The translations under genes and the position numbers were made by a program. Below the pieces are notes generated by a model. The model saw nothing but the letters and a program-made list of their open reading frames with translations, was not told where the DNA came from and did no database searches. From Mangrovimonas spongiae (lineage in GTDB: Bacteria; Bacteroidota; Bacteroidia; Flavobacteriales; Flavobacteriaceae): a stretch of DNA of 64,000 bases. Each line of letters begins with the position of its first letter. The first letter of the stretch is position 1. The DNA is taken from positions 310,001 to 374,000 of the forward strand of contig NZ_RWBG01000002.1 of the NCBI RefSeq assembly GCF_003944795.1. Direction: 5' to 3'. Below are positions 1-64,000 of the stretch, in pieces.

Positions 1-325
1 TAACAGATAAAGCTGAATTCCCTTTAGCTAAGTGCGTCATAAAATTTGAAATATTCCCACCAGGACAAGCAGCTACCATAAACATTCCTAAAGCAATACT
101 TGGCTGCGGCCTTACCACATAAACAAATAAAAAAGTAACTAAAGGCAACATAATAAACTGTGAGGCGATACCTAAAAACAACAACTTTGGCTTATGTAAT
201 AAACGCTTAAAATCATCTAAGGTAATGCCTAAAGCCACACCAAACATAACAATAGCCAAAGCTATGTTTAAAATCCATAACCCTTGACTATCAAAATTTA
301 TTTTTACCTGATCTAATTCTTGCAT
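1..325 (-). CDS. Bile acid:sodium symporter family protein (N-terminal part, cut by window edge)
   Basis: The minus-strand reading frame starts at the ATG at 323-325 and stays open to the window edge, giving about 108 residues. After a short N-terminus there are three hydrophobic stretches, then the segment AACPGGNISNFMTHLAKG, typical of the BASS/SBF (bile acid:Na+ symporter-like) family, in which this region helps form the Na+ site. The family imports organic anions across the inner membrane; the substrate cannot be told. It lies 5 bp downstream of the CsaA-like gene on the same strand, so the two are probably co-transcribed. The C-terminal two thirds are outside the window. Confidence 0.8.
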   Translation of the reverse strand, partial: MQELDQVKINFDSQGLWILNIALAIVMFGVALGITLDDFKRLLHKPKLLFLGIASQFIMLPLVTFLFVYVVRPQPSIALGMFMVAACPGGNISNFMTHLAKGNSALSV

Positions 326-330
326 AAATA

Positions 331-666
331 CTACGACACACAACTTCCGTTAGGAACGCGATGCTCGGCACTAAGCAAATACACGTTATTTTCTTTTACA
401 GCACCAACCACTAAACACTCGCTCATAATATTAGCAATTTGTTTTTTGGGAAAGTTTACAACAGCTACAATTTGTTTATTTAACAAATCATCTTTTGTAT
501 ATAATGTTGTTATTTGGGCTGAAGATTTTTTAATTCCTAAATCGCCAAAATCTATGGTTAATAAATAAGCGGGTTTTCTTGCCTTTGGGAAATCATCTAC
601 AGACACTATTGTTCCAACACGAAGATCTACTTTAACAAAATCTTCAAAATTTATCGTCTCATTCAT
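331..666 (-). CDS. CsaA-like tRNA-binding domain protein
   Basis: A 111-residue protein consisting of a single OB-fold tRNA-binding domain, the usual size for the CsaA/YgjH family. Visible family features are VDLRVGTIVSV near residues 13-23, FPKARKPAY at about 26-34 and the C-terminal VPNGSCVS. CsaA homologues bind tRNA as dimers and were described as chaperones or export-related proteins; no catalytic activity is expected. It is divergent from the thioredoxin-fold gene at 715 and sits just upstream of the BASS transporter. The family call is firm; the cellular role is not. Confidence 0.85.
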   Translation of the reverse strand: MNETINFEDFVKVDLRVGTIVSVDDFPKARKPAYLLTIDFGDLGIKKSSAQITTLYTKDDLLNKQIVAVVNFPKKQIANIMSECLVVGAVKENNVYLLSAEHRVPNGSCVS

Positions 667-678
667 TTTTTAAAAGTA

Positions 679-707
679 CAAATATTTACGAAATTTGAAG
701 GAAACAA
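679..707 (-). promoter_or_regulatory. Possible Bacteroidota promoter for the CsaA-like gene
   Basis: Read on the minus strand, TTG (705-707) is followed after 18 bp by AATATTTG (679-686), one mismatch from the TAnnTTTG consensus, 13 bp before the start codon. The geometry matches the better promoter upstream of wza. Confidence 0.35.
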
Positions 708-714
708 AAATACT

Positions 715-1275
715 ATGGCACGTACACCTTCTAACATGATTCCTCTAGGAAGTCCCGCTCCAAACTTCACGCTGCAAGATACAGTTTCTGGTGAAAAACT
801 CTCATTAAATACTGAAAAAGGGACAAAAGGTACCCTAATTGTTTTTATTTGTAACCACTGCCCTTTTGTAAAACACATTAACCAAGAATTAAGTCAACTA
901 GCTAAGGATTATAAAAGTAAAGGCATTAATACCATTGCTATTTCTAGTAATGATGTTGATAATTATCCCGATGACGCCCCAGATAAAATGAAGCAAAATG
1001 CCATTGAACAAGATTTTATTTTCCCTTACCTCTACGACGACACCCAAGAAGTTGCTAAAGCCTACGATGCTGCTTGTACACCAGATTTTTATGTTTTTGA
1101 TAAAGATTTAAAGTTAGTTTATCGCGGACAACTAGATGACTCCAGACCAGGAAACGATATGCCTGTAACGGGTGAAGATATTAGGCACGCACTAAATTGC
1201 CTGTTAGACAATAAAGCCAATACAAAACCTCAAAAACCTAGTATTGGCTGTAACATAAAATGGAAACCAGCATAA
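715..1275 (+). CDS. Thioredoxin-fold (AhpC/TSA-like) redox protein
   Basis: A 186-residue cytoplasmic protein with no signal peptide. The N-terminus IPLGSPAPNFTLQD is typical of peroxiredoxin/TlpA-like thioredoxin folds, and the redox motif CNHC (Cys46, Cys49) is followed by PFVKHI. This is the CNHCPFV subgroup often annotated simply as thioredoxin family protein. It probably acts as a thiol reductase or peroxidase on unknown partners. It is a single gene, divergent from the CsaA-like gene and closed by the terminator at 1281. The fold and motif are clear, the substrate is not. Confidence 0.85.
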   Translation: MARTPSNMIPLGSPAPNFTLQDTVSGEKLSLNTEKGTKGTLIVFICNHCPFVKHINQELSQLAKDYKSKGINTIAISSNDVDNYPDDAPDKMKQNAIEQDFIFPYLYDDTQEVAKAYDAACTPDFYVFDKDLKLVYRGQLDDSRPGNDMPVTGEDIRHALNCLLDNKANTKPQKPSIGCNIKWKPA

Positions 1276-1303
1276 AAAAAGCCGCTAAATAGCGGCTTTT
1301 TAA
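1275..1303. terminator. Bidirectional intrinsic terminator
   Basis: A perfect 6-bp stem GCCGCT/AGCGGC with an AAAT loop (1281-1296) has an A-tract on the left and a T-tract on the right, so it can stop transcription from both sides. It sits between the convergent thioredoxin-fold and prolyl isomerase genes. Confidence 0.85.
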
Positions 1304-1322
1304 ATATATTTTTAGGCTGTAA

Positions 1323-2255
1323 TTACTTAACGTCCATAAGCTCAACATCGAAAATTAAGGTTGCATTTGGAGGGATTACACCACCAGCACCACGACTGCC
1401 GTAACCTAAATCACTTGGCACAACTAATCGGGCTTTACTTCCTACATTTAATAAGCCAATACCTTCATCCCAACCTGGAATAACTTGACCTACGCCTACA
1501 GCAAACTCTAAAGGTTGATTTCTTTTATAAGAGGAATCGAAAACAGTTCCATCTGCTAATTGACCTTTATAATGTACTTTTACAGTACTTCCTTTTTCAG
1601 GTTGCTTCCCATCACCTTCTTGAATAATTTGGTAACGCAACCCACTATCTGTTTTCTTAAATCCAGCGGCTAGTTTATCTAACTCAGCTTCTCGTGCAGC
1701 TTGTTCTTCAGCAATGCGTTTTTCTCTAGCGCCTTCAAATGTTCTAAAAGCTTCAATAGCATGAAAGTTTTCTGCGGCCTCACCGACTCTTATAATTTCT
1801 AAGGTTTCAATTTTATCGCCTTGCGCAATTGCATCAACTACGTCTTGTCCTTCAGCAACTTTACCAAAGACCGTATGGTTACCATCTAACCAAGGGGTTT
1901 CTACATGTGTGATAAAAAACTGACTCCCATTTGTACCTGGTCCAGCATTGGCCATGGAAAGGATACCTGGCGCATCGTGCTTTAAATCTGGATGAAACTC
2001 ATCATCAAATTGGTACCCTGGATTTCCTGTTCCAGTACCTTGTGGACAACCACCTTGAATCATAAAATCTGGAATAACACGATGAAAAGTTAACCCATCG
2101 TAATAAGGATTGCCTTGCTTTTTTGCCGAGTTTTCCATGTTTCCTTCAGCTAAAGCAACAAAGTTACCTACCGTTCCTGGTGTCTTTTCGTATTCTAAAG
2201 CGACTAAAATAGCGCCTTTTGTTGTATTAAATTTTGCGTATAATCCGTCTTGCAT
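1323..2255 (-). CDS. Cyclophilin-FKBP fusion peptidyl-prolyl isomerase
   Basis: A 310-residue protein joining two unrelated prolyl isomerase folds. Residues 1-160 are a cyclophilin with [13 protein letters not shown] (catalytic Arg59), NGSQFFI near 109-115 and [12 protein letters not shown] near 122-133. Residues 165-200 are charged and helical, a likely coiled-coil spacer. Residues 205-310 are an FKBP domain with [26 protein letters not shown] and a C-terminal [12 protein letters not shown]. Such dual immunophilins are known from Flavobacterium (cyclophilin first) and from apicomplexans (FKBP first). No signal peptide, so a cytoplasmic folding helper is likely. Convergent with the thioredoxin-fold gene. 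Confidence 0.92.
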
Positions 2256-2277
2256 GTGCTTTATTTTTAATGAGCTG

Positions 2278-2285
2278 CAAAGATA
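2278..2285 (-). promoter_or_regulatory. -7 box upstream of the prolyl isomerase
   Basis: TATCTTTG on the minus strand matches TAnnTTTG exactly, 22 bp before the start codon. No TTG lies at the usual distance upstream, so only the -7 element is supported. Confidence 0.4.
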
Positions 2286-2330
2286 ACAAATACCTGTATA
2301 AGACGGAAGTTTTTAAAAGATAGAATATGT

Positions 2331-4532
2331 TTAATTGGCTACCTCGCTTATAAATTTAATACGATAGAGACGTAATTCTTCATCGTCATAATCGCCATCA
2401 AACTCATCAATAGCAACATCTATTTTATCGGTTTCAGCCTCCATAAAATACTCATGGATTTCTTCTTGTTGGTCTTCATCTAGCAAATCATCTACCCAAT
2501 AATCTATATTTAGCTTGGTTCCAGAATAGACTATGGCTTCCATTTCTTTTATAAAATCGGGCATTTCCATACCTTTTGCTGAAGCAATATCTTCTAAGGG
2601 TAACTTTCTATCTATATTTTGTATGATATATAATTTTAATGAGGAGTTGCTACCGGTAGATTTTACAACCATATCGTCTGGACGACTGATGTCGTTTTCG
2701 TCTACATAGTTTGAAATTAACTTTATAAAGTCTTTACCGTATTTTTTTGCCTTTCCATCGCCTACGCCATGCACATTACTTAATTCTTCTAGTGAAATAG
2801 GATATTTTAAAGCCATATCTTCTAACGAAGGGTCTTGAAAAATAACAAACGGTGGAACGCCTAGTTTTTTAGCATTCTTTTTGCGTAAGTCTTTAAGCAT
2901 ACGCATTAAGGTTTCATCGGCTACGGCACCACCACCTTTTGAGGCTGTAATAATTTGACCATCTGAAGTTTCACTAAAATCGTGGTCTTCGGTCATCATA
3001 AACGATTGTGGTGTCTTAATAAAATCCTGCCCTTTTTGGGTTAACTTAATAACGCCATAGGTTTCGATATCTTTTTTAAGATAGCCAGCCACTAGAACTT
3101 GCCTAACAAGCGCCATCCAATACGATTTTTCTTTATAATTGCCTTTTCCAAAGAACGGCTGGTCATCGGTTTTATGAGATTTAATTAAGGCGTTGCCTTT
3201 ACCTACTAATACATTTACCAAATCTTTAGCTTTATACTTTTGATTGGTTTTTGCAACAACATCCAATAATAATTGTACATCGTTTTGGGCCTCGTGTTGT
3301 TTTTTAGGATGTCTTACATTATCATCCATATCGCCACCTTCACCTGTTTCTGTATCAAATGCCTCGCCAAAATAATGTAAAATAAATTTACGTCTAGACA
3401 TAGAGGTCTCGGCATAGGCAACTACTTCTTGTAATAAAGCATGACCTATTTCTTGCTCGGCCACAGGTTTGCCAGACATAAACTTCTCTAATTTCTCAAT
3501 ATCTTTATAAGCGTAGAAAGCTAAACAATGGCCTTCGCCACCATCGCGTCCTGCACGACCTGTTTCTTGATAATAACTTTCTATACTTTTGGGTATATCG
3601 TGATGAATAACAAAACGCACATCGGGTTTATCTATCCCCATACCAAACGCTATGGTTGCCACAACAACATCAATCTCTTCCATTAAAAACATATCCTGAT
3701 GTCTGGCTCGTGTTTTGGCATCTAATCCAGCATGATAAGGAACAGCGTTAATGCCATTTACTTGAAGTACTTGCGCTAATTCTTCAACACGCTTTCGACT
3801 TAAACAATATACAATCCCCGATTTTCCTTCGTTTTGTTTTATAAAGCGAATAATATCGGCATCAACTTGTTTTGTTTTTGGACGAACTTCGTAATATAGA
3901 TTAGGTCTATTAAACGATGCTTTAAAAGTTTTGGCATCGGTTATTCCTAAGTTTTTTAAAATATCTTCTTGTACTTTGGGTGTTGCTGTAGCTGTTAATC
4001 CAATAATAGGAATATTATCGCCTATACGTTTAATAATATGCCTTAAGTTACGGTACTCTGGACGAAAATCGTGCCCCCATTCGCTAATACAATGCGCCTC
4101 ATCAACAGCCATAAAGGAAATAGTTTGCGACCTTAAAAAGTCGACATGTTCCTCTTTGGTTAAAGATTCTGGAGCCACATACAATAGTTTAGTAACGCCA
4201 TTAGCAATATCTTCTTTAACACGTTTGGTCTCGGTTTTTGTTAACGAAGAGTTTAATACATGTGCAACACCTTCGTGATCTGAAACGCCACGAATAGCAT
4301 CAACTTGGTTTTTCATTAAAGCAATTAAGGGCGATACAACTATGGCTGTACCTTCTTGCATGAGTGCGGGTAATTGGTAACAGAGCGACTTTCCGCCACC
4401 TGTAGGCATAATAACAAAAGTGTTTTGCCCCGATAAAATACTTCTTACAACATCTTCCTGTAATCCTTTAAACTTACTAAAGCCAAAATACTTTTTTAAA
4501 GCTGCATGTAAGTCTGTTTCAACTAACGCCAT
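2331..4532 (-). CDS. recQ: ATP-dependent DNA helicase RecQ
   Basis: A 733-residue superfamily 2 helicase that unwinds DNA 3' to 5' in recombination and repair. Visible motifs: Walker A PTGGGKS (43-49), DEAH box (144-147) followed by CISEWGHDFRPEYR, the arginine-finger region YYQETGRAGRDG in the second RecA domain, a winged-helix region and an HRDC-like segment near YPISLEELSNVHGVGDGKA. About 100 acidic residues follow. The RecQ C-terminal zinc module usually has four cysteines after RRKFILHYFGE, but here that stretch is acidic (DTETGEGGDMDDN) with no cysteine. It is divergent from kpsF. Confidence 0.93.
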   Translation of the reverse strand: MALVETDLHAALKKYFGFSKFKGLQEDVVRSILSGQNTFVIMPTGGGKSLCYQLPALMQEGTAIVVSPLIALMKNQVDAIRGVSDHEGVAHVLNSSLTKTETKRVKEDIANGVTKLLYVAPESLTKEEHVDFLRSQTISFMAVDEAHCISEWGHDFRPEYRNLRHIIKRIGDNIPIIGLTATATPKVQEDILKNLGITDAKTFKASFNRPNLYYEVRPKTKQVDADIIRFIKQNEGKSGIVYCLSRKRVEELAQVLQVNGINAVPYHAGLDAKTRARHQDMFLMEEIDVVVATIAFGMGIDKPDVRFVIHHDIPKSIESYYQETGRAGRDGGEGHCLAFYAYKDIEKLEKFMSGKPVAEQEIGHALLQEVVAYAETSMSRRKFILHYFGEAFDTETGEGGDMDDNVRHPKKQHEAQNDVQLLLDVVAKTNQKYKAKDLVNVLVGKGNALIKSHKTDDQPFFGKGNYKEKSYWMALVRQVLVAGYLKKDIETYGVIKLTQKGQDFIKTPQSFMMTEDHDFSETSDGQIITASKGGGAVADETLMRMLKDLRKKNAKKLGVPPFVIFQDPSLEDMALKYPISLEELSNVHGVGDGKAKKYGKDFIKLISNYVDENDISRPDDMVVKSTGSNSSLKLYIIQNIDRKLPLEDIASAKGMEMPDFIKEMEAIVYSGTKLNIDYWVDDLLDEDQQEEIHEYFMEAETDKIDVAIDEFDGDYDDEELRLYRIKFISEVAN

Positions 4533-4628
4533 GAATCAATTTTAATATTTTTATTTAAAAAACGTTAAAAACACATGGCAAGTTCATGAATTAGCCAAGC
4601 ATTTTTAAAACACTCTTGATTTTTTATT

Positions 4629-4636
4629 TAGCTTTG
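4629..4636 (+). promoter_or_regulatory. -7-like box upstream of kpsF
   Basis: TAGCTTTG fits TAnnTTTG, 93 bp before the TTG start, and would leave a long leader. The nearest upstream TTG (4616-4618) is only 10 bp away, too close for a standard promoter, so support is weak. Confidence 0.3.
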
Positions 4637-4729
4637 CATCAAGGGAGAACAAACTAACTTTTCAAGAGTTTGAGCTACTTTAAAGATAATAAAATCTTTA
4701 AAAGTGTCAACTTAAAAAAATAATAAATT

Positions 4730-5698
4730 TTGAATAATAAAAATTCCATCATTAAAACGGCACAAAACACAATTATTGAAGAAAGTAATGCCGTACGCCA
4801 TTTATCAAGTTTAATTGATGATGACTTTGTAAACACAGTCGAATTAATTTACAATTCCAAAGGTAGAGTTGTTATTACAGGAATTGGAAAAAGCGCCATT
4901 ATTGCTACAAAAATTGTGGCCACACTAAACTCTACAGGAACGCCAGCCGTATTCATGCATGCTGCCGATGCGATTCATGGTGATTTGGGATTAATCTTAG
5001 AAGATGATGTGGTAATTTGTATTTCTAAAAGCGGAAATACACCTGAAATTAAAGTATTAGTGCCTCTTATTAAAAACGCTAAAAACAACATGATTGCTTT
5101 AACAGGCAATAAAGACTCTTTTCTTGGGCAACAAGCCGATTATATTTTAAACGCTTACGTAGAGAAAGAAGTTTGCCCCAATAATTTAGCGCCTACCACA
5201 AGTACAACAGCACAATTAGTTATGGGCGATGCACTAGCAGTTTGCTTATTAGAACTTAGAGGATTTTCTAGTAAAGACTTTGCAAAATACCATCCTGGAG
5301 GTGCCTTAGGCAAGAAATTATATTTACGCGTTAGCGATTTATCTGATGTAAACCAAAAACCAAAAGTAACCCCAGAAACATCCTTAAAAGATGTTATTAT
5401 AGAAATTTCTGAAAAGATGTTAGGCGTTACAGCTGTTGTGGAAAACAATAAAATTACGGGTATTATTACCGATGGTGATTTAAGACGTATGCTTAGTAAA
5501 ACCGATGATTTTTTAGCCTTAAAAGCTAGTAATATTATGGGTACCAACCCCAAACGTATTCATGCCGATGCTTTAGCGGTAGACGCCATGGAACTTATGG
5601 AGGAAAACGGGATTTCGCAATTACTTGTAGAAGATAATAACGGAAATTATGCTGGTGTGGTACATGTACACGATTTAATAAAAGAAGGCATTTTATAA
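4730..5698 (+). CDS. kdsD: KpsF/GutQ-type arabinose-5-phosphate isomerase
   Basis: A 322-residue protein with an N-terminal SIS sugar-isomerase domain (about 1-190: VITGIGKSAIIATKIVATL, SKSGNTPEIK, HPGGALGKKL) and two CBS domains (about 200-322). The family converts ribulose-5-phosphate to arabinose-5-phosphate, the first step of Kdo synthesis for lipopolysaccharide. The start is TTG at 4730; no ATG is in frame nearby and the family N-terminus fits. Its stop overlaps the tatC ATG by one base (TAATG). lptB three genes downstream links the cluster to LPS biogenesis. Confidence 0.9.
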   Translation: MNNKNSIIKTAQNTIIEESNAVRHLSSLIDDDFVNTVELIYNSKGRVVITGIGKSAIIATKIVATLNSTGTPAVFMHAADAIHGDLGLILEDDVVICISKSGNTPEIKVLVPLIKNAKNNMIALTGNKDSFLGQQADYILNAYVEKEVCPNNLAPTTSTTAQLVMGDALAVCLLELRGFSSKDFAKYHPGGALGKKLYLRVSDLSDVNQKPKVTPETSLKDVIIEISEKMLGVTAVVENNKITGIITDGDLRRMLSKTDDFLALKASNIMGTNPKRIHADALAVDAMELMEENGISQLLVEDNNGNYAGVVHVHDLIKEGIL

Positions 5699-6513
5699 TG
5701 GCAAAAAAGCAGGTAGACGACATGTCGTTTTTAGACCATCTAGAGGATTTAAGATGGCATCTTATAAGAGCGACATTAGCAATATTATTAACGGCAACAG
5801 TAGCCTTTATTTTTAGTAGAGCTATTTTTAAGCATATCATTTTTGCGCCTCTAGATATGGGGTTTCCTACTTATAATATGCTATGCCAAATAGCAAAATT
5901 AATTAATGTAGACACCACATTTTGTAACGACTCCTTACCGTTAATTATTCAAAACCGCACCATGGCTGGGCAATTTTCTGCCGATATTTGGACGGCTATT
6001 TTTAGCGGATTGGTTATTGCTTTCCCTTATGTTGTTTACCAATTTTGGCGCTTTTTAAGCCCTGGTTTACACCCCAACGAACGTAAACACTCTAGAGGAT
6101 TTATCATTATTTCTTCTTTATTGTTTTTTATAGGTGTTTTATTTGGGTATTACATTGTAACGCCGTTATCTATAAATTTCTTAGTCAATTACAATATTTC
6201 TGAAATGGTAGATAACCAAATCGATATTAGCTCTTACATTTCGTTAGTACGCTCCTCGGTATTGGCCTCTGGAATTATTTTCGAGCTCCCTATCATTATC
6301 TATTTTTTAACAAAAATAGGTTTGGTAACACCTCAAGGCATGAAAAAGTATAGAAAATTTGCCCTAGTTATTGTACTTGTTCTATCGGCTATTATTACAC
6401 CACCAGATATTGCCAGTCAAGTTATTGTAGCCATTCCTATATTAGTGCTATATCAAGTAAGTATTTACATTTCAAAAATAGTGGTTAAACGCGACCAAAA
6501 ACAACGCAAATAA
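5698..6513 (+). CDS. tatC: Sec-independent protein translocase TatC
   Basis: A 271-residue inner-membrane protein with about six hydrophobic segments. Family signatures are the cytoplasmic N-terminus SFLDHLEDLRWHLIRA and the first cytoplasmic loop FWRFLSPGLHPNERK, which in TatC binds twin-arginine signal peptides. It forms the receptor of the Tat pathway for folded proteins. It is translationally coupled to kpsF through a one-base overlap and followed after one base by the AhpD-like gene. No tatA is present in the window. Confidence 0.95.
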   Translation: MAKKQVDDMSFLDHLEDLRWHLIRATLAILLTATVAFIFSRAIFKHIIFAPLDMGFPTYNMLCQIAKLINVDTTFCNDSLPLIIQNRTMAGQFSADIWTAIFSGLVIAFPYVVYQFWRFLSPGLHPNERKHSRGFIIISSLLFFIGVLFGYYIVTPLSINFLVNYNISEMVDNQIDISSYISLVRSSVLASGIIFELPIIIYFLTKIGLVTPQGMKKYRKFALVIVLVLSAIITPPDIASQVIVAIPILVLYQVSIYISKIVVKRDQKQRK

Positions 6514-6514
6514 C

Positions 6515-6862
6515 ATGTCCGATTTAATAAACGAATTTAATGCCTATCGCTCAAAAATGAATGAGCACATATTAGAGGATAACAATAAAGTACTTAAGCG
6601 CATTTTTAATCTAGACACCAATGCCTTTAACGAAGGGGCTTTAGATAAAAAAACGAAAGAGCTACTTGGTTTAGTAGCTTCAACTGTTTTAAGATGCGAC
6701 GATTGTGTTAAATATCATCTAGAAGGCTGTGTAAAAGCAGGAGCCTCTAAAGCTCAAATTGTAGAAACATTAAGTATTGCCACTCTCGTTGGGGGAACTA
6801 TTGTAATTCCACACCTAAGAAGGGCTTACGAATACTTAGAAGCTTTAGAAGACCAACGTTAA
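6515..6862 (+). CDS. Carboxymuconolactone decarboxylase/AhpD-like protein
   Basis: A 115-residue all-helical protein with the AhpD-type redox motif CxxCxxxH, seen as CDDCVKYH, followed by LEGCVKAGASKAQIVETLSIA. The family ranges from gamma-carboxymuconolactone decarboxylases to alkylhydroperoxidase-like thiol enzymes; the CxxC points to the redox branch. It starts one base after tatC and precedes lptB by 76 bp, so it probably shares their transcript. The substrate is unknown. Confidence 0.85.
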   Translation: MSDLINEFNAYRSKMNEHILEDNNKVLKRIFNLDTNAFNEGALDKKTKELLGLVASTVLRCDDCVKYHLEGCVKAGASKAQIVETLSIATLVGGTIVIPHLRRAYEYLEALEDQR

Positions 6863-6938
6863 ACTTATAATAAACCTTAAGCGTTAAAAAGCAATCTCTT
6901 TTGTTTTTACTATTTTAGCGATTATACATGAATACACT

Positions 6939-7682
6939 ATGAAGCTAAAAGCCGAAAATTTAATGAAGTCCTATAGCGGACGTAAAGTGGTAAAAAATGT
7001 CTCTTTAGAAGTTAATCAAGGAGAAATCGTAGGGTTATTAGGCCCTAATGGTGCAGGAAAAACTACGTCTTTTTATATGATTGTAGGCTTAGTAAAACCT
7101 AATGGTGGAAACATCTTTTTAGACCAAACCAACATTACTAATTACCCCATGTACAAACGGGCACAAAGTGGTATTGGGTATTTGGCGCAAGAAGCTTCGG
7201 TATTTAGAAAGTTGAGTATTGAAGACAATATTTTAAGTGTGCTACAACTTACCAAACTAAGTAAAAAGGAACAGCACATGAAAATGGAAGCTTTGATTGA
7301 AGAGTTTGGTTTAGGTCACATACGAAAAAATCGTGGCGACTTATTGTCTGGTGGTGAGCGTCGTCGTACCGAAATTGCGCGAGCTCTCGCTACAAACCCT
7401 AGTTTTATTTTATTAGATGAGCCTTTTGCTGGTGTAGACCCTGTAGCCGTTGAGGACATTCAGCGTATTGTCGCACAACTAACCGAAAAAAATATTGGGA
7501 TTCTTATTACCGACCATAATGTACAAGAGACTTTAGCTATTACCGATAGGACCTACTTAATGTTTGAAGGACGTATTTTAAAAGCTGGAAAACCCGAAGA
7601 ATTGGCTAACGATGAAATGGTTCGTAAGGTGTATTTAGGTCAGAATTTTGAGTTACGTAAAAAGAAAATTAGAAATAATTAA
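6939..7682 (+). CDS. lptB: LPS export ABC transporter ATP-binding protein LptB
   Basis: A 247-residue ABC ATPase with Walker [10 protein letters not shown] (near 35-43), the LptB-specific [19 protein letters not shown] region, signature [15 protein letters not shown], Walker [14 protein letters not shown] and the switch His in TDHNVQETL. It powers LptFG-driven extraction of lipopolysaccharide from the inner membrane. Its stop lies one base from the stop of the convergent DUF808 gene, so the two transcripts must overlap at their 3' ends. No terminator is visible between them. Confidence 0.95.
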
Positions 7683-7683
7683 T

Positions 7684-8553
7684 TTATCTTTTAAACACCT
7701 TAATAAGGTACTTAACGCCACTTACAACAAGTAATACAAGTACGCCAACACCTAATCCCATTAAAAAATCTCTTAATAGTTCTGGCCATGACGCCATGAT
7801 ATCATGTAACGCCTCTATATTGTGCACAAAAATACCGCCTGCAACCAACAATAATGCTATCGTTCCTATAACCGATAAACTTTTTACAATTAACGGCAAT
7901 GCTTTTATTAAGCCTTGACCAATATGATAACCTATTGTTTTTTGTCCGTTACTAGACGTGACTAATTTTAACCCTAAATCGTCCATTCTAACAATAAGTG
8001 CCACTATACCATAAACACCAACAGTAGCAATTAAAGCCACAATAGAAACCACTAAAATTTGCACTGTTAAAGTTTGATCCATAACAGTTCCTAACGCAAT
8101 AATGACAATCTCCACCGAAAGAATAAAGTCGGTAAAAATAGCCGATTTCACTTTCTTTTTTTCAAGATCGTTAGAATCCTCTAGTGTATGCGCCGTTTCA
8201 TGTACGTCATCTTTTGGATGCGGCACAAGGTATTCGTAAATCTTCTCTGCACCTTCATAAGCCAAATATAACCCACCTAAAACTAAAATAACTGTCACCA
8301 TCCAAGGCACATAAGCACTAAGCAAAAAAGCGATAGGCAGAATAATTATTTTATTTAAAAACGAGCCTTTTGTAATGGCCCATAAAACAGGTAGTTCTCT
8401 AGAAGAGACAAACCCTGAAGCTTTTTCGGCATTTACGGCTAAATCATCACCTAAAATACCTGCCGTCTTTTTGGTTGTTACTTTACTCATAACCGCCACA
8501 TCATCCATAAGGGCAGCAATGTCATCTAAAAGGGCAAAAAAACCTGATGCCAT
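7684..8553 (-). CDS. DUF808 family integral membrane protein
   Basis: A 289-residue membrane protein of the DUF808 (YedI-like) family, recognised from the N-terminus ASGFFALLDDIAALMDDV followed by KTAGILGDDLAVNAEKASGF. There are about six or seven hydrophobic segments separated by a charged loop near residues 115-140. The function of the family is not established. It is 24 bp downstream of pssA on the same strand and probably co-transcribed with it. Confidence 0.9.
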   Translation of the reverse strand: MASGFFALLDDIAALMDDVAVMSKVTTKKTAGILGDDLAVNAEKASGFVSSRELPVLWAITKGSFLNKIIILPIAFLLSAYVPWMVTVILVLGGLYLAYEGAEKIYEYLVPHPKDDVHETAHTLEDSNDLEKKKVKSAIFTDFILSVEIVIIALGTVMDQTLTVQILVVSIVALIATVGVYGIVALIVRMDDLGLKLVTSSNGQKTIGYHIGQGLIKALPLIVKSLSVIGTIALLLVAGGIFVHNIEALHDIMASWPELLRDFLMGLGVGVLVLLVVSGVKYLIKVFKR

Positions 8554-8577
8554 AAATAAACGTTCTTTTTAGGGGAA

Positions 8578-9330
8578 TTAAACCTGTTTTGAATTAGCCA
8601 TAAGAGACATGGCAATATAACTTAAAATGATTAGTGGAATACCAGCAAATTGAAAAACAATTAAAAAGACCACACTTAATATGATAAAAATATACCTAAT
8701 ACCATTGGCCTTAAACGACCAGTCTTTAAACTTTAATGCAAACAAACGAATAGGACTTACCAACAAATAACTACTTAACAACGTTAGTCCTAATAAAAAC
8801 CAAACATTTACAATAATGTTATTCATGGCATCGCTTTTTTGAAATTCAATAATTAAGGGCAACGACAAAATTAATAAGGCATTAGCTGGTGTTGGTAACC
8901 CTTTAAAGGCTGTTTGTTGTTCTTCATCTACATTAAATTTAGCTAGTCTGTAAGCAGAAGCTAACGTTACTAAAAACCCTATTAAGGCTATAGGTGCAAA
9001 TGTAAAATCGTGCCAATGTATAGCGTCTCCCCAATCGTTCGATAAAGTTGCTAGAGCTGTTTGGTCGCTTGCTAAGGTTAATAATCGAAACATAATTATT
9101 CCTGGCACCAAGCCGCTAGTTACCAAATCGGCTAAAGAATCTAATTGTATACCCAAATTACTTTGCACACCTAATAGTCTTGCCGCAAAACCATCAAAAA
9201 AATCAAAGAAAATACCTGCAAAAACAAAAAAGCTTGCTGCAACAAAATTATTATTCACAGCTAATACTACAGCTATACAACCGCAAAAAAGATTTAGCAA
9301 TGTAATAATATTAGGAATATGTTTTTTCAT
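8578..9330 (-). CDS. pssA: CDP-diacylglycerol-serine O-phosphatidyltransferase
   Basis: A 250-residue membrane enzyme making phosphatidylserine, the precursor of phosphatidylethanolamine. The CDP-alcohol phosphotransferase motif DG(x2)AR(x8)G(x3)D(x3)D is complete: DGFAARLLG near residue 45, then G and two aspartates in the following GIQLDSLAD. The N-terminus MKKHIPNIITLLNLFCGC is typical of bacterial type II PssA. About seven membrane segments are visible. It is divergent from the PorV/PorQ-like gene. Confidence 0.92.
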   Translation of the reverse strand: MKKHIPNIITLLNLFCGCIAVVLAVNNNFVAASFFVFAGIFFDFFDGFAARLLGVQSNLGIQLDSLADLVTSGLVPGIIMFRLLTLASDQTALATLSNDWGDAIHWHDFTFAPIALIGFLVTLASAYRLAKFNVDEEQQTAFKGLPTPANALLILSLPLIIEFQKSDAMNNIIVNVWFLLGLTLLSSYLLVSPIRLFALKFKDWSFKANGIRYIFIILSVVFLIVFQFAGIPLIILSYIAMSLMANSKQV

Positions 9331-9417
9331 AAAACAACGTTTAAGTATGTAAAAATAACAAACTATTTACGTCTAAAACAAAAACCAAACAATATCTATT
9401 GACATTTCAAGTTTAAT

Positions 9418-10533
9418 ATGTTGAAAAATAATATCATATTTGCAAAAAAGAATTGTCTTTTGAAAACCTTACTAACCTTACTAACGTGTTTTGTAATCAC
9501 ATGTTCTGCTCTGGGACAAACGGTTAGAAAATATTCTAACGAATTTATGAATATTGGTGTCGATGCAGCTGCTCTAGGTATGGCTAACGCTGTTACTGCT
9601 CATACGGCCGATGTAAATTCTGGATACTGGAATCCCGCTGGTTTACTACATTTAGAAGACAAAGAGTTAGCGCTTATGCACTCTAGTTATTTTGCTAATA
9701 TTGCCAATTACGACTACATTGGCTTTGCCATGCCTATTGACGACCGTAGTAGTATTGGGCTCTCTGTTATTAGATTTGCGGTTGACGATATTTTAAACAC
9801 CACACAGCTTATCGACGATCAAGGTAATATTAACTACGACCGAATTAGCACCTTCTCTACTGCCGATTATGGTGTCACATTCTCCTATGCCAGACAACTC
9901 CCTTTAGATGGATTACGATACGGTATTAATGCTAAGGTTATCCGCCGCATCATTGGCGATTTTGCCTCGTCTTGGGGGTTTGGCTTAGATGCCGCTGTTC
10001 AATTTGAAACAAAAAACGATTGGAAGTTTGGTATTATGGCTAGAGATATTACAACTACTTATAATGCTTGGAGTATTGATGAAGATGAGTTTTCTACTAT
10101 ACAAGATGCTGTAGAAGGCGAAAACCAAGAACTTCCAGAAACTACCGAAATTACCATCCCTAAATTGCAGCTTGGAGTCTCGAAAAAATTCATCATTAAT
10201 TACGACTATTCTATTTTAACCGAACTGGATTTAAATGTACGATTTGAAGAAAACAACGATATTATTTCAACATCTTTTGCAAGTATTAATCCAGCCTTAG
10301 GATTAGAGTTTGGCTATATTGATATGATTTTTCTTCGTGGTGGTTTAGGTAACTTTCAAAATGAACTTGAATACGACAATAGCGAACGTTTAAGTTTTCA
10401 ACCAAGTATGGGTGTTGGGTTTAGGTATAAAGGTATTCAAGTAGATTATGCCTTTACCGATATTGGTGACCAAAGTGTCGCCTTATATTCCAATGTATTT
10501 TCTCTAAAATTAGATTTTAGTATCTTCCGCTAG
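9418..10533 (+). CDS. PorV/PorQ family outer-membrane protein
   Basis: A 371-residue predicted outer-membrane beta-barrel of the PorV/PorQ (UPF0164) family. After the signal peptide comes GVDAAALGMANAVTAHTADVNSGYWNPAGL, whose parts ALGMANA and NPAGL mark the family. PorV shuttles type IX secretion substrates and PorQ is also a type IX accessory; which paralogue this is cannot be decided. The start is uncertain: ATG 9418 puts a charged 14-residue extension before the hydrophobic core, while TTG 9460 gives a cleaner signal peptide ending near SALG-Q. DUF4105 follows after 14 bp. Confidence 0.82.
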   Translation: MLKNNIIFAKKNCLLKTLLTLLTCFVITCSALGQTVRKYSNEFMNIGVDAAALGMANAVTAHTADVNSGYWNPAGLLHLEDKELALMHSSYFANIANYDYIGFAMPIDDRSSIGLSVIRFAVDDILNTTQLIDDQGNINYDRISTFSTADYGVTFSYARQLPLDGLRYGINAKVIRRIIGDFASSWGFGLDAAVQFETKNDWKFGIMARDITTTYNAWSIDEDEFSTIQDAVEGENQELPETTEITIPKLQLGVSKKFIINYDYSILTELDLNVRFEENNDIISTSFASINPALGLEFGYIDMIFLRGGLGNFQNELEYDNSERLSFQPSMGVGFRYKGIQVDYAFTDIGDQSVALYSNVFSLKLDFSIFR

Positions 10534-10547
10534 CGAAAAATTAAATC

Positions 10548-11723
10548 ATGAAACACCGTTACGCCTTTATTCTAATACTATTACTAACAACGCCATTAGT
10601 ATTAGCACAAACGCTATCACCAAAAGCCGAAATAAGTGTCTTAACTATTGGTCCTGGACAAGCTTTAAACGATGCGTTTGGACATAATGCCTTTAGAATT
10701 AAAGACCCCGCAAACGGCCTAGATGTCACGTACGATTATGGTCGCTTTGATTTTAACACCCCTAATTTTTATTTAAAGTTTGCCTCTGGAAAATTAAATT
10801 ATGCCATAGGAAAATCGAAATATAGTGATATTTATGGCTTTTATACATGGCAAAACCGTCGTGTAGAAGAACAAAAGCTTAACTTAACACAACCACAAAA
10901 ACAAGCTATTTACAACTATTTAGTAACGAACTACAAACCTGAAAACCGTTACTATTTATACGATTTCTTTTACGATAATTGCGCCACTAAAATTAAAGAT
11001 GTCGTTGCCGAAACGTTAAACCATAACTTACAATTTCACGCCCCAAAAGACTTTAAGCTGAAAACCTTTCGTACACTTATTCAAGAAAACTTACCTTGGA
11101 ACTCTTGGGGAAGCCTTGGTATTGATATTGCTTTAGGTGCTGTTATTGATAAAACAGCTACGCTAGAAGAACACATGTTTTTACCACAGTATATTAATTC
11201 CTTATTTGGTTTAGCAACTATTAATGCAGATAGCACCGCTTTAGTCACTTCTAAACAAACACTTTATACCCCTAAAAAAACAAAATCATCAAGCTTCTGG
11301 TTTATTATAATAAGTCCTATAGTTATATTTAGTTTACTAGCCCTTATTATAAGTTATATAACTTATCAAGATGCTAAAAAACAACGCCGCAGTAAAGGTT
11401 TAGATGGTGTTATTTTTGGTATTACAGGTAGTATTGGCATCCTACTTTTATTACTTTGGTTTGCTACCAATCATCACGCTACTGCCAACAACTATAATTT
11501 GTTATGGGCTAGCCCTTTAAGTCTTATCGCATTAAAACCACTACTAAGTCAGACACCTAAAGCCTGGGTAAGGAAATACCTTAAGTTTTTACTGATTTGC
11601 TTAGCACTTTTAGCATTTCATTGGCTTACTGGTGTTCAACAATTTGCGCTAGCTTTATTACCTTTATTTGTAGCATTGGCATATCGTTACATCTACCTAA
11701 TACATACATTAAAAACACAATAA
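10548..11723 (+). CDS. DUF4105 membrane-anchored periplasmic protein
   Basis: A 391-residue protein with an N-terminal signal peptide (cleavage likely after LVLAQ). The soluble domain at about 25-230 has the DUF4105 pattern ISVLTIGPGQALNDAFGHNA, YDYGRFDF and YLYDFFYDNCATKI; the conserved His, Asp and Cys suggest a papain-like hydrolase, though the function is unproven. Four or five C-terminal membrane segments follow (about 245-391). It is probably co-transcribed with the PorV/PorQ-like gene and is convergent with the sugar transferase, with only 4 bp between the two stop codons. Confidence 0.85.
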   Translation: MKHRYAFILILLLTTPLVLAQTLSPKAEISVLTIGPGQALNDAFGHNAFRIKDPANGLDVTYDYGRFDFNTPNFYLKFASGKLNYAIGKSKYSDIYGFYTWQNRRVEEQKLNLTQPQKQAIYNYLVTNYKPENRYYLYDFFYDNCATKIKDVVAETLNHNLQFHAPKDFKLKTFRTLIQENLPWNSWGSLGIDIALGAVIDKTATLEEHMFLPQYINSLFGLATINADSTALVTSKQTLYTPKKTKSSSFWFIIISPIVIFSLLALIISYITYQDAKKQRRSKGLDGVIFGITGSIGILLLLLWFATNHHATANNYNLLWASPLSLIALKPLLSQTPKAWVRKYLKFLLICLALLAFHWLTGVQQFALALLPLFVALAYRYIYLIHTLKTQ

Positions 11724-11727
11724 GCGT

Positions 11728-13116
11728 TTACTGTCCTCTAAAAAATATAACTGCACTTAATGTTTTTAATAACACATTAGCGTCTAACATAAAACTTCGA
11801 TGCTTAATATAATACAAGTCGTACTGTAGTTTAACTAAACTATCTTGTACAGAAGCCCCATAACGTACTTTTACTTGTGCCCAACCGGTTAAACCGGGTT
11901 TAATAATGTGGCGTGTTTCATAAAAAGGAATAACCTCAGCCAGTTCCTTAATAAATTGTGGACGCTCTGGTCGTGGCCCAATAACACTCATATCCCCTTT
12001 TAAAATATTGATAAACTGCGGAAACTCGTCTATTCTTGTATTTCTTAAAAAACGTCCAAATAAGGTGACTCTTGTGTCATTTTTTGTGGCCCAAACAGCA
12101 CCATTCTTTTCAGCATCTTTAACCATAGTTCTAAACTTGATAATCTTAAATGTTTCTCCATTTTTCCCTACACGCTCTTGACGGTAAAATAAAGGGCCTC
12201 GATTAGCAAGTACATTTCCCAATAGGATTAACGGAATAAAACAACAGCCCACTAAAGTCCCCATCAAAGCAATTAGCATATCTAGAATTCTATGAATGAA
12301 TAAATAAAATTTGTTTTTATTGCTACGGCTAAAAGGGAAGTATTTATAAAAATCTTTACCTACAAACTGCACGGGAACACGGTGTGTCATGTCTTCATAC
12401 ACTTGTGTGTATTCTTTAATAGGAAAACCATGCTCTAATAAAGTAATAAGCTCGTTATAAATATCAGACGTAATAGCTTCAGCATTATAGGTAGCCACAA
12501 CAATTTCTGATACTTTTTCTTCTTGTATAATACGATGTAAATCTTCAGGAGGATATTCGGTAACACCTTTATATTTTATAGAAGATACTTGGCGTTCTTC
12601 ACAATTAATAAACCCTATAATTTTATAGTTAGGATCGGCTTTCTTAAATGCTTCAACAATGGTTTCTATGTTTGATGTTTCTCCTACAATAAGCACTTTT
12701 TTAAAAAACCGTGGTTTCGAAATAAAGTTTATATAAACTAAGCGCCATGCAATTAAAGCAAATAAAATAGCGAGATAAAAATAAACAACCTGTAATCTAT
12801 TGCTTGGTAAAAAGGGAGTAAAATAGGGTGTAAATAAATAAAATAAAACCACCGTTGATGTGGTTAAAATAATATTGGGGAGTGTTTTTTCTGTGCGACT
12901 TGCTTTTTGCAAATCGTAAAGCTCGAAAACAGTACCAAAAACACTTAAATAAATAATTAAAACAAGTACCCACGACCAATTTTCTTTCGTTATGGTAAAG
13001 TAATCAAACGAAAAATAATTACTTATTAGGCATAGCATACCTAAAACAGACAGTATATCAATAATTCTTAAGAGAATTTTACGCTCAGAAATATTAAAAT
13101 GAATGTCTACAGGCAT
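11728..13116 (-). CDS. Polyprenyl-phosphate sugar-1-phosphate transferase (WcaJ/WbaP type)
   Basis: A 462-residue initiating transferase that loads the first sugar phosphate onto undecaprenyl phosphate. Residues 1-125 hold four membrane segments and about 130-245 a CoA-binding-like fold (KVLIVGETSNIETIVEAF). From about 265 comes the bacterial sugar transferase domain: YRQERVGKNGETFKIIKFRT, DEFPQFINILKGDMSVIGPR and IKPGLTGWAQV. It is the last gene of the minus-strand polysaccharide locus. The sugar (often Gal, Glc or a HexNAc) cannot be read from sequence. Confidence 0.93.
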   Translation of the reverse strand: MPVDIHFNISERKILLRIIDILSVLGMLCLISNYFSFDYFTITKENWSWVLVLIIYLSVFGTVFELYDLQKASRTEKTLPNIILTTSTVVLFYLFTPYFTPFLPSNRLQVVYFYLAILFALIAWRLVYINFISKPRFFKKVLIVGETSNIETIVEAFKKADPNYKIIGFINCEERQVSSIKYKGVTEYPPEDLHRIIQEEKVSEIVVATYNAEAITSDIYNELITLLEHGFPIKEYTQVYEDMTHRVPVQFVGKDFYKYFPFSRSNKNKFYLFIHRILDMLIALMGTLVGCCFIPLILLGNVLANRGPLFYRQERVGKNGETFKIIKFRTMVKDAEKNGAVWATKNDTRVTLFGRFLRNTRIDEFPQFINILKGDMSVIGPRPERPQFIKELAEVIPFYETRHIIKPGLTGWAQVKVRYGASVQDSLVKLQYDLYYIKHRSFMLDANVLLKTLSAVIFFRGQ

Positions 13117-13171
13117 ATGTTAAAAAAGGTTAAAGCTAAGATACTAAGTTCCAACAATTATACAAGTTATG

Positions 13172-14188
13172 TTACTGTAAAAGCTGCAACCAATCTTGTT
13201 TTACATGATTCCAATCAAAATTTTCGGCTTTAATGCGTGCGTTCTGCGTCAATTGTTTCGTGCTTTCTGTATTTGCTTTTAAACCTATAATCGCTTCTAC
13301 CATCGCCTCTACATTTTCTACTGGCACTAAAACAGCCTCTTTTAAGTGTTCTAAAAAATAAGGAATACCACCCACGCGTGTAGAGACTACAGGTAATCCT
13401 AAAGCCATAGCTTCTATAACACTTACGGGCATGTTATCATAATTTGTGGTATTTATAAATATATTATGTGAGTCTGCCAAAGCAATCCATTCTGGTTTTG
13501 ATAGCTTGCCAGTATAAGTCACGGTAACTCCTAAGGTTTTAGCAAGGGCTTTTGTGGCTTGTAAAGAACCATCGCCTGTATCTGGTCCTACCATAGTTAA
13601 GGAAGCTTGATATCCTTTATCTAAAAGTGTTTTTAAAACTTTAATTGCCATTGTTGGATTATAAATATATGAGAACGAGCGCACCCATAATAAATCTAAT
13701 TGTTCATAACTATAATTATGAAACGTATAATTGGCTAACGTAATACTATTAGGAATATAGGTGACAGGTTTAAATCCTGCGGTTTCAAACGCTTCTTTTA
13801 AATAGATTGAAGGCGATACTAACTTGTAAGCTGGTTTAAAAATCATCCGACAAAATACGGGGTTTTGCTGTAATCGCATAGGAAGATTTCCGCCATTTAA
13901 GCTAGGTATATAACGCAATCTTAACAAACGGCATAATTGCGAAATTATTAAGGCGTAATAAAAATTCCAAGTACTATACGTATCTATTAATACTATGGAA
14001 ACCCGATGCCTATTTCTTAACACCTGCCATATCATATCCAACAGCCGGTAAAGCTTATTTGTTTTCGATGACGCATAATATACCGTCATTCCTTCTGCTT
14101 CTAACATAGGGCCTAAAACACCAATAGACGATATATTGCTTCGTGTACTATTTAAGTTGTTTCCTATATACAGGAGGCTTCTTTTCAT
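13172..14188 (-). CDS. Glycosyltransferase family 4 protein
   Basis: About 338 residues with a GT-B fold. The C-terminal GT4 signature is SVIEAMALGLPVVSTRVGGI, preceded by MVGPDTGDGSL and NIFINTTNYDN. I placed the start at the second methionine (MKRSLLYIGNN) rather than the one three codons upstream because GT4 proteins usually begin directly with the first beta strand. The gene overlaps the O-antigen ligase gene by about 40 bp. Donor and acceptor are unknown. Confidence 0.85.
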   Translation of the reverse strand: MKRSLLYIGNNLNSTRSNISSIGVLGPMLEAEGMTVYYASSKTNKLYRLLDMIWQVLRNRHRVSIVLIDTYSTWNFYYALIISQLCRLLRLRYIPSLNGGNLPMRLQQNPVFCRMIFKPAYKLVSPSIYLKEAFETAGFKPVTYIPNSITLANYTFHNYSYEQLDLLWVRSFSYIYNPTMAIKVLKTLLDKGYQASLTMVGPDTGDGSLQATKALAKTLGVTVTYTGKLSKPEWIALADSHNIFINTTNYDNMPVSVIEAMALGLPVVSTRVGGIPYFLEHLKEAVLVPVENVEAMVEAIIGLKANTESTKQLTQNARIKAENFDWNHVKQDWLQLLQ

Positions 14189-15521
14189 AAGTAACATTTA
14201 ATAACGCTAACGCATAAATAAAGGAAGGTGCTGCTATGCGCATACCCGAATGATTAATCGTTGCAAACCAAAATGCTAGAAAAGCATAGAAAAAAATATT
14301 TTTCTTATTGGTACTCCTATAACTTAAAGGCGCAAAAATTAATATAAGTAAGGTTATGATCCCCATAATACCGTGTTCCGATAGTAAACGCCCAATTTCA
14401 TTGTGTGATGGCAAATGCCCTATTCCCGCTTCTACACGCATATTTTTTGTTCGGCTAGCGCCTAAACCAAAAAAAGGATGCTCTACAAATCCTTCCATTT
14501 CTTCCATAAATAAGTCTAAACGGCCTGTGGCCACATCTTCTTTTTCACGTCCTAAGGCATCTTCATTAGCATAACGTTTATCTAATAAGCCACCTGTTTG
14601 CTGCGAACTAATCACCCAGGTAAATAAAGCCGCTATCACAAATAAGAAAAAAGATACTAAAATTTGGTTTTTTTGATGATAATTTGACTTCCAAAACAAC
14701 ACCCATAAAAATGCAGCAATAACAATTACTGCTGCAATAACACCACCACGACTAAACGTAACAAAAGCTCTAAACGTCATAGCACCAAATAATATAAGGT
14801 TAATAACTTTTAATACTGTACCAGGTGAACGTAAAAATAGTCTAACAACCAAGGTAAACATCCCTAGTCCTAACACCGTAGCCACTTGATTTGGTCCAAA
14901 TCCACCTGAAGTTGCAGAATTTGATGCTGTACTTGTTAAAACATCTTTTATACTAGGCGTGTATAAAAACAAATAACATGTGGTTGTAATAATAGGCAAC
15001 ATCATATAGTTTAAAACCTCTAACACAGTTTTTTGCGGCACTTTCCTATCGTAACAAAACAAAGCTGCAATTCCTAAACAAACAGGACCACTTAATACAA
15101 ACGCTATGTTGGTTCTAAAGCTGGCATCAAAAGTTAACGTAATTGAAGCAACAACAATAGCTGGCACTAATAAAATAAGGTAAATAAAATAAGGATATCC
15201 TTTTCCAGATACGCCGCGATAAAAAATCCCCATAAGGGTAAATAAAATCACTAAATACTTTGAAGCTTCATAAGATAGTCCCGATTTTGTCATTCTAAAC
15301 AGCACTTCGGCACCAACAAAATACGCACACCCTAATAACACCATTCTCACCTTTTCTTGATTTGGAACCAAAATAATTTTTAAAAAAAAGTAAAGAAAAA
15401 CACCTATAAAAATAAGTTTTCCTATAGGGCGAAAAAAATGCAATGCAAAAGCCATCCCTATATGTATTAAAATTAGGGTGAGGTAATTATCGGCATTATA
15501 ATTTCTAAACTTAACTCTCAA
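14148..15521 (-). CDS. O-antigen ligase/polymerase (Wzy_C/WaaL fold) membrane protein
   Basis: A 457-residue polytopic membrane protein with about 11-12 hydrophobic segments. The large periplasmic loop near residues 310-385 contains GLGASRTKN and HLPSHNEIGRLLSEHGIMG, the HN...E...G pattern of the WaaL/Wzy_C family, whose conserved Arg and His act in glycan transfer from a lipid carrier. It may be a ligase attaching glycan to lipid A-core or a Wzy polymerase. Because the locus also encodes Wzm/Wzt and no Wzx is seen, the ligase reading is slightly favoured. It overlaps both neighbours by tens of bases or less. Confidence 0.85.
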   Translation of the reverse strand: MRVKFRNYNADNYLTLILIHIGMAFALHFFRPIGKLIFIGVFLYFFLKIILVPNQEKVRMVLLGCAYFVGAEVLFRMTKSGLSYEASKYLVILFTLMGIFYRGVSGKGYPYFIYLILLVPAIVVASITLTFDASFRTNIAFVLSGPVCLGIAALFCYDRKVPQKTVLEVLNYMMLPIITTTCYLFLYTPSIKDVLTSTASNSATSGGFGPNQVATVLGLGMFTLVVRLFLRSPGTVLKVINLILFGAMTFRAFVTFSRGGVIAAVIVIAAFLWVLFWKSNYHQKNQILVSFFLFVIAALFTWVISSQQTGGLLDKRYANEDALGREKEDVATGRLDLFMEEMEGFVEHPFFGLGASRTKNMRVEAGIGHLPSHNEIGRLLSEHGIMGIITLLILIFAPLSYRSTNKKNIFFYAFLAFWFATINHSGMRIAAPSFIYALALLNVTYEKKPPVYRKQLK

Positions 15522-16650
15522 GTTGTTTTAAAATATGATTTTGAATGCGGTTGTTATAATACGTAAACCCAAAACGATTTACTACGGAACGTTGATTAGC
15601 CAATATAGTGGCAAAAAGTGAAACATCCAATTTGAAAATAGTTTGTAAGCATGTTAACAACGCTTCTGCTGTGGCCACTGACATACAAACCCCTGTTTTT
15701 TTATGAATGATATATTGTCCAATAGAGGATACTTGAGAAACTATAGGAATACACCCAAAGTTCATGGCTTCTGCTATCACTTTAGGAAACCCTTCAGAGG
15801 CTGTTGTGGGCATTAAAAAGAGGTGAGATGTCTTGTAAATATCAAACACCTGATCTCTTGGCAAAAATCCATGAAATGTAATATTCAAATCACTTTTTAA
15901 GGCTAACGTTTCAAACGTATGGCGCTCTGGTCCATCTCCAACAAAATGTACTGTTCCTATTCGCTGTTTTAAATCCTCTGGTAACTGTAAAAGGGCTTCA
16001 ATAATACGCCTAACACCTTTTGGTGTTTCTAATCTTCCTACATAGCATAGGTTTAAATGGTTAGAAAACGTCTTGGTTTTAGAAATGTGTTCGCCTAAAA
16101 GCAATTCATCATCTGTTAAACACGGATTTTCGAATGTTATACAGTGTTTAGGTTGGTTTGGCCATTGCCCATTAATGGTTACCGGGCGTTGTTGCTGCTT
16201 TAACATCCAACGTTGAAAGCGATATCCTAATGGTGGATGCTTTTGATTCCAGTTGCCGGCATATTTAAACCAACCTTTTGTTTTAGAAAACCAGATTAAA
16301 TACGGTATCACATAAACGCCAATACCTGTTGGTGCGCGAAATTGAAAATAATCGGCTTGCTTTAACTCTTTAGAAACAGTACGCAATACTTTTGGCGCCT
16401 GTGTAAGCAATTGCATTTTTGCACTTAAACTTTGCCCACCTAATGGCGGGAGCGCTACAAATTTAATGTTAGGATTCGTATATGGCAATGCACTAGGTGG
16501 CGCCTCTCCTTGATGTAACATTGCCACATGATAAACCTCATCAAACACTGTTGTTAGATGGTTAATTTCTGTTACGGTTGGTCCCCAACCTACAATCTGA
16601 CCTTGGGTATTGGTATAGTGTTCTGTATGCGAAATAATAGCTAGTGTCAC
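15511..16650 (-). CDS. Glycosyltransferase family 4 protein (GTG start)
   Basis: A 379-residue GT-B glycosyltransferase. The nucleotide-sugar half shows LCYVGRLETPKGVRRIIEAL, FHGFLPRDQVFDIY and the motif EGFPKVIAEAMNFGCIPIVS. The start is a GTG, with a perfect -7 box (16667-16674) just upstream. The gene overlaps the O-antigen ligase gene by 11 bp. The N-terminus TLAIISHTEHY resembles colanic/amylovoran-type transferases, but specificity cannot be assigned. Confidence 0.85.
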   Translation of the reverse strand: MTLAIISHTEHYTNTQGQIVGWGPTVTEINHLTTVFDEVYHVAMLHQGEAPPSALPYTNPNIKFVALPPLGGQSLSAKMQLLTQAPKVLRTVSKELKQADYFQFRAPTGIGVYVIPYLIWFSKTKGWFKYAGNWNQKHPPLGYRFQRWMLKQQQRPVTINGQWPNQPKHCITFENPCLTDDELLLGEHISKTKTFSNHLNLCYVGRLETPKGVRRIIEALLQLPEDLKQRIGTVHFVGDGPERHTFETLALKSDLNITFHGFLPRDQVFDIYKTSHLFLMPTTASEGFPKVIAEAMNFGCIPIVSQVSSIGQYIIHKKTGVCMSVATAEALLTCLQTIFKLDVSLFATILANQRSVVNRFGFTYYNNRIQNHILKQLES

Positions 16651-16666
16651 ACAATAGGTGTTTGCC

Positions 16667-16674
16667 CAAATATA
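16667..16674 (-). promoter_or_regulatory. -7 box inside the polysaccharide locus
   Basis: TATATTTG on the minus strand matches TAnnTTTG exactly, 16 bp upstream of the GTG start, within a 142-bp gap that is long for this locus. No TTG at 17-20 bp was found. It may be an internal promoter for the last four genes. Confidence 0.4.
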
Positions 16675-16792
16675 AAACCTGCTTTGGAGTAATCATAACG
16701 TTACGTTGGTTATTTTTTTGATTTCTAAGGTTCTTACATAGTATTAAAAAACCACATGTAGATAGCTAAAACGACGTTTGAAAAGACAGCTA

Positions 16793-17905
16793 TTAACTTT
16801 TATCCACAATTATCTTAACATAGCGTTTAACAATTTTAGGCCACTCATGCTGTTTTGCCCAGGCTAAAGCGTCTTTAGAAAAATCAGGTTTACGTTTAAG
16901 TATGGTGTTAATGGCTTCAATAAACTTGGTTGTATCATTAGGGTTGACAAGAATTCCTGATCGCTGAGGATTAATCGCATCTTCAATACCACAACCTGTC
17001 GCCCCAATGGCGGGAACACCAAAGGCATTAGCTTCTAAAATAGCGATACCGAAACCTTCAACATCGCCAGAAGGGGTTGGCATGCTTAACATTACAAAAA
17101 TATCGGCTTGTGTATAATAAAACGATAACTGTTCATGTAAAACATGCCCGTGAAACGTCACATAATCACTTACGCCTAAACGTTCTGCTTCTTTAATAAA
17201 AGCTTCGGTTTTTGTATTAAACCCCACACAATGATAATGCACCTCTGGATAATATTTAATTAGTTCGGGCAAATGAGTTATCACATTTAATTGCCCTTTA
17301 CGTTCGGTTACATTTCCAACCGTTAATAAAGCTGGTTGTCCTTTTAAGGCAGTTTGTTCTGATAACGATGCATTTTCAAGCCCATCATAGCCATTAGGAA
17401 TAACGGTGATATTAGGGTGGCGCAAATGTTTAACTAATGATTTTGTATAATTAGAAACAGCCACTATTTTATCAAATTGTTTTAGCGATAAATTAATGCT
17501 TTGTTTTAGCCACCACGTTTTATAATTAACTTCACTACCATGAATGATAGCCATGTTTTTTATTCTTGAAAATACACCACAAAAGGCTACCACCCATAAC
17601 GAAAACTTACCTGTTGCTATTACTAAATCGGCAGACTTTTGTGTTTTTAATAGCAGCTGAAACCGTTTGACATACATCAATACCCTAGGCGATGTTAATG
17701 GTACGCGTTTTATTGTAAATGCTTGTTTTGCATCAAATTTTTGGGTTATAGAAGCATCCTCAGAACGCTGATCGGCTAAAACAGTAACCTCATACCCTTC
17801 TATTTGCAGATGTTTTGCCAGATTGTATGCATGATTACCTATACCGCCCGGTAAAGGTGGAAACTCCGATGTAACTATAACTATATATTTAATGACTTTC
17901 TTCAA
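16793..17905 (-). CDS. Glycosyltransferase family 4 protein
   Basis: A 370-residue GT-B enzyme. The N-terminal acceptor domain begins VIKYIVIVTSEFPPLPGGIG with a glycine-rich loop, and the C-terminal half has LLTVGNVTERKGQLNVITHL, TFHGHVLHEQLSFYY and EGFGIAILEANAFGVPAIGA. This phosphatidylinositol-mannosyltransferase-like layout is common in polysaccharide loci. It overlaps the upstream GT2 gene by 4 bp, so translation is probably coupled. Confidence 0.87.
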   Translation of the reverse strand: MKKVIKYIVIVTSEFPPLPGGIGNHAYNLAKHLQIEGYEVTVLADQRSEDASITQKFDAKQAFTIKRVPLTSPRVLMYVKRFQLLLKTQKSADLVIATGKFSLWVVAFCGVFSRIKNMAIIHGSEVNYKTWWLKQSINLSLKQFDKIVAVSNYTKSLVKHLRHPNITVIPNGYDGLENASLSEQTALKGQPALLTVGNVTERKGQLNVITHLPELIKYYPEVHYHCVGFNTKTEAFIKEAERLGVSDYVTFHGHVLHEQLSFYYTQADIFVMLSMPTPSGDVEGFGIAILEANAFGVPAIGATGCGIEDAINPQRSGILVNPNDTTKFIEAINTILKRKPDFSKDALAWAKQHEWPKIVKRYVKIIVDKS

Positions 17906-19221
17906 TCTAATGGAGCAATTAATGGCCCTTGTTTTATTTTTTTGCTAGACAAACGCCATGACTTTATTAGCTGAAATAAGATTAACGGCGTCATAAAAAT
18001 CATAAGAAACATTCCCAGTAGGGTTAAGTATTTATGGTTTTTAAAACGATACGGCATGATTGATAAAGGGGTGTTTTTAATTAGTGCTAAAATAGCGGCG
18101 TTCTTTCCAAAATAGCGACGGTAAAAATACAACACACTTGGCACAGGACGCGCATCTAACCATCGTTTTGTTCTAAACGCATCCCAACTCCCCATATCTC
18201 GTAACCCTCCGGAATTTACCTTTAAATGCAAACGTTTAGCTTTAGGGTTAGAGACATTTAAACACCCATTTATATGAACACGTGCGCCAAACTCCCCATC
18301 GCCCATACGTTGTTTTTCAAATTGTCTATCGAACAATCCTATGCGTCGAAACACGTCTTTTTTAATCATAGCATTTCCCGTATCTAATTGGTCACTCACG
18401 CGAAAAAAACTGTAGTGTTTTGGCACTTTAGCCCCAACTTTTGATATAGACACACCCGAGGAGACATCGGCGTTATAATGTTGTAAGCACTTTATATGAT
18501 TCGTTATCCAATCTGTCTCTACGCGACTATCATCATCAAATAATAAAATATACTCGCCTTGACTCTGTTTTATAGCGGTATTTCTGGCCAACCATAAGGC
18601 TTTTTCTTTTTGATATATAACTTGTAAATTAAGGTTCCATCCGTTATAAAAAGCTTCTTGAAAAGACTCGGTTTGATCGACCACAATCACTTCAAAATTT
18701 GGGTAATCTTGTAACTCTAAATCGGTTAAAACATCTTTTAAATATGGGTATCTATTTAAAGTAGGAATAACGACCGTCACTAAAGGTGGTTGTTCTAAAA
18801 GTTTATATTTCCCCAAATTAGGTTGTGCTATAATGGGTGAAAAAAGCGATGCTTTTGGTGTATGGCGACTTTTAAAAAATGCTGATAATTCGGTAAAGGG
18901 GTTTTTAAAAGATAGCAATCGGATGCCCAAAACATACCATACCCAAGGGGCGTTAAAATAAGCACGAATAAATTGGTAATTGTCCTGTATTGATAACGGC
19001 TCTATATGAGTTAATTTATCTTCTACTTCAATCCAGCCTTTTTGTATGGCTTGCCAAGACAAATCATACGATTGCGCTAAGGGTGTTTTATATGGTACGG
19101 CTGGTAGTTGCTCTAATATGTCTTTTGGTAATGCTTCAGGATTTGGAAACACGGTCGCTCCTTTTTGCTTTAGCAAAAAATAATGCGTGGGTTGTATGTA
19201 TTTGTAGAATGTAAAGAGCAT
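17902..19221 (-). CDS. Glycosyltransferase family 2 protein with N-terminal extension
   Basis: About 439 residues. A GT-A domain starts only near residue 150 (VTVVIPTLNRYPYLKDVLTD), with the metal-binding acidic cluster LLFDDDSRVETDW; a hydrophobic segment near the C-terminus may anchor it to the membrane. The roughly 145-residue N-terminal extension has no motif I recognise. I chose ATG 19221 (MLFTFYKY) rather than the ATG 24 bp upstream because it forms a TAATG overlap with the stop of the preceding methyltransferase gene. Confidence 0.83.
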   Translation of the reverse strand: MLFTFYKYIQPTHYFLLKQKGATVFPNPEALPKDILEQLPAVPYKTPLAQSYDLSWQAIQKGWIEVEDKLTHIEPLSIQDNYQFIRAYFNAPWVWYVLGIRLLSFKNPFTELSAFFKSRHTPKASLFSPIIAQPNLGKYKLLEQPPLVTVVIPTLNRYPYLKDVLTDLELQDYPNFEVIVVDQTESFQEAFYNGWNLNLQVIYQKEKALWLARNTAIKQSQGEYILLFDDDSRVETDWITNHIKCLQHYNADVSSGVSISKVGAKVPKHYSFFRVSDQLDTGNAMIKKDVFRRIGLFDRQFEKQRMGDGEFGARVHINGCLNVSNPKAKRLHLKVNSGGLRDMGSWDAFRTKRWLDARPVPSVLYFYRRYFGKNAAILALIKNTPLSIMPYRFKNHKYLTLLGMFLMIFMTPLILFQLIKSWRLSSKKIKQGPLIAPLD

Positions 19222-19961
19222 TATTTTCGCTTTGTGAAACACCAAACAACATGATTAACACTTAACCCATAATAATTTATTTCAGATTGAGGGGCATCTT
19301 TAACTTGCAGTGTTTCTGTCTTAAAGCCTACTGTTTCAAAGCGCTTAAAGTAATCTAAACCACAGCTTCTACAATGATCGTCATGTCCATGTACTTTTTC
19401 ATAATCTTTATAGGGTATAGATGGGTCTTCATATGTTTTAGAGTTATTGACTGGATAAATAGGCACACTCACTAATAGTTTCCCTCCCGGTTTTAGTACA
19501 CGATATACTTCAGAAATCGCTTTAGTATCTTCAACAATATGTTCAAAAACATGCCAAATAATGGCCCGATCGTAAAGAGCATCGGCTAAGGTTAATTGGG
19601 TTAAATCCTGAACGAGATTAACATGAGCAACTTGACGTACATCTAACTTATCGTAGGTTTTTATGTCACCCAAAGTCCGTTTTGCACTTAAATATTCGTT
19701 CCGATTTGGAGCTACATGCAAAACATTTAACCGCTCTCCCGATAACTTAAAATAAGTTATGCTATATGGAATAAGTCTGGTTCTTGCTAGAGAACTGCAT
19801 TTAGGGCAACGCCCTTTTAAAAAATTTTTACCTTGCCAATTACAAACGGGACAATTAACAGCCGTACCTTTCTTTAAAATACGCCAATAATGCCTGTAAA
19901 AAACCTTTTTAAGTTTTATAATATAAGGCTTAGGTGATTTAATGAGTCTTGCTAAATTCAT
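19221..19961 (-). CDS. SAM-dependent methyltransferase with N-terminal zinc ribbon
   Basis: A 246-residue protein. Residues 37-62 carry two CxxC pairs (CPVC and CPKC) that likely bind zinc. A class I methyltransferase fold follows, with LNVLHVAPN for the SAM-binding strand, DRAIIWHVFEHIVED and VYRVLKPGGKLLVSVPIY. A CxxC pair followed by a class I fold is common in methyltransferases of polysaccharide loci; a glycan is the likely acceptor. It is coupled on both sides by overlaps of 1 and 4 bp. Confidence 0.82.
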   Translation of the reverse strand: MNLARLIKSPKPYIIKLKKVFYRHYWRILKKGTAVNCPVCNWQGKNFLKGRCPKCSSLARTRLIPYSITYFKLSGERLNVLHVAPNRNEYLSAKRTLGDIKTYDKLDVRQVAHVNLVQDLTQLTLADALYDRAIIWHVFEHIVEDTKAISEVYRVLKPGGKLLVSVPIYPVNNSKTYEDPSIPYKDYEKVHGHDDHCRSCGLDYFKRFETVGFKTETLQVKDAPQSEINYYGLSVNHVVWCFTKRK

Positions 19962-21019
19962 TTTAAAAACGTTTCAATCGCCTTATTAAAAAAACCTTTT
20001 AACTGTAATATATTTTTCCAAAGCATACGGTTTTCTTGGCACAATTTATCAAATTGATTTGGATTTAAGTTAGCATGAAAATCAAATACTTTTTGTCCAA
20101 TCATATCTAATTCATCTTCCTCTACCCAAACCATGTGTTTTTTCCAGTCGATAGTGTCTTGTAAAGGTAATAATCCATCGGTATTAATATACACAGGAAT
20201 ACGCCCCATGGCTAAGGTTTCGTACAAACGTACGGAAAAATTACCAGCACCACGCGCACAAATGATGTAATCGGACGTTTTCATATTATCATAAAAAGCC
20301 ACACTGCTCGCATGTCGTTCTGCTACTGTTTTCGCTCCCGCGCGATATTGGTTTCTTACAATAAAGTTAGTCCTTACCAATGTTGATTGCTGACACGCGC
20401 GTAAACTTTGGCCTCTAAAAAAAGAACTCGATGTTAATTTTTCTGGCTTATAGGGACGTTGTTTGATATAATATGCCAGGTTTCTTCCCGCTATGTTAAC
20501 CAATTCTTTTGCTCGGGTTATTGCAGACGTACTAGCTTGCCCACAAAACCCTATTGTTGGTTTTTTATGGTATGGTCGCTTAAAAATATGAGATTGTGAA
20601 TAATAGGTTTGTAACGGATCGTTTATAAATACAGGCATGCCCTGGTGGCTATTTGATAGCTTACTTTGATAGCCACTAGCTCTAAATACGACGCTATTAG
20701 AATAATCTGGAATTGGTAAGCCAAAATCCCCCAACATAGCTATCCAGATTGGTTTATTGTACTTTTGGGTGTCTTCAATAAAGTCTTTGGCAACAGACAA
20801 CTGATTGGTGCTATAATAATAATTCCACGACATGGGTAATATAGCAACCTTAGCGTCCTGTATGGTGTTTACAAACTTATAATCCTGATCCGACACACCA
20901 TATAACGCCATTCGTTCCGCATCGGTAAACGTTTCTGGTTTTAAAAATGGTTTTAGTAAGGGGAAAATATCCCTTCTAAATTGATTATTAATATGTTTTT
21001 TGGGATAATATAGTGTCAT
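19958..21019 (-). CDS. Exostosin-like (GT47) glycosyltransferase
   Basis: A 353-residue protein whose C-terminal half carries the exostosin-family signature SDYIICARGAGNFSVRLYET followed by LAMGRIPVYINTDGLLP. The N-terminal half (YYPKKHINNQFRRDIFPLL) has no motif I recognise. Eukaryotic exostosins polymerise heparan sulfate with GlcA and GlcNAc; bacterial members occur in capsule and O-antigen loci with varied donors. It starts at the base where the upstream GT4 gene stops. Confidence 0.8.
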   Translation of the reverse strand: MTLYYPKKHINNQFRRDIFPLLKPFLKPETFTDAERMALYGVSDQDYKFVNTIQDAKVAILPMSWNYYYSTNQLSVAKDFIEDTQKYNKPIWIAMLGDFGLPIPDYSNSVVFRASGYQSKLSNSHQGMPVFINDPLQTYYSQSHIFKRPYHKKPTIGFCGQASTSAITRAKELVNIAGRNLAYYIKQRPYKPEKLTSSSFFRGQSLRACQQSTLVRTNFIVRNQYRAGAKTVAERHASSVAFYDNMKTSDYIICARGAGNFSVRLYETLAMGRIPVYINTDGLLPLQDTIDWKKHMVWVEEDELDMIGQKVFDFHANLNPNQFDKLCQENRMLWKNILQLKGFFNKAIETFLK

Positions 21020-22179
21020 TATTCGTTATAAAATTTCACAAACTGCGCTTGTTGTTGTCCTAAGGTAAAATGGGTTTCTACGCGCTCCCCAGCTTGTTGC
21101 TGTATTACTTGTTGACGATCTTGAGGTAAAGCAACAACTTCTAGCAGCTTTTCTGCTAACAGTTTGGGCTGTTGTTTTGGCACGACCCAACCTGTCTTGC
21201 CGTCTATCACATTTTCGGGAAGCGCACCGCCATCAGACACCACACATAAACATCCTACAGCTTGCGCTTCTAATACGGCATTACAAAAGCCTTCGGATAA
21301 ACTATATTGAATATATATATCTGAGTTATGAAGTTGCTCGATAACTGCTTTTGGTGCTAACTTTCCTAATAAAACAACTTCCTTATGCAAGTCTAATTGA
21401 TGTATTGCAAACAGAAGTTCTTCACGCATTTTCCCCTCGCCTATTATTTTATATGTAAATTCAACACCTTGTGCTTTAAGTCGTACTAGAGCTTCTAAGG
21501 TTTCTAGCAATCCTTTTATCCAATGTAATCGAGCTACCGTTATTATTTGTAATGGTTTATCTGTATAACTTGTCTGTTGCCTGTTAAACAAATTTGTGTT
21601 AATAGCAGGTGTAATAATCGCGTGTGATGTTTTTTCTGATACCCCTAAACCATAGGCTTTTCCCAGTAAGTAATTAGAAATAGCGTGCACTTTATCAACA
21701 TACTTCCATAGTTCAGTATAGCAATTGTTATGCTTTAAGGGATAAACATCTATATCATACCCTCGTAAACTTACTGCCATTTTAGCCCCAATAGCTTTAG
21801 CTAGTGTTTCGCGTTGTAATGCCATAGTTGCAAACCCAAAGTGTAGCCAATCTAAATTGGATTTTAAAATGGGCGCATTTATATAGACTTGCTTGAGAAA
21901 TTGCTTTAAATTATCTGGTTTTTCTATTGTATACCATCTTTTTACACGACGCCCATACGGCAACAACCCTAAAAACACTCTAAATACATTAATAGCTTGA
22001 AGTACAGAATATCTTGTCACCTTTGAAAATAGTTTCACCTCGCACCCGTCAAACCCTGTTTTGTTATCTTGACAAAATAAAACCACTTGAAACCCACTTT
22101 TTTGTAAGCCTTCAATTTTTGACTTAAAAAAGGTTTCGGAATATGCGGGTGCTTGCGATAAAACGAGGCCTATTTTCAT
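21019..22179 (-). CDS. Glycosyltransferase family 4 protein
   Basis: A 386-residue GT-B glycosyltransferase beginning MKIGLVLSQAPAYSETFFKS, the start typical of the WcaL/AmsK-like group. The acceptor side has VSLRGYDIDVYP and HAISNYLLGKA; the donor side has IITVARLHWIKGLLETLEAL and EGFCNAVLEAQAVGCLCVVS. The gene at 31810 has the same layout (SLRGTHIHISP, HAVSQDMKTEA), so the two look like distant paralogues. Specificity unknown. Confidence 0.87.
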   Translation of the reverse strand: MKIGLVLSQAPAYSETFFKSKIEGLQKSGFQVVLFCQDNKTGFDGCEVKLFSKVTRYSVLQAINVFRVFLGLLPYGRRVKRWYTIEKPDNLKQFLKQVYINAPILKSNLDWLHFGFATMALQRETLAKAIGAKMAVSLRGYDIDVYPLKHNNCYTELWKYVDKVHAISNYLLGKAYGLGVSEKTSHAIITPAINTNLFNRQQTSYTDKPLQIITVARLHWIKGLLETLEALVRLKAQGVEFTYKIIGEGKMREELLFAIHQLDLHKEVVLLGKLAPKAVIEQLHNSDIYIQYSLSEGFCNAVLEAQAVGCLCVVSDGGALPENVIDGKTGWVVPKQQPKLLAEKLLEVVALPQDRQQVIQQQAGERVETHFTLGQQQAQFVKFYNE

Positions 22180-22183
22180 TTAA

Positions 22184-23287
22184 CTAATTAACTACACTTT
22201 TGTAAAGCTTTTCATGCTTGTGTACTTCTTGAGTCATTTCAAAGCATTTTTCAACCAAAACTCTATAATCTAATCCTTTTTTCTGTAAATCTTGTTTTGA
22301 CAAACTTAACAAGCTATCTAACTTAAGTGTTAAACTAGTAACATCTCCAGCCTTGAAAAGGGCTTCTGGAAACTCGATTAACTGATCTTTTATTCCTGGA
22401 ATATTAGATCCTAAAACTACTTTTCCACACGCCATAGCTTCTAATAACGCGACTGGCGACCCTTCACGTCTACCTTCATTTTTTGTTGGTAATACAAATA
22501 CTTCGGCTTGGTGTATATATGGACGAACATCTAAGACCTTTCCTGTGAAAGTCACTATATCTTCTAGTTGTAATATACGCACCTGCTCCTTTAACATATT
22601 TCCATAGGGGTTAGATACATCTCCAACCAAAAGTAAATGCCAATTGGAATATTTACCTTTTAGAGTATTAAAGGCTTCTATTAGCAACTCAATGCCTTTT
22701 ACAGGCACCATATTGGCGACACAAATTATATATCTAAACGCGTTACTTTCTTTTGAATTTTCTAAATTAAGAGAGAAATGATTAACATCAACTCCTCTAG
22801 GGATAAGATATACTTTTTTTGATTTTGGATAAAATTGCTTAATCATATCGGTGTTTTGAACCACAATTTTTGTGGCCAACCAGCTTCGTAACAACCATGC
22901 GTTTTTTGAAGCGCCTCCCCAACCCATATTCTTCTTAGTAAATACCCATGGTATTCCTGCTAATTTTGCTGCAAGTCCTTCGGAATAATCGGCACTATAA
23001 TTAAAACTATGAATAATATCTGGCTTAATAGACTTAAATTTTCTAGACACCCGCCAGCATCCCGATAACAAGGTTGTTATAGGGCGCGCTTTATTTAAAT
23101 AATGATACACATGAATGGGGTAACCAGAAGCTTCAACAGTTTTAAAAAAATCACCTCTAGTGTGTAAACACATAATATGCGGCTCGTAAAGATTATTATC
23201 TAACCCTTTTACTAGGTTAAGTAATGCCTTCCCACTTCCTGCCGTATCAAAATTAGGTATGGTAAATAAAATCTTTACTTTCGCCAT
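22184..23287 (-). CDS. Glycosyltransferase family 4 protein
   Basis: About 367 residues. I set the start at MAKVKILFTIPNFDTAGSGK, eleven codons inside the longest frame, because this is where the first Rossmann strand begins and it reduces the overlap with the asparagine synthase gene to 13 bp. Donor-binding half: ICVANMVPVKGIELLIEAF, VTFTGKVLDVRPYIHQAEVF and EGSPVALLEAMACGKVVLGS. Specificity unknown. Confidence 0.86.
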   Translation of the reverse strand: MAKVKILFTIPNFDTAGSGKALLNLVKGLDNNLYEPHIMCLHTRGDFFKTVEASGYPIHVYHYLNKARPITTLLSGCWRVSRKFKSIKPDIIHSFNYSADYSEGLAAKLAGIPWVFTKKNMGWGGASKNAWLLRSWLATKIVVQNTDMIKQFYPKSKKVYLIPRGVDVNHFSLNLENSKESNAFRYIICVANMVPVKGIELLIEAFNTLKGKYSNWHLLLVGDVSNPYGNMLKEQVRILQLEDIVTFTGKVLDVRPYIHQAEVFVLPTKNEGRREGSPVALLEAMACGKVVLGSNIPGIKDQLIEFPEALFKAGDVTSLTLKLDSLLSLSKQDLQKKGLDYRVLVEKCFEMTQEVHKHEKLYKSVVN

Positions 23288-25110
23288 GTCATTAAAGCAT
23301 ACAGGGTAAATATAGGCCATTTATAATCAGCTTGCTTATTATAATGGATATTAATCATATCTTCTATAGCCGAACGGCTAAAGCCAAACGTTGCAACATC
23401 GTTGTCTAATAAACGTTCTGTAATAATAGGGTTTAAATCCTCTCGTAACCATTTTCCTAAGGGTACGGAAAATCCTTTTTTAGTTTTTTCTTTTGGTATA
23501 GAAGGGAACCGTTGGCGCATCATCTGTTTTAAAAGGTGTTTTCGTTTATGGGCTCCATAACTTAACATGGGGTCTAACTGTAAACTCGCTTCAATTAATT
23601 GCTTATCTAAAAAAGGCACCCGTACTTCCAAGCTATTTTGCATACTTGCCAAGTCTACTTTTCGCAAAGTTTTTTGCATCATCCCATAAAACTCAGCATG
23701 TCTCATATTTGTTAATAATGTTCTAGTATCTTTAGTATTGGTATAGTTATACACCGTATACTGTTCGGGTAAAGCGACTGTGCTTAGTTCTGGTGCTACC
23801 GCTTGTAATAACGTTGTTCTAAACCGAGAGTGTAAGCCTTGGTGCGCTACGTTTTGAGACGGTGCTAGCAACACCGCATTTAAGCGTTTATTTCCTGTGG
23901 TGTATTTATCAAAACCATATAGTGCCTGACGTATTATTTTGGGGTAGTGTTGATATTGAATGTTTTTACCAATACTCCAAAAGCGTTCGTACCCAAAAAA
24001 CAACTCATCGCCACCATCACCACTCAAGGCTACGGTAACATGCTTTTTAGCTAATTTGGACACCATATAAGTGGGTAAAATACTAAAATCGGCTAAGGGT
24101 TCATGTAGAGATTTCATGGCGCTGTCCCAATAACGTAACATTTCAGCACTTGACAAATGCCAAATATGTTGTTGACACTCTAAAGCTTGAGCAAACTGTT
24201 TAGCACGTTCTGTTTCGTCGTGTACCTGACTATCAGATCCTATAGTAAATACTTGACCGTTTTGTTGCTGTTTTTTTATTGATGAACACACTAAAGAGGA
24301 GTCTACGCCGCCAGATAAAAATGCTCCTAAAGGAACATCGGAACGTAATTGCCGTGCCACACTATCATCTAGTACATCACTTATATACGTCATTCCTTCT
24401 TCTATATTAAAAATAGATGGCGATACTGTTTTAGGCAGTTCCCAATAGCGATGATGTGTTTTTCGTCCTTCTTTTGAAATAGAAACGATTTCTCCAGGCA
24501 GCACTTGATATGTGTCTTCGTACAATCCAAAGGGTGCTGGCATAACATGCTGTTCTAAATACAACTTTAATACAGCTGTATCGATACTTTTATGAGAAAA
24601 ACGTGGATGTGCTATAACCTGATCGTACTGGCTGGCAGCTATTAGTGTACCTCCATCCCAACCATAAAACAATGGCTTAATTCCAGCAAAATCACGAACC
24701 AAACTTATGGCTTGTGTGTCTGTATCGTAAATGATCATTGCAAACATCCCGTTTAGAGCTTCAACCGTTTTTTTAATTCCCCAAGCTTCTAAACACACCA
24801 CTATAGTTTCGGAATCACTATGACCTTTGTAAGGTGTTTCTGATAATTGCTTTCGTAACTCTAAATGGTTGTATATTTCACCATTAAATACTAGAATGTA
24901 CCGACCTTGTGGACTGCGCATAGGTTGTTGTCCTGCATCGCTAACATCTAAAATACTTAATCGGTTAAACCCTAATTGTATGTCTTTTTGATTACTCCAA
25001 TACTGCTGGTCGTCTGGACCACGATGATTGGACATCGCTAATATACTAGTAAATAAAGATTTAGACTGCAGCGTATGTGTTCTATTATATTCAGCTAGAA
25101 ATCCGCACAT
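23275..25110 (-). CDS. Asparagine synthase-family glutamine amidotransferase
   Basis: A 611-residue two-domain enzyme. Cys2 (MCGFLAEYN) is the N-terminal nucleophile of a class II glutamine amidotransferase domain (about 2-215: NHRGPDDQ, FNGEIYN). The synthetase domain has the PP-loop SGGVDSS (266-272) and SGDGGDELFFGYERF. In housekeeping AsnB the product is asparagine, but homologues in polysaccharide loci, such as WbpS of Pseudomonas aeruginosa O6, amidate uronic acids. The UDP-HexNAc dehydrogenase and 4-epimerase in the same locus make that plausible here. Confidence 0.9.
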   Translation of the reverse strand: MCGFLAEYNRTHTLQSKSLFTSILAMSNHRGPDDQQYWSNQKDIQLGFNRLSILDVSDAGQQPMRSPQGRYILVFNGEIYNHLELRKQLSETPYKGHSDSETIVVCLEAWGIKKTVEALNGMFAMIIYDTDTQAISLVRDFAGIKPLFYGWDGGTLIAASQYDQVIAHPRFSHKSIDTAVLKLYLEQHVMPAPFGLYEDTYQVLPGEIVSISKEGRKTHHRYWELPKTVSPSIFNIEEGMTYISDVLDDSVARQLRSDVPLGAFLSGGVDSSLVCSSIKKQQQNGQVFTIGSDSQVHDETERAKQFAQALECQQHIWHLSSAEMLRYWDSAMKSLHEPLADFSILPTYMVSKLAKKHVTVALSGDGGDELFFGYERFWSIGKNIQYQHYPKIIRQALYGFDKYTTGNKRLNAVLLAPSQNVAHQGLHSRFRTTLLQAVAPELSTVALPEQYTVYNYTNTKDTRTLLTNMRHAEFYGMMQKTLRKVDLASMQNSLEVRVPFLDKQLIEASLQLDPMLSYGAHKRKHLLKQMMRQRFPSIPKEKTKKGFSVPLGKWLREDLNPIITERLLDNDVATFGFSRSAIEDMINIHYNKQADYKWPIFTLYALMTWRK

Positions 25111-25116
25111 TTAAGG

Positions 25117-25878
25117 TTAGTATTCTAATTTTAGGTTGGTCTTTTGACCAAGATAAGGCAAAATTTTTGCTTTGGCGTATAAATGTTCCAATTTGAAAGT
25201 TTGAATTATTTTTTCAACCCCTTCTATAGTATTAAGTCCATCTAAGTCAACAGTTATATAAGTTATATTTGGGTATTGTGCTTTGTATTTTTCAGCTAAA
25301 GCATAGGTTTCATCGTAATACCACTCTAAAAGTTTTTTTGAGTATTTAACAATACATTTAGGATATGTTTTTTCTATCTGGTTTCGTTCGCCTCGCACAA
25401 ATTCATACCCCTTAAAAAGTGCTCTATAAAACATATATGTTAAAAATGACAAAGGTGGTTTTATAATAGCTAAACGGTAGGGTGTTATAATCCACTTACG
25501 TCCTGTATACGTAAAAGGTCCCGAATGTACCCGTTGTGTACTCTCTACCACTTGTTCTTTATCTCGTTTTAAAATAACAACTCCTATCTCATCTTCTGGA
25601 ATATATTTAGGCAGCTCCCAACCAAAGCTTTTAATAAATATATGGGACGTGTCTACATATAACGATTCTGAATGTTTTTTAATATGTTTCACTTTATTAG
25701 GCATAACATGCTTAAGAGGCGCTGTTTTTCCTGCCAAATATGAACGCATAATACCATGATGCAAAATGGGTTTTTGTTCATGGAAAGCTTGGCATTTTTC
25801 TAAAGCCCCTAACAACTTACATAAATACGCTGTACCTGAGCGCCCTGTGGATATGCAGAAAATGTATTTAACTCCCAT
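25117..25878 (-). CDS. P-loop sulfotransferase-like protein
   Basis: A 253-residue protein with the 5'-phosphosulfate binding loop STGRSGTAYL (from Ser10) directly after the first strand YIFCI, as in PAPS-dependent sulfotransferases. A second feature is VVILKRDKEQVVEST near the middle, at the expected place of the 3'-phosphate-binding Arg/Ser. It probably sulfates the polysaccharide or a lipid-linked intermediate in the cytoplasm. It is one of three such genes in the locus, and neither of the others closely resembles it in sequence. Confidence 0.75.
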   Translation of the reverse strand: MGVKYIFCISTGRSGTAYLCKLLGALEKCQAFHEQKPILHHGIMRSYLAGKTAPLKHVMPNKVKHIKKHSESLYVDTSHIFIKSFGWELPKYIPEDEIGVVILKRDKEQVVESTQRVHSGPFTYTGRKWIITPYRLAIIKPPLSFLTYMFYRALFKGYEFVRGERNQIEKTYPKCIVKYSKKLLEWYYDETYALAEKYKAQYPNITYITVDLDGLNTIEGVEKIIQTFKLEHLYAKAKILPYLGQKTNLKLEY

Positions 25879-26878
25879 TTTTTATAGTTTTCATGTAAAC
25901 ATTTAGGATATAGAAAAAGTAAAATTTATAAAAGTTTAAGCTACCTGTTAAAGCGGTAATCCAGATGAAAGGTTGTAAAAGCCAAGGAAGATGCAATGGT
26001 AATATCTCTCTCTTTAGTTTTTTCTTTAATTTAAATCGGTTTTTCACCCCATGTGTTAAAGCTAACATCTTAGGCAAATAACCATATACTCTTTTAAAAA
26101 CTTCAGTTTTAAATTGAAGTGGTACCTGATTTAACAAAAGAAAAGGCAAATGCTCTTTAACCAATGGTTCCCAATAAGTAAACTCTTTAGGTTGCAATCT
26201 ATTCTGCTTAGATACTGTAGATGCGCTATGTCTAAAGTATAATAATACATGCTTATCAATACATCCAATATCACACATCATTCCTAATTTAACATGAAAT
26301 GCAGCATCTTCACCTAAAAGCAATTCCGTATTGAATTTGCCCACCTTTTTAAAAACATTTTTCCTATGTAAAAAACTAGAAATCCCCGGTAACATGCTAT
26401 AATTCATCCACCTAACACCATAGTATGGTGCTTTATGCACTACAAAATTTAACGTTTCTTGCTCACTAATTTGTGTATTTTTTAGATTAGATGTAGACTT
26501 TATAGTATTACCAAAAACACTATCTAGTAAAGGGTTTGATTCTAATAAAGAATATAATGTTTTTAACGCATTATTAAATAGCTCATCATCCACATCAAAA
26601 AAATATATATAGTCTCCTTTAGCATATTTTAGTCCTGTATTTCTTGCTGCTGCAGCTCCTTGAACCGCTTCATGATATAAAAAGACCCGGCTATCTTGTT
26701 CTTGAATAGATTGAATTATGACTTCACTGTCATCTGTTGAATTATTATTTACAAAAATAAGTTCGAAATGTTCTATCTTTTGATTAATTATAACACTGTA
26801 AGCTGTTTTAATAAAAGAAGCTCCATTATATATAGGGATAATTATACTTATTAAACTTGTTTTAGCCCCTTCTTTCAT
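25868..26878 (-). CDS. Glycosyltransferase family 2 protein
   Basis: A 336-residue GT-A glycosyltransferase: N-terminal SLISIIIPIYNGASFIKTAY, nucleotide-binding FVNNNSTDDSEV, and the metal-binding motif YIYFFDVDDELF. The GT-A core ends near residue 220; the C-terminus is basic with a hydrophobic stretch (HLPWLLQPFIWITALTG) that may associate with the membrane. It overlaps the sulfotransferase-like gene by 11 bp and lies one base from the upstream asparagine-synthase-like gene. Confidence 0.87.
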   Translation of the reverse strand: MKEGAKTSLISIIIPIYNGASFIKTAYSVIINQKIEHFELIFVNNNSTDDSEVIIQSIQEQDSRVFLYHEAVQGAAAARNTGLKYAKGDYIYFFDVDDELFNNALKTLYSLLESNPLLDSVFGNTIKSTSNLKNTQISEQETLNFVVHKAPYYGVRWMNYSMLPGISSFLHRKNVFKKVGKFNTELLLGEDAAFHVKLGMMCDIGCIDKHVLLYFRHSASTVSKQNRLQPKEFTYWEPLVKEHLPFLLLNQVPLQFKTEVFKRVYGYLPKMLALTHGVKNRFKLKKKLKREILPLHLPWLLQPFIWITALTGSLNFYKFYFFYILNVYMKTIKNGS

Positions 26879-26879
26879 C

Positions 26880-28265
26880 TTATGTCGATTTAGAATACCA
26901 CTTCGCCAAGGTTAACAACATATTTACCCCATGGGCATAGTGTAATTGATTTTCAGATTTGAATCCGTTATAAGTTGTTTCTGTGACTTCAATGGGTACC
27001 AAGGTTTTAAACTCGTCAGAAAACAAAGCCTGTTGCAAGTGGTTATCGTTATCTTTGCCTAGAAATTGCAACTCCCAATTTCGTTGAATAGTTGGTTTAC
27101 CAAAAAGTCGTTTTACACGATATTGCAAAGAATGCTGTAATCGCCCCGGAAGTCCTTTATAGGTATAATACCTCTTGTAATTATACAGGTTACACGGATG
27201 ATATAACTCCCACGTTAATTTTGCCAAGTCAGGGGCTTTTTGCTTGATATAAGCAATTTGTATTTGGCGTGCCGATAGATACCGTTCGGGTATTTCACAA
27301 ATAAACTTACACATCCTATCGTCATAATAGGGTAAGGTAATGGGGTGTGCTGCTTCAAACACACTCAAATTTATACTTGTCCATTGTGGCGCCCAATACA
27401 AACTTTTAAAGGCTCGTAAACGGGCATTAGCACTATGCGGAATGTCTATTTGCTGTAATAAGGATTGTATTCGGGCGTAAAAATAGTCGTAAAAATTGCC
27501 TTCTAGTTGCCAGGCTTGCCATAATGTTTGTGCCAATTTCAAACCGCCACGTTTTACAATTTTTTTAATCAGCTGCTGGGTTTGCTCGTCAATGGTGCTA
27601 TCCTCAGCTACACCCATATCGTCAAACAACACATCGCCCCAATGGCCTAACGAAAAGACCCCTTGATATGATTTTAATTGGTTAAGAATGGCCAGTTGCC
27701 GCGGACTACAAAAATCGGAATAGCCTTGATTCATTGCTAACATAGCATCAATCTTATCCCATAAATAGCCCTTAGGAATTGTAAACGCATCGAACGAAAA
27801 CCCACACTGATTTGCTACTTGTTTGGCAATTCGTGTTTCGTTATAGCCTTGTTCAAACTGATAGCTATACGCCTGTACGTTGGCTTGAAGCTCTTTAAGA
27901 ACAATCGCTTGTGTCCGGCTATCTAATCCACCAGATAATGGTAAAATAACGGAGCGCTCTGCTATTTGTTCGGAAACAATCGTTTTAAATAATTCGGAAA
28001 ACTCCTCAACGACCTCTTGAAACGGACGTTCTTTTGGGGCGTTATACCACTGAAACCAAGGTTTAGACTCTAATAAAAAACCATTATCATCTAGCTTATT
28101 GATTGCTGCTGCTGGCAAAACCACTTGATCTTTCCAATAGGTATCGGTATCTAAAAAAAAACCTGTTGCAGCAAATACACAAATGGCTTTTTGGTTCACC
28201 TCATGAGGGGCTTGCACCTTAGCAAAGGTTTGTTTTTGGGGTATAATGGGCGTTTTTATAGTCAT
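26880..28265 (-). CDS. Asparagine synthase-related protein lacking the amidotransferase domain
   Basis: A 461-residue protein with the ATP-pyrophosphatase loop VILPLSGGLDSRTQA (SGGLDS at 111-116). The N-terminus is only about 100 residues and has no nucleophilic Cys2, so it cannot hydrolyse glutamine itself. It may activate a carboxylate with ATP and use ammonia or another amine, or take ammonia from the complete enzyme encoded at 23275. Such truncated asnB relatives occur in glycan and lasso-peptide loci. The gene ends the uninterrupted 11.7-28.3 kb gene block; a promoter-like site lies just upstream. Confidence 0.83.
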   Translation of the reverse strand: MTIKTPIIPQKQTFAKVQAPHEVNQKAICVFAATGFFLDTDTYWKDQVVLPAAAINKLDDNGFLLESKPWFQWYNAPKERPFQEVVEEFSELFKTIVSEQIAERSVILPLSGGLDSRTQAIVLKELQANVQAYSYQFEQGYNETRIAKQVANQCGFSFDAFTIPKGYLWDKIDAMLAMNQGYSDFCSPRQLAILNQLKSYQGVFSLGHWGDVLFDDMGVAEDSTIDEQTQQLIKKIVKRGGLKLAQTLWQAWQLEGNFYDYFYARIQSLLQQIDIPHSANARLRAFKSLYWAPQWTSINLSVFEAAHPITLPYYDDRMCKFICEIPERYLSARQIQIAYIKQKAPDLAKLTWELYHPCNLYNYKRYYTYKGLPGRLQHSLQYRVKRLFGKPTIQRNWELQFLGKDNDNHLQQALFSDEFKTLVPIEVTETTYNGFKSENQLHYAHGVNMLLTLAKWYSKST

Positions 28266-28281
28266 AGCTCACACGAGAGCT

Positions 28282-28311
28282 CTAATATAGCTATAAGCGT
28301 GAAGAATACAA
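28282..28311 (-). promoter_or_regulatory. Possible promoter for the 11.7-28.3 kb gene block
   Basis: On the minus strand TTG (28309-28311) is followed after 19 bp by TATATTAG (28282-28289), one mismatch from TAnnTTTG, 17 bp before the start of the asparagine-synthase-like gene. Confidence 0.35.
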
Positions 28312-28333
28312 ATAGTGGTTAGGAATTAGTAGT

Positions 28334-28468
28334 AAGTTGTGAGTTGTCAGTTGGAGGTTGTCAGTTGGGGGTTGTCGGTTATGGGTTATGAGCCAAGGCG
28401 GAAGACGTGAAGCGTGAGTTGTGAGTTGTGGGTTGTCGGTTGGAAGTTGGGAATTGGGAGTTGTGAGT
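28334..28468. repeat. Degenerate 7-bp tandem array (GTTGTGA-type)
   Basis: The plus strand reads as heptads such as GTTGTGA, GTTGTCA, GTTGGAG, GTTGTCG and GTTATGG, interrupted once near 28390-28410. The opposite strand is free of stops over 63 codons, which creates a spurious open frame. It lies between the asparagine-synthase-like gene and the small HTH-like gene. Confidence 0.8.
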
Positions 28469-28493
28469 TTTGTTAAAAGCAATTTTTATATGG

Positions 28494-28718
28494 TTAAGCT
28501 GATTGCTTATCATTGTTTGTTTTTATATTATTTATCATGTTAAACACTTCTTGATAGTCTAACCCCATATAATCACAAAACTCCCGTATAGTGAGTGCTT
28601 GATGTTTTTCTTTTTCGTGAATATCTTTAATGGTGCGCACTAATGTTTGTGCTGTTGTTTGTGATTTACCTATAATTATGGCAACCTCTTTTGGGTATAT
28701 GCATAGCCTTTTCATCAT
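28494..28718 (-). CDS. Small hypothetical protein with two HTH-like segments
   Basis: A 74-residue protein I do not recognise with certainty. It has two short helix-turn-helix-like stretches, YPKEVAIIIGKSQTTAQTLV and IREFCDYMGLDYQEVFNMI, joined by a charged linker (KDIHEKEKH). A DNA-binding regulator is possible. The preferred start may be the second Met (MKRLCIYPKE). It is followed by the heptamer array and lies on the same strand as the 249-residue hypothetical gene 289 bp upstream. I have an unverified impression that this pairing recurs in Flavobacteriaceae. Confidence 0.65.
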   Translation of the reverse strand: MMKRLCIYPKEVAIIIGKSQTTAQTLVRTIKDIHEKEKHQALTIREFCDYMGLDYQEVFNMINNIKTNNDKQSA

Positions 28719-28950
28719 CTTCCCTTAAATAACTTTATTTTAACTACTATGTTGATTTTCTAACTTTTAGCAAGTTAATTTAAAAAATAGAGTACTAGAT
28801 TTATTTAAACCAATAGTTCTCAACGGATTTACCAACATTCTAAAGAAAATTCTTACAATTATATGTTTAATCTTCTTTTTTTATAGTTTCAAATCGCTAT
28901 TTCAACTTTTTTGATAGAATCTATTATGTTTGAGTTATATTTTTTTTGCT

Positions 28951-28993
28951 TAAAAAAAACACCAGACAGATAGCTTTTTACTTGTCTGGTGTT
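28951..28993 (-). terminator. Intrinsic terminator of the 29.0 kb hypothetical gene
   Basis: Perfect 11-bp arms AACACCAGACA (28958-28968) and TGTCTGGTGTT (28983-28993) are followed on the minus strand by a run of T. It lies 14 bp past the stop codon of the gene ending at 29008. Confidence 0.8.
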
Positions 28994-29007
28994 AAAACAT
29001 GACATAA

Positions 29008-29757
29008 TTATAACACCTCTAAAATTTGTAAGGCATTAAAGGTTCCGTTTTTAAGCGGATACTGCATGTTGTTTACTTCTTGGAAGAAAGCCACTTTAAG
29101 CAAATAAAACGCCTGTCCGCTTCCTGTAGCTGGTGCTACGGGTGTTAGGGTTACGGTTGATGCCGTGCCATTAATAGGCAGGTTTTCTATGTTACTTAAT
29201 TGCATGTCCTTAGCTTCAGTTTCGAAATCTAGATTTAGAAATCCGCAACTAAACTCGACATGTGTTGCCCCGTCAGGGATGTTTAATTTTTGATCTGGTA
29301 TCATATCATCAATTATCACTTCTCCTGTTGTGGTGTTTAACGTCCAATCGCTTAACAACACTTCTGATAGGCTTGATTTTCTGTTAAAATCGAACCCTTT
29401 TAAAGGTAGTTTTCCTTCTGGTGTTTGAATGCCTACAGCTACATTTCGCTTTCCACGAGGTGAGGTGAGGTCTGCATTTTTTACTTGCGACATCACTTGC
29501 GTTAATCGGGATGCTAACTTACTGTCTTTAGCATTAGACACCATATCGATAATTGCTCGTCTTAATAGCTTCCCACTGGAAGCGCTAGCTCCGAACTCGT
29601 TATTGTTTTCACGAGTTCTTTGAAACGCTGGGTCGCTTTTAATACGGTCTTTACTTACACCGCCTTTGGTTCTCATGCGGTATCCGTCTTCGGTCTTGTA
29701 GAAGTTTACATCGTCTAACGATCCTTCTACTTTAAAAAGGCTTTTGTATTTAGCCAT
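29008..29757 (-). CDS. Hypothetical protein, 249 aa, with its own terminator
   Basis: Not assigned to a function. The N-terminus (SLDDVNFYKTEDGYRMRTKG) recalls, in layout only, the start of DUF6266-type Bacteroidota proteins: a short strand, a tyrosine and a basic RTKGG turn, then a QRTRENNNEFG helix. The C-terminal 120 residues are beta-rich with Thr/Val strands (STVTLTPVAPATGSGQAFYL), suggesting an immunoglobulin-like or carbohydrate-binding-type sandwich. No signal peptide or membrane segment. It has its own terminator and no sugar-enzyme motif, so it is probably an insertion into the polysaccharide locus. Confidence 0.75.
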   Translation of the reverse strand: MAKYKSLFKVEGSLDDVNFYKTEDGYRMRTKGGVSKDRIKSDPAFQRTRENNNEFGASASSGKLLRRAIIDMVSNAKDSKLASRLTQVMSQVKNADLTSPRGKRNVAVGIQTPEGKLPLKGFDFNRKSSLSEVLLSDWTLNTTTGEVIIDDMIPDQKLNIPDGATHVEFSCGFLNLDFETEAKDMQLSNIENLPINGTASTVTLTPVAPATGSGQAFYLLKVAFFQEVNNMQYPLKNGTFNALQILEVL

Positions 29758-30129
29758 GATGTTATCTCTTTTTATGTATACTTACAAAAGCATACTGATT
29801 ATTAAAAAATTAAATGACATTGCGTTATTAGATCTTTTAATTGGTGCACGTATGTATGAGCTCCTACATATAAATTTCAACTGCAAGACCTATTAACGAC
29901 AATGCTTGGGACAAATATATTTTATACTCCAAAGACTCCTTTTTGTTTTTCAGGTGTTTAGGCTGTAGTTGTTTTTATTTTATGTTTTATCATTTTTTTG
30001 GTGCTTTGATATGTGATTCTTTGTTTTAGAAACTTTTGGTTATAAATGATTCTTATTTTGATTTTTGCTGTTTTTTGGTGTTTTTGATGTGTTTTACTGC
30101 TTTTCGTGGTGTAATTTTTCTGGAACTTT

Positions 30130-30173
30130 GTACGGACTATGTACGGGGTATCTACGGGATATCTACGGCGAAT
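30130..30173. repeat. Four-unit 11-bp tandem array (GTACGGNNTAT-type)
   Basis: Four consecutive 11-bp units: GTACGGACTAT, GTACGGGGTAT, CTACGGGATAT and CTACGGCGAAT. TACGG is invariant, and the period is close to one helical turn, as in iteron-like protein-binding arrays. Confidence 0.75.
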
Positions 30174-30206
30174 GTGTGTGGTGAATACAAATATTAGTAG
30201 TAAATT

Positions 30207-30240
30207 GTGAGTAGTGAGTAGTGAGTAGTGAGTAGTGAAG
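30207..30240. repeat. 7-bp tandem array (GTGAGTA)
   Basis: Four perfect GTGAGTA units and a partial fifth. It is the reverse complement of the TCACTAC-type arrays at 49.7-51.0 kb. Confidence 0.85.
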
Positions 30241-30332
30241 ACTACAAAAAATAAAATCACCCTAAACTCCTGTCTCACGCCAGATAAGCATTTTAGGGGC
30301 TAACAACTCAATACCACACTAAACCACCTCCA

Positions 30333-30494
30333 TTCTGGCAACGCCAGAAAGCAAACGATTGTCTGCAGTGATAACGAACAACGATGCGGAAGTGCGTTCC
30401 GATACCATCGGAAAAGAGCATGAAGCATCGAGCGTGAGTGATCCAAAGGAAGTACCTCAGACAGGCTTGATCTTTTGGTTCGTTTTGCATCAAG
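30333..30494 (+). ncRNA. Structured intergenic element, copy 1 (RNA or folded DNA)
   Basis: The fold is inferred by eye. H1 is TTCTGGC-AAC-GCCAGAA (30333-30349). A long-range stem pairs TTGTCTG (30359-30365) with CAGACAG (30458-30464). Inside it, CGATGC/GCATCG (30382-30387/30425-30430) encloses TTCCGAT-ACC-ATCGGAA (30397-30413). H4 is CTTGAT/ATCAAG (30466-30494) around the conserved loop TTTTGGTTCGTTTT. Copies 3 and 4 have different stem sequences but equivalent pairing. Transcription is not shown; the known Flavo-1 RNA family should be compared. Confidence 0.6.
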
Positions 30495-30548
30495 GCAGAA
30501 TGAATGAAGAACATAAATAATAATATCTTGAAACTATTTATAAAAAAG

Positions 30549-30575
30549 AGATGCTGAACCAAGTTCAGCATGACA
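30549..30575 (-). repeat. TGTCAT...ATCT dispersed element
   Basis: A palindrome TGCTGAAC-CAA-GTTCAGCA between the constant ends AGAT and ATGACA. An identical copy is at 31723-31749. Confidence 0.8.
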
Positions 30576-30713
30576 AACAATTATTAACAAGAAAGTGCTG
30601 AAATATCTACCTGTCAGTTCACCTGCCGTAGGCATGGCAAATAAGGAGCATGACAGGGATTTATGACAGCTGATAATGCGACAATAAGCAATTTATACGG
30701 AGTTGGTAACAAC

Positions 30714-30744
30714 TTGCAATAGATTCAAATTTGGTGTATATTTA
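30714..30744 (+). promoter_or_regulatory. Possible parDE promoter/operator
   Basis: TTG (30714-30716), 20 bp, then TATATTTA (30737-30744), one mismatch from TAnnTTTG. The -7 box lies in a small palindrome TGTATATTTACA, a plausible ParD binding site. The ATG follows after 17 bp. Confidence 0.4.
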
Positions 30745-30761
30745 CATCAAATAATAACATT

Positions 30762-31001
30762 ATGGCAAGACAAAGTATATCTTTTACAAAACCTAACGAT
30801 GAGTGGCTAAAAGCTCAAGTGGAAAATAACGAATACTCAAGCAAAAGTGAGCTTGTTAATGACTTGATTAGACAAGCCCGAAAACAACAAGTTCAAATAG
30901 ATTGGATTAGAGTCAAACTTGAAAAAGCCGAAAATAGCGGATTTTCAAATGATAGTAAGGAAAGTATTCTAGCACAATCCAAGTCTTTGCTTAATGGTTA
31001 A
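30762..31001 (+). CDS. parD: ParD-like antitoxin
   Basis: A 79-residue protein with a ribbon-helix-helix N-terminus (SISFTKPNDEWLKAQVENNE) and the ParD motif YSSKSELVNDLIRQARKQQ. The C-terminal half is charged and would wrap around the toxin. ParD proteins neutralise ParE and repress their own promoter. It overlaps the toxin gene by 8 bp, the usual order and spacing. The pair is plus-strand inside a minus-strand locus and is bracketed by the 400-bp direct repeats. Confidence 0.88.
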   Translation: MARQSISFTKPNDEWLKAQVENNEYSSKSELVNDLIRQARKQQVQIDWIRVKLEKAENSGFSNDSKESILAQSKSLLNG

Positions 31002-31281
31002 ATATAGATTGACCAACGAAGCAAAAAGTGACTTGATTCGGATTCACCATTACGGCGTTGAAAAATTCGGTATGACTCAAGCTGACAACTATTTCGAATC
31101 GTTTTTTAAATATTTTGACAGTATTGCAGAAAGCCCTTTTTCCTTTGAGTCTGTGGATTACATAAAAGAAGGCTATAGACGCTGCGTATGTGGCGTTGAC
31201 AGCATTTATTTTAGAGTCAATGACAACATTGTCGAGATAATGGCAATAGTTGGAAAACAAGATGTAAACACAAAACTTTAA
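30994..31281 (+). CDS. parE: ParE/RelE-superfamily toxin
   Basis: A 95-residue protein with the ParE pattern YRLTNEAKSDLIRIHHYGVE at the N-terminus, a hydrophobic-aromatic helix (ADNYFESFFKYFDSIAESP) and the C-terminal strand pair GYRRCVCGVDSIYFRVND followed by IVEIMAIVGKQD. ParE toxins inhibit DNA gyrase; RelE relatives cut mRNA on the ribosome. The sequence looks more like ParE. The frame is intact, so the pair is probably active. Confidence 0.88.
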   Translation: MVKYRLTNEAKSDLIRIHHYGVEKFGMTQADNYFESFFKYFDSIAESPFSFESVDYIKEGYRRCVCGVDSIYFRVNDNIVEIMAIVGKQDVNTKL

Positions 31282-31431
31282 CTGAATTAATAAAAGCCTG
31301 CATAACCGCCGTTACGGGGTACTGACTCTGAACGGCAACATACTCGGAATTTCTAAAAACTTTCTATAATGAGATGTAGAACCATCTACCTGTTAGTAGA
31401 CAGAAGCATGACAGAATATAATTAAGCTCTG
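31282..31431. other. Short spacer after parE with hairpins
   Basis: No gene is seen. An inverted repeat GCCGTT/AACGGC with a 17-bp loop lies at about 31309-31338. A TGTCAT-type element with a CTACCTGTTAG/AGACAG interior lies at about 31371-31413. Confidence 0.5.
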
Positions 31432-31506
31432 TCACCCTGGACTCCTGTATAACGACAGGCTAGCGTTTCAGGGACTAACAACTCAAACCACACTAAACCA
31501 ACCTCA

Positions 31507-31668
31507 TTCTGGCAACGCCAGAAAGCAAACGGCTGTCTGCAGTGATAACGAACAAAGATGCGGAAGTGCGTTCCGATACCATCGGAAAAGAGCATGAAGC
31601 ATCGAGCGTGAGTGATCCAAAGGAAGCACCTCAGACAGGCTTGATCTTTTGGTTCGTTTTGCATCAAG
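31507..31668 (+). ncRNA. Structured intergenic element, copy 2 (RNA or folded DNA)
   Basis: The same fold as copy 1: TTCTGGC-AAC-GCCAGAA (31507-31523), long-range CTGTCTG (31533-31539) with CAGACAG (31632-31638), TTCCGAT-ACC-ATCGGAA, and CTTGAT/ATCAAG (31640-31668). The long stem is fully Watson-Crick here, where copy 1 has one T-G wobble. Confidence 0.6.
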
Positions 31669-31722
31669 GCAAAATGAATGAAGAACATAAATAATAATAT
31701 CTTGAAACTATTTATAAAAAAG

Positions 31723-31749
31723 AGATGCTGAACCAAGTTCAGCATGACA
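31723..31749 (-). repeat. TGTCAT...ATCT dispersed element
   Basis: The same 27-bp palindromic element as at 30549-30575. Confidence 0.8.
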
Positions 31750-31809
31750 AAAAGTTGTGAACAGGAAAGTGCTGAACTATCTACCTGTCGATAGACAGGA
31801 GCATGACAG

Positions 31810-33012
31810 TTATTTATAATTCCTAACAACCGTGTCATACAACGCCAAAAACTGTTGTATATTATCCTTAGCATTAAACTGCGTTTTTACAAAATCGTGT
31901 GCTTGTCGGGTTATCATTTGTAATTGCTCCTTAGGTGTTTGATGGACTTCTATTATGGCCTTGGCCATAGCTTCGGGGTCGCGAATAGGCACCAACCAAC
32001 CTGTTTGGTTAGGTGTCACCACTTCGGGCATACCACCACAATTGGTAGACACTACTGGAAGGCCTATAGCCATAGCTTCCAAAACGACATTCGCAATACC
32101 TTCACTTAAACTTGGCAGTAAAAACACATCAAATGTTTTTAAATACGGGAACAATGCATCTTGAGGCACATGATCTTTAAAGACCACAACATCTTCTAGA
32201 GATAAATCATTAATCATAAACAGCATATCTTCTGGTACTGGCTTTGAGGCAATAATGGTATACGTTACTTGAATCCCTTGTGCTTTTAACAACTTAATAG
32301 CTCTAAGCGCATAATCATATCCTTTTACCCAATGGTAACGTCCTACAGAAACTATATTTAGAGTTTCATTAACTGCTTTGGCAGGTGTAAAATGGTTAAA
32401 TACAGCATCTGGTAATATTGTGTAAATGGTTTTAACGTTGTCTGCTGTTGCTCCATAAGACAAAGCCTCGGTTTTCATATCTTGCGACACGGCATGAAAG
32501 GTATCGACTTTTGGAAAGTAATCGTAGTAACTTTGTGCTAGAGCAACATCGGCTTTAGGAGAAATATGAATATGCGTCCCTCGTAAACTCAACACGAGTT
32601 TACACCCATAAGCGTCTTGCAAAAATAGCCAACGCGACAGTTTTTTGGCCCATTGTAAATGAAACACATGGGGTTGGTGTAATAACACCGGAACAAAACG
32701 CGAAAACCGCATCCACTGTTCGTAACGAGTTTTATAAGTTAAGGCTTCTCGAAAAGCGACATTTAATAATTTTGGTGATTTAAAAAACAGTTTCAAACTT
32801 CTAATTCCTGTTACCCCTATATTCCTTAACTGCTTAGTTGGGGTTTCAACAATGGTTATGTTAGGATGGTTATACTGCGTTGCTTTTTTTATGGTACCAA
32901 ACAGTAAAACGTGATGGTGTTTAGCTACACCCTCTATAAGATGCTCGATAAAGATGGACGAGGGTATGGTGCCTGAATAAATGGCTATTTTTAAAGATGC
33001 ATTAGCTTTCAC
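31810..33012 (-). CDS. Glycosyltransferase family 4 protein
   Basis: A 400-residue GT-B glycosyltransferase with LSLRGTHIHISPKADVALAQ and HAVSQDMKTEALSYG in the acceptor half, then IVSVGRYHWVKGYDYALRAI, KDHVPQDALFPYLKTFDVF and EGIANVVLEAMAIGLPVVST in the donor half. It belongs to the same subgroup as the gene at 21019. It overlaps the upstream GT4 gene by 11 bp, and its stop codon touches the right 400-bp repeat. It is the last gene of the 31.8-35.1 kb block. Confidence 0.87.
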   Translation of the reverse strand: MKANASLKIAIYSGTIPSSIFIEHLIEGVAKHHHVLLFGTIKKATQYNHPNITIVETPTKQLRNIGVTGIRSLKLFFKSPKLLNVAFREALTYKTRYEQWMRFSRFVPVLLHQPHVFHLQWAKKLSRWLFLQDAYGCKLVLSLRGTHIHISPKADVALAQSYYDYFPKVDTFHAVSQDMKTEALSYGATADNVKTIYTILPDAVFNHFTPAKAVNETLNIVSVGRYHWVKGYDYALRAIKLLKAQGIQVTYTIIASKPVPEDMLFMINDLSLEDVVVFKDHVPQDALFPYLKTFDVFLLPSLSEGIANVVLEAMAIGLPVVSTNCGGMPEVVTPNQTGWLVPIRDPEAMAKAIIEVHQTPKEQLQMITRQAHDFVKTQFNAKDNIQQFLALYDTVVRNYK

Positions 33013-34141
33013 AACTCAAATTAATATATAAGTTTGTTAAACGTTCCACCTCTTGTGCTACTGAAAACTGTTCTTGTACATGATCTATAGCTGCCTTTGA
33101 AAATGTTTTATATTTTTCAGAGTTCTTAAAAAGACCTATAATTAAACGGGCTGCTAGCTCTGAATTATATGATGGCACAGAAAACCCACTTTTATCAACA
33201 CCTATAACTTCTGGCATCCCACCAGCATCTGAAACAATAGCGGGAAGCCCTAGTGATTGAGCTTCCAAAACACTTGTCGGAAAAGCCTCAGAATGACTTA
33301 ACTGTAAAAAGATATCATAATCTTTAAGTTTTAGTTTTAATTGCTCGTTTGGAATACGTCCATGATAAGTAATATAGCTTTGTAAGTTGTATTTATCAAT
33401 AAGATAAAACACTTGACCGCTATCTGGACCATCACCATATATATGATAATGAACAGGGATGTTTTGCTCAACCAAATGTTTTACTACACGTATATTCCCT
33501 TCAATATTTTTTTCCCAACACATTCTAAAGGCACTTACTAATGTTAAACACTCACCTTGTAACTGTTTTGGGGGTATTTTTTCAGAAACACCATAAGAAA
33601 TAGGAATCACATGAATACGCGCCAAATCGACTTTCCATCGAGTATGTAAATATTGCTTTTGGTGATTACTCATCACAATAAACGCATCAACTAAATTACC
33701 ATAAGTCTTGTAAAACGTTGTCCATTTAGGTTGCACCCATGGTTTTACATACGTATCACCGCCTCGTAAAGTTAATACTATTTTAGGGCGTTTTGTGGCA
33801 GTTTGTTGCAACAAACCATATACTTTAGGATTCAAATACGAATCCATAACATGAATCACATCTACTTGTTGCTGTAAGGCTTTAAGCTCTAAATAATTCA
33901 GTCCTTTATATTGTGGCTTTACTACTGCTGAAAATGTTTCGTAGAGACGTCTATAGTAATAAGCAGGTAATTGCTCGATATCTTCTCCTGTGCCTTTTTT
34001 AAAAGTTTTCACCTTGACTTTTAAAGACGTTTCTTGAGATAAAGCACTGATTACTGGCGGAATATAGGGTTGATAAAATGTGGGATACCCCTGAAAAATA
34101 TAGTTGATACAAATTGGCTGTTTTTTTTTCATAGCACTCAC
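33002..34141 (-). CDS. Glycosyltransferase family 4 protein
   Basis: A 379-residue GT-B enzyme, with a start at either of two methionines three codons apart (the second gives MKKKQPICINYIF). Visible are VLTLRGGDTYVKPWVQPKW, LVSAFRMCWEKNIEGNIRVV, YHGRIPNEQLKLKLKDYDIF and EAFPTSVLEAQSLGLPAIVS. It is close to its downstream neighbour in layout, suggesting an old tandem duplication. Donor unknown. Confidence 0.87.
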   Translation of the reverse strand: MSAMKKKQPICINYIFQGYPTFYQPYIPPVISALSQETSLKVKVKTFKKGTGEDIEQLPAYYYRRLYETFSAVVKPQYKGLNYLELKALQQQVDVIHVMDSYLNPKVYGLLQQTATKRPKIVLTLRGGDTYVKPWVQPKWTTFYKTYGNLVDAFIVMSNHQKQYLHTRWKVDLARIHVIPISYGVSEKIPPKQLQGECLTLVSAFRMCWEKNIEGNIRVVKHLVEQNIPVHYHIYGDGPDSGQVFYLIDKYNLQSYITYHGRIPNEQLKLKLKDYDIFLQLSHSEAFPTSVLEAQSLGLPAIVSDAGGMPEVIGVDKSGFSVPSYNSELAARLIIGLFKNSEKYKTFSKAAIDHVQEQFSVAQEVERLTNLYINLSCES

Positions 34142-34144
34142 AAG

Positions 34145-35098
34145 TTAACGATATAATTTATAGCATGCTTTGTAATGCCAATTTCCTATGGGAAACACTT
34201 GTACAAAACCATACAATACACCCAAATAAGCACACAACAATAATCCTTTAAAAACATGAAACTTAAGGAGTTTAAAAAGGTATTTATAAAACGTCTCTGT
34301 CATTCGGTTTGTAAAAGCCATATATAATGTTTTCAAATATAATATGGTTAGCTTTTTTCTAACATACTCTGGGCTATCTTTTGGCAATTCTGAGTATGTT
34401 ATTAACAAGGCCTCTAAAGCGGAAGCTATTTTTTTGGACGTGTGCTTCTCAGTAATCGAGTTTTGGTGCCTTACTACTTTAAGTAATGACATGTTCAATA
34501 ACACACCTGTTTTTTCATAGGCTCTAAAAAACCGTTGTAAAAATTCATACTCTTGCGATTTAAGTAGTTTTTCGTTTAAAGAAATGCCGAGTAAACATGA
34601 TTTTTTAAATAATAGTGTTGGCAAGTTTGCTGCAAGTATTCTGGTAATATAATCGTAATAAAACCCATGACGTAATACTTGTGGTTCACCTGTTTTTATG
34701 GTACTCGTGATTTCGTTTTGTAAATCGTACAAACACAATGAAAAATTGGCTTGGTGGGTTTGAATATGTTTAAGTTGTCTTTCCAAATAATTAGGATACA
34801 TGACATCATCACTATCAAACCACTGTATATAGTCCCCTTTACTTAGCTTAAATCCATAATTTCGCGCCCCATTGCCGCCTGATAAATGTGTTTCTGGACG
34901 TTTATGGTATTGTATGCGCAAGTCTTTATTTATGTATGTTTTTAAAACGTCTTCGGTATTATCGGTACTGCCATCATCAATCACAAGACATTCCCAGTTG
35001 GTATAGGTTTGTGCCAACACACTATTTAAAGTCTCGCCAATTAAGTGTGTCCGATTGTAGGTTGGGATAATTATAGATACAAGTGGGTGTTTTGGCAT
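34145..35098 (-). CDS. Glycosyltransferase family 2 protein
   Basis: A 317-residue GT-A enzyme: PLVSIIIPTYNRTHLIGETL, ECLVIDDGSTDNTEDVL, the insertion HLSGGNGARNYG and the metal-binding YIQWFDSDDVMYP. The N-terminal 110 residues resemble those of the protein encoded at 39176 (AQTYT-WECLV, DDGSTDNT), so the two are probably paralogues acting on related acceptors. The C-terminus has a hydrophobic stretch (LLLCAYLGVLYGFVQVFP). Confidence 0.88.
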   Translation of the reverse strand: MPKHPLVSIIIPTYNRTHLIGETLNSVLAQTYTNWECLVIDDGSTDNTEDVLKTYINKDLRIQYHKRPETHLSGGNGARNYGFKLSKGDYIQWFDSDDVMYPNYLERQLKHIQTHQANFSLCLYDLQNEITSTIKTGEPQVLRHGFYYDYITRILAANLPTLLFKKSCLLGISLNEKLLKSQEYEFLQRFFRAYEKTGVLLNMSLLKVVRHQNSITEKHTSKKIASALEALLITYSELPKDSPEYVRKKLTILYLKTLYMAFTNRMTETFYKYLFKLLKFHVFKGLLLCAYLGVLYGFVQVFPIGNWHYKACYKLYR

Positions 35099-35324
35099 GC
35101 TTTACAATTAGACCGCTAATATAATGAACCCTTATGAGTTTTTGTTTATTGGTTGCCTGTTTTGTATTATGAATAGTGAGATATGAATCGGTAATAAAAC
35201 TTTATATTAAATAAAGATACTTCGTAATGCTTAGCATGATAAATGAAGAACTAAAGTATATCAAAACGTATTTCCTCAACTCATTTTAGGAGTAACCATT
35301 AATGAAACAATGACTCCTGGCATA

Positions 35325-36311
35325 TTAATTAAACACATGGCTTTTTTTATTAGAATCTGCTTTAAACGCTGTATAAATTTTCAACTCAAAATAATCAAAA
35401 ATAGTTTGAATACGGGTTAACTCCTCCTTAGAGAGTAATTTTAAAAAGTTTGATAATTGCGCTAACGGGTCTTGTTTTAAATTGCCATGATAATTAGAGC
35501 TACTTGCTCGTCTGTAAGGAATGGAATTTAATATAGATGTCGGCACCTTTACTCCCATAGCTTGCAACAACTTCTCAAAAGTAGCTTGTGGGGCTACAAC
35601 TAAATCTTCATAACATACCGTTACCCATAACGTTTTATTAGGGTGGTTAATCACCATCATATTGTTTAAGCACCATAACGCTACTTCTATCTCTAATCGT
35701 GTTTGTAATCCTTTAATAAAAGACGCATGCTCTATATAGCGGTCATTATTTAAACACTCTGGTATGGTATAATAGTCAGCCCCTTTTAAAGGTTCTCGAA
35801 TGCTTTCTAAATCTAAACGATTAAATGTTTTTAACCGAGATAAGGCTACAGCAATAGGGTGTCGTAATAAAAAAACAGGCTTATAGCTTAATTCTGGAAA
35901 TTGCTCTACTATCCAAGGTAAACACATATTGGCGCGAACAAACTTGGTAACCACATGCTTAGAGGTAAACACTTCTTTCCAATACACATAACGTGTCGTC
36001 CATGGCGTGAAACGTTTTAATAACAAAATATTCTCAAATAGCTTTTTATGTTCTAAAGTGGCATTATTCTTAGTAAGATAGGGCCGCCATCCTAAATTCA
36101 TTTCTTTAGGCACAACACCTTTTTCAACATGTAAAGGCTCCCAATTTAAGATAGTTTTTGGCACATGATGCAAAAGCTCCATTAACCAGGTGCTCCCCCC
36201 TCTAGCCTCACTAAAAATGAGTATAGCATTTTGCATACGATAAGGCTTTAAACGCAGGCCATAATGGATAATACATAACTTAAGCGTATTTTTCAAATAT
36301 TTAATAATCAT
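35325..36311 (-). CDS. P-loop sulfotransferase-like protein
   Basis: A 328-residue protein with the phosphosulfate loop FSEARGGSTWLMELLHHVP (from Ser34) and PVFLLRHPIAVALSRLKTFN, where Arg and Ser sit at the usual 3'-phosphate position. This is the carbohydrate sulfotransferase arrangement. The first 25 residues are basic and hydrophobic (KYLKNTLKLCIIHYGLRLKP) and could anchor it weakly to the membrane; the start could also be Met26. It overlaps the downstream end of the GT2 gene by 11 bp. Confidence 0.78.
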   Translation of the reverse strand: MIIKYLKNTLKLCIIHYGLRLKPYRMQNAILIFSEARGGSTWLMELLHHVPKTILNWEPLHVEKGVVPKEMNLGWRPYLTKNNATLEHKKLFENILLLKRFTPWTTRYVYWKEVFTSKHVVTKFVRANMCLPWIVEQFPELSYKPVFLLRHPIAVALSRLKTFNRLDLESIREPLKGADYYTIPECLNNDRYIEHASFIKGLQTRLEIEVALWCLNNMMVINHPNKTLWVTVCYEDLVVAPQATFEKLLQAMGVKVPTSILNSIPYRRASSSNYHGNLKQDPLAQLSNFLKLLSKEELTRIQTIFDYFELKIYTAFKADSNKKSHVFN

Positions 36312-37233
36312 TGGTTGTCTTTACAGTTAAATAATGAGTGTCTGGAATCGTATTTCTAGTTTTACTAACTAAAATGACTTTCCTATGCTTTACTATAACA
36401 CATAATTCCTTTAATAAAAGGGTGCTTCGCTTACAATCTAACTTTATTACAGATGCGACAAACGATTTTAAACGTTTTATAAATAGCTTGTTTATGGAAC
36501 CATAGGTGTTATTTACATCGGCATAACGTTTTTTTAAACGACGCATATACCACGTCCAATAAGTATGGCTTCCCTCTTTATAAACTGGTTTGGGACGATG
36601 CTCTCTATCATGTTTAATAAAACTCGTCGTTATTACTCCTACTTTAAACCCATGGTATAATACCCGTTGGCAATAATTATTATCTTCTCCGTAATGAAAA
36701 AACAGAGGATCAAACCCACCCACCTTTACTAAACAAGATTTAGACACCAACCACCCTGCTGCATTTACAAAAGATATGCTTATTGGCTTTGCTTTTGGAG
36801 TAATATCGGGTAGGTTTTTGGGGAGCCATTCATGATGTTCGTTTATAACGTTATAAAACTGCCTATCGTACATTTTACCATCACCTGTAAGATGAATAGG
36901 ACTTATAACGCCAAACTCTGAGTGTTGTTTTTGTGTCGCGATCAAGGCTTTTAAACTCCCTTTTTCAAGATAAGCGTCTTGATTAAGCAAAAACACCTGC
37001 TTTGCACCGTGGTTTAACGCATAGCTAATCCCTAGATTATTGGCTTGCCCAAAGCCTAAATTAGTGTCTTGCTTTAATAGTATGACGTTTGGAAACTGCT
37101 GTTCTATAAAACCTACCGTACCATCGGTTGACGCATTGTCAACGACCACCACAGGGTAATCGCCACAACTTTCCAAACAACGCTTTATCCAGCGAAGGCC
37201 ATTGTATGTTACTATAATTATTGCTGTTTGCAT
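36301..37233 (-). CDS. Glycosyltransferase family 2 protein (rhamnosyltransferase-like)
   Basis: A 310-residue GT-A enzyme of the WbbL-like type: TAIIIVTYNGLRWIKRCLES, VVDNASTDGTVGFIEQQFP, NLGFGQANNLGISYAL and FLLNQDAYLEKGS. In this subgroup the usual DxD is replaced by NQD, as seen here. Later ALNHGAKQVF and FFHYGEDNNYCQRVLYHGF fit the family. Many members transfer rhamnose, but that is not proven by sequence. Confidence 0.87.
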   Translation of the reverse strand: MQTAIIIVTYNGLRWIKRCLESCGDYPVVVVDNASTDGTVGFIEQQFPNVILLKQDTNLGFGQANNLGISYALNHGAKQVFLLNQDAYLEKGSLKALIATQKQHSEFGVISPIHLTGDGKMYDRQFYNVINEHHEWLPKNLPDITPKAKPISISFVNAAGWLVSKSCLVKVGGFDPLFFHYGEDNNYCQRVLYHGFKVGVITTSFIKHDREHRPKPVYKEGSHTYWTWYMRRLKKRYADVNNTYGSINKLFIKRLKSFVASVIKLDCKRSTLLLKELCVIVKHRKVILVSKTRNTIPDTHYLTVKTTNDY

Positions 37234-37236
37234 AGA

Positions 37237-38046
37237 CTATCGTAATAACACATAGGTTACATAAAAGTAAACTCTTGACATAAAAGCATATTTAAACCGT
37301 TTTAAGCGCCTTTTAAAACTTATTATCGCTTGCTGTTCCAATTGTGTTTGTTCCAATTTAGATAAATTATGAATGCAATGTACAGGTAGTTTTTTTCTCC
37401 ACTTATCATTAACCTTCATAGCGGCCTGCATCCAAATTTTATCTGGATTTCCTTCTGAGAAATGTTCAATTAAAATATCAAATACAACATATAATTTGTG
37501 AGTTTGATTTACTTGCATTGAAAAATCCATGTCGTACCCATGATAACCTTTTAATAGCTTATCATCGAAGCGACATTGTTGCCAAATGCTTTTTTTTGTT
37601 GCTATAAACACGCCATCTAAAGATACGACTTCGGCTTTTAAAGGATTACTGGTATAATTATAATTATCTAATCGTTTTATCCCTTTTATGGTATGTTGGT
37701 TTAAACTATATGCAACATAAGGCTTGTACACAGACCACGTAGATGGTATTTTACTTTTATAAGCACTTCCTGCCAGCCCAACAGCACCAACCTTATTACC
37801 CTTAAAATGGGCTATAATACGTTGCCCCCAATTTAAGGTATTAAACAATATATCTTCATGTACAAAGCATAGGCATTCGTATTGCGCTTGTTCGGCTCCT
37901 TTGTTGTAGGCTTCGCAAATGCCAAATTTGCCAAGGTTTTTCACCGCTATTACCTCATAAGTAATATGCCCAATTGTTTTGGCTATATTGGTTTCTAATT
38001 GTGATAAATAGTCTGGACGATATGTTGATACAATAATAGAAATCAA
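37237..38046 (-). CDS. Glycosyltransferase family 2-like protein
   Basis: A 269-residue single-domain protein with MISIIVSTYRPDYLSQLETN, a short GT-A core and CFVHEDILFNTLNWGQRI, where HED takes the DxD position. The C-terminal half has GYHGYDMDFSMQVNQTHKLY, typical of the Glyco_tranf_2_5 group. It has no membrane anchor apart from a weak C-terminal hydrophobic stretch. It lies 2-3 bp from both neighbours. Confidence 0.82.
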   Translation of the reverse strand: MISIIVSTYRPDYLSQLETNIAKTIGHITYEVIAVKNLGKFGICEAYNKGAEQAQYECLCFVHEDILFNTLNWGQRIIAHFKGNKVGAVGLAGSAYKSKIPSTWSVYKPYVAYSLNQHTIKGIKRLDNYNYTSNPLKAEVVSLDGVFIATKKSIWQQCRFDDKLLKGYHGYDMDFSMQVNQTHKLYVVFDILIEHFSEGNPDKIWMQAAMKVNDKWRKKLPVHCIHNLSKLEQTQLEQQAIISFKRRLKRFKYAFMSRVYFYVTYVLLR

Positions 38047-38048
38047 AA

Positions 38049-39179
38049 CTAATCAAGCATTGCATTAAGGGCTTCTAATAATTTAGGCACCTGATTTTCA
38101 ACTGTAAAACGCTTAAATAAAGCCTTAGCCTCCTCTCCATCAGTGGCACACAGTTCTGGTTGGTCTTTATAATTTGCAACTGCACTTGCCATAGCCTCTA
38201 CATCTAAATACGGTACCACTACACCGCCTCCCCCTTGAAGGATTTCTGCGGTTCCAACAGCACCCTTAAAGCATATTATGGGTTTTCCTAACTGCCCGAG
38301 TTCTATACATACCAACGGAAACGGGTCTTCTCTTGAAGGCATTAAAAACACGTCGAAACTGTTAAAGTAAGGATATGGATTGGCTTGTTCTCCTACAAAA
38401 CGGACTTTATCTTGCAAATTCATTTTAAGGCTATCTGTTTCCAAAATTAACCGTTCGGGTTTTGGCACTTTACCAACCCATACAAAATCAACATCGGCTT
38501 CTGGGTATTGTTTAAAAAAACATCTGGCCACTTGCAAAAACACATCGGCTCCTTTACGCCAATCGACATATCCGGAAGCTCCTACTCTAAACTGTGGTTT
38601 CCTAAGTTTATCTCCATCAGGCTTATCTAAAATTGTATTTGTATTTAAAGTAACGTTTGAAAATTCATATATTACCTCAATTTTTTCAGACGTCACTTTA
38701 TACTCATATACTAATCCCTGTTTTACCAATTTAGAAACAGCTATCACCTTATTTATTTCATGTATATACTTTGAGATATCGGGTAATAATAATTTTATAG
38801 TTACAGGTAATTCGTGTATGTGAACAAATAATTTGGGGATAGACAGCCTTTGTTTAAACAATACACCATAAGGAATTGTTTTTACCGTATTAGCATATAC
38901 CAAATGATAAGACGTTTTACTTAACGTGCTTATAAGTTGGTCTTCAGCTTTTTTTTGTTTTTTAAAAACTTTGGAAAATACGTTTGCCTTGGGTTTACAC
39001 TCAGATAAAACAATATACTTATTAGCTACTGCTTTAAAATCGTTTTGCAGTGATCCTGCTGCCATATCTACAACCGTAATATGGTGTTTTGTATGTTTTT
39101 TTAGCCATTGCAAAAATAATAACAATACTTTTGGTGCTCCAGCACGCTTACTGTTATGTGTTATAAAAAGTATGTTCAA
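38049..39179 (-). CDS. Glycosyltransferase family 4 protein
   Basis: A 376-residue GT-B glycosyltransferase with NILFITHNSKRAGAPKVLL at the N-terminus, GASGYVDWRKGADVFLQVAR, FVGEQANPYPYFNSFDVFLM and EDPFPLVCIELGQLGKPIIC. The second glutamate-bearing motif is a variant (DPFPLVCIE) seen in part of the GT4 family. It overlaps the upstream GT2 gene by 4 bp. Confidence 0.86.
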   Translation of the reverse strand: MNILFITHNSKRAGAPKVLLLFLQWLKKHTKHHITVVDMAAGSLQNDFKAVANKYIVLSECKPKANVFSKVFKKQKKAEDQLISTLSKTSYHLVYANTVKTIPYGVLFKQRLSIPKLFVHIHELPVTIKLLLPDISKYIHEINKVIAVSKLVKQGLVYEYKVTSEKIEVIYEFSNVTLNTNTILDKPDGDKLRKPQFRVGASGYVDWRKGADVFLQVARCFFKQYPEADVDFVWVGKVPKPERLILETDSLKMNLQDKVRFVGEQANPYPYFNSFDVFLMPSREDPFPLVCIELGQLGKPIICFKGAVGTAEILQGGGGVVVPYLDVEAMASAVANYKDQPELCATDGEEAKALFKRFTVENQVPKLLEALNAMLD

Positions 39180-40216
39180 TTCTGTTGTATTTTATACCAA
39201 GTTCGTGTGCTCAAATCATCTATAGCCAAGTGTTTACTAAAATACACTTTTTTACACCAATCCATCACCTTTCTTAAACGATAATATCCGCGACGGTGTT
39301 GTTTTCTATATGTATGTAAATACATACTCCAAAACCAAAGATCTATTTTGGATAGATTAGGGTAAAAACACCAAAAACGTTTCCAAAGTGGGCGAACATT
39401 TATAGTTTTTGGCAGCAAGCTAAGATTAAAATATACCACCTTTGCAAGCTGTTTCTGGTGTAGTTTTGTTAGCCTCTCTGCTTGTGTAAACTGTGTTGCT
39501 AAACGATAAATAGTATCTAACCTATTATAAACCACTTGTGTATCTTGCCATTTATTAATAGCATCTCCATCGTGAAAACGCTGATAACTAAAGGCCTGTA
39601 CGTCTATAAACTTTTTATACTTAGGTTGCAGTAGTAATACCCGTATATGAAACTCCCAGTCTTGCCAACTCATCACACCTTCTGTAAAGTACAAGTTATT
39701 TTTTACAAGAAATTCTCGTTTCCATTGTGGCCCAGAAGTATGCCACACAGGGTTTATACCCATAAAATCGTTTAGATCGGCTGCATTGTGCTTGGTTAAA
39801 TCGTTCCAAACCATGGCGTCGTCTCCAGGGGTTTTAAAGAATCGTTGGGTTTGAAATACCCAAAAATCTAAATCTGGAAACATTTTAACAAAAGCCATTC
39901 TATTACTTAGCGTGTAAGGTAACATCATGTCATCCGAATCGAAAAACCAAATTAAATCGCCTGTAGCTTGATCCAATCCATAATTCCGACAGCTGGACGC
40001 ACCTTTGGGTTTAGTATCTGGGCGATAAAATACTCGTATTCTTGCGTCTTTTGTAGTATACTCTTTAATAACCGTAAGCGTATTATCGGTACTACCATCG
40101 TCTACTACCAAACATTCCCAATGGGTATAAGTTTGTGCTAATATACTATCTAGGGTTTCCCGTACTAAATGCACGCGATTATATAGTGGAATTATTATGG
40201 ATATTAATTTAGTCAA
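39176..40216 (-). CDS. Glycosyltransferase family 2 protein
   Basis: A 346-residue GT-A enzyme: LISIIIPLYNRVHLVRETLD, ECLVVDDGSTDNTLTVI and LIWFFDSDDMMLPYTL. Its first 110 residues closely parallel those of the protein encoded at 34145, and both are followed by unrelated C-terminal halves. The C-terminus here is Arg/Tyr/Trp-rich. It overlaps the acyltransferase gene upstream by 8 bp. Confidence 0.88.
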   Translation of the reverse strand: MTKLISIIIPLYNRVHLVRETLDSILAQTYTHWECLVVDDGSTDNTLTVIKEYTTKDARIRVFYRPDTKPKGASSCRNYGLDQATGDLIWFFDSDDMMLPYTLSNRMAFVKMFPDLDFWVFQTQRFFKTPGDDAMVWNDLTKHNAADLNDFMGINPVWHTSGPQWKREFLVKNNLYFTEGVMSWQDWEFHIRVLLLQPKYKKFIDVQAFSYQRFHDGDAINKWQDTQVVYNRLDTIYRLATQFTQAERLTKLHQKQLAKVVYFNLSLLPKTINVRPLWKRFWCFYPNLSKIDLWFWSMYLHTYRKQHRRGYYRLRKVMDWCKKVYFSKHLAIDDLSTRTWYKIQQN

Positions 40217-41345
40217 CCTGTTTTGATTTTACTCGATCTCTTAAATTCATTATAGGTATCTCAAAATATTTATAAAGAATAAAAGATATTGAAATAGTAA
40301 AAAACCAATATAAAAAATACTTGAGTAATAAATAGACCTTCCAAGACAGTCCTAAATAAGATAAGTTTAACCTTCCCAATATCCAGCCTTGCACTATAGA
40401 TAAATGTACTAAATACATTGAATAAGAAATTAAACTAACAAAAGTTAAGCACTTAAAAATAATCCCTTTACCATTCTTTATAGAGCTTAAAAAAGGTAAT
40501 AAAAACAATGTTGCAATCGACACTATGGTAAGTGAAAATACCGAATAAAAAACAGAATATCCTCCTACACTAAACACACCTATTTTTAGGAAGATAAAAA
40601 TGCTCATTCCTAATCCAAATAGCACAATTTTATATTTATACCAAAATGCCCTATAATAATAATACAAATAAGCTCCAAAAACACCATACATTAAGCTATC
40701 TAACCTAGTAACAACTTGTTTTCTGATTAAAAAATCAAACTCTTTAAAATTTGTAATGGTTAACTCAGAAAACTTTAAATAGCGTATTAAAGTTGATATT
40801 ATAATTAAAAGTATAATGACTATTACTACAACTTGTTTGACTTTTAATTTAGATAATTTTAAAAAGTAAAATATTAAAATTGGTGTTAATAAATAAAACC
40901 ATTCCTCAACACTCAAACTCCAAGCTTCAGGAAAAAAACTTGGATGACTATAAAATAGATTTTGCGAAAAAATATAGTAGTTTAAATAATCGTAAGGATT
41001 AAAACTATCATTATACCATGTTTTAAGGAAAAGTAATACTGTTAAAATAAGAAAATAGTTTGGTAATGTTCTAAACCAACGCCTTATCCAAAAAACAAAT
41101 AGCATTTGTCTGTGTAATGGTTTCTTTTCAAATGCTTTTATTAAAATACCTCCTATTAAAAACCCACTTAACACAAAAAAAATACTAACTCCATCCAATA
41201 TAAAATAATATATTTTTGAAAAAAACCATTCAGGAAGTATTGTATCACTATGAACTAAAACAACAAAAATGATAGCAAAAGCTCGCAAAACATCTAACCC
41301 ATAAATACGACTCTCATTTATTTTTAAAGAGAAAATCTTTTTCAT
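40209..41345 (-). CDS. Acyltransferase 3 family membrane protein
   Basis: A 378-residue integral membrane O-acyltransferase with about ten hydrophobic segments. Signatures are GLDVLRAFAIIFVVLVHSD with the catalytic His, VSIFFVLSGFLIGG and EAWSLSVEEWFYLLTP. The family transfers acetyl or larger acyl groups to sugars of O-antigens and capsules. The gene is visibly more AT-rich than its neighbours, with long runs of Ile, Phe, Tyr and Lys codons, which may indicate separate acquisition. Confidence 0.88.
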   Translation of the reverse strand: MKKIFSLKINESRIYGLDVLRAFAIIFVVLVHSDTILPEWFFSKIYYFILDGVSIFFVLSGFLIGGILIKAFEKKPLHRQMLFVFWIRRWFRTLPNYFLILTVLLFLKTWYNDSFNPYDYLNYYIFSQNLFYSHPSFFPEAWSLSVEEWFYLLTPILIFYFLKLSKLKVKQVVVIVIILLIIISTLIRYLKFSELTITNFKEFDFLIRKQVVTRLDSLMYGVFGAYLYYYYRAFWYKYKIVLFGLGMSIFIFLKIGVFSVGGYSVFYSVFSLTIVSIATLFLLPFLSSIKNGKGIIFKCLTFVSLISYSMYLVHLSIVQGWILGRLNLSYLGLSWKVYLLLKYFLYWFFTISISFILYKYFEIPIMNLRDRVKSKQVD

Positions 41346-41418
41346 ATCCTTTTATTAATTTCAACAAATCTTTTTTAAAAGCTTCTTTATAGTTTTTTAA
41401 CTTTATAATATTAAAACT

Positions 41419-42522
41419 TCACTCTTTACAACTAAACTCTAAGGTTTTTTGAACCACACTAATATGCTTTTCTAAACTAAATTGACTAGCAACAAATTGT
41501 TTTCCTTGCTTACCTAATGTTTCAGCATAATTACTGTTGTTAGCTAAATGTATCATATGTTTAGCCATAGTATCCACATCAAATTCATCGCATAACAAGC
41601 CTGTTTGTTTATGAATAACCACATCAGGAATACCAGCATGCTTAGTAGCTACAACAGGTAATCCTGACAAACTCGCTTCCAAAACAGCGACAGGAGTGCC
41701 TTCGCTATCGCCATTTTCTGCAACTACCGAATGTTGTACAAAAGCGATAGCTTGACTAAAAATTTTACTAATCTCGTCTCGACTTAAAACTCCTAAAAAA
41801 AGCACACTTTGCTCAATATTTAAGGCTTTAACTAAAATTTTACATGAACTCAACAATATCCCGTCACCTACCATGCAAAGCGTGGCTTCTGGATAACTAT
41901 TTAAAACCTGCTTAAAAGCTAAAATAGTTAAATGGGGCGCTTTTTTATTGGTAAAACGCCCTACAGAAACAAATTGTTGATTGTTAAAACTTGGTGTTAT
42001 TGCCTTAAACCCACTATGTGGCCCGCAAGGGGTTACCACTAATTTATCTTCTGGGCAACCTAATGCCATAAGCTGTCGCCTCATAACTTGAGACACGGCA
42101 ATAATTTTTCGGGCTATTTGAAACACCTCTTGATATTGATTACATTGCTCTACCACATCATATACATGTGCATCAAAACCATGAAAATGTACCACAACAG
42201 GTAATTTAGACGCTTTTAACAAGTCGATATGCTTAAAAGCATGATGGCCAAATTCCACAAGAACTACAGAAACGCCTTCTTTAGTAAAACTATCCAACAC
42301 AGGTTGGTACCAAGGTGTATATTGCCTAACTCTTAACTTGTTTTTTAAGCGGTTCAAAACGGTCTTCTTAATAGCCCATAAGCTCTTACTCCCTTCTAAA
42401 AGTATGTGGTGTTTAGCTCCATGATAATGCAATACCTTATCCTTTAAATAGGTTTTATGTGCCTGTATAAAGGTTTCGGAATAGTTTTGCTGATGTGGTG
42501 ATAGTAACGCTATAGTCATCAT
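41419..42522 (-). CDS. Glycosyltransferase family 4 protein
   Basis: A 367-residue GT-B enzyme with MTIALLSPHQQNYSETFIQA, VVHFHGFDAHVYDVVEQCN, FVSVGRFTNKKAPHLTILAF, FLGVLSRDEISKIFSQAIAF and EGTPVAVLEASLSGLPVVAT. Together with the genes at 21019 and 31810 it forms a subgroup with an N-terminal SETF and an HG-D-H/D-V/I acceptor loop. It overlaps the methyltransferase gene by 4 bp. Confidence 0.87.
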   Translation of the reverse strand: MMTIALLSPHQQNYSETFIQAHKTYLKDKVLHYHGAKHHILLEGSKSLWAIKKTVLNRLKNKLRVRQYTPWYQPVLDSFTKEGVSVVLVEFGHHAFKHIDLLKASKLPVVVHFHGFDAHVYDVVEQCNQYQEVFQIARKIIAVSQVMRRQLMALGCPEDKLVVTPCGPHSGFKAITPSFNNQQFVSVGRFTNKKAPHLTILAFKQVLNSYPEATLCMVGDGILLSSCKILVKALNIEQSVLFLGVLSRDEISKIFSQAIAFVQHSVVAENGDSEGTPVAVLEASLSGLPVVATKHAGIPDVVIHKQTGLLCDEFDVDTMAKHMIHLANNSNYAETLGKQGKQFVASQFSLEKHISVVQKTLEFSCKE

Positions 42523-43247
42523 GCCGTCAGTGGTTTATAAGCAACACCTTGAAGTCCAGTAATCATCTGTCCCTCTTTAAACTGCACGTGCTCTGGTTTA
42601 TCGTATGCTATTAAACGTTTAATAATGGGTTTTAACACAGCAGATAACAGCTTTCGTTTATTAGTCCCCATATAGCTACGGCGCACCCATAACCCTAACA
42701 TTTGTGCCATGGCCGCATGCCAACCGCCTGTTGCCTGTAATGTTACATTGGTAAACCCACAATTATTAAGATGACGTTCTAGCGAAAACGGTGTGTACCT
42801 ATATTCGTCATGAGGCACCTCGTGAAGATTCCATAAAAAGGGGACTGTAAAAAAGAAGATACCTCCTGGCTTTAATATGCGATATACTTCATTTAACACA
42901 ACTTCGGGATCTGGGCAATGCTCCAACACCTCTGTTGCCATTGCACAATTAAAACTATTATCTTTAAATGGCATGGTATTACCGTCCCAAATAATATCTG
43001 GTTTTACTTCTTCATCATACTCTAAGGCGGTTTCTATATCTAAGCCTGTGTAATCTTCAACATCACTATGCTTTAAAATATGCTCTTTATAGGGCTTTTG
43101 CCCACAACCTACATCCAAAAGTGTTCCCGATAACTTTGGCAAAACTTCCTCTAAGGCTTTAAAAATAGAGTGCCGGATATAATACCTATCTAATGTTTTA
43201 GTGGTTAAAGGAATTGTTATAAATAAATCATTTGGAAGGGAAGACAT
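42519..43247 (-). CDS. Class I SAM-dependent methyltransferase
   Basis: A 242-residue methyltransferase with motif I GTLLDVGCGQKPYKEHIL (around residue 40), the acidic DYTGLDIETALEYDEE, CAMATEVLEHCPDPEVVL and VYRILKPGGIFFFTVPFLWN. It is similar in type to methyltransferases of O-antigen loci. A role in capping or decorating the glycan is possible. It overlaps the GT4 gene by 4 bp and abuts the GT-A gene upstream without a gap. Confidence 0.85.
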   Translation of the reverse strand: MSSLPNDLFITIPLTTKTLDRYYIRHSIFKALEEVLPKLSGTLLDVGCGQKPYKEHILKHSDVEDYTGLDIETALEYDEEVKPDIIWDGNTMPFKDNSFNCAMATEVLEHCPDPEVVLNEVYRILKPGGIFFFTVPFLWNLHEVPHDEYRYTPFSLERHLNNCGFTNVTLQATGGWHAAMAQMLGLWVRRSYMGTNKRKLLSAVLKPIIKRLIAYDKPEHVQFKEGQMITGLQGVAYKPLTA

Positions 43248-44093
43248 CTAGTTGTAATTAGGATTATGTTGTAATAACTTTGTTTGATAATCTTTTAAAT
43301 ACGACGTTAGCTTAGGGTCAATATTTTCTTGTATTAACTTTATGGTTAAACTTGTAAAATGGATAAAAACAACAGGGTATTTACCATTTATAAGCACTTC
43401 TTTATCAAAAAGTTGTCGCTTGCACTCTATACGATTCCAAGCAGCCACATTACACCCACGATGTTTAAGTACATAAACACCCTCAAAATAAATAGGCATC
43501 AGGTTTAAATAACTTTGATCAACAAAAAAGCCATCACCCTTTGTCATTTTATAAGCACAGGCTTGCAACCACCAATCTAAAATAGGGATTGCTTTTTTAT
43601 TACATCCAAAAAAACCAGCATTATACAAACCGCCATTAAACAACCAATCAAAATTAACAGGGTCTAAATTAGGGTTTTTAGAACGCCAATGTGGTGTAAG
43701 CAATACCCGATGCTTTTTTAAGGCTTGAAATAAAAACTTAGGCGATTTAAAAAAATATATATCCGGATCCACCAAAATAACACGTTCCATCGCTTTGGCT
43801 TTTAATATATATTTTAAAAATAAGGGTTTTAAAGCCCAACGTAACACACTGGCTTTATCATTTTCATAATGTGCTATGGTTTGATAGTCTTTTGGGTAAG
43901 CTGTTTTTAATTCTTGAAGCGAAACAGAGTTAATTCCTTTATAAGATAAGTTTTTAGTCTCATAATCATCAACCACCAAAACATAAAAATAAGTTTTTGC
44001 ATCATGCGCCATCACAGAATCGTATATCGCCTGGGCATAAAAAAAATAATCGGCTGTTATTATTGTGCAGATGGCTTGATTGTTTTTTATCAT
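43248..44093 (-). CDS. GT-A glycosyltransferase with DPD motif (GT8-like)
   Basis: A 281-residue protein with AICTIITADYFFYAQAIYDS at the N-terminus and VILVDPDIYFFKSPKFLFQ, in which DPD would bind the metal and nucleotide sugar. NGGLYNAGFFGCNKKAIPIL follows, then a late conserved VVFIHFTSL. This layout is that of nucleotide-diphospho-sugar transferases of the GT8/GT77-like type. Donor unknown. It lies two bases from the upstream GT2 gene. Confidence 0.8.
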   Translation of the reverse strand: MIKNNQAICTIITADYFFYAQAIYDSVMAHDAKTYFYVLVVDDYETKNLSYKGINSVSLQELKTAYPKDYQTIAHYENDKASVLRWALKPLFLKYILKAKAMERVILVDPDIYFFKSPKFLFQALKKHRVLLTPHWRSKNPNLDPVNFDWLFNGGLYNAGFFGCNKKAIPILDWWLQACAYKMTKGDGFFVDQSYLNLMPIYFEGVYVLKHRGCNVAAWNRIECKRQLFDKEVLINGKYPVVFIHFTSLTIKLIQENIDPKLTSYLKDYQTKLLQHNPNYN

Positions 44094-44095
44094 AA

Positions 44096-45043
44096 TTATT
44101 TCACATCCTTTTTTAAATCTCTTTTAATAGACTTAAATATCCATTTTATATTTACGACATTTGAAGTAAAATACAACTTTAATAAAAATAGATACTCCTT
44201 AAAACTCACATATTTTAAATCGTTTAAAATATAGGATTTTGCAGACCTCTTTATTTCTACAATATACTGGTTATTAAAATAATTATTTAAATACTTTAAA
44301 CTAAGTAAACGATTTAATATTATTGAATTGCCTTTGTGATACTCTGTTACGCCACCTATATGCTTTCTATAAACCGACATACTTTCTGACAAATATTTAA
44401 TTTTATTTCCAGCGGTTACTAAAGCACTTAAAACTATATCCCCACTTTGTACTTCAACAAACCAATTTGGTATACTAAAATTTTTTGGTACTCTAAATAC
44501 AACACTAGCTGTTGCCATAAAAGGGCCATGAAAAACTTTATCTACATTATATACTGTCTTATTTTCATCTAAAACATTCCATTTAAAATCTTTGTAATAC
44601 GTTACACGATATGGCCAGGGCTTTTCAAAAAGTACTTTAGCTTCATGAAAACAAATCGCATAATCAGAATTAGCCTCCAAAAAATCCACTTGTTTTTGCA
44701 GTTTTAAGGGGTCTGTCCAATAGTCATCACCTTCGCATAACGCAATGTATTTACCTTTACAAGCTTTTAAGTTCTCAATCATATTATAACGCCCTGTTGG
44801 GTTACCGTTGATGTAAATCACATCTTTGCGTGAGCGTAAAAACAGTTTTATTTTATCAGGGTATTTATTAGCATAATCTATACAAATCTCACGGGTACCG
44901 TCATGACTCTCATCTTCACCTAAGATAATTTCAAATGGGAAGGTGGTTTCTTGCATTAAAATACCATTAAGACATTGCTCAATATAATCTTTGTGATTAT
45001 AAGTAACTACGGAAACACTTACTAATGGAGTTTCTTTATTCAT
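44096..45043 (-). CDS. Glycosyltransferase family 2 protein
   Basis: A 315-residue GT-A enzyme: VSVSVVTYNHKDYIEQCLNG, ILGEDESHDGTREICIDYA, and YIALCEGDDYWTDPLKLQKQ, where EGDDYWTDP is the diagnostic motif of this common subgroup. The C-terminal third is rich in Lys, Tyr and Leu. It overlaps the sulfotransferase-like gene by 8 bp. It begins the more AT-rich part of the locus (44.1-46.6 kb). Confidence 0.89.
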   Translation of the reverse strand: MNKETPLVSVSVVTYNHKDYIEQCLNGILMQETTFPFEIILGEDESHDGTREICIDYANKYPDKIKLFLRSRKDVIYINGNPTGRYNMIENLKACKGKYIALCEGDDYWTDPLKLQKQVDFLEANSDYAICFHEAKVLFEKPWPYRVTYYKDFKWNVLDENKTVYNVDKVFHGPFMATASVVFRVPKNFSIPNWFVEVQSGDIVLSALVTAGNKIKYLSESMSVYRKHIGGVTEYHKGNSIILNRLLSLKYLNNYFNNQYIVEIKRSAKSYILNDLKYVSFKEYLFLLKLYFTSNVVNIKWIFKSIKRDLKKDVK

Positions 45044-45851
45044 CTAAATATTTTTCTAAATCCGTCCCTATTAAATCGTTATCAATTTTTTTGATTATTT
45101 CACTTGGTAAATTACCTTTCCATTTATCATCTTTTTGATTTATTCTAAAAACAGAATAAGCATGTCTAGATAAATCTTTTTTTTGTCCTTTTCTAATAAA
45201 ATCTAAAGTTTGAAAACCTAAATCTAAATTACAGAATAAAAACATTTTTTTAATTTCTTGCTCTGTATCTTTCAATAAAGCTCTATAATCTAAAATGTAA
45301 AATCTATCTGGATACTTTTCTTTAAGTTTTAAAAAATTTATTGCCACTTCTTTCCATTTTTCATAACCATAAAATTCTTCTATAGCTCCTTTATTTTTTT
45401 TATCTGCTTTTTCCCATTCGTTTAGAATATCCCATTCATCTTTTTTAAATTCTTTAGGAGCATTCATCCATGAATAAATAACACTCTTAGGATTTCTTAT
45501 GATACCTATAACTTTAACTTCATCATCCTTTTCTAACATATTGCTTAAAATATGATGATATCTGGCCTCTTTATATATAATATGAGTAATATCTCCTTTA
45601 TCAAAAACAGGTATTAATCCTTTTTCTTTTTCACTCTTTTGAGTTATAAAATCATCATGACTTAATGATACTTTTTCAAAAAAATCATTAATATCTTCAG
45701 CTGAAGATGAGTCATTTAAAAAAGATTTAAATGCATAAGAAAATAAAGGTTGATGTCTATAAATTACCTTATTAGATGAATCAAAAATAGCCCCAACCCA
45801 AGAAGTACCTGACCTTGGGACACCATGTATTGCTATTTTAAATGTTTTCAT
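45036..45851 (-). CDS. P-loop sulfotransferase-like protein
   Basis: A 271-residue protein with the phosphosulfate loop IHGVPRSGTSWVGAIFDSS (from Gly10) and VIGIIRNPKSVIYSWMNAP at the 3'-phosphate site. It is very rich in Lys, Asp and Ile, unlike the other two sulfotransferase-like genes of the locus, and the DNA is clearly more AT-rich. A sulfuryl acceptor on the polysaccharide is the simplest reading. It overlaps the methyltransferase gene by 14 bp. Confidence 0.8.
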   Translation of the reverse strand: MKTFKIAIHGVPRSGTSWVGAIFDSSNKVIYRHQPLFSYAFKSFLNDSSSAEDINDFFEKVSLSHDDFITQKSEKEKGLIPVFDKGDITHIIYKEARYHHILSNMLEKDDEVKVIGIIRNPKSVIYSWMNAPKEFKKDEWDILNEWEKADKKNKGAIEEFYGYEKWKEVAINFLKLKEKYPDRFYILDYRALLKDTEQEIKKMFLFCNLDLGFQTLDFIRKGQKKDLSRHAYSVFRINQKDDKWKGNLPSEIIKKIDNDLIGTDLEKYLDE

Positions 45852-46563
45852 TTTTCTCTATTAGTACATCGAATCGATAATCAGAATTAATTTGGTAATC
45901 TGGCTGCTTTAATATTATAAAAGAAGTTTTAGGAAAACAAGAATTCATAGCTTTAAAAAAATCCTTTTGATACCAATAACCAATCATTGGCTTATCTTCT
46001 TGAATTCTTTTAAAGTAATCAACTTGGTAAGTAGGTTTATCTATATACGCCCATTTCTTGTCTAAATCTGGTATATCACCTAATAAAATCTTTCCATTTA
46101 CCTTTAGTGATTTTAAACATTTTGAAATTAGTTCATATGATTCTTTTTCGTTAAAATGCTGAAGTGAAAAATATATTATAATTGCATCAAATTTATTTTT
46201 TGAGATTTTATAGTCTTTAATATCTGAATTTATAATTTCTAAATTTTCAGAATCAAAGTTTTCCATTAGTTGATTTAGTAATATTTCTGAATAATCTACT
46301 CCAAGGGCAAGCTTACACTTTTTGGCTATTTCCCCAATAATTAATCCATTACCACAGCATAGCTCTAAAACACTTGAATCTTGATTGATTGAAAGTAATT
46401 CTATAATATAATTTACGGTTTTCATCCAAACTACATCACCTACTTTTAAACCACCTCTTGTTCTAGAAACATTAATCTGTAAATCTCTATTTCTATTAAC
46501 AACTTTCTTATCGTTGTAATAATTTTTCCAATATTCATTATTTTTTTTGTCTACTTTATCCAT
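45838..46563 (-). CDS. Class I SAM-dependent methyltransferase
   Basis: A 241-residue methyltransferase with SVLELCCGNGLIIGEIAKK as motif I, LGVDYSEILLNQLMENF, DAIIIYFSLQHFNEKESYE and LKVNGKILLGDIPDLDKKW. N-terminal lysine- and asparagine-rich composition and strong AT bias match the neighbouring sulfotransferase-like gene, so the pair may have arrived together. The acceptor is unknown. Confidence 0.83.
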   Translation of the reverse strand: MDKVDKKNNEYWKNYYNDKKVVNRNRDLQINVSRTRGGLKVGDVVWMKTVNYIIELLSINQDSSVLELCCGNGLIIGEIAKKCKLALGVDYSEILLNQLMENFDSENLEIINSDIKDYKISKNKFDAIIIYFSLQHFNEKESYELISKCLKSLKVNGKILLGDIPDLDKKWAYIDKPTYQVDYFKRIQEDKPMIGYWYQKDFFKAMNSCFPKTSFIILKQPDYQINSDYRFDVLIEKNENI

Positions 46564-46572
46564 AACAAGATG

Positions 46573-47283
46573 TTAATCAATTAAAACAAATGAATTTATC
46601 ATATCTTTAGCTTTTTCTTTTTTATTAAACATTAAGACATCAATTATTGATAAATAAGGTGTAAAATCATTTTCAAATTGCTTGTATGGTTCTACTGATA
46701 TTTCTAAAAATTTTAAATCAATCCCTGCCTTGGTATATTTTTCATTATCGAAAAATGAACGTCCACCAGGCGGATTAAAATAACTAGTTGCCTTCAAAGC
46801 CTTACTAATATGAAGCGCCCACTCATCTGGTGCAGTAACAGGTTCAATATCCAAATTCATTTCAGACCAAATAGACATGGGTGTTTTTATATCTAAATAG
46901 TTACAAAGGGTTAATAATGACTTATAATTCAAATCTACAATGCTCGTGTATTCATTTTCAAAAACAGTCTCCAAAAGTCCTATTACATTGTTGTAGTAAG
47001 GTGCTTTTTTTTTGTAATGTACCAATTGTGCAAGAATTTTCTGCTTCCAATCTATACTGTTATTGATACCTATACTACAAATTGGAGTGTTCTGATGATG
47101 TTTTAATAAAGGTACTTTAATATACAGAGGCGTGCCGTTTAGCTTTAATACCCTATTACGTTCTATCCAACCATGCCTTATATATTGAGGAGTATCAAAC
47201 AGTATAAATTGATCGACATGGTTTATCAATGCTAAATAACCTAAATAAGGCATAAAATAAGGTTGCATAATGCCTAGTTTCAT
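46573..47283 (-). CDS. WbqC family protein
   Basis: A 236-residue protein recognised as WbqC-like from MQPYFMPYLGYLALINHVDQ, the conserved DTPQYIRHGWIERNRV and ATSYFNPPGGRSFFD. The family occurs next to sugar aminotransferases in O-antigen and flagellin-glycan loci and is thought to act in amino-deoxysugar modification; its chemistry is not settled. It overlaps the aminotransferase gene by 4 bp, which supports a shared pathway. Confidence 0.87.
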   Translation of the reverse strand: MKLGIMQPYFMPYLGYLALINHVDQFILFDTPQYIRHGWIERNRVLKLNGTPLYIKVPLLKHHQNTPICSIGINNSIDWKQKILAQLVHYKKKAPYYNNVIGLLETVFENEYTSIVDLNYKSLLTLCNYLDIKTPMSIWSEMNLDIEPVTAPDEWALHISKALKATSYFNPPGGRSFFDNEKYTKAGIDLKFLEISVEPYKQFENDFTPYLSIIDVLMFNKKEKAKDMINSFVLID

Positions 47284-48350
47284 AAACTCTTGTTTATAAG
47301 TTTACATATACGATCAACCGTTTCAATAGACAAACTATCATATAAAGGCAAACACAATATGCGTTTTGAAATATCTTCAGAAATTAGCTTACTATTTTTT
47401 TCAATATAAGGTAAGGTATTTAAACTTGGATAAAAGTAGCGTCTAGGAAATATATTATTTTCGTTAAGCTTTATTTTAGCCTTGAGCAACTGTGTTTCAT
47501 TTTCAAAAATCACCGGGTAATAACTGTAATTCCACTGGGTGCCTTCCCGTAATTTTAATGGTTTTAAAGGCAAACCAGCCAAAGCCTCATTATAAGATGC
47601 CACTATTTGTTTTCGTTGTTCCAAAATGATTCGCATATACGGCAATACCGCCAAGCCCATAGCCGCTTGGGGTTCGCTCATCTTGGCATTAATCCCCAAC
47701 CCTTGAAAACTCTCTTGACCCTTATGCCCAAAGTTGTGATGATAAAACATCCTATCGTAATGCTCCGATTTGCAAAACAAGGCACCACCTTCCCCAGTAT
47801 GAAAGAGTTTAGTGGCATGAAAACTACAGGTACTCACATCGCCATAATTAAAAATAGATTGGCCTTTATAGGTGACCCCAAAACAGTGAGCGGCATCGTA
47901 AATAACCTTTAACCCATATTTATCTGCAATGGCCTGTATAGTTTCCACATCACAGGGGTTTCCAAAGACGTGGGTCGCCAATATGGCTGTAGTATTTGGG
48001 GTTATCGCGGCTTCTATTTTAGTTTCGTCTATGGTCAAATACTCCGGATGGATATCTACAAACACAGGCGTACAGCCTTCCCATACAATAATGCTGGTGG
48101 TGGCCACATAACTAAAGGGTGTGGTAATGATTTCCCCTGTTAACCCTAAGGCTTTTATAGCTATTTGTAAAGGCAAAGTTCCATTGGTCATGGCTATGAT
48201 GTTACCAGCATCTAAATAATCTTTTAGTTTAGCTTCAAGTTCTTGCACCAAAACGCCTCGATTAGTCATCCAACCTGTATCCCAAGCCCGTTTTAAAATA
48301 GCTTGGTACTCATCCTGTGGTGGTAAAAAGGTTTTGGTTACGTTTATCAT
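47280..48350 (-). CDS. DegT/DnrJ/EryC1/StrS family aminotransferase
   Basis: A 356-residue PLP enzyme with AMTNGTLPLQIAIKALGLTG for cofactor binding, DAAHCFGVTYKGQ, and the catalytic lysine in SFHATKLFHTGEGGALF. It transaminates a keto-sugar nucleotide to an amino-deoxysugar. The match to 4-amino-4,6-dideoxyhexose enzymes is suggested by the coupled WbqC-like gene, but no dTDP-sugar genes (rmlA/rmlB) are in the window, so the substrate would come from elsewhere. It lies one base from the wzt stop. Confidence 0.88.
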   Translation of the reverse strand: MINVTKTFLPPQDEYQAILKRAWDTGWMTNRGVLVQELEAKLKDYLDAGNIIAMTNGTLPLQIAIKALGLTGEIITTPFSYVATTSIIVWEGCTPVFVDIHPEYLTIDETKIEAAITPNTTAILATHVFGNPCDVETIQAIADKYGLKVIYDAAHCFGVTYKGQSIFNYGDVSTCSFHATKLFHTGEGGALFCKSEHYDRMFYHHNFGHKGQESFQGLGINAKMSEPQAAMGLAVLPYMRIILEQRKQIVASYNEALAGLPLKPLKLREGTQWNYSYYPVIFENETQLLKAKIKLNENNIFPRRYFYPSLNTLPYIEKNSKLISEDISKRILCLPLYDSLSIETVDRICKLINKSL

Positions 48351-48351
48351 A

Positions 48352-49572
48352 TCATTTAAGTTCTACAGCTACATCTGTTTGTAGTTCAAAGGGCACCCAC
48401 ATACTCTTATCTCCTACAGCCGAAAATTTTATAAAATTGTTCACCCTCAAAATAGGGCTGTTACTTTCAGCATCTTTTACAATAATATCAATACCATAAG
48501 CCCCTAGTGTAAACATTGAGTTTTTAATGGTAAAATAATACTTTAAATACTTGGCGTCTTTAACCTCAGTAGATTCTTGGCCGCTCTGCACTCCTGCCAC
48601 AGGTCTTAAATCTTTATCCTTTATTTCCATATATACGGTAGGCAACACTTTAAAATTTCCTTTCTTTATAGCAAAACAAAGGCTTATTCCTATATCTTGC
48701 CCTCTCAACACTTGGCCTTGTTCTAAATCGCAATTGTGGGACAAAAACTCTAAACTCCCATCATCAAACACCACATTGCTTTCATTATTAGCAAACCGTG
48801 TATAATACAAATCTATGCCTTTGGCTACATCAGTCCCTTGAAATTTAGGCTTACCATGCTCCATTAATATAATATGGTTACAAATACGGGATATCATAGG
48901 CATACTATGGCTTACAAATACGATAGCCGTGTTGGGCAAAATAGTATCAATTTGCTTAAAACACTTTAATACAAATCCTAAATCCCCAACTGCTAAGACC
49001 TCATCAATAATCAACACATCGGGTTCCATTTGGGCAGCTACGGCAAAGCCCAGTCGTACTTTCATCCCGCTACTGTAATGTTGCACGGGCATATCAATAA
49101 AGTCTTCCAGTTCGGCAAAAGCAATAATGTCGTCCAACTTGCGGGTAATCTCTTGTCTTGTAAACCCTAACACCGCCCCATTGTTATAAATGTTTTCGCG
49201 CCCCGTGAGTATGGGATTAAAGCCAGCACCCAGCTCAATTAAAGCGCCTACACGTCCTTTTATAGTCACTTTACCAGCATCGGGGTTAATCAAGCCGTTT
49301 AGTATTTTAAGCAGGGTACTTTTACCAGCACCATTATGGCCAATAAGCCCCAAACACTCGCCACGGCGTAGCTCGAAACTCACATCTTTTACCGCCCAAA
49401 ATTCTTTGGGGCGCAGTTCGCGGTTATGCTTGTTACCCCGAACCCCGCTAACCAAATCCTTTACGCCATACCATAAGCTGGTCTTGAGGTCTTTGCAAAA
49501 CTTTTTACTGAGGCCTTCTACCTTTACAAGGACGTCGTTGGTGTTTGATATGTCTTGTGTTTGATTCGTCAT
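48352..49572 (-). CDS. wzt: Polysaccharide ABC exporter ATPase with C-terminal extension (Wzt)
   Basis: About 406 residues. Residues 1-250 are the ATPase: Walker A GHNGAGKSTLL, signature YSSGMKVRLGFAVA, Walker B VLIIDEVLAVGD. Residues about 260-406 form a beta-rich extension like the Wzt carbohydrate-binding domain that recognises the capped end of the polymer in O9a-type systems. I chose ATG 49572 (MTNQTQDISN) rather than the ATG 18 bp upstream because decayed copies of this gene start, upstream, begin at the equivalent methionine (MSKQNQDIPP). Confidence 0.92.
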   Translation of the reverse strand: MTNQTQDISNTNDVLVKVEGLSKKFCKDLKTSLWYGVKDLVSGVRGNKHNRELRPKEFWAVKDVSFELRRGECLGLIGHNGAGKSTLLKILNGLINPDAGKVTIKGRVGALIELGAGFNPILTGRENIYNNGAVLGFTRQEITRKLDDIIAFAELEDFIDMPVQHYSSGMKVRLGFAVAAQMEPDVLIIDEVLAVGDLGFVLKCFKQIDTILPNTAIVFVSHSMPMISRICNHIILMEHGKPKFQGTDVAKGIDLYYTRFANNESNVVFDDGSLEFLSHNCDLEQGQVLRGQDIGISLCFAIKKGNFKVLPTVYMEIKDKDLRPVAGVQSGQESTEVKDAKYLKYYFTIKNSMFTLGAYGIDIIVKDAESNSPILRVNNFIKFSAVGDKSMWVPFELQTDVAVELK

Positions 49573-49586
49573 ATATTCTAGATTCT

Positions 49587-49697
49587 TCACTTCGCTACGC
49601 TAGTTCTGAATGACAATTTACTGCTTTTTTTGCTTAGGTCTTCTACCTTTACAAGAACGTCGTTATTGGGTGGTATGTCTTGATTTTGTTTACTCAT
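49587..49697 (-). pseudogene. Decayed wzt 5' end, copy A
   Basis: An ATG at 49697 opens a 36-codon frame beginning MSKQNQDIPPNNDVLVKVED, then LSKK. Wzt itself begins MTNQTQDISNTNDVLVKVEG, then LSKKF. Homology ends after LSKK, where the frame runs into a dispersed element and stops. Confidence 0.8.
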
Positions 49698-49758
49698 GTA
49701 TGTTTTATTCGGGAATCGTGAATCGGGAAACGGGAATCGAAAATGTTTTTTTCAACTA

Positions 49759-49831
49759 TTCACTTCTCATTATTCACTTCTCACTACTCAATACTCAATA
49801 CTCACTTCTCATTATTCACTTCCCACTACTT
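49759..49831. repeat. 7-bp tandem array (TCACTTC/TCACTAC)
   Basis: Degenerate heptads on the plus strand such as TCACTTC, TCATTAT, TCACTAC and TCAATAC. It is the first of four such arrays, one per unit (the others are near 50152-50245, 50572-50675 and 50949-51030). Confidence 0.85.
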
Positions 49832-49837
49832 TTTCAA

Positions 49838-49915
49838 AGATTCTTCGCTAACGCTCTGAATGACAAACACCATGTCATGCAGAAGGAGGTTATGCAATAA
49901 CCGACTGAAGCATCT
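49838..49915. repeat. Inverted pair of TGTCAT...ATCT elements
   Basis: An element in minus orientation (49838-49865) faces one in plus orientation (49873-49915) across 7 bp; the ends AGATTCTTC/GAAGCATCT and CTGAATGACA/TGTCATGCAG are complementary. The second has an interior hairpin GGTTAT-GCA-ATAACC. Near-identical pairs lie at about 50253-50331 and 50684-50762. Confidence 0.8.
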
Positions 49916-49983
49916 CTATTTTAATTCTACTTATAATGTTTTAGATTCATCACTTCGCTACGCTAGTTCTGAATGACAATTTA

Positions 49984-50042
49984 CTGCTTTTTTTGCTTAG
50001 GTCTTCTACCTTTACAAGGCCGTCGTTGTTGGGTGGTATGTT
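49984..50042 (-). pseudogene. Decayed wzt 5' end, copy B
   Basis: Encodes NIPPNNDGLVKVEDLSKK in the ancestral frame, but the original ATG has been replaced by unrelated sequence ending in a dispersed element (50094-50120). Confidence 0.7.
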
Positions 50043-50093
50043 ATGTTCATCGTTGTTCAATTGTTTGTTATTCTAAATTACATGTGTTTATTG

Positions 50094-50120
50094 AGATGCT
50101 TCGACAGGCTCAGCATGACA
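50094..50120 (-). repeat. TGTCAT...ATCT dispersed element
   Basis: Minus-strand TGTCATGCTGAGCCTG then TCGAAGCATCT. Identical copy at 50510-50536. Confidence 0.8.
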
Positions 50121-50400
50121 ATATGCTTTTTTTATTCAAAAAATGTGAATCCACTCACGCCTCACTACTTATCACTAATCGCTCATTACTCACTATTCGC
50201 TATTAACTTCTCACTACTCAATACTCACATCTCACTTCCCACTACATTTTCAAAGATTCTTCGCTAACGCCCTGAATGACAAACACCATGTCATGCAGAA
50301 GGAGGTTATGCAATAACCGACTGAAGCATCTCTATTTTAATTCTACTTATAATGTTTTAGATTCATCACTTCGCTATGCTCGTTCTGAATGACAATTTAC

Positions 50401-50458
50401 TGCTTCTTTTACTTAGGTCTTCTACCTTTACGAGGCCGTCGTTGTTGGGTGGTATGTT
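50401..50458 (-). pseudogene. Decayed wzt 5' end, copy C
   Basis: Nearly identical to copy B, again lacking the ATG. Confidence 0.7.
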
Positions 50459-50509
50459 ATGTTCATCGTTGTTCAATTGTTTGTTATTCTAAATTACATG
50501 TGTTTATTG

Positions 50510-50536
50510 AGATGCTTCGACAGGCTCAGCATGACA
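50510..50536 (-). repeat. TGTCAT...ATCT dispersed element
   Basis: Second copy of the 27-bp element at 50094. Confidence 0.8.
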
Positions 50537-50834
50537 ATATGCTTTTTTTATTCAAAAAATGTGAATCCACTCACGCCTCACTACTTATCACTAATCGCTC
50601 ATTACTCACTATTCGCTATTAACTTCTCACTACTCACTACTCAATACTCACTTCTCATTATTCACTTCCCACTACATTTTCAAAGATTCTTCGCTAACGC
50701 TCTGAATGACAAACACCATGTCATGCAGAAGGAGGTTATGCAATAACCGACTGAAGCATCTCTATTTTAATTCTACTTATTATGTTTTAGATTCATCACT
50801 TCGCTATGCTCGTTCTGAATGACATTTTGCCTTT

Positions 50835-50918
50835 CTATTTTACTGTTTCTTTTATTAGGTTTTCCACCTTTACGAGGCCGTTGTTGTTGGGTGGTATGTT
50901 TTTATTTTGTTTACTCAT
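50835..50918 (-). pseudogene. Decayed wzt 5' end, copy D
   Basis: An ATG at 50918 opens MSKQNKNIPPNNNGLVKVEN followed by a diverged tail and TAG after 27 codons. Copy D and copy A share the ATG and the upstream TTTTATTCGGGAATCGTG, so they represent the ancestral form, with B and C derived. Confidence 0.75.
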
Positions 50919-51034
50919 CTTTTATTCGGGAATCGTGAATTGGAAATCGACTCACTTTTCACTACTCACGGCTCACTACTCACTTCTCACTACTCACTTC
51001 TCACTACTCATTACTAACATCTCACTACTCGCCC

Positions 51035-51880
51035 CTACGCACTCATCCGTTCTACAATAATAGGAATAGATAATCTATAAAACACTAATCCTAAACATAA
51101 TAGTGGCACACAAACCAATAATAATCCGATATAATAGGGTAAAAACTGTAATGGTTGCCCTAAAGCCATATCTCTAGCGGTGACAATAATAGGTGTAAAC
51201 GGATTCCATAGCATAATGCTTCTCATAATACCCTCTTTAGGAATGGCATATACTACAGGTGTGACGTACATCACAAATCCTAATCCGAAACTAATCAACC
51301 GGCTAACATCTTTATACAACATGCCAATAGGTGTTATAAACAAGCCTATGGTAATCCCAAAAAACACCGCTGCCAATAACGCAAACGGTAACAACAATAA
51401 GCTCCAATGGAATCCAACACCAAACACAAAAATAAATACGACTAACAAGAGTACTTTTATCGCACTATTAAACAGTAACTTAAAAATCCCCGACACCACT
51501 AAAGCTTCTTTAGGAAAATTAATCTTAGTTAAAATAGATTTAGCCGCATTGGTGCTAGACATTGGCGTGTTAATAGACTCTTTAATAATAGACCACAACA
51601 AGGTTCCTGAAAAAGCATACACAGGATACGGCACTCCGGTATCGGTTAGCCTAATGGTCCCCGTACTGTTAAGGAATATCCAAACAAAAGCGGTGGTTAA
51701 TGGTGTAATAAAGGCCCATAAAATCCCAAAATACGACTGACGGTATTGTGCTTTGATATCGCGAACCGCTAACTGTGTTGCCAAAAAACGAGACGATATA
51801 ATATCGGTTAACGAAGCGCGCAACAGCCTACCAAACCGCAGGTTGTTTTCTTTCTGATACACGCGTGTTTCTAAACTCAT
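51035..51880 (-). CDS. wzm: Polysaccharide ABC exporter permease (Wzm)
   Basis: A 281-residue ABC-2 type permease with six membrane segments. The amphipathic N-terminal region LAVRDIKAQYRQSYFGILWA and the following FITPLTTAFVWIF are characteristic of Wzm/TagG proteins, and GVPYPVYAFSGTLLWSIIKE fits too. With Wzt it exports undecaprenyl-linked polysaccharide across the inner membrane. Wzm and Wzt genes normally touch or overlap; here 1.46 kb of repeats separate them, which raises the question of how wzt is expressed. Confidence 0.93.
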   Translation of the reverse strand: MSLETRVYQKENNLRFGRLLRASLTDIISSRFLATQLAVRDIKAQYRQSYFGILWAFITPLTTAFVWIFLNSTGTIRLTDTGVPYPVYAFSGTLLWSIIKESINTPMSSTNAAKSILTKINFPKEALVVSGIFKLLFNSAIKVLLLVVFIFVFGVGFHWSLLLLPFALLAAVFFGITIGLFITPIGMLYKDVSRLISFGLGFVMYVTPVVYAIPKEGIMRSIMLWNPFTPIIVTARDMALGQPLQFLPYYIGLLLVCVPLLCLGLVFYRLSIPIIVERMSA

Positions 51881-51906
51881 TTAATTGGTAACGTTATTCC
51901 TAAGGG

Positions 51907-51935
51907 CTAAGATAACAATTGCTACAACAAACCAA
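51907..51935 (-). promoter_or_regulatory. Possible promoter for wzm
   Basis: On the minus strand TTG (51933-51935), 18 bp, then TATCTTAG (51907-51914), one mismatch from TAnnTTTG, 26 bp before the wzm start. Confidence 0.4.
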
Positions 51936-51985
51936 AACTTACTATTAAAAAATCAAGATTTCGTAACAAGTGGATAATTTGTAAG

Positions 51986-52012
51986 AGATGCTGAAATGAA
52001 TTCAGCATGACA
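51986..52012 (-). repeat. TGTCAT...ATCT dispersed element
   Basis: TGCTGAA-ATGAA-TTCAGCA palindrome between the constant ends AGAT and TGACA. Confidence 0.8.
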
Positions 52013-52146
52013 AGGAGCTTAAATACAAAGAGATACTGAACTATCTACCTGCCGTAGGCATGGCTAACAGGCCTGCCTGCCGTTAGGAAGGAGCATAACA
52101 AAAAGAATGTCATTTAAAGTAAGTAGAGTACCACAAAGAATCCCAT

Positions 52147-52226
52147 TGTCATTCAGAGTGAGCGCAGAGACACGAAGAATCTACCCTGTCATTCAGAACG
52201 TAACGTAGTGAAGTGAAGAATCTTTT
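52147..52226 (+). repeat. 80-bp double element, left flank of GIY-YIG gene
   Basis: Two TGTCATTCAGA...GAAGAATCT elements in tandem (interiors GTGAGCGCAGAGACAC and ACGTAACGTAGTGAAGT). The same double module recurs in direct orientation at 52621-52700. Confidence 0.85.
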
Positions 52227-52239
52227 ATAAATTTAAAAC

Positions 52240-52545
52240 ATGAAAACCAAAGGCACCCATAACTATTATGTTTATATCCTAACCAATAAAAACAAAACTG
52301 TACTCTATACTGGTGTTACAAACAACCTAAAAGATAGATTATATCATCACAAAAACCCATTACCCTTCTCAAAAGCATTTACTGCTAAGTACAAGTGTTT
52401 TTACCTGATACACTACGAGCATTTTACAGAAATTGAACAAGCCATTAAAAGGGAAAAACAAATTAAAGGTATGAGCAGAGCAAAAAAAGAAACTCTAATT
52501 TCTAATTCCAATAAAGACTGGATATTTTTAAATGAAAGTATTTAA
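52240..52545 (+). CDS. Small GIY-YIG domain protein
   Basis: A 101-residue protein made of one GIY-YIG nuclease domain: YYVYILTNKNKTVLYTGVTN gives the two strands (YVYIL...YTGVT in place of GIY...YIG), NNLKDRLYHHK holds the catalytic Arg region, and EQAIKREKQIKGMSRAKKE the conserved Glu region, as in the UvrC/YhbQ-like family. It is plus-strand within a minus-strand locus and starts 13 bp after a dispersed repeat. The 80-bp repeat modules flank it directly, and an inverted element follows its stop by 6 bp. A role in moving those repeats is a hypothesis. Confidence 0.87.
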   Translation: MKTKGTHNYYVYILTNKNKTVLYTGVTNNLKDRLYHHKNPLPFSKAFTAKYKCFYLIHYEHFTEIEQAIKREKQIKGMSRAKKETLISNSNKDWIFLNESI

Positions 52546-52551
52546 AACCTT

Positions 52552-52594
52552 AGATTCTTCAGTCGGTCAATACTTGACCTCCTTCTGAATGACA
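52552..52594 (-). repeat. TGTCAT...ATCT dispersed element after GIY-YIG gene
   Basis: Minus orientation, with interior hairpin GGTCAA-GTA-TTGACC. It resembles the 43-bp elements at 49.9, 50.3 and 50.7 kb but with different stem bases. Confidence 0.8.
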
Positions 52595-52620
52595 ATCGCC
52601 TCTTCTATTCAGATACTCAC

Positions 52621-52700
52621 TGTCATTCAGAGTGAGCGACAGCGACACGAAGAATCTACCCTGTCAGTCAGAACGCACCCCAGTGAAGTGAAGAATCTTT
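52621..52700 (+). repeat. 80-bp double element, right flank of GIY-YIG gene
   Basis: Direct repeat of 52147-52226, with a few substitutions. Confidence 0.85.
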
Positions 52701-52728
52701 ATATTAAACCTCCCTTCTAAACTCCTTC

Positions 52729-52882
52729 TTCCTGCGAAGCAGGAAAACCACTTGTCGTAAGGATACATCTCAAAAGCTTCGAAATCCAGTCATACCATGA
52801 CGCGAAGTTTTGAGAGGGGTTTACCGCAGGTAAAATCCCTACCGACAAGGCGTCGTTTCTTTTGTTTCGTTTTCTTTAGACG
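52729..52882 (+). ncRNA. Structured intergenic element, copy 3 (RNA or folded DNA)
   Basis: H1 TTCCTGC-GAA-GCAGGAA (52729-52745). Long-range stem CTTGTCG (52751-52757) with CGACAAG (52843-52849). H2 pairs 52768-52781 with 52803-52815 (13 bp, one bulge) and carries an apical GTCAT-ACC-ATGAC. H3 is TTTACC-GCA-GGTAAA (52820-52834). H4 is CGTC/GACG (52851-52882) around a U-rich loop containing TTGTTTCGTTTT. The stems differ from copies 1, 2 and 4 but occupy the same places. Confidence 0.65.
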
Positions 52883-53041
52883 AGTAAAGAAAATGAAAAA
52901 ATATAAATAAGGTCATTTTAAAACAAAAGGAGATGCTGAAACAAGTTCAGCATGACAAACAATTATTAACAAGAAAGTGCTGAAATATCTACCTGTGACT
53001 AATAGAAGCACAATTAAAGACTAAATGACATCAAACACATA
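52883..53041. other. Repeat remnant before the epimerase stop
   Basis: No gene is seen. It contains a palindromic dispersed element at 52931-52957 (TGCTGAAACAAGTTCAGCA core) and a degenerate CTACCTGTG-type element near 52978-53010. Confidence 0.65.
52931..52957 (-). repeat. TGTCAT...ATCT dispersed element
   Basis: 27-bp palindromic form with a TGCTGAA/TTCAGCA stem. Confidence 0.8.
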
Positions 53042-54025
53042 TCACCTCTGAAACGCATCCCAAGTAATCTTTAACCCGTCCTTTACTGAAAATTCGGGAG
53101 TGTACCCTAACAAACGTTTCGCCTTAGAAATATCAGCTAACGAATTGCGTACATCGCCTTGACGTGAAGGCCCATGAATGGCAGGTAAATTACTATCGGC
53201 TGCCGCTTGCAAGCTGTTCCATAAATAATTGACACTAATACGTTCACCACAAGCTACATTATACACCTCATTAGCTGCTTCTTCAGAGGCAAAAAAGGCT
53301 TTCACATTAGCTTGTACAGCATTGGCTACAAACGTAAAGTCACGAGTTTGCTCACCATCACCATGAATTGTGGGTGATTCCTGTGCTTTCAACGCTTGCA
53401 TAAACAACGGAATTACCGCAGCATAAGCACCTTTAGGACTTTGCTTAGGGCCAAATACATTAAAATACCGTAAACCAATGCAGTCTGTTTGATACGTTGT
53501 ACCAAACACCTCGGCATAAAGCTCATTCACATATTTTGTTACCGCATAAGGCGATAAGGGCTTCCCAATAGTATCCTCTATTTTTGGCAAAGATTTACTA
53601 TCGCCATAGGTAGAACTAGATGCGGCATACACCATACGTTTTACAGTAGTACTATCTTTTAAAGCAATAAGCATATTTAAAAACCCTGAAATATTAACGG
53701 CATTTGTAATCGCAGGGTCGTTAATAGAACGCGGCACCGATCCCAACGCTGCTTGATGAGACACATAATCGACACCGTCCATAGCTTGCTTGCAAGTCTC
53801 CAAATCTCTTATATCACCTTCTAATAGATCAAAATTAGGGTGATTTGTAAACGCGGTGAGATTCTCACGATAGCCGTTAGAAAAGTTATCTAGCACACGT
53901 ACCTGCTTTGCGCCATGGTTTAAAAGGTATTCCACAAGATTACTCCCTATAAAGCCACCGCCACCGGTAACTAAAAATGACAACGTCGATAAATCTTGAG
54001 TATGATAAGCCTTGTTGTACAACAT
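53042..54025 (-). CDS. NAD-dependent epimerase, probably UDP-GlcNAc(A) 4-epimerase (TviC/WbpP-like)
   Basis: A 327-residue extended short-chain dehydrogenase. GGGGFIGSNLVEYLL (from residue 21) binds NAD, SSSTYGD and YAVTK supply the catalytic Ser/Thr and Tyr-Lys, and LRYFNVFGPKQSPKGAYAAV with GDGEQTRDFTFV fit the WbpP/TviC group, which interconverts UDP-GlcNAc (or its uronate) and the galacto form. With the dehydrogenase at 54479 it would make UDP-GalNAc-uronate. The gene is separated from both neighbours by repeat-filled gaps. Confidence 0.87.
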   Translation of the reverse strand: MLYNKAYHTQDLSTLSFLVTGGGGFIGSNLVEYLLNHGAKQVRVLDNFSNGYRENLTAFTNHPNFDLLEGDIRDLETCKQAMDGVDYVSHQAALGSVPRSINDPAITNAVNISGFLNMLIALKDSTTVKRMVYAASSSTYGDSKSLPKIEDTIGKPLSPYAVTKYVNELYAEVFGTTYQTDCIGLRYFNVFGPKQSPKGAYAAVIPLFMQALKAQESPTIHGDGEQTRDFTFVANAVQANVKAFFASEEAANEVYNVACGERISVNYLWNSLQAAADSNLPAIHGPSRQGDVRNSLADISKAKRLLGYTPEFSVKDGLKITWDAFQR

Positions 54026-54149
54026 AATTGCAATAGATTTTACGGTTTAAAAATACGACTAATCCGTAAACCGCAAAATGATTGTTAAGCTTATTAATAA
54101 ATAGTGTTCTACTTCGCAACAGTAAGTAAAATGATGACTCTTGATATTA

Positions 54150-54176
54150 AGATGCTGAACCAAGTTCAGCATGACA
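54150..54176 (-). repeat. TGTCAT...ATCT dispersed element
   Basis: Identical to the 27-bp element in the 400-bp repeats. Confidence 0.8.
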
Positions 54177-54233
54177 AGGTGATGTTGAACTAAATTCAAT
54201 ATAATAAAACATGATTGTTTATTCATTTTTGAT

Positions 54234-54396
54234 GGACCAAAAACGAACCAAAAAGTCCTTTGCTGTCGAGAGGTATTTTAAAGCCTTGACGCCTTTAAAC
54301 CCAAAACAAATCCCTAGATTTCCTCCAAGGCTTCAAAAATCTTTTACGGGATTTATTTTGATATACTGCCGACAGCGTGTTCCTGCTTTGCAGGAA
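54234..54396 (-). ncRNA. Structured intergenic element, copy 4 (RNA or folded DNA)
   Basis: On the minus strand: H1 TTCCTGC-AAA-GCAGGAA (54380-54396). Long-range stem GCTGTCG (complement of 54370-54376) with CGACAGC (complement of 54262-54268). H2 is AAATCCC/GGGATTT enclosing AGATTT/AAATCT. H3 is TTTAAAG/CTTTAAA. H4 is GGAC/GTCC around TTTTTGGTTCGTTTTTG. It has the same order of stems as copy 3 with mostly different bases, the best evidence that the fold matters. Confidence 0.65.
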
Positions 54397-54424
54397 TAGG
54401 GCTATATCTAAACAGTTTACGTGG

Positions 54425-54466
54425 AGATGCTGAACCATCTACCTGTTGGCAGACAGAAGCATGACA
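54425..54466 (-). repeat. TGTCAT...ATCT dispersed element, long form
   Basis: The same ends as the 27-bp form, with an interior containing CTACCTGTTGGCAGACAG. Confidence 0.75.
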
Positions 54467-54478
54467 ATAGGTTTAAAA

Positions 54479-55768
54479 TTATAACCTAGCATCTACTTGA
54501 TGTGGTGGCAACAACGATTTCACATCAAAAACGACACCATGTTCTGATTTTAAAGCCGCAATATCGAGTTCTAAAAATTCTTTATGAGATACCGCTACGA
54601 CAACACTTTCGTATTGTGCTTGTAATTGCGAGGCACAACAGATTAAATCTAAACCATATTCGTGTTTGACTTCTTCGGCCGATGCCCATGGGTCGTAGAC
54701 ATCTACATTAATATCGTACGTTTTAAACTCCCTGATAATATCAATAACGCGTGAGTTACGTATATCTGGGCAATTTTCTTTAAATGTTATACCCAATACC
54801 AATACTTTAGCCTCTTGAATACGTGCCCCTTTTTTAATCATCATTTTTACAGTTTCTTGAGCGACATAACTTCCCATACTATCGTTCATTTTACGTCCTG
54901 CTAAAATTATTTCGGGATCATATCCCATTTCTATGGCTTTTTGTGCTAAGTAATATGGGTCGACTCCAATGCAATGGCCACCAACTAAACCTGGTGTAAA
55001 ATTAATGAAGTTCCATTTGGTTCCTGCAGCTTCTAAAACGGCCTTTGTATCAATATCTAGCAAACGAAATATTTTTGACAACTCGTTTACAAATGCAATA
55101 TTGATATCGCGTTGAGAGTTTTCAATCACTTTCGCTGCTTCGGCAACTTTAATAGAAGGAGCTAAATGTGTACCAGCCGTAATAACCGAACGGTATAAAT
55201 CATCTATTTCTTTGGCAATTTCTGGTGTAGATCCAGACGTAACTTTCAATATTTTAGTTACGGTATGTGTTTTGTCTCCTGGATTAATACGCTCTGGTGA
55301 GTAGCCTGCAAAAAAATCGGTATTAAATACTAATCCTGATTGTTTTTCTAAAATAGGGACACAAATATCTTCTGTTACCCCTGGATAAACCGTAGATTCG
55401 TAAATAACAATATCTTGAGGTTTTAATAGTTCCCCAACGGTTTCACTAGCTTTAATAAGTGGCGTAAGAATAGGCTTATTAAGGTCGTCTGTTGGGGTTG
55501 GCACCGTGACAATATAAATTTGCGCTTCTGCCATAGCTTGAGAATTATGGGTCACCCAAAGTCCCGTTTTTTCATTTGGTGACGAGGCTAAAATAGCCTT
55601 TAAGTCGGTATCTGAAACCTCAAGCGTTTTATCGGTTCCAGATTGTAACTCGTTAATTCGTTTTGAATTGATATCGAACCCTACAACAGCATATTGCTTA
55701 GCAAATTCTACAGCTAATGGCAGTCCTACATAACCTAACCCAATAATGGCGATTTTTTTTTGATCCAT
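54479..55768 (-). CDS. UDP-N-acetylhexosamine 6-dehydrogenase (TviB/WbpA/WbpO-like)
   Basis: A 429-residue nucleotide-sugar dehydrogenase. IAIIGLGYVGLPLAVEFAK binds NAD, ESTVYPGVTED and FAGYSPERINPGD line the active site, and GGHCIGVDPYYL carries the catalytic Cys265. YSPERINPGD and the length place it with UDP-HexNAc dehydrogenases rather than UDP-glucose dehydrogenases. It oxidises C6 twice to a uronate, giving the acidic sugar of the polymer. It lies 46 bp after wzc and probably shares the wza promoter. Confidence 0.9.
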   Translation of the reverse strand: MDQKKIAIIGLGYVGLPLAVEFAKQYAVVGFDINSKRINELQSGTDKTLEVSDTDLKAILASSPNEKTGLWVTHNSQAMAEAQIYIVTVPTPTDDLNKPILTPLIKASETVGELLKPQDIVIYESTVYPGVTEDICVPILEKQSGLVFNTDFFAGYSPERINPGDKTHTVTKILKVTSGSTPEIAKEIDDLYRSVITAGTHLAPSIKVAEAAKVIENSQRDINIAFVNELSKIFRLLDIDTKAVLEAAGTKWNFINFTPGLVGGHCIGVDPYYLAQKAIEMGYDPEIILAGRKMNDSMGSYVAQETVKMMIKKGARIQEAKVLVLGITFKENCPDIRNSRVIDIIREFKTYDINVDVYDPWASAEEVKHEYGLDLICCASQLQAQYESVVVAVSHKEFLELDIAALKSEHGVVFDVKSLLPPHQVDARL

Positions 55769-55814
55769 AAGAGAGGTTTAAATTGGTCGAAATAATTATT
55801 GTTTACTATTAAAT

Positions 55815-58292
55815 CTACAAGCGTTTTAAAAACGCTTTAGTTTTTTGTAAAAGGGTTTTAGGTTTATCGGTATGATACGCATTTCCATACACACCATAGC
55901 CATAACCGTAACCATAGCCGTAACCATAGCCATAATTATTATTGGTTTTATGTTTATAAAAATTCAACACAAAATTGATATTTTTAATTTCTCCAGCGCG
56001 ATGTTTAGCATTAATAAGTTGTAACATGCCTTTTTTGGTATAGTCTAAACGTACCATAAAGATAGAGGTATCGGCATATTTAACTAGTTCTAAGGCATCG
56101 GTTACTAAGCCTAATGGCGGCGTATCTAAAATAATCATATCATAAGTATCGCGTAGCTCTGTTATAAGTTGCGACATACGATCACTCATTAATAATTCGG
56201 AGGGGTTTGGTGGAATGGGTCCAGAAGTTACCACATCTAAATTGTCGATATGGGTGTGATTGATCACCTCATCAAACGTATTATCTCCAATAAAATAATT
56301 AACTATACCGCGATCGTTTGTTAAGTTAAAATCATCAAAAATCTTTGGTTTACGTAAATCTAATCCTAATAAAATCGTTTTTTTACCCGACAGCGCATAG
56401 ACTGTTGCAATATTAATAGAACAGAAGGTTTTCCCTTCCCCACTTACCGATGAGGTTATCATAATAGTGCGTCCACGATTGGTATTGGCTTGTTTATTTA
56501 AAATAAACTGCAAACTAGAGCGAATAGCTCTAAACGACTCTGAAACAGCTGATTTTGGCTTTTCATAAACCACTAAATTATTGTGATAACGGTACTTCCC
56601 TAACAATCCAATAATTGGAATAGACGACAAACGCTCCACCTCATCCGAGCCATGTATGGTATTATCCAAGAGATAGATAATAAAAATAAGCAATAAAGGT
56701 GTTAAAAAGCCTATCATTAAAGCCATCATATAGTTTAATGACTTGTTTGGCCCTATTAAACCACCTCCTATATCTTTAGCTTCGTCTATAGTAACGATGT
56801 CCGACACATTCGCAGCTTTAACAATAGCGGCTTCGCTGCGTTTATTCATATACACATTATACGCTTCTTGACTAATGCTTAGCTTACGTTGTATTTTTAA
56901 GAATTTTTGTTCGTTTTCTGGCAACTCACTTAATTGACTTTCTAATTGGGCTATGTTACGATTTATAGAATTTAAATAAACATTTAGTGTTTTTCTGGTC
57001 GCATTAATGGTTTCTAACAACACGTTTTTCTCTGAATCGATACGACGGTCTAAGTCTTTAAATAAAGGCGAGTCTGGTTTGGTTGTATACTCCAAGTTTT
57101 GACGCTCGATGGCCAATTGTGTAATTTTAGTTACACTACTTTGTATGTTGCCTTCGTTAATACCAACAGATGAAGGTGCCGCAATATTGGTATAATTAGT
57201 TTTGGTATTTAAGTAATCTTCTAGAGCATCTAAATAATGTAATTTATTATACTCTTCGTCTTTTTGTTGCTCGTACGTTTTTAATTTAGCGCTTGTCTCT
57301 GTCATTTCCTCGCTAATATTAAACACTTTACTTTGCTTTCTAAAGTTGTTCATCTCATCGTTTACATCTTTTAAACGGGCGCTTTCAATAGCCAAACTAC
57401 TATCGATGAACTTAATGGTATTAGAAGCATATAGATTTTTTCGTTCTAGCTCGGCACGACTTAAAATATCGGATGTCGCATTAAGATAGTCTACTATTTT
57501 AGCTTTATTAGTACCCGATAACGACAACTGTAATACCGAAGATGAGTTTTTGCTAAATGGGGCTACTTTCACCCTGTTTTTATACCTGTTTACAACCGAA
57601 TCGAAGTTTAAAAACTGAATATAAAACACGGTTCCAGGCTTTATGTCTCTTGGGGTTCTTAACTGCAAAGTGGCGTTAAAAAAGGGTAATGCAATAGGCG
57701 CACCTAAATTGTATTTTTGGTTAAAAGCCCCTTGCGGTGTAGATACGCTAAGCTTTTCTTTGGTTGAATAAATTTGTGCCGTTGCTGATGACGAAGGAAA
57801 TTCGGCAAACAGCTCAAACGTATTAGAGTCGAGAAACCGAATACCTAAATGGCGGTTTAACACTTGGGGTTTATCATGGTTTAGCTTAACCACGAAGGGG
57901 GCATTTTTATAAATATCTTCCTTTCGGTACTCACCTTCAACTAAGTAGGTCATGTAATATTCTAACGAATCGACAACTCTTTCGTTATGACTACGTGTTT
58001 GAAGCGTGGTAATGGTTTTTCCCATTTTTCCCGAAACACCGCCCCAATTAAAAGAAATGCTTGTATTGGCTGTAAAAAACGGGTTTTGCTCGTTTTCAAC
58101 AGAGATTAAAGAACTTAACCGATAGACATTTTGCTTTCGTACATTAATAAAATAAGCTACTATTAAAGCCACACCTACACAAAGCAACACCCATTTCCAT
58201 AGGTTTAGAAGTTTTAATAGGAAGCCCTTAAAGTCAAAGGTTATCCCGCCTCTATCCTGAAAATCTTGGTCGTCAAATTCAGTGTAAGCCAT
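55815..58292 (-). CDS. wzc: Wzc-like polysaccharide co-polymerase and tyrosine autokinase
   Basis: An 825-residue protein. The N-terminal chain-length determinant domain has a membrane segment near 32-48 and a long periplasmic coiled-coil region, with a second membrane segment near 525-545. The C-terminal BY-kinase has Walker A SSVSGEGKTF (near 614-623), Walker A' LLGLDLRKPKI and Walker B DMIILDTPPLG. The tail has nine tyrosines, seven in an uninterrupted (YG)7 run from 787, then VYGNAY. Cycles of tail phosphorylation control polymer length and export through Wza. Two bases separate it from wza. Confidence 0.94.
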   Translation of the reverse strand: MAYTEFDDQDFQDRGGITFDFKGFLLKLLNLWKWVLLCVGVALIVAYFINVRKQNVYRLSSLISVENEQNPFFTANTSISFNWGGVSGKMGKTITTLQTRSHNERVVDSLEYYMTYLVEGEYRKEDIYKNAPFVVKLNHDKPQVLNRHLGIRFLDSNTFELFAEFPSSSATAQIYSTKEKLSVSTPQGAFNQKYNLGAPIALPFFNATLQLRTPRDIKPGTVFYIQFLNFDSVVNRYKNRVKVAPFSKNSSSVLQLSLSGTNKAKIVDYLNATSDILSRAELERKNLYASNTIKFIDSSLAIESARLKDVNDEMNNFRKQSKVFNISEEMTETSAKLKTYEQQKDEEYNKLHYLDALEDYLNTKTNYTNIAAPSSVGINEGNIQSSVTKITQLAIERQNLEYTTKPDSPLFKDLDRRIDSEKNVLLETINATRKTLNVYLNSINRNIAQLESQLSELPENEQKFLKIQRKLSISQEAYNVYMNKRSEAAIVKAANVSDIVTIDEAKDIGGGLIGPNKSLNYMMALMIGFLTPLLLIFIIYLLDNTIHGSDEVERLSSIPIIGLLGKYRYHNNLVVYEKPKSAVSESFRAIRSSLQFILNKQANTNRGRTIMITSSVSGEGKTFCSINIATVYALSGKKTILLGLDLRKPKIFDDFNLTNDRGIVNYFIGDNTFDEVINHTHIDNLDVVTSGPIPPNPSELLMSDRMSQLITELRDTYDMIILDTPPLGLVTDALELVKYADTSIFMVRLDYTKKGMLQLINAKHRAGEIKNINFVLNFYKHKTNNNYGYGYGYGYGYGYGVYGNAYHTDKPKTLLQKTKAFLKRL
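55893..55934 (-). repeat. (Tyr-Gly)7 codon repeat in the wzc tail
   Basis: Seven TAT/TAC-GGN pairs in tandem encode the phosphorylatable tyrosine cluster. The near-repeated 12-bp unit (TATGGTTACGGC) could change copy number by slippage without a frameshift. Confidence 0.85.
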
Positions 58293-58293
58293 A

Positions 58294-59088
58294 TTATAAT
58301 CGGTTAATCAGTAAAATGGATGTGGTTACTAACGACAATAGTGTAGCTACAGTCGCTACATTTTGCATTAAAGTTTCCCCTGTTCCTAACGACTTTTGCT
58401 TTAATGGCGGCACGTAAATAATATCATTAGGCTGAATGTAATAATACGGCGATTGCATAACAGCCACATCGTTTAAATCGATATGATGTATTTTTTGTCC
58501 TTGAGGATATTGCCGTATTATAAGGACTTCTTTTTTGTTTCCAGTTACAGGAATTTCGCCAGAGTTTGCAATAGCTTCAAACACATTTACCTGCTCCTGA
58601 AATAAGGTTTTAGTACCCGGACTGCCCACTTCTCCCATAACAGTAAAACGCATCCCCGCTAATTTAACAGTAACAAAAATATTGGCCGTTTCTTTAAACT
58701 GCTCTTCTAAGAGTTTTTCTTCTAATAATTTTTCTACTTCTTCGGTGGTGTATCCTAATACATTAATATACCCTAAAGTGGGCATACGTATATTCCCGTG
58801 AGCATCTACCGTAAATCCATCGTAATAGGATTTTTCACCACTAGTCATATTTAAATTAGGACTATCAATAGGATTTAAAATACGAACATTGTCTTGGTCT
58901 AAAGCTTTAACACGAATCGTTAAGATATCATTAATTTGCACGCGATAAGGCTTTTGCATTTCCTTAATTGTCTGTAAAGAATCTAATGCATTTGCTTTGT
59001 TTACAAAATACAAAGTATCCTTATGAGGAATACATGAGGTAGAAAAAATTCCTAGTATCAGCAGGAACAGGAAGCCTAATTTCTTCAT
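58294..59088 (-). CDS. wza: Polysaccharide export outer-membrane lipoprotein (Wza-like)
   Basis: A 264-residue protein with a lipoprotein signal peptide ending in FSTSC (lipidated Cys19). The poly_export domain starts near residue 48 (YRVQINDILTIRV), followed by an SLBB-type segment (MGEVGSPGTKTLFQEQVNVF). A hydrophobic C-terminal helix (VATLLSLVTTSILLINRL) may be the outer-membrane or periplasm-spanning helix. It is shorter than E. coli Wza, as is common in Bacteroidota. It is the first gene of the locus, behind the best promoter in the window. Confidence 0.92.
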   Translation of the reverse strand: MKKLGFLFLLILGIFSTSCIPHKDTLYFVNKANALDSLQTIKEMQKPYRVQINDILTIRVKALDQDNVRILNPIDSPNLNMTSGEKSYYDGFTVDAHGNIRMPTLGYINVLGYTTEEVEKLLEEKLLEEQFKETANIFVTVKLAGMRFTVMGEVGSPGTKTLFQEQVNVFEAIANSGEIPVTGNKKEVLIIRQYPQGQKIHHIDLNDVAVMQSPYYYIQPNDIIYVPPLKQKSLGTGETLMQNVATVATLLSLVTTSILLINRL

Positions 59089-59111
59089 GTGGGATTACGA
59101 GTGTTTAAACA

Positions 59112-59140
59112 CAAATATAACTTTTAACAAGGAATAACAA
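59112..59140 (-). promoter_or_regulatory. Promoter of the polysaccharide locus (wza)
   Basis: On the minus strand TTG (59138-59140), 18 bp, then a perfect TATATTTG (59112-59119), 23 bp before the wza start. This fits the -33/-7 promoter known from Flavobacterium and Bacteroides. Confidence 0.65.
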
Positions 59141-59152
59141 AACTTATATCCT

Positions 59153-59160
59153 TAATTTTG
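59153..59160 (+). promoter_or_regulatory. -7 box upstream of the ABC-F gene
   Basis: TAATTTTG matches TAnnTTTG, 36 bp before the GTG start. No TTG lies at the right distance. Confidence 0.3.
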
Positions 59161-59196
59161 GCATTTATCCGTTTATTTGCAAAAAGCTTGATTTAA

Positions 59197-61059
59197 GTGA
59201 ATTATTTAACCGTTGAAAACATATCTAAGTCTTATGGCGAACGCACCTTGTTTCAAGACATTTCTTTTAGTCTACACAAGGATCAAAAAGTAGCGTTAGT
59301 CGCCAAAAATGGTACTGGAAAAACCTCTATTTTAAATATGCTTGCCGGTAGAGATGTCCCCGATACAGGACAGATTATCTATAGAAACAACTTGCAAGTA
59401 GCGTTCCTGCCACAGGAACCCGAATTAGATGAAACACTAACTATAGAAGCCAGTATTTTTAATACTAATAATCCGACGCTTAAAATTATTAAGCAATACG
59501 AACACGCTTTAAACCACCCTGAAGACACCAAAGCATACCAAAAGGCTTTTGATTTAATGGATGCTAACAATGCTTGGGATTTTGAAACGCAATACCGCCA
59601 AATTTTATCACAACTACAGCTAAACGATATTACCCAAACGGTTAGTAAACTCTCTGGTGGACAAAAACGACGGTTAGCTTTGGCCTTGGCGTTATTAAAA
59701 AAACCCGATATTCTTATTTTAGATGAGCCTACCAACCATTTGGACTTAGAGATGATTGAATGGTTAGAAAGTTTTTTTGCTAAAACTCCCATGACCTTGT
59801 TTATGGTTACTCACGATCGTTATTTTTTAGAGCGTGTTTGCAACGAAATTCTTGAATTAGATCATGGCCAATTGTATAGCTACAAAGGCAACTATAGTTA
59901 TTATCTTGAGCAACGCGATGCTAGAATAGAGCGTGAGACCATAGAAACGGGCAAAGCCCAACAACTATACAAAAAAGAACTTGATTGGATGCGTCGTCAA
60001 CCTAAAGCGCGAACCACCAAATCCAAATCACGAATAGACGACTTTAAAAGCATCAAACAACAAGCTAAAAAACGTCGCAACGATCATGAAGTGCAGTTAG
60101 AACTTAACATGGAACGCTTGGGCAATAAGGTGGTCGAATTTCATAATGTCTCGTTACGTTATGGTGAGAATGTACTTTTAGATCAGTTTAATTACAACTT
60201 TCAAAATGGCGAACGTCTAGGTATTATTGGTAAAAATGGCTCAGGAAAGTCAACCTTTTTAAACCTGCTTACACAAACCGCCACGCCCGACTCAGGAAAA
60301 ATTATTATTGGAGAAACCGTAAAATTTGGCTACTACACCCAAAAAGGCATCCCCATTAAACCGCAGCAAAAGGTAATAGATGTTATTAAAGCCTTTGGGG
60401 ATTACATTCCGCTAAAAAAAGGAAAACAAATTAGCGCCCAACAACTTCTAGAACGGTTTTTATTTGACCGTAAAAAGCAATATGATTTTGTGGAAAAACT
60501 TAGTGGCGGCGAGCGTAAACGTTTATATTTATGCACTGTTTTAATTCAAAACCCTAATGTGCTTATCTTAGATGAGCCCACTAACGATTTAGACATTGTA
60601 ACGCTTAATGTGCTTGAAAGCTTCCTTTTAGATTTTCCTGGATGCTTAATTGTGGTATCGCACGATCGTTATTTTATGGATAAAATTACCGACCACTTAT
60701 TTGTATTTAAAGGCCAAGGTGTGGTTGAAGATTTTCCTGGCAATTATAGTGACTATCGCACTTATGAAAGCAGTCAACCACAAACAGATACTTCTAGCAC
60801 CTCCAACAAGGAGAAAAAAAATTGGCGAGAAGATAGTGGCAGCAAACTCTCTTACAACGAACAAAAAGAACTTAAAGCCATAGAAAGTAAGCTAAAAGAT
60901 CTTGAACATGATAAGAAGACTTTAGAAACTCAATTTCACGATACTAGCTTATCGCAAGAGGCTATCACCGAACTCTCGCAAAAGTTACAGAATATCATGG
61001 ATACTATTGATACCAAAGAAGCGCGTTGGCTAGAACTGGTTGAAAAACTAGAAGACTAA
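59197..61059 (+). CDS. ABC-F family ATPase (Uup-like)
   Basis: A 620-residue soluble protein with two ABC domains in one chain and no membrane segment. First domain: KNGTGKTS, LSGGQKRRLALALALL, LILDEPTNHLD. Second: GKNGSGKST, LSGGERKRLYLC, LILDEPTNDLD. A linker (KKELDWMRRQPKARTTKSKS) and a C-terminal coiled coil (about 555-620) match Uup, which acts on ribosomes or branched DNA intermediates. The start is GTG; the second codons NYLTVENISKSYG align with the family. It overlaps the next gene by one base (TAATG). Confidence 0.92.
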   Translation: MNYLTVENISKSYGERTLFQDISFSLHKDQKVALVAKNGTGKTSILNMLAGRDVPDTGQIIYRNNLQVAFLPQEPELDETLTIEASIFNTNNPTLKIIKQYEHALNHPEDTKAYQKAFDLMDANNAWDFETQYRQILSQLQLNDITQTVSKLSGGQKRRLALALALLKKPDILILDEPTNHLDLEMIEWLESFFAKTPMTLFMVTHDRYFLERVCNEILELDHGQLYSYKGNYSYYLEQRDARIERETIETGKAQQLYKKELDWMRRQPKARTTKSKSRIDDFKSIKQQAKKRRNDHEVQLELNMERLGNKVVEFHNVSLRYGENVLLDQFNYNFQNGERLGIIGKNGSGKSTFLNLLTQTATPDSGKIIIGETVKFGYYTQKGIPIKPQQKVIDVIKAFGDYIPLKKGKQISAQQLLERFLFDRKKQYDFVEKLSGGERKRLYLCTVLIQNPNVLILDEPTNDLDIVTLNVLESFLLDFPGCLIVVSHDRYFMDKITDHLFVFKGQGVVEDFPGNYSDYRTYESSQPQTDTSSTSNKEKKNWREDSGSKLSYNEQKELKAIESKLKDLEHDKKTLETQFHDTSLSQEAITELSQKLQNIMDTIDTKEARWLELVEKLED

Positions 61060-61829
61060 TGTGGTATCGCATAAAAACATATCTCCGTTTTTTATGGCAA
61101 TCTACCAATCAGCATGGGGTACATTCACCTTTTGTGTATCAACTAGTTACAACGTGTTTTTATGACACCAAATCCTATACTGCTTATAAAGCATTAAAAG
61201 CTTACAAAAAGCAACTTTTAAAAAACAATACTATTATTTCGGTCACCGACTTAGGACCAGGATCGCAACAAAGTAATACACCAAAACGCCACGTAGCTAC
61301 TATAGCCAAACACTCAGGGTCTACCCTAGCAAGAACCAAATTTTTATATCGGTTAACCCAATACTTTGCGTGTAAAACCTCCTTAGAACTTGGTACGTCT
61401 TTAGGATTGGCCACTCAAGCCCTTTGCTTAGGACATAAAAACAACCATATTACCACTATTGAGGGCTGTCCAAAATTATCGGAAATAGCACAAAAAAACC
61501 TCCTTCAATACCATAAGCAACTCACTTTTATAACAGGTGATTTTTATAAAACACTCAAACAAATATCGCATCCCACCTATGATATAATTTTTTTTGATGG
61601 TAACCATACTAAAAAAGCCACCTTATCGTATTTCGAAATCTTATTAAACCACACTCACAACGATACCCTATTTATTTTTGATGATATTTATTGGAGCAAA
61701 GACATGACCGAAGCTTGGGAAACCATTAAACAACACCCTAAAGTTACTGTAACCATCGACACCTATTTTTGGGGGCTTGTCTTTTTTAGAACAGAACAAG
61801 CGAAACAGCATTTTAAAATTAGGTTATAA
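61059..61829 (+). CDS. Class I SAM-dependent O-methyltransferase-like protein
   Basis: A 256-residue protein. The N-terminus WQSTNQHGVHSPFVYQLVTT is a conserved feature of a Bacteroidota methyltransferase group. The core has TSLELGTSLGLATQALCLGH as motif I, TTIEGCPKLSEIAQKNLL, and DIIFFDGNHTKKATLSYFE like catechol-type O-methyltransferases. It is translationally coupled to the ABC-F gene by a one-base overlap. The substrate is unknown. Confidence 0.82.
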   Translation: MWYRIKTYLRFLWQSTNQHGVHSPFVYQLVTTCFYDTKSYTAYKALKAYKKQLLKNNTIISVTDLGPGSQQSNTPKRHVATIAKHSGSTLARTKFLYRLTQYFACKTSLELGTSLGLATQALCLGHKNNHITTIEGCPKLSEIAQKNLLQYHKQLTFITGDFYKTLKQISHPTYDIIFFDGNHTKKATLSYFEILLNHTHNDTLFIFDDIYWSKDMTEAWETIKQHPKVTVTIDTYFWGLVFFRTEQAKQHFKIRL

Positions 61830-61895
61830 AACACTTTCAATTCGCTATATTACTTGTTACCTTTAGCCTGTTGTAAAAACGTTATTTAACATATC

Positions 61896-62468
61896 ATGAA
61901 GGTATACACAAAAACAGGCGACAAGGGTACCACAGCATTATTTGGTGGCACGCGTGTTCCTAAACATCATATTCGCATAGAAAGTTACGGTACGGTTGAC
62001 GAACTTAACTCCTACATTGGACTTATTAGAGATCAGGACATTGCCCCAAGATATAAAGACTTACTTACCCAAATTCAAGATCGCTTATTTACATTAGGCG
62101 CTATTTTGGCTACCGACCCTGAAAAAGCCACCTTGAAAAACGGTAAAGAACGTTTAAATATTCCTAAAATTTCTGAGGCTGATATTACTTTGTTAGAAAC
62201 CGAAATGGATACCATGAACGATGCCTTACCTCCTATGACGCATTTTGTGCTACCAGGAGGTCATCAAACGGTGTCATTCTGTCACATTACACGTTGTGTT
62301 TGTAGACGTGCCGAACGTTTAGCCACAGCATTACACGAATTGGAACCCATTGATACGCATGTTTTAATGTACTTAAACCGTCTTTCTGACTACCTTTTTG
62401 TATTGGCACGAAAGTTGACACATGACTTAAACGCCGAGGAAATTAAGTGGATTCCTGAGAAATCATAA
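61896..62468 (+). CDS. PduO-type cob(I)alamin adenosyltransferase
   Basis: A 190-residue protein making adenosylcobalamin from cob(I)alamin and ATP. The N-terminal ATP-binding motif TKTGDKGTTALFGGTRVPK is complete, followed by SYGTVDELNSYIG, and late CRRAERLAT and LNRLSDYLFVLAR form the cobalamin side. These are the full PduO/EutT-type signatures. It is a single gene, not next to other cobalamin genes. Confidence 0.94.
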   Translation: MKVYTKTGDKGTTALFGGTRVPKHHIRIESYGTVDELNSYIGLIRDQDIAPRYKDLLTQIQDRLFTLGAILATDPEKATLKNGKERLNIPKISEADITLLETEMDTMNDALPPMTHFVLPGGHQTVSFCHITRCVCRRAERLATALHELEPIDTHVLMYLNRLSDYLFVLARKLTHDLNAEEIKWIPEKS

Positions 62469-62552
62469 TCCATTAAAAATCAAATTATTTCCAAAAAATT
62501 CCTTGGAAACGACACGTTCTTTGTATTATTGAGTAAATAATTCAATTTTTTC

Positions 62553-62582
62553 TTGACTTTTTAACGTAAAAATTTATTTTTG
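62553..62582 (+). promoter_or_regulatory. Promoter of the DUF2795 gene
   Basis: TTG (62553-62555), 19 bp, then a perfect TATTTTTG (62575-62582), 23 bp before the ATG. Confidence 0.65.
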
Positions 62583-62605
62583 CAAAAATTTAAAACGAAT
62601 TACAA

Positions 62606-62827
62606 ATGTATTGGACATTAGAATTAGCATCCTACTTAAGTGATGCTCCTTGGCCAGCTACTAAAGATGAGCTGATTGATTATTCTATCAGGACTGGAGC
62701 CCCACTTGAAGTAGTAGAAAACCTTCAATCTATAGAAGATGAAGGTGATCAATACGAATCGATCCAGGAAATCTGGCCGGACTATCCAACAGATGAAGAT
62801 TACCTCTGGAACGAGGACGAATATTAA
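62606..62827 (+). CDS. DUF2795 family small acidic protein
   Basis: A 73-residue acidic protein of the DUF2795 family, recognised from WTLELASYLSDAPWPATKDE and LIDYSIRTGAPLEVVENLQS, ending in an acidic tail (PTDEDYLWNEDEY). The function is unknown; its presence before secA is a feature I associate with Flavobacteriia. It has its own promoter and terminator, so it is a compact, probably well expressed, single-gene unit. Confidence 0.9.
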   Translation: MYWTLELASYLSDAPWPATKDELIDYSIRTGAPLEVVENLQSIEDEGDQYESIQEIWPDYPTDEDYLWNEDEY

Positions 62828-62840
62828 ATATGAAAACAAC

Positions 62841-62869
62841 AAAAAAGTCTCTCTAAGGAGACTTTTTTT
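62841..62869 (+). terminator. Intrinsic terminator after DUF2795
   Basis: An 11-bp perfect stem AAAAAAGTCTC/GAGACTTTTTT with a 6-base loop TCTAAG, ending in a T run. Confidence 0.88.
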
Positions 62870-62975
62870 GTTGCACAGTATATCAACAAAAAATTGTTTC
62901 TTTTTTAACTACAAAAAGAAGCATATAACATATGGGCATTAACCAATAGGGAACCTGCCTTAAAACATAACACAC

Positions 62976-64000
62976 ATGAGTTTTTTAGATTCAGTATTAA
63001 AACTGTTTGTCGGAGACAAATCCAAACAAGACGTTAAGGCTATTATGCCTATCGTAACTAAAATAAAATCTTTCGAAAGCGCTATGGAAGGCTTATCTCA
63101 CGATGAGTTAAGAGCCAAAACCGAGTACTTTAAAACAAAAATTACCGAAGCCAGGCAACCATTTAACGAGACTATAGACAGTCTTCTAAAAGATATAGAA
63201 GCGACTGAAGATATAGATAAACGCGATGAGATTTATCAAGAAATCGACAAAGTTAAAGATGATATTTATACTGCTACGGAAGCCGTTTTAAACGACATCC
63301 TTCCTGAAGCTTTTGCTGTAGTTAAAGAAACTGCTAAGCGTTTTGCTAATAACACGTCTTTAACCGTATCGGCTACAGCTTTCGACAGAGAATTATCGGG
63401 CGATAAAACATACGTTGCTCTAGAAGATGATAAAGCCATTTGGGCCAACTCTTGGGATGCTGCTGGAAAACCTATTACTTGGGACATGGTTCATTACGAT
63501 GTTCAGTTAATAGGCGGTGTGGCGATGCACCAAGGTAAAATTGCCGAAATGCAAACTGGTGAAGGTAAAACTTTAGTGGCCACATTACCTGTTTATCTTA
63601 ATGCTTTAGCGGGCAAAGGCGTGCACTTAGTTACCGTAAACGATTACTTAGCAAAACGTGATAGCGCGTGGATGGCACCTATTTTTGAGTTTCATGGATT
63701 AACTGTAGATTGTATAGATTACCATAAACCTAACTCGGCAGCACGTAAAAAAGCTTATAACGCCGATATTACCTACGGAACAAATAACGAGTTTGGATTT
63801 GATTACCTACGCGATAACATGTCGCACTCACCAGACGATTTAGTACAACGTCCACATCACTTTGCTATTGTGGATGAGGTGGATTCGGTATTAATTGATG
63901 ATGCACGTACACCGTTAATTATCTCTGGCCCTATACCAAAAGGCGATCGCCATGAATTTAATGAGCTTAAACCTAAAGTAGATGATATTGTTACCGTACA
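62976..64000 (+). CDS. secA: Preprotein translocase ATPase SecA (N-terminal part, cut by window edge)
   Basis: The plus-strand frame opens at ATG 62976 and stays open to the window end, about 341 residues. SecA features: N-terminus [29 protein letters not shown], then [20 protein letters not shown] with Walker A TGEGKT (residues 194-199), [26 protein letters not shown] and the DEVD motif at 300-303. The long acidic-basic insertion near residues 70-125 is typical of Bacteroidota SecA. It drives post-translational export through SecYEG. Confidence 0.96.

Follow-up and report, generated by a model that had tools for sequence, protein, structure and literature searches.

In Mangrovimonas spongiae, the two genes of a Wzm/Wzt-like polysaccharide exporter are separated by an array in which the start of wzt recurs four times. 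This array probably consists of tandem relics of former wzt starts, which were multiplied together with clusters of REP-like repeats by recombination and have no selected function. It lies in the 64,000-nucleotide stretch of contig NZ_RWBG01000002.1 analyzed here, which is called the window. An earlier note on the window had read the repeats as the outcome of duplication, possibly as the scar of a wzt swap and possibly as a source of decoy starts; the evidence below supports the first two ideas and, on small numbers, not the third. The genome containing the window (G000) is compared with three others, G001, G002 and G003, all from Mangrovimonas, with G003 taken as M. yunxiaonensis LY01.

Gene fragments and repeats in the wzm-wzt gap

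On the minus strand, wzm is followed by a gap of 1,462 bp and then by wzt (Table 1), for which the list of open reading frames also offers a GTG start at 49590, upstream of the ATG used. The pair is organized as a Wzm/Wzt ABC exporter, with the permease adjoining the ATPase, a conserved ABC domain and a divergent C-terminal domain. The permease scores 51.8 bits against NCBIfam Wzm/RfbD, below the cut-off of 380, and no Pfam match to it was found at 0.001. Because the NCBIfam equivalog cut-offs are not reached, the exact Wzm/Wzt substrate family cannot be given from profile matches. The nearest named wzt is that of M. yunxiaonensis LY01, at about 94-95% identity, and wzm is 95% identical between the window and both G001 and G003.

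Table 1. Positions of genes, wzt-start fragments and repeats around the wzm-wzt gap of the window
Feature	Position	Strand	Basis or remark
GIY-YIG endonuclease-like ORF of 101 aa next to wzm, with REPs of this kind on its flanks	52240..52545	+	four copies (96-99%) in G001
wzm-like ABC-2 permease of polysaccharide exporter, upstream gene	51035..51880	-	NCBIfam Wzm/RfbD
7-bp array directly after wzm stop	50950..51030		repeat finding
wzt fragment D, ATG at 50918, 27 codons, tail type II (ending VENLIKETVK, stop)	50835..50918	-	wzt homology
REP cluster (REP1, inverted REP3, REP2) after fragment D	50684..50824	-	94% to a G001 cluster
7-bp (28-bp) array in unit between D and C (7-bp array also placed at 50598-50675)	50577..50675		repeat finding
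wzt fragment C, TTG at 50476, 36 codons, tail type I (ending VEDLSKRSSKLSFRTSIAK, stop)	50366..50476	-	wzt homology
REP cluster after fragment C	50254..50394	-	93% to a G001 cluster
7-bp array in unit between C and B	50182..50245		repeat finding
wzt fragment B, TTG at 50060, 36 codons, tail type I	49950..50060	-	wzt homology
REP cluster after fragment B	49838..49978	-	92% to a G001 cluster
7-bp array in unit between B and A	49755..49830		repeat finding
wzt fragment A, ATG at 49697, 36 codons, tail type I	49587..49697	-	wzt homology
Single REP directly before real wzt start	49573..49615	-	matches cluster positions 1-44 only
wzt-like ATP-binding subunit, 406 aa	48352..49572	-	ATG at 49572 used; NCBIfam Wzt/RfbE best, below cut-off

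The gap contains the four segments homologous to the first 24 or so wzt codons that the earlier note had described. Each fragment comprises a start codon and about 24 codons of wzt and then runs into a REP-like element, with the type I tails of A, B and C ending in SSKLSFRTS(V/I)AK. The similarity is beyond chance: the gap aligned to its own wzt 5' end with a best local score of 72, the maximum among 100 shuffles of the gap was 31, and the 3' end of wzm scored 16 in the same comparison. Fragments A and D begin with ATG and B and C lack it, as had been noted, but the start is not lost in B and C: each has a TTG in frame, and the real wzt of M. yunxiaonensis starts with TTG as well. To call the copies decayed is too strong, given that an in-frame ATG or TTG begins an open frame of 27 or 36 codons, closed by a stop, in all four fragments here and all eight in G001. 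When the window's own genome was searched at the DNA level with the gap as query (E up to 0.001, so that weaker fragments elsewhere would escape), the seven other matches were all accounted for by the start of the real wzt, by REP pieces or by 7-bp repeat pieces.

The repeating units are 363-430 bp long, with successive REP1 copies 430, 416 and 363 bp apart. After D, C and B the order is REP1, inverted REP3 and REP2, to which the units of the window add a 7-bp array, and a fourth REP is present in two of the three window units. The lengthening of the wzm-wzt leader that was suggested in the earlier note is a fact as far as length goes. The single REP before the real wzt start has a REP1-like beginning and a REP2-like end, as if the intervening REP3 had been deleted, the outcome to be expected if two REPs had recombined and lost what lay between them. 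In the three full clusters of the window and the eight of G001, REP1 and inverted REP3 form a pair of inverted REPs with a short spacer, as in a REPIN. Across the four Mangrovimonas genomes, the full 148-bp cluster was found only in the wzm-wzt array (eight in G001, three in the window's genome) and was found in neither G002 nor G003 (E of 0.001 or less). The REP2 part of the cluster is matched singly at further places in G000, G001 and G003.

The REP3 part of the cluster also matches the flank of the GIY-YIG gene beside wzm and the flanks of all four GIY-YIG copies of G001 (81-83%), and a hairpin of the cluster is present in the 3' flank of the gene in the window. The G001 copies, 96-99% identical, lie upstream of wzm among direct REP repeats. 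In a separate comparison of 25 loci, in which the four near-identical G001 copies were left out, small GIY-YIG genes were often bracketed by palindromes, with an inverted pair across the gene exceeding all 100 shuffles at 15 loci; these palindromes differ from genome to genome. Besides the gene listed in Table 1, GIY-YIG genes lie in locus L040 at 6304-6609, 9206-9511, 10236-10541 and 10756-11061. Elsewhere in G001 (L194, 1793-3307), an intergenic tandem array holds 14.5 copies of a 104-bp REP unit in which no gene fragment was seen, so REP units grow in tandem away from wzt too. Unlike in that array, the wzt start belongs to the repeated unit at the wzm-wzt junction.

The array in sister genomes and the change of affinity

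When the wzm-wzt junction was compared in relatives, as had been proposed, the array was found again in G001, with the same junctions. The G001 gap measures 2,015 bp and carries eight wzt-start fragments in units of 230 or 241-242 bp. All 12 fragments of the two species lead into the same REP1, each by way of a type I or a type II tail. In the window, D on the wzm side is of type II and the other three fragments are of type I; G001 has six of type II towards wzm and two of type I towards wzt, so that type II adjoins wzm and type I adjoins wzt in both. When the final 60 bases of the fragments are compared, like types are 88-93% identical across species (10 pairs) and unlike types 69-77% within or between species (28 pairs); fragment A, which has no full REP cluster behind it, was excluded from this comparison. 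The REP clusters lack such a split by type, with 94-99% identity for like types across species and 98-99% for unlike types within the window.

Because the two fusion junctions are identical and stand in the same order in the window and G001, the array either predates the divergence of the two species or passed between them. The lack of a type split in the clusters means that these were homogenized or that the array moved between species later, so that common descent of the arrays is supported by the junctions and fragment ends and not by the clusters.

The window's genome is a draft of nine contigs, and repeats of this length can cause difficulties with short reads. It is nevertheless highly improbable that the array is an assembly artefact or a chance resemblance, since the same kind of array with the same junctions occurs in G001, where the locus sits on a single contig of 3,085,202 bases, and since the local score there is 100 against a shuffle maximum of 28, beside 72 against 31 in the window. 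The number of copies counted in the window may nonetheless be inexact. In the remaining two genomes the junction is built differently: wzm and wzt overlap by 4 bp in G002, and the 667-bp gap of G003 holds no wzt fragment and carries an S23p-family gene (PF05635), which matches one solved sequence, 2gsc, between heptamer arrays.

Similarity between genomes changes at the array. Compared with G001, the window is 85-93% identical in DNA from wzc to where the gap begins, wzm included, 79% in an initial stretch of 661 bases around the start and ABC domain of wzt, and only 20-28% in Wzt protein after about residue 240, in the C-terminal half. Compared with M. yunxiaonensis, DNA identity is 74% in the wzc region, 88% in wzm and 89% in wzt and the next gene; within Wzt, residues 1-40 are 70% identical and later blocks 92-100%, and the 89% similarity begins at about codon 13. 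The array therefore stands where two histories meet, one G001-like upstream and one M. yunxiaonensis-like downstream, and this position favors the earlier suggestion of a recombination scar from swapping wzt genes. The start types and N-termini of the fragments, which differ from those of the resident wzt, also count for an exchange.

Further features were noted elsewhere in the window. At 30326-31694, two small open reading frames that look toxin-antitoxin-like by eye are enclosed by a pair of direct repeats, each about 195 bp long (30326-30520 and 31499-31694), and the two repeats match one G001 stretch upstream of wzm. Further 7-bp and 14-bp arrays occur in the lower sugar gene cluster at 28343-28469 and 30196-30238, and the segment 28494-30172 is inverted relative to its position in G003.

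Possible leader function and proposed formation of the array

The fragments might instead be translated leader reading frames that tune wzt through decoy initiation, re-initiation or attenuation, with the number of units setting the dose, a reading that is quite unlikely on the evidence below. In 12/12 fragments a start codon is kept in frame and the reading frame stays open until a stop close by, and the array is present in two species. A codon test of the seven ATG fragments of G001 (copies g2-g8, codons 1-21) gave 11 variable sites, a number at which weak selection could stay hidden, distributed 1/2/8 over codon positions 1/2/3, with third positions varying more than positions 1+2 (p 0.004) and also more than noncoding columns (p 0.0095). 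However, the variability of positions 1+2 is not significantly below that of noncoding columns (3/42 versus 20/148, p 0.42), and changes private to one copy number 0/2/2 at the three positions, as against 10 in noncoding columns. Since the private changes fall in this way, the third-position excess resides mostly in variants common to several copies, which is as expected if the copies stem from different functional alleles and then drifted. Copies A and D of the window differ at 4/2/5 sites by codon position, units fold no better than their shuffles (z 1.67 and -0.32 for one unit per species), and M. yunxiaonensis, the closest relative by wzt, has no such fragment. The private changes and the comparison of positions 1+2 with noncoding columns thus leave a selected decoy function unsupported, on small numbers.

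A structured RNA leader was considered and set aside because the folding of one unit of each species resembles that of shuffles. No Rfam family reached its gathering threshold in 48000-53000. Sites resembling sigma-70 promoters, the type scanned for, numbered six against 5.9 expected.

On the preferred reading, that of wzt-start relics multiplied with REP clusters, a REP-like cluster would have been fused to the first 24-27 or so codons of a wzt allele, in an ancestor or a donor that at least two Mangrovimonas species have in common. The joining itself is evident in two fusion junctions that occur in the same order in both species. The first event may have been either a tandem duplication or an insertion into wzt followed by replacement. 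Unequal recombination between the repeats would then have multiplied the unit of wzt start, REP cluster and, in part, 7-bp array, leaving four additional copies in the window and eight in G001. The anatomy of the units and the G001 array both support the proposal of the earlier note that the array grew through successive duplications spanning the wzt start. The intact wzt always comes after the last unit, and so the gene is not interrupted.

Exchange of wzt and the genes behind it at the junction would account for the observed change of affinity, and the fragments would then be remnants of earlier wzt starts. The GIY-YIG nuclease beside wzm is the likeliest candidate source of the REP elements and perhaps also of the breaks. 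The effect of the array would be a tolerated one, namely a long wzm-wzt gap with wzt presumably translated from its own leader. The 12/12 open frames and the survival of the array in two species are compatible with function, and we infer that the array most likely has no selected one. In the data, which comprise one genome per species, no change of unit number was seen.

The junction across genera and comparison with known systems

A census covered 80 junctions, those of the window and G001-G003 plus 76 loci taken from the 80 best-ranked of 201 confirmed relatives; as the ranking was by similarity to the wzt of the window, it is a biased sample. Loci L042, L063, L115 and L116, which do not have both genes in one orientation, and L043, from the same genome as L039, were dropped. 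The statement that wzm and wzt normally touch applies to part of this set, with the genes within 25 bp of each other at 29/80 junctions and separated by at least 60 bp at 45/80. Of the 45 longer gaps, 28 have a 7-bp period that exceeds 50 shuffles as well as every other period tried. An S23p gene or its remnant occurs at 14/80 junctions (G003 included), in all 14 cases on the strand of the operon; 12 exceed the PF05635 cut-off, and the remaining two, read from the sequence, are broken by in-frame stops (L047) or lack a part (L082).

Both features are concentrated at this junction. Within the 76 loci (965,271 bases), 13 of 15 S23p genes fall in gaps that total 13,831 bases, and 18 arrays of period 7 lie in gaps (at 13 loci) and 21 elsewhere; gap arrays of period 8 number two, and those of period 4, 5, 6, 9, 10, 11 or 13 were not found. 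Among the junctions examined, the wzm-wzt gap is thus a hot spot for heptamer arrays and S23p genes. In 40 unselected relatives, eight had a close wzm, and an S23p gene was at the junction in one of these (G003). On the wzm tree, in which 34/76 inner branches are poorly supported, S23p presence requires at least 11 changes and the spaced or touching state at least 12 (shuffled mean about 24). The S23p gene exists in two sequence types, and Aequorivita has both.

The spacing of the genes is accompanied by differences in the N-terminus of Wzt. At the 29 touching loci, 4-7 residues precede the first conserved Wzt motif, always from an ATG, and at 49 spaced loci (two loci in which the motif is missing were left out) the median is 12 residues (3-83), with no ATG in that stretch at eight. 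At L052, L055 and L085 the heptamer array reads in frame into a wzt start without ATG, giving a repetitive N-terminal sequence, and at L071 it reaches the wzt ATG in frame; the nearest possible start at L055 lies 83 codons before the motif. In at least some of these loci array sequence has therefore become N-terminal coding sequence, where slippage could shift the frame because seven is not a multiple of three. A phase-variable simple-repeat locus, whose changing repeat number would turn a gene on or off within a population, was considered as a model on this account.

A rival account draws on such observations and takes the gap as a regulated site resembling an intervening sequence (IVS), into which heptamers and S23p genes insert, giving wzt a new start and N-terminus and altering RNA processing or translation, with the Mangrovimonas array as a derivative that lost its S23p gene. 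To the strand of the S23p genes, their concentration in gaps, the 7-bp period and the longer Wzt N-termini can be added that the flanks of S23p genes pair better than shuffles in 13/14 gaps (z -2.5 to -9.7; the exception is L047) and that heptamers also precede the S23p reading frame of the Coxiella 23S IVS (PMC4990558). Own flanks beat the mean of those from other loci in 11/14 gaps, but at least one foreign flank pairs better in 10/14. Neither the gap of the window, which contains none of the eight S23p (PF05635) matches of its genome, nor that of G001 has an S23p gene, and the junctions were chosen by wzt similarity. At 30 S23p rows elsewhere in the relatives (three places counted twice, five loci giving no row), period-7 identity in a flank, computed without shuffles, was at least 0.8 in only 2/30 and at least 0.7 in 14/30, so that S23p genes do not have heptamers as a fixed part. 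As an explanation of the Mangrovimonas array this account is unlikely.

Among the 45 longer gaps, four were flagged for wzt fragments (the window, G001, L052 and L085), and none for copies of the wzm 3' end. The candidates from other genera, L052 and L085, were not counted, as a heptamer array reads in frame into wzt at both. Two further gaps were recorded as side observations: that of L098 is an extended array whose strong period differs from 7, and that of L078 holds nine REP-like units.

The association of the junction with S23p genes and heptamers is a more surprising result than the array itself, and the 23S IVS is a close parallel. In Coxiella, the S23p reading frame is preceded by heptamers and bounded by terminal inverted repeats, and the IVS is excised by RNase III (PMC4990558). 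The junctions of the relatives resemble it in their S23p/PF05635 gene, heptamers and perhaps complementary flanks (14/80), but the elements between wzm and wzt sit in a protein-coding operon and not in rRNA, and the window's own gap has no S23p gene. Heptamer repeats, including TAACTGA and others and including those of Bacteroidetes, were treated genome-wide by MacGregor (2015; PMC4679880), who describes 7-bp direct repeats ahead of start codons, as seen here, and long arrays in Gramella and Aequorivita. By term counts, its main text is free of 'S23', 'intervening sequence', 'wzm' and 'wzt'. In the titles and abstract openings of the literature covered, with few subscription papers among them, the array, an S23p gene between wzm and wzt and a tie between GIY-YIG genes and REPs are unreported.

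A broader proposal, possible if doubtful, is that the wzm-wzt gap of Flavobacteriaceae is a preferred landing site of an mRNA-borne, intron-like S23p/heptamer element that refounds the wzt start with new start codons and N-terminal residues, and that O-antigen export could be switched or tuned there, through 7-bp slippage or the processing of RNA. One derivative would be the arrays of Mangrovimonas, with the wzt start multiplied together with REP clusters tied to a GIY-YIG nuclease in the place of a RAYT. A single junction that repeatedly attracts S23p genes and heptamers makes the question of the role and mobility of S23p testable in environmental marine bacteria.

Modular Wzt proteins have exchangeable C-terminal carbohydrate-binding domains. 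The Wzt of the window and that of G001 are alike in this respect, with a conserved ABC domain and unlike C-terminal parts; they differ from the known case in that relics of the 5' end remain ahead of wzt in the window. This row of fossil gene starts is a readable record of rebuilding at a locus for the export of surface sugars.

REP/REPIN repeat doublets are mobilized by RAYT tyrosine transposases. The repeats of the window resemble them as short imperfect palindromes in inverted order that are intergenic and both tandem and dispersed. They differ in their neighbor, as the Mangrovimonas repeats adjoin a GIY-YIG nuclease, and Y1_Tnp (PF01797), the RAYT family, was found in none of the four Mangrovimonas genomes by a search that was positive in 5/14 control genomes. 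By analogy, small GIY-YIG genes may partner these palindromic repeats as RAYTs partner REPs, and the palindromes that bracket such genes suggest a second kind of REP-associated nuclease.
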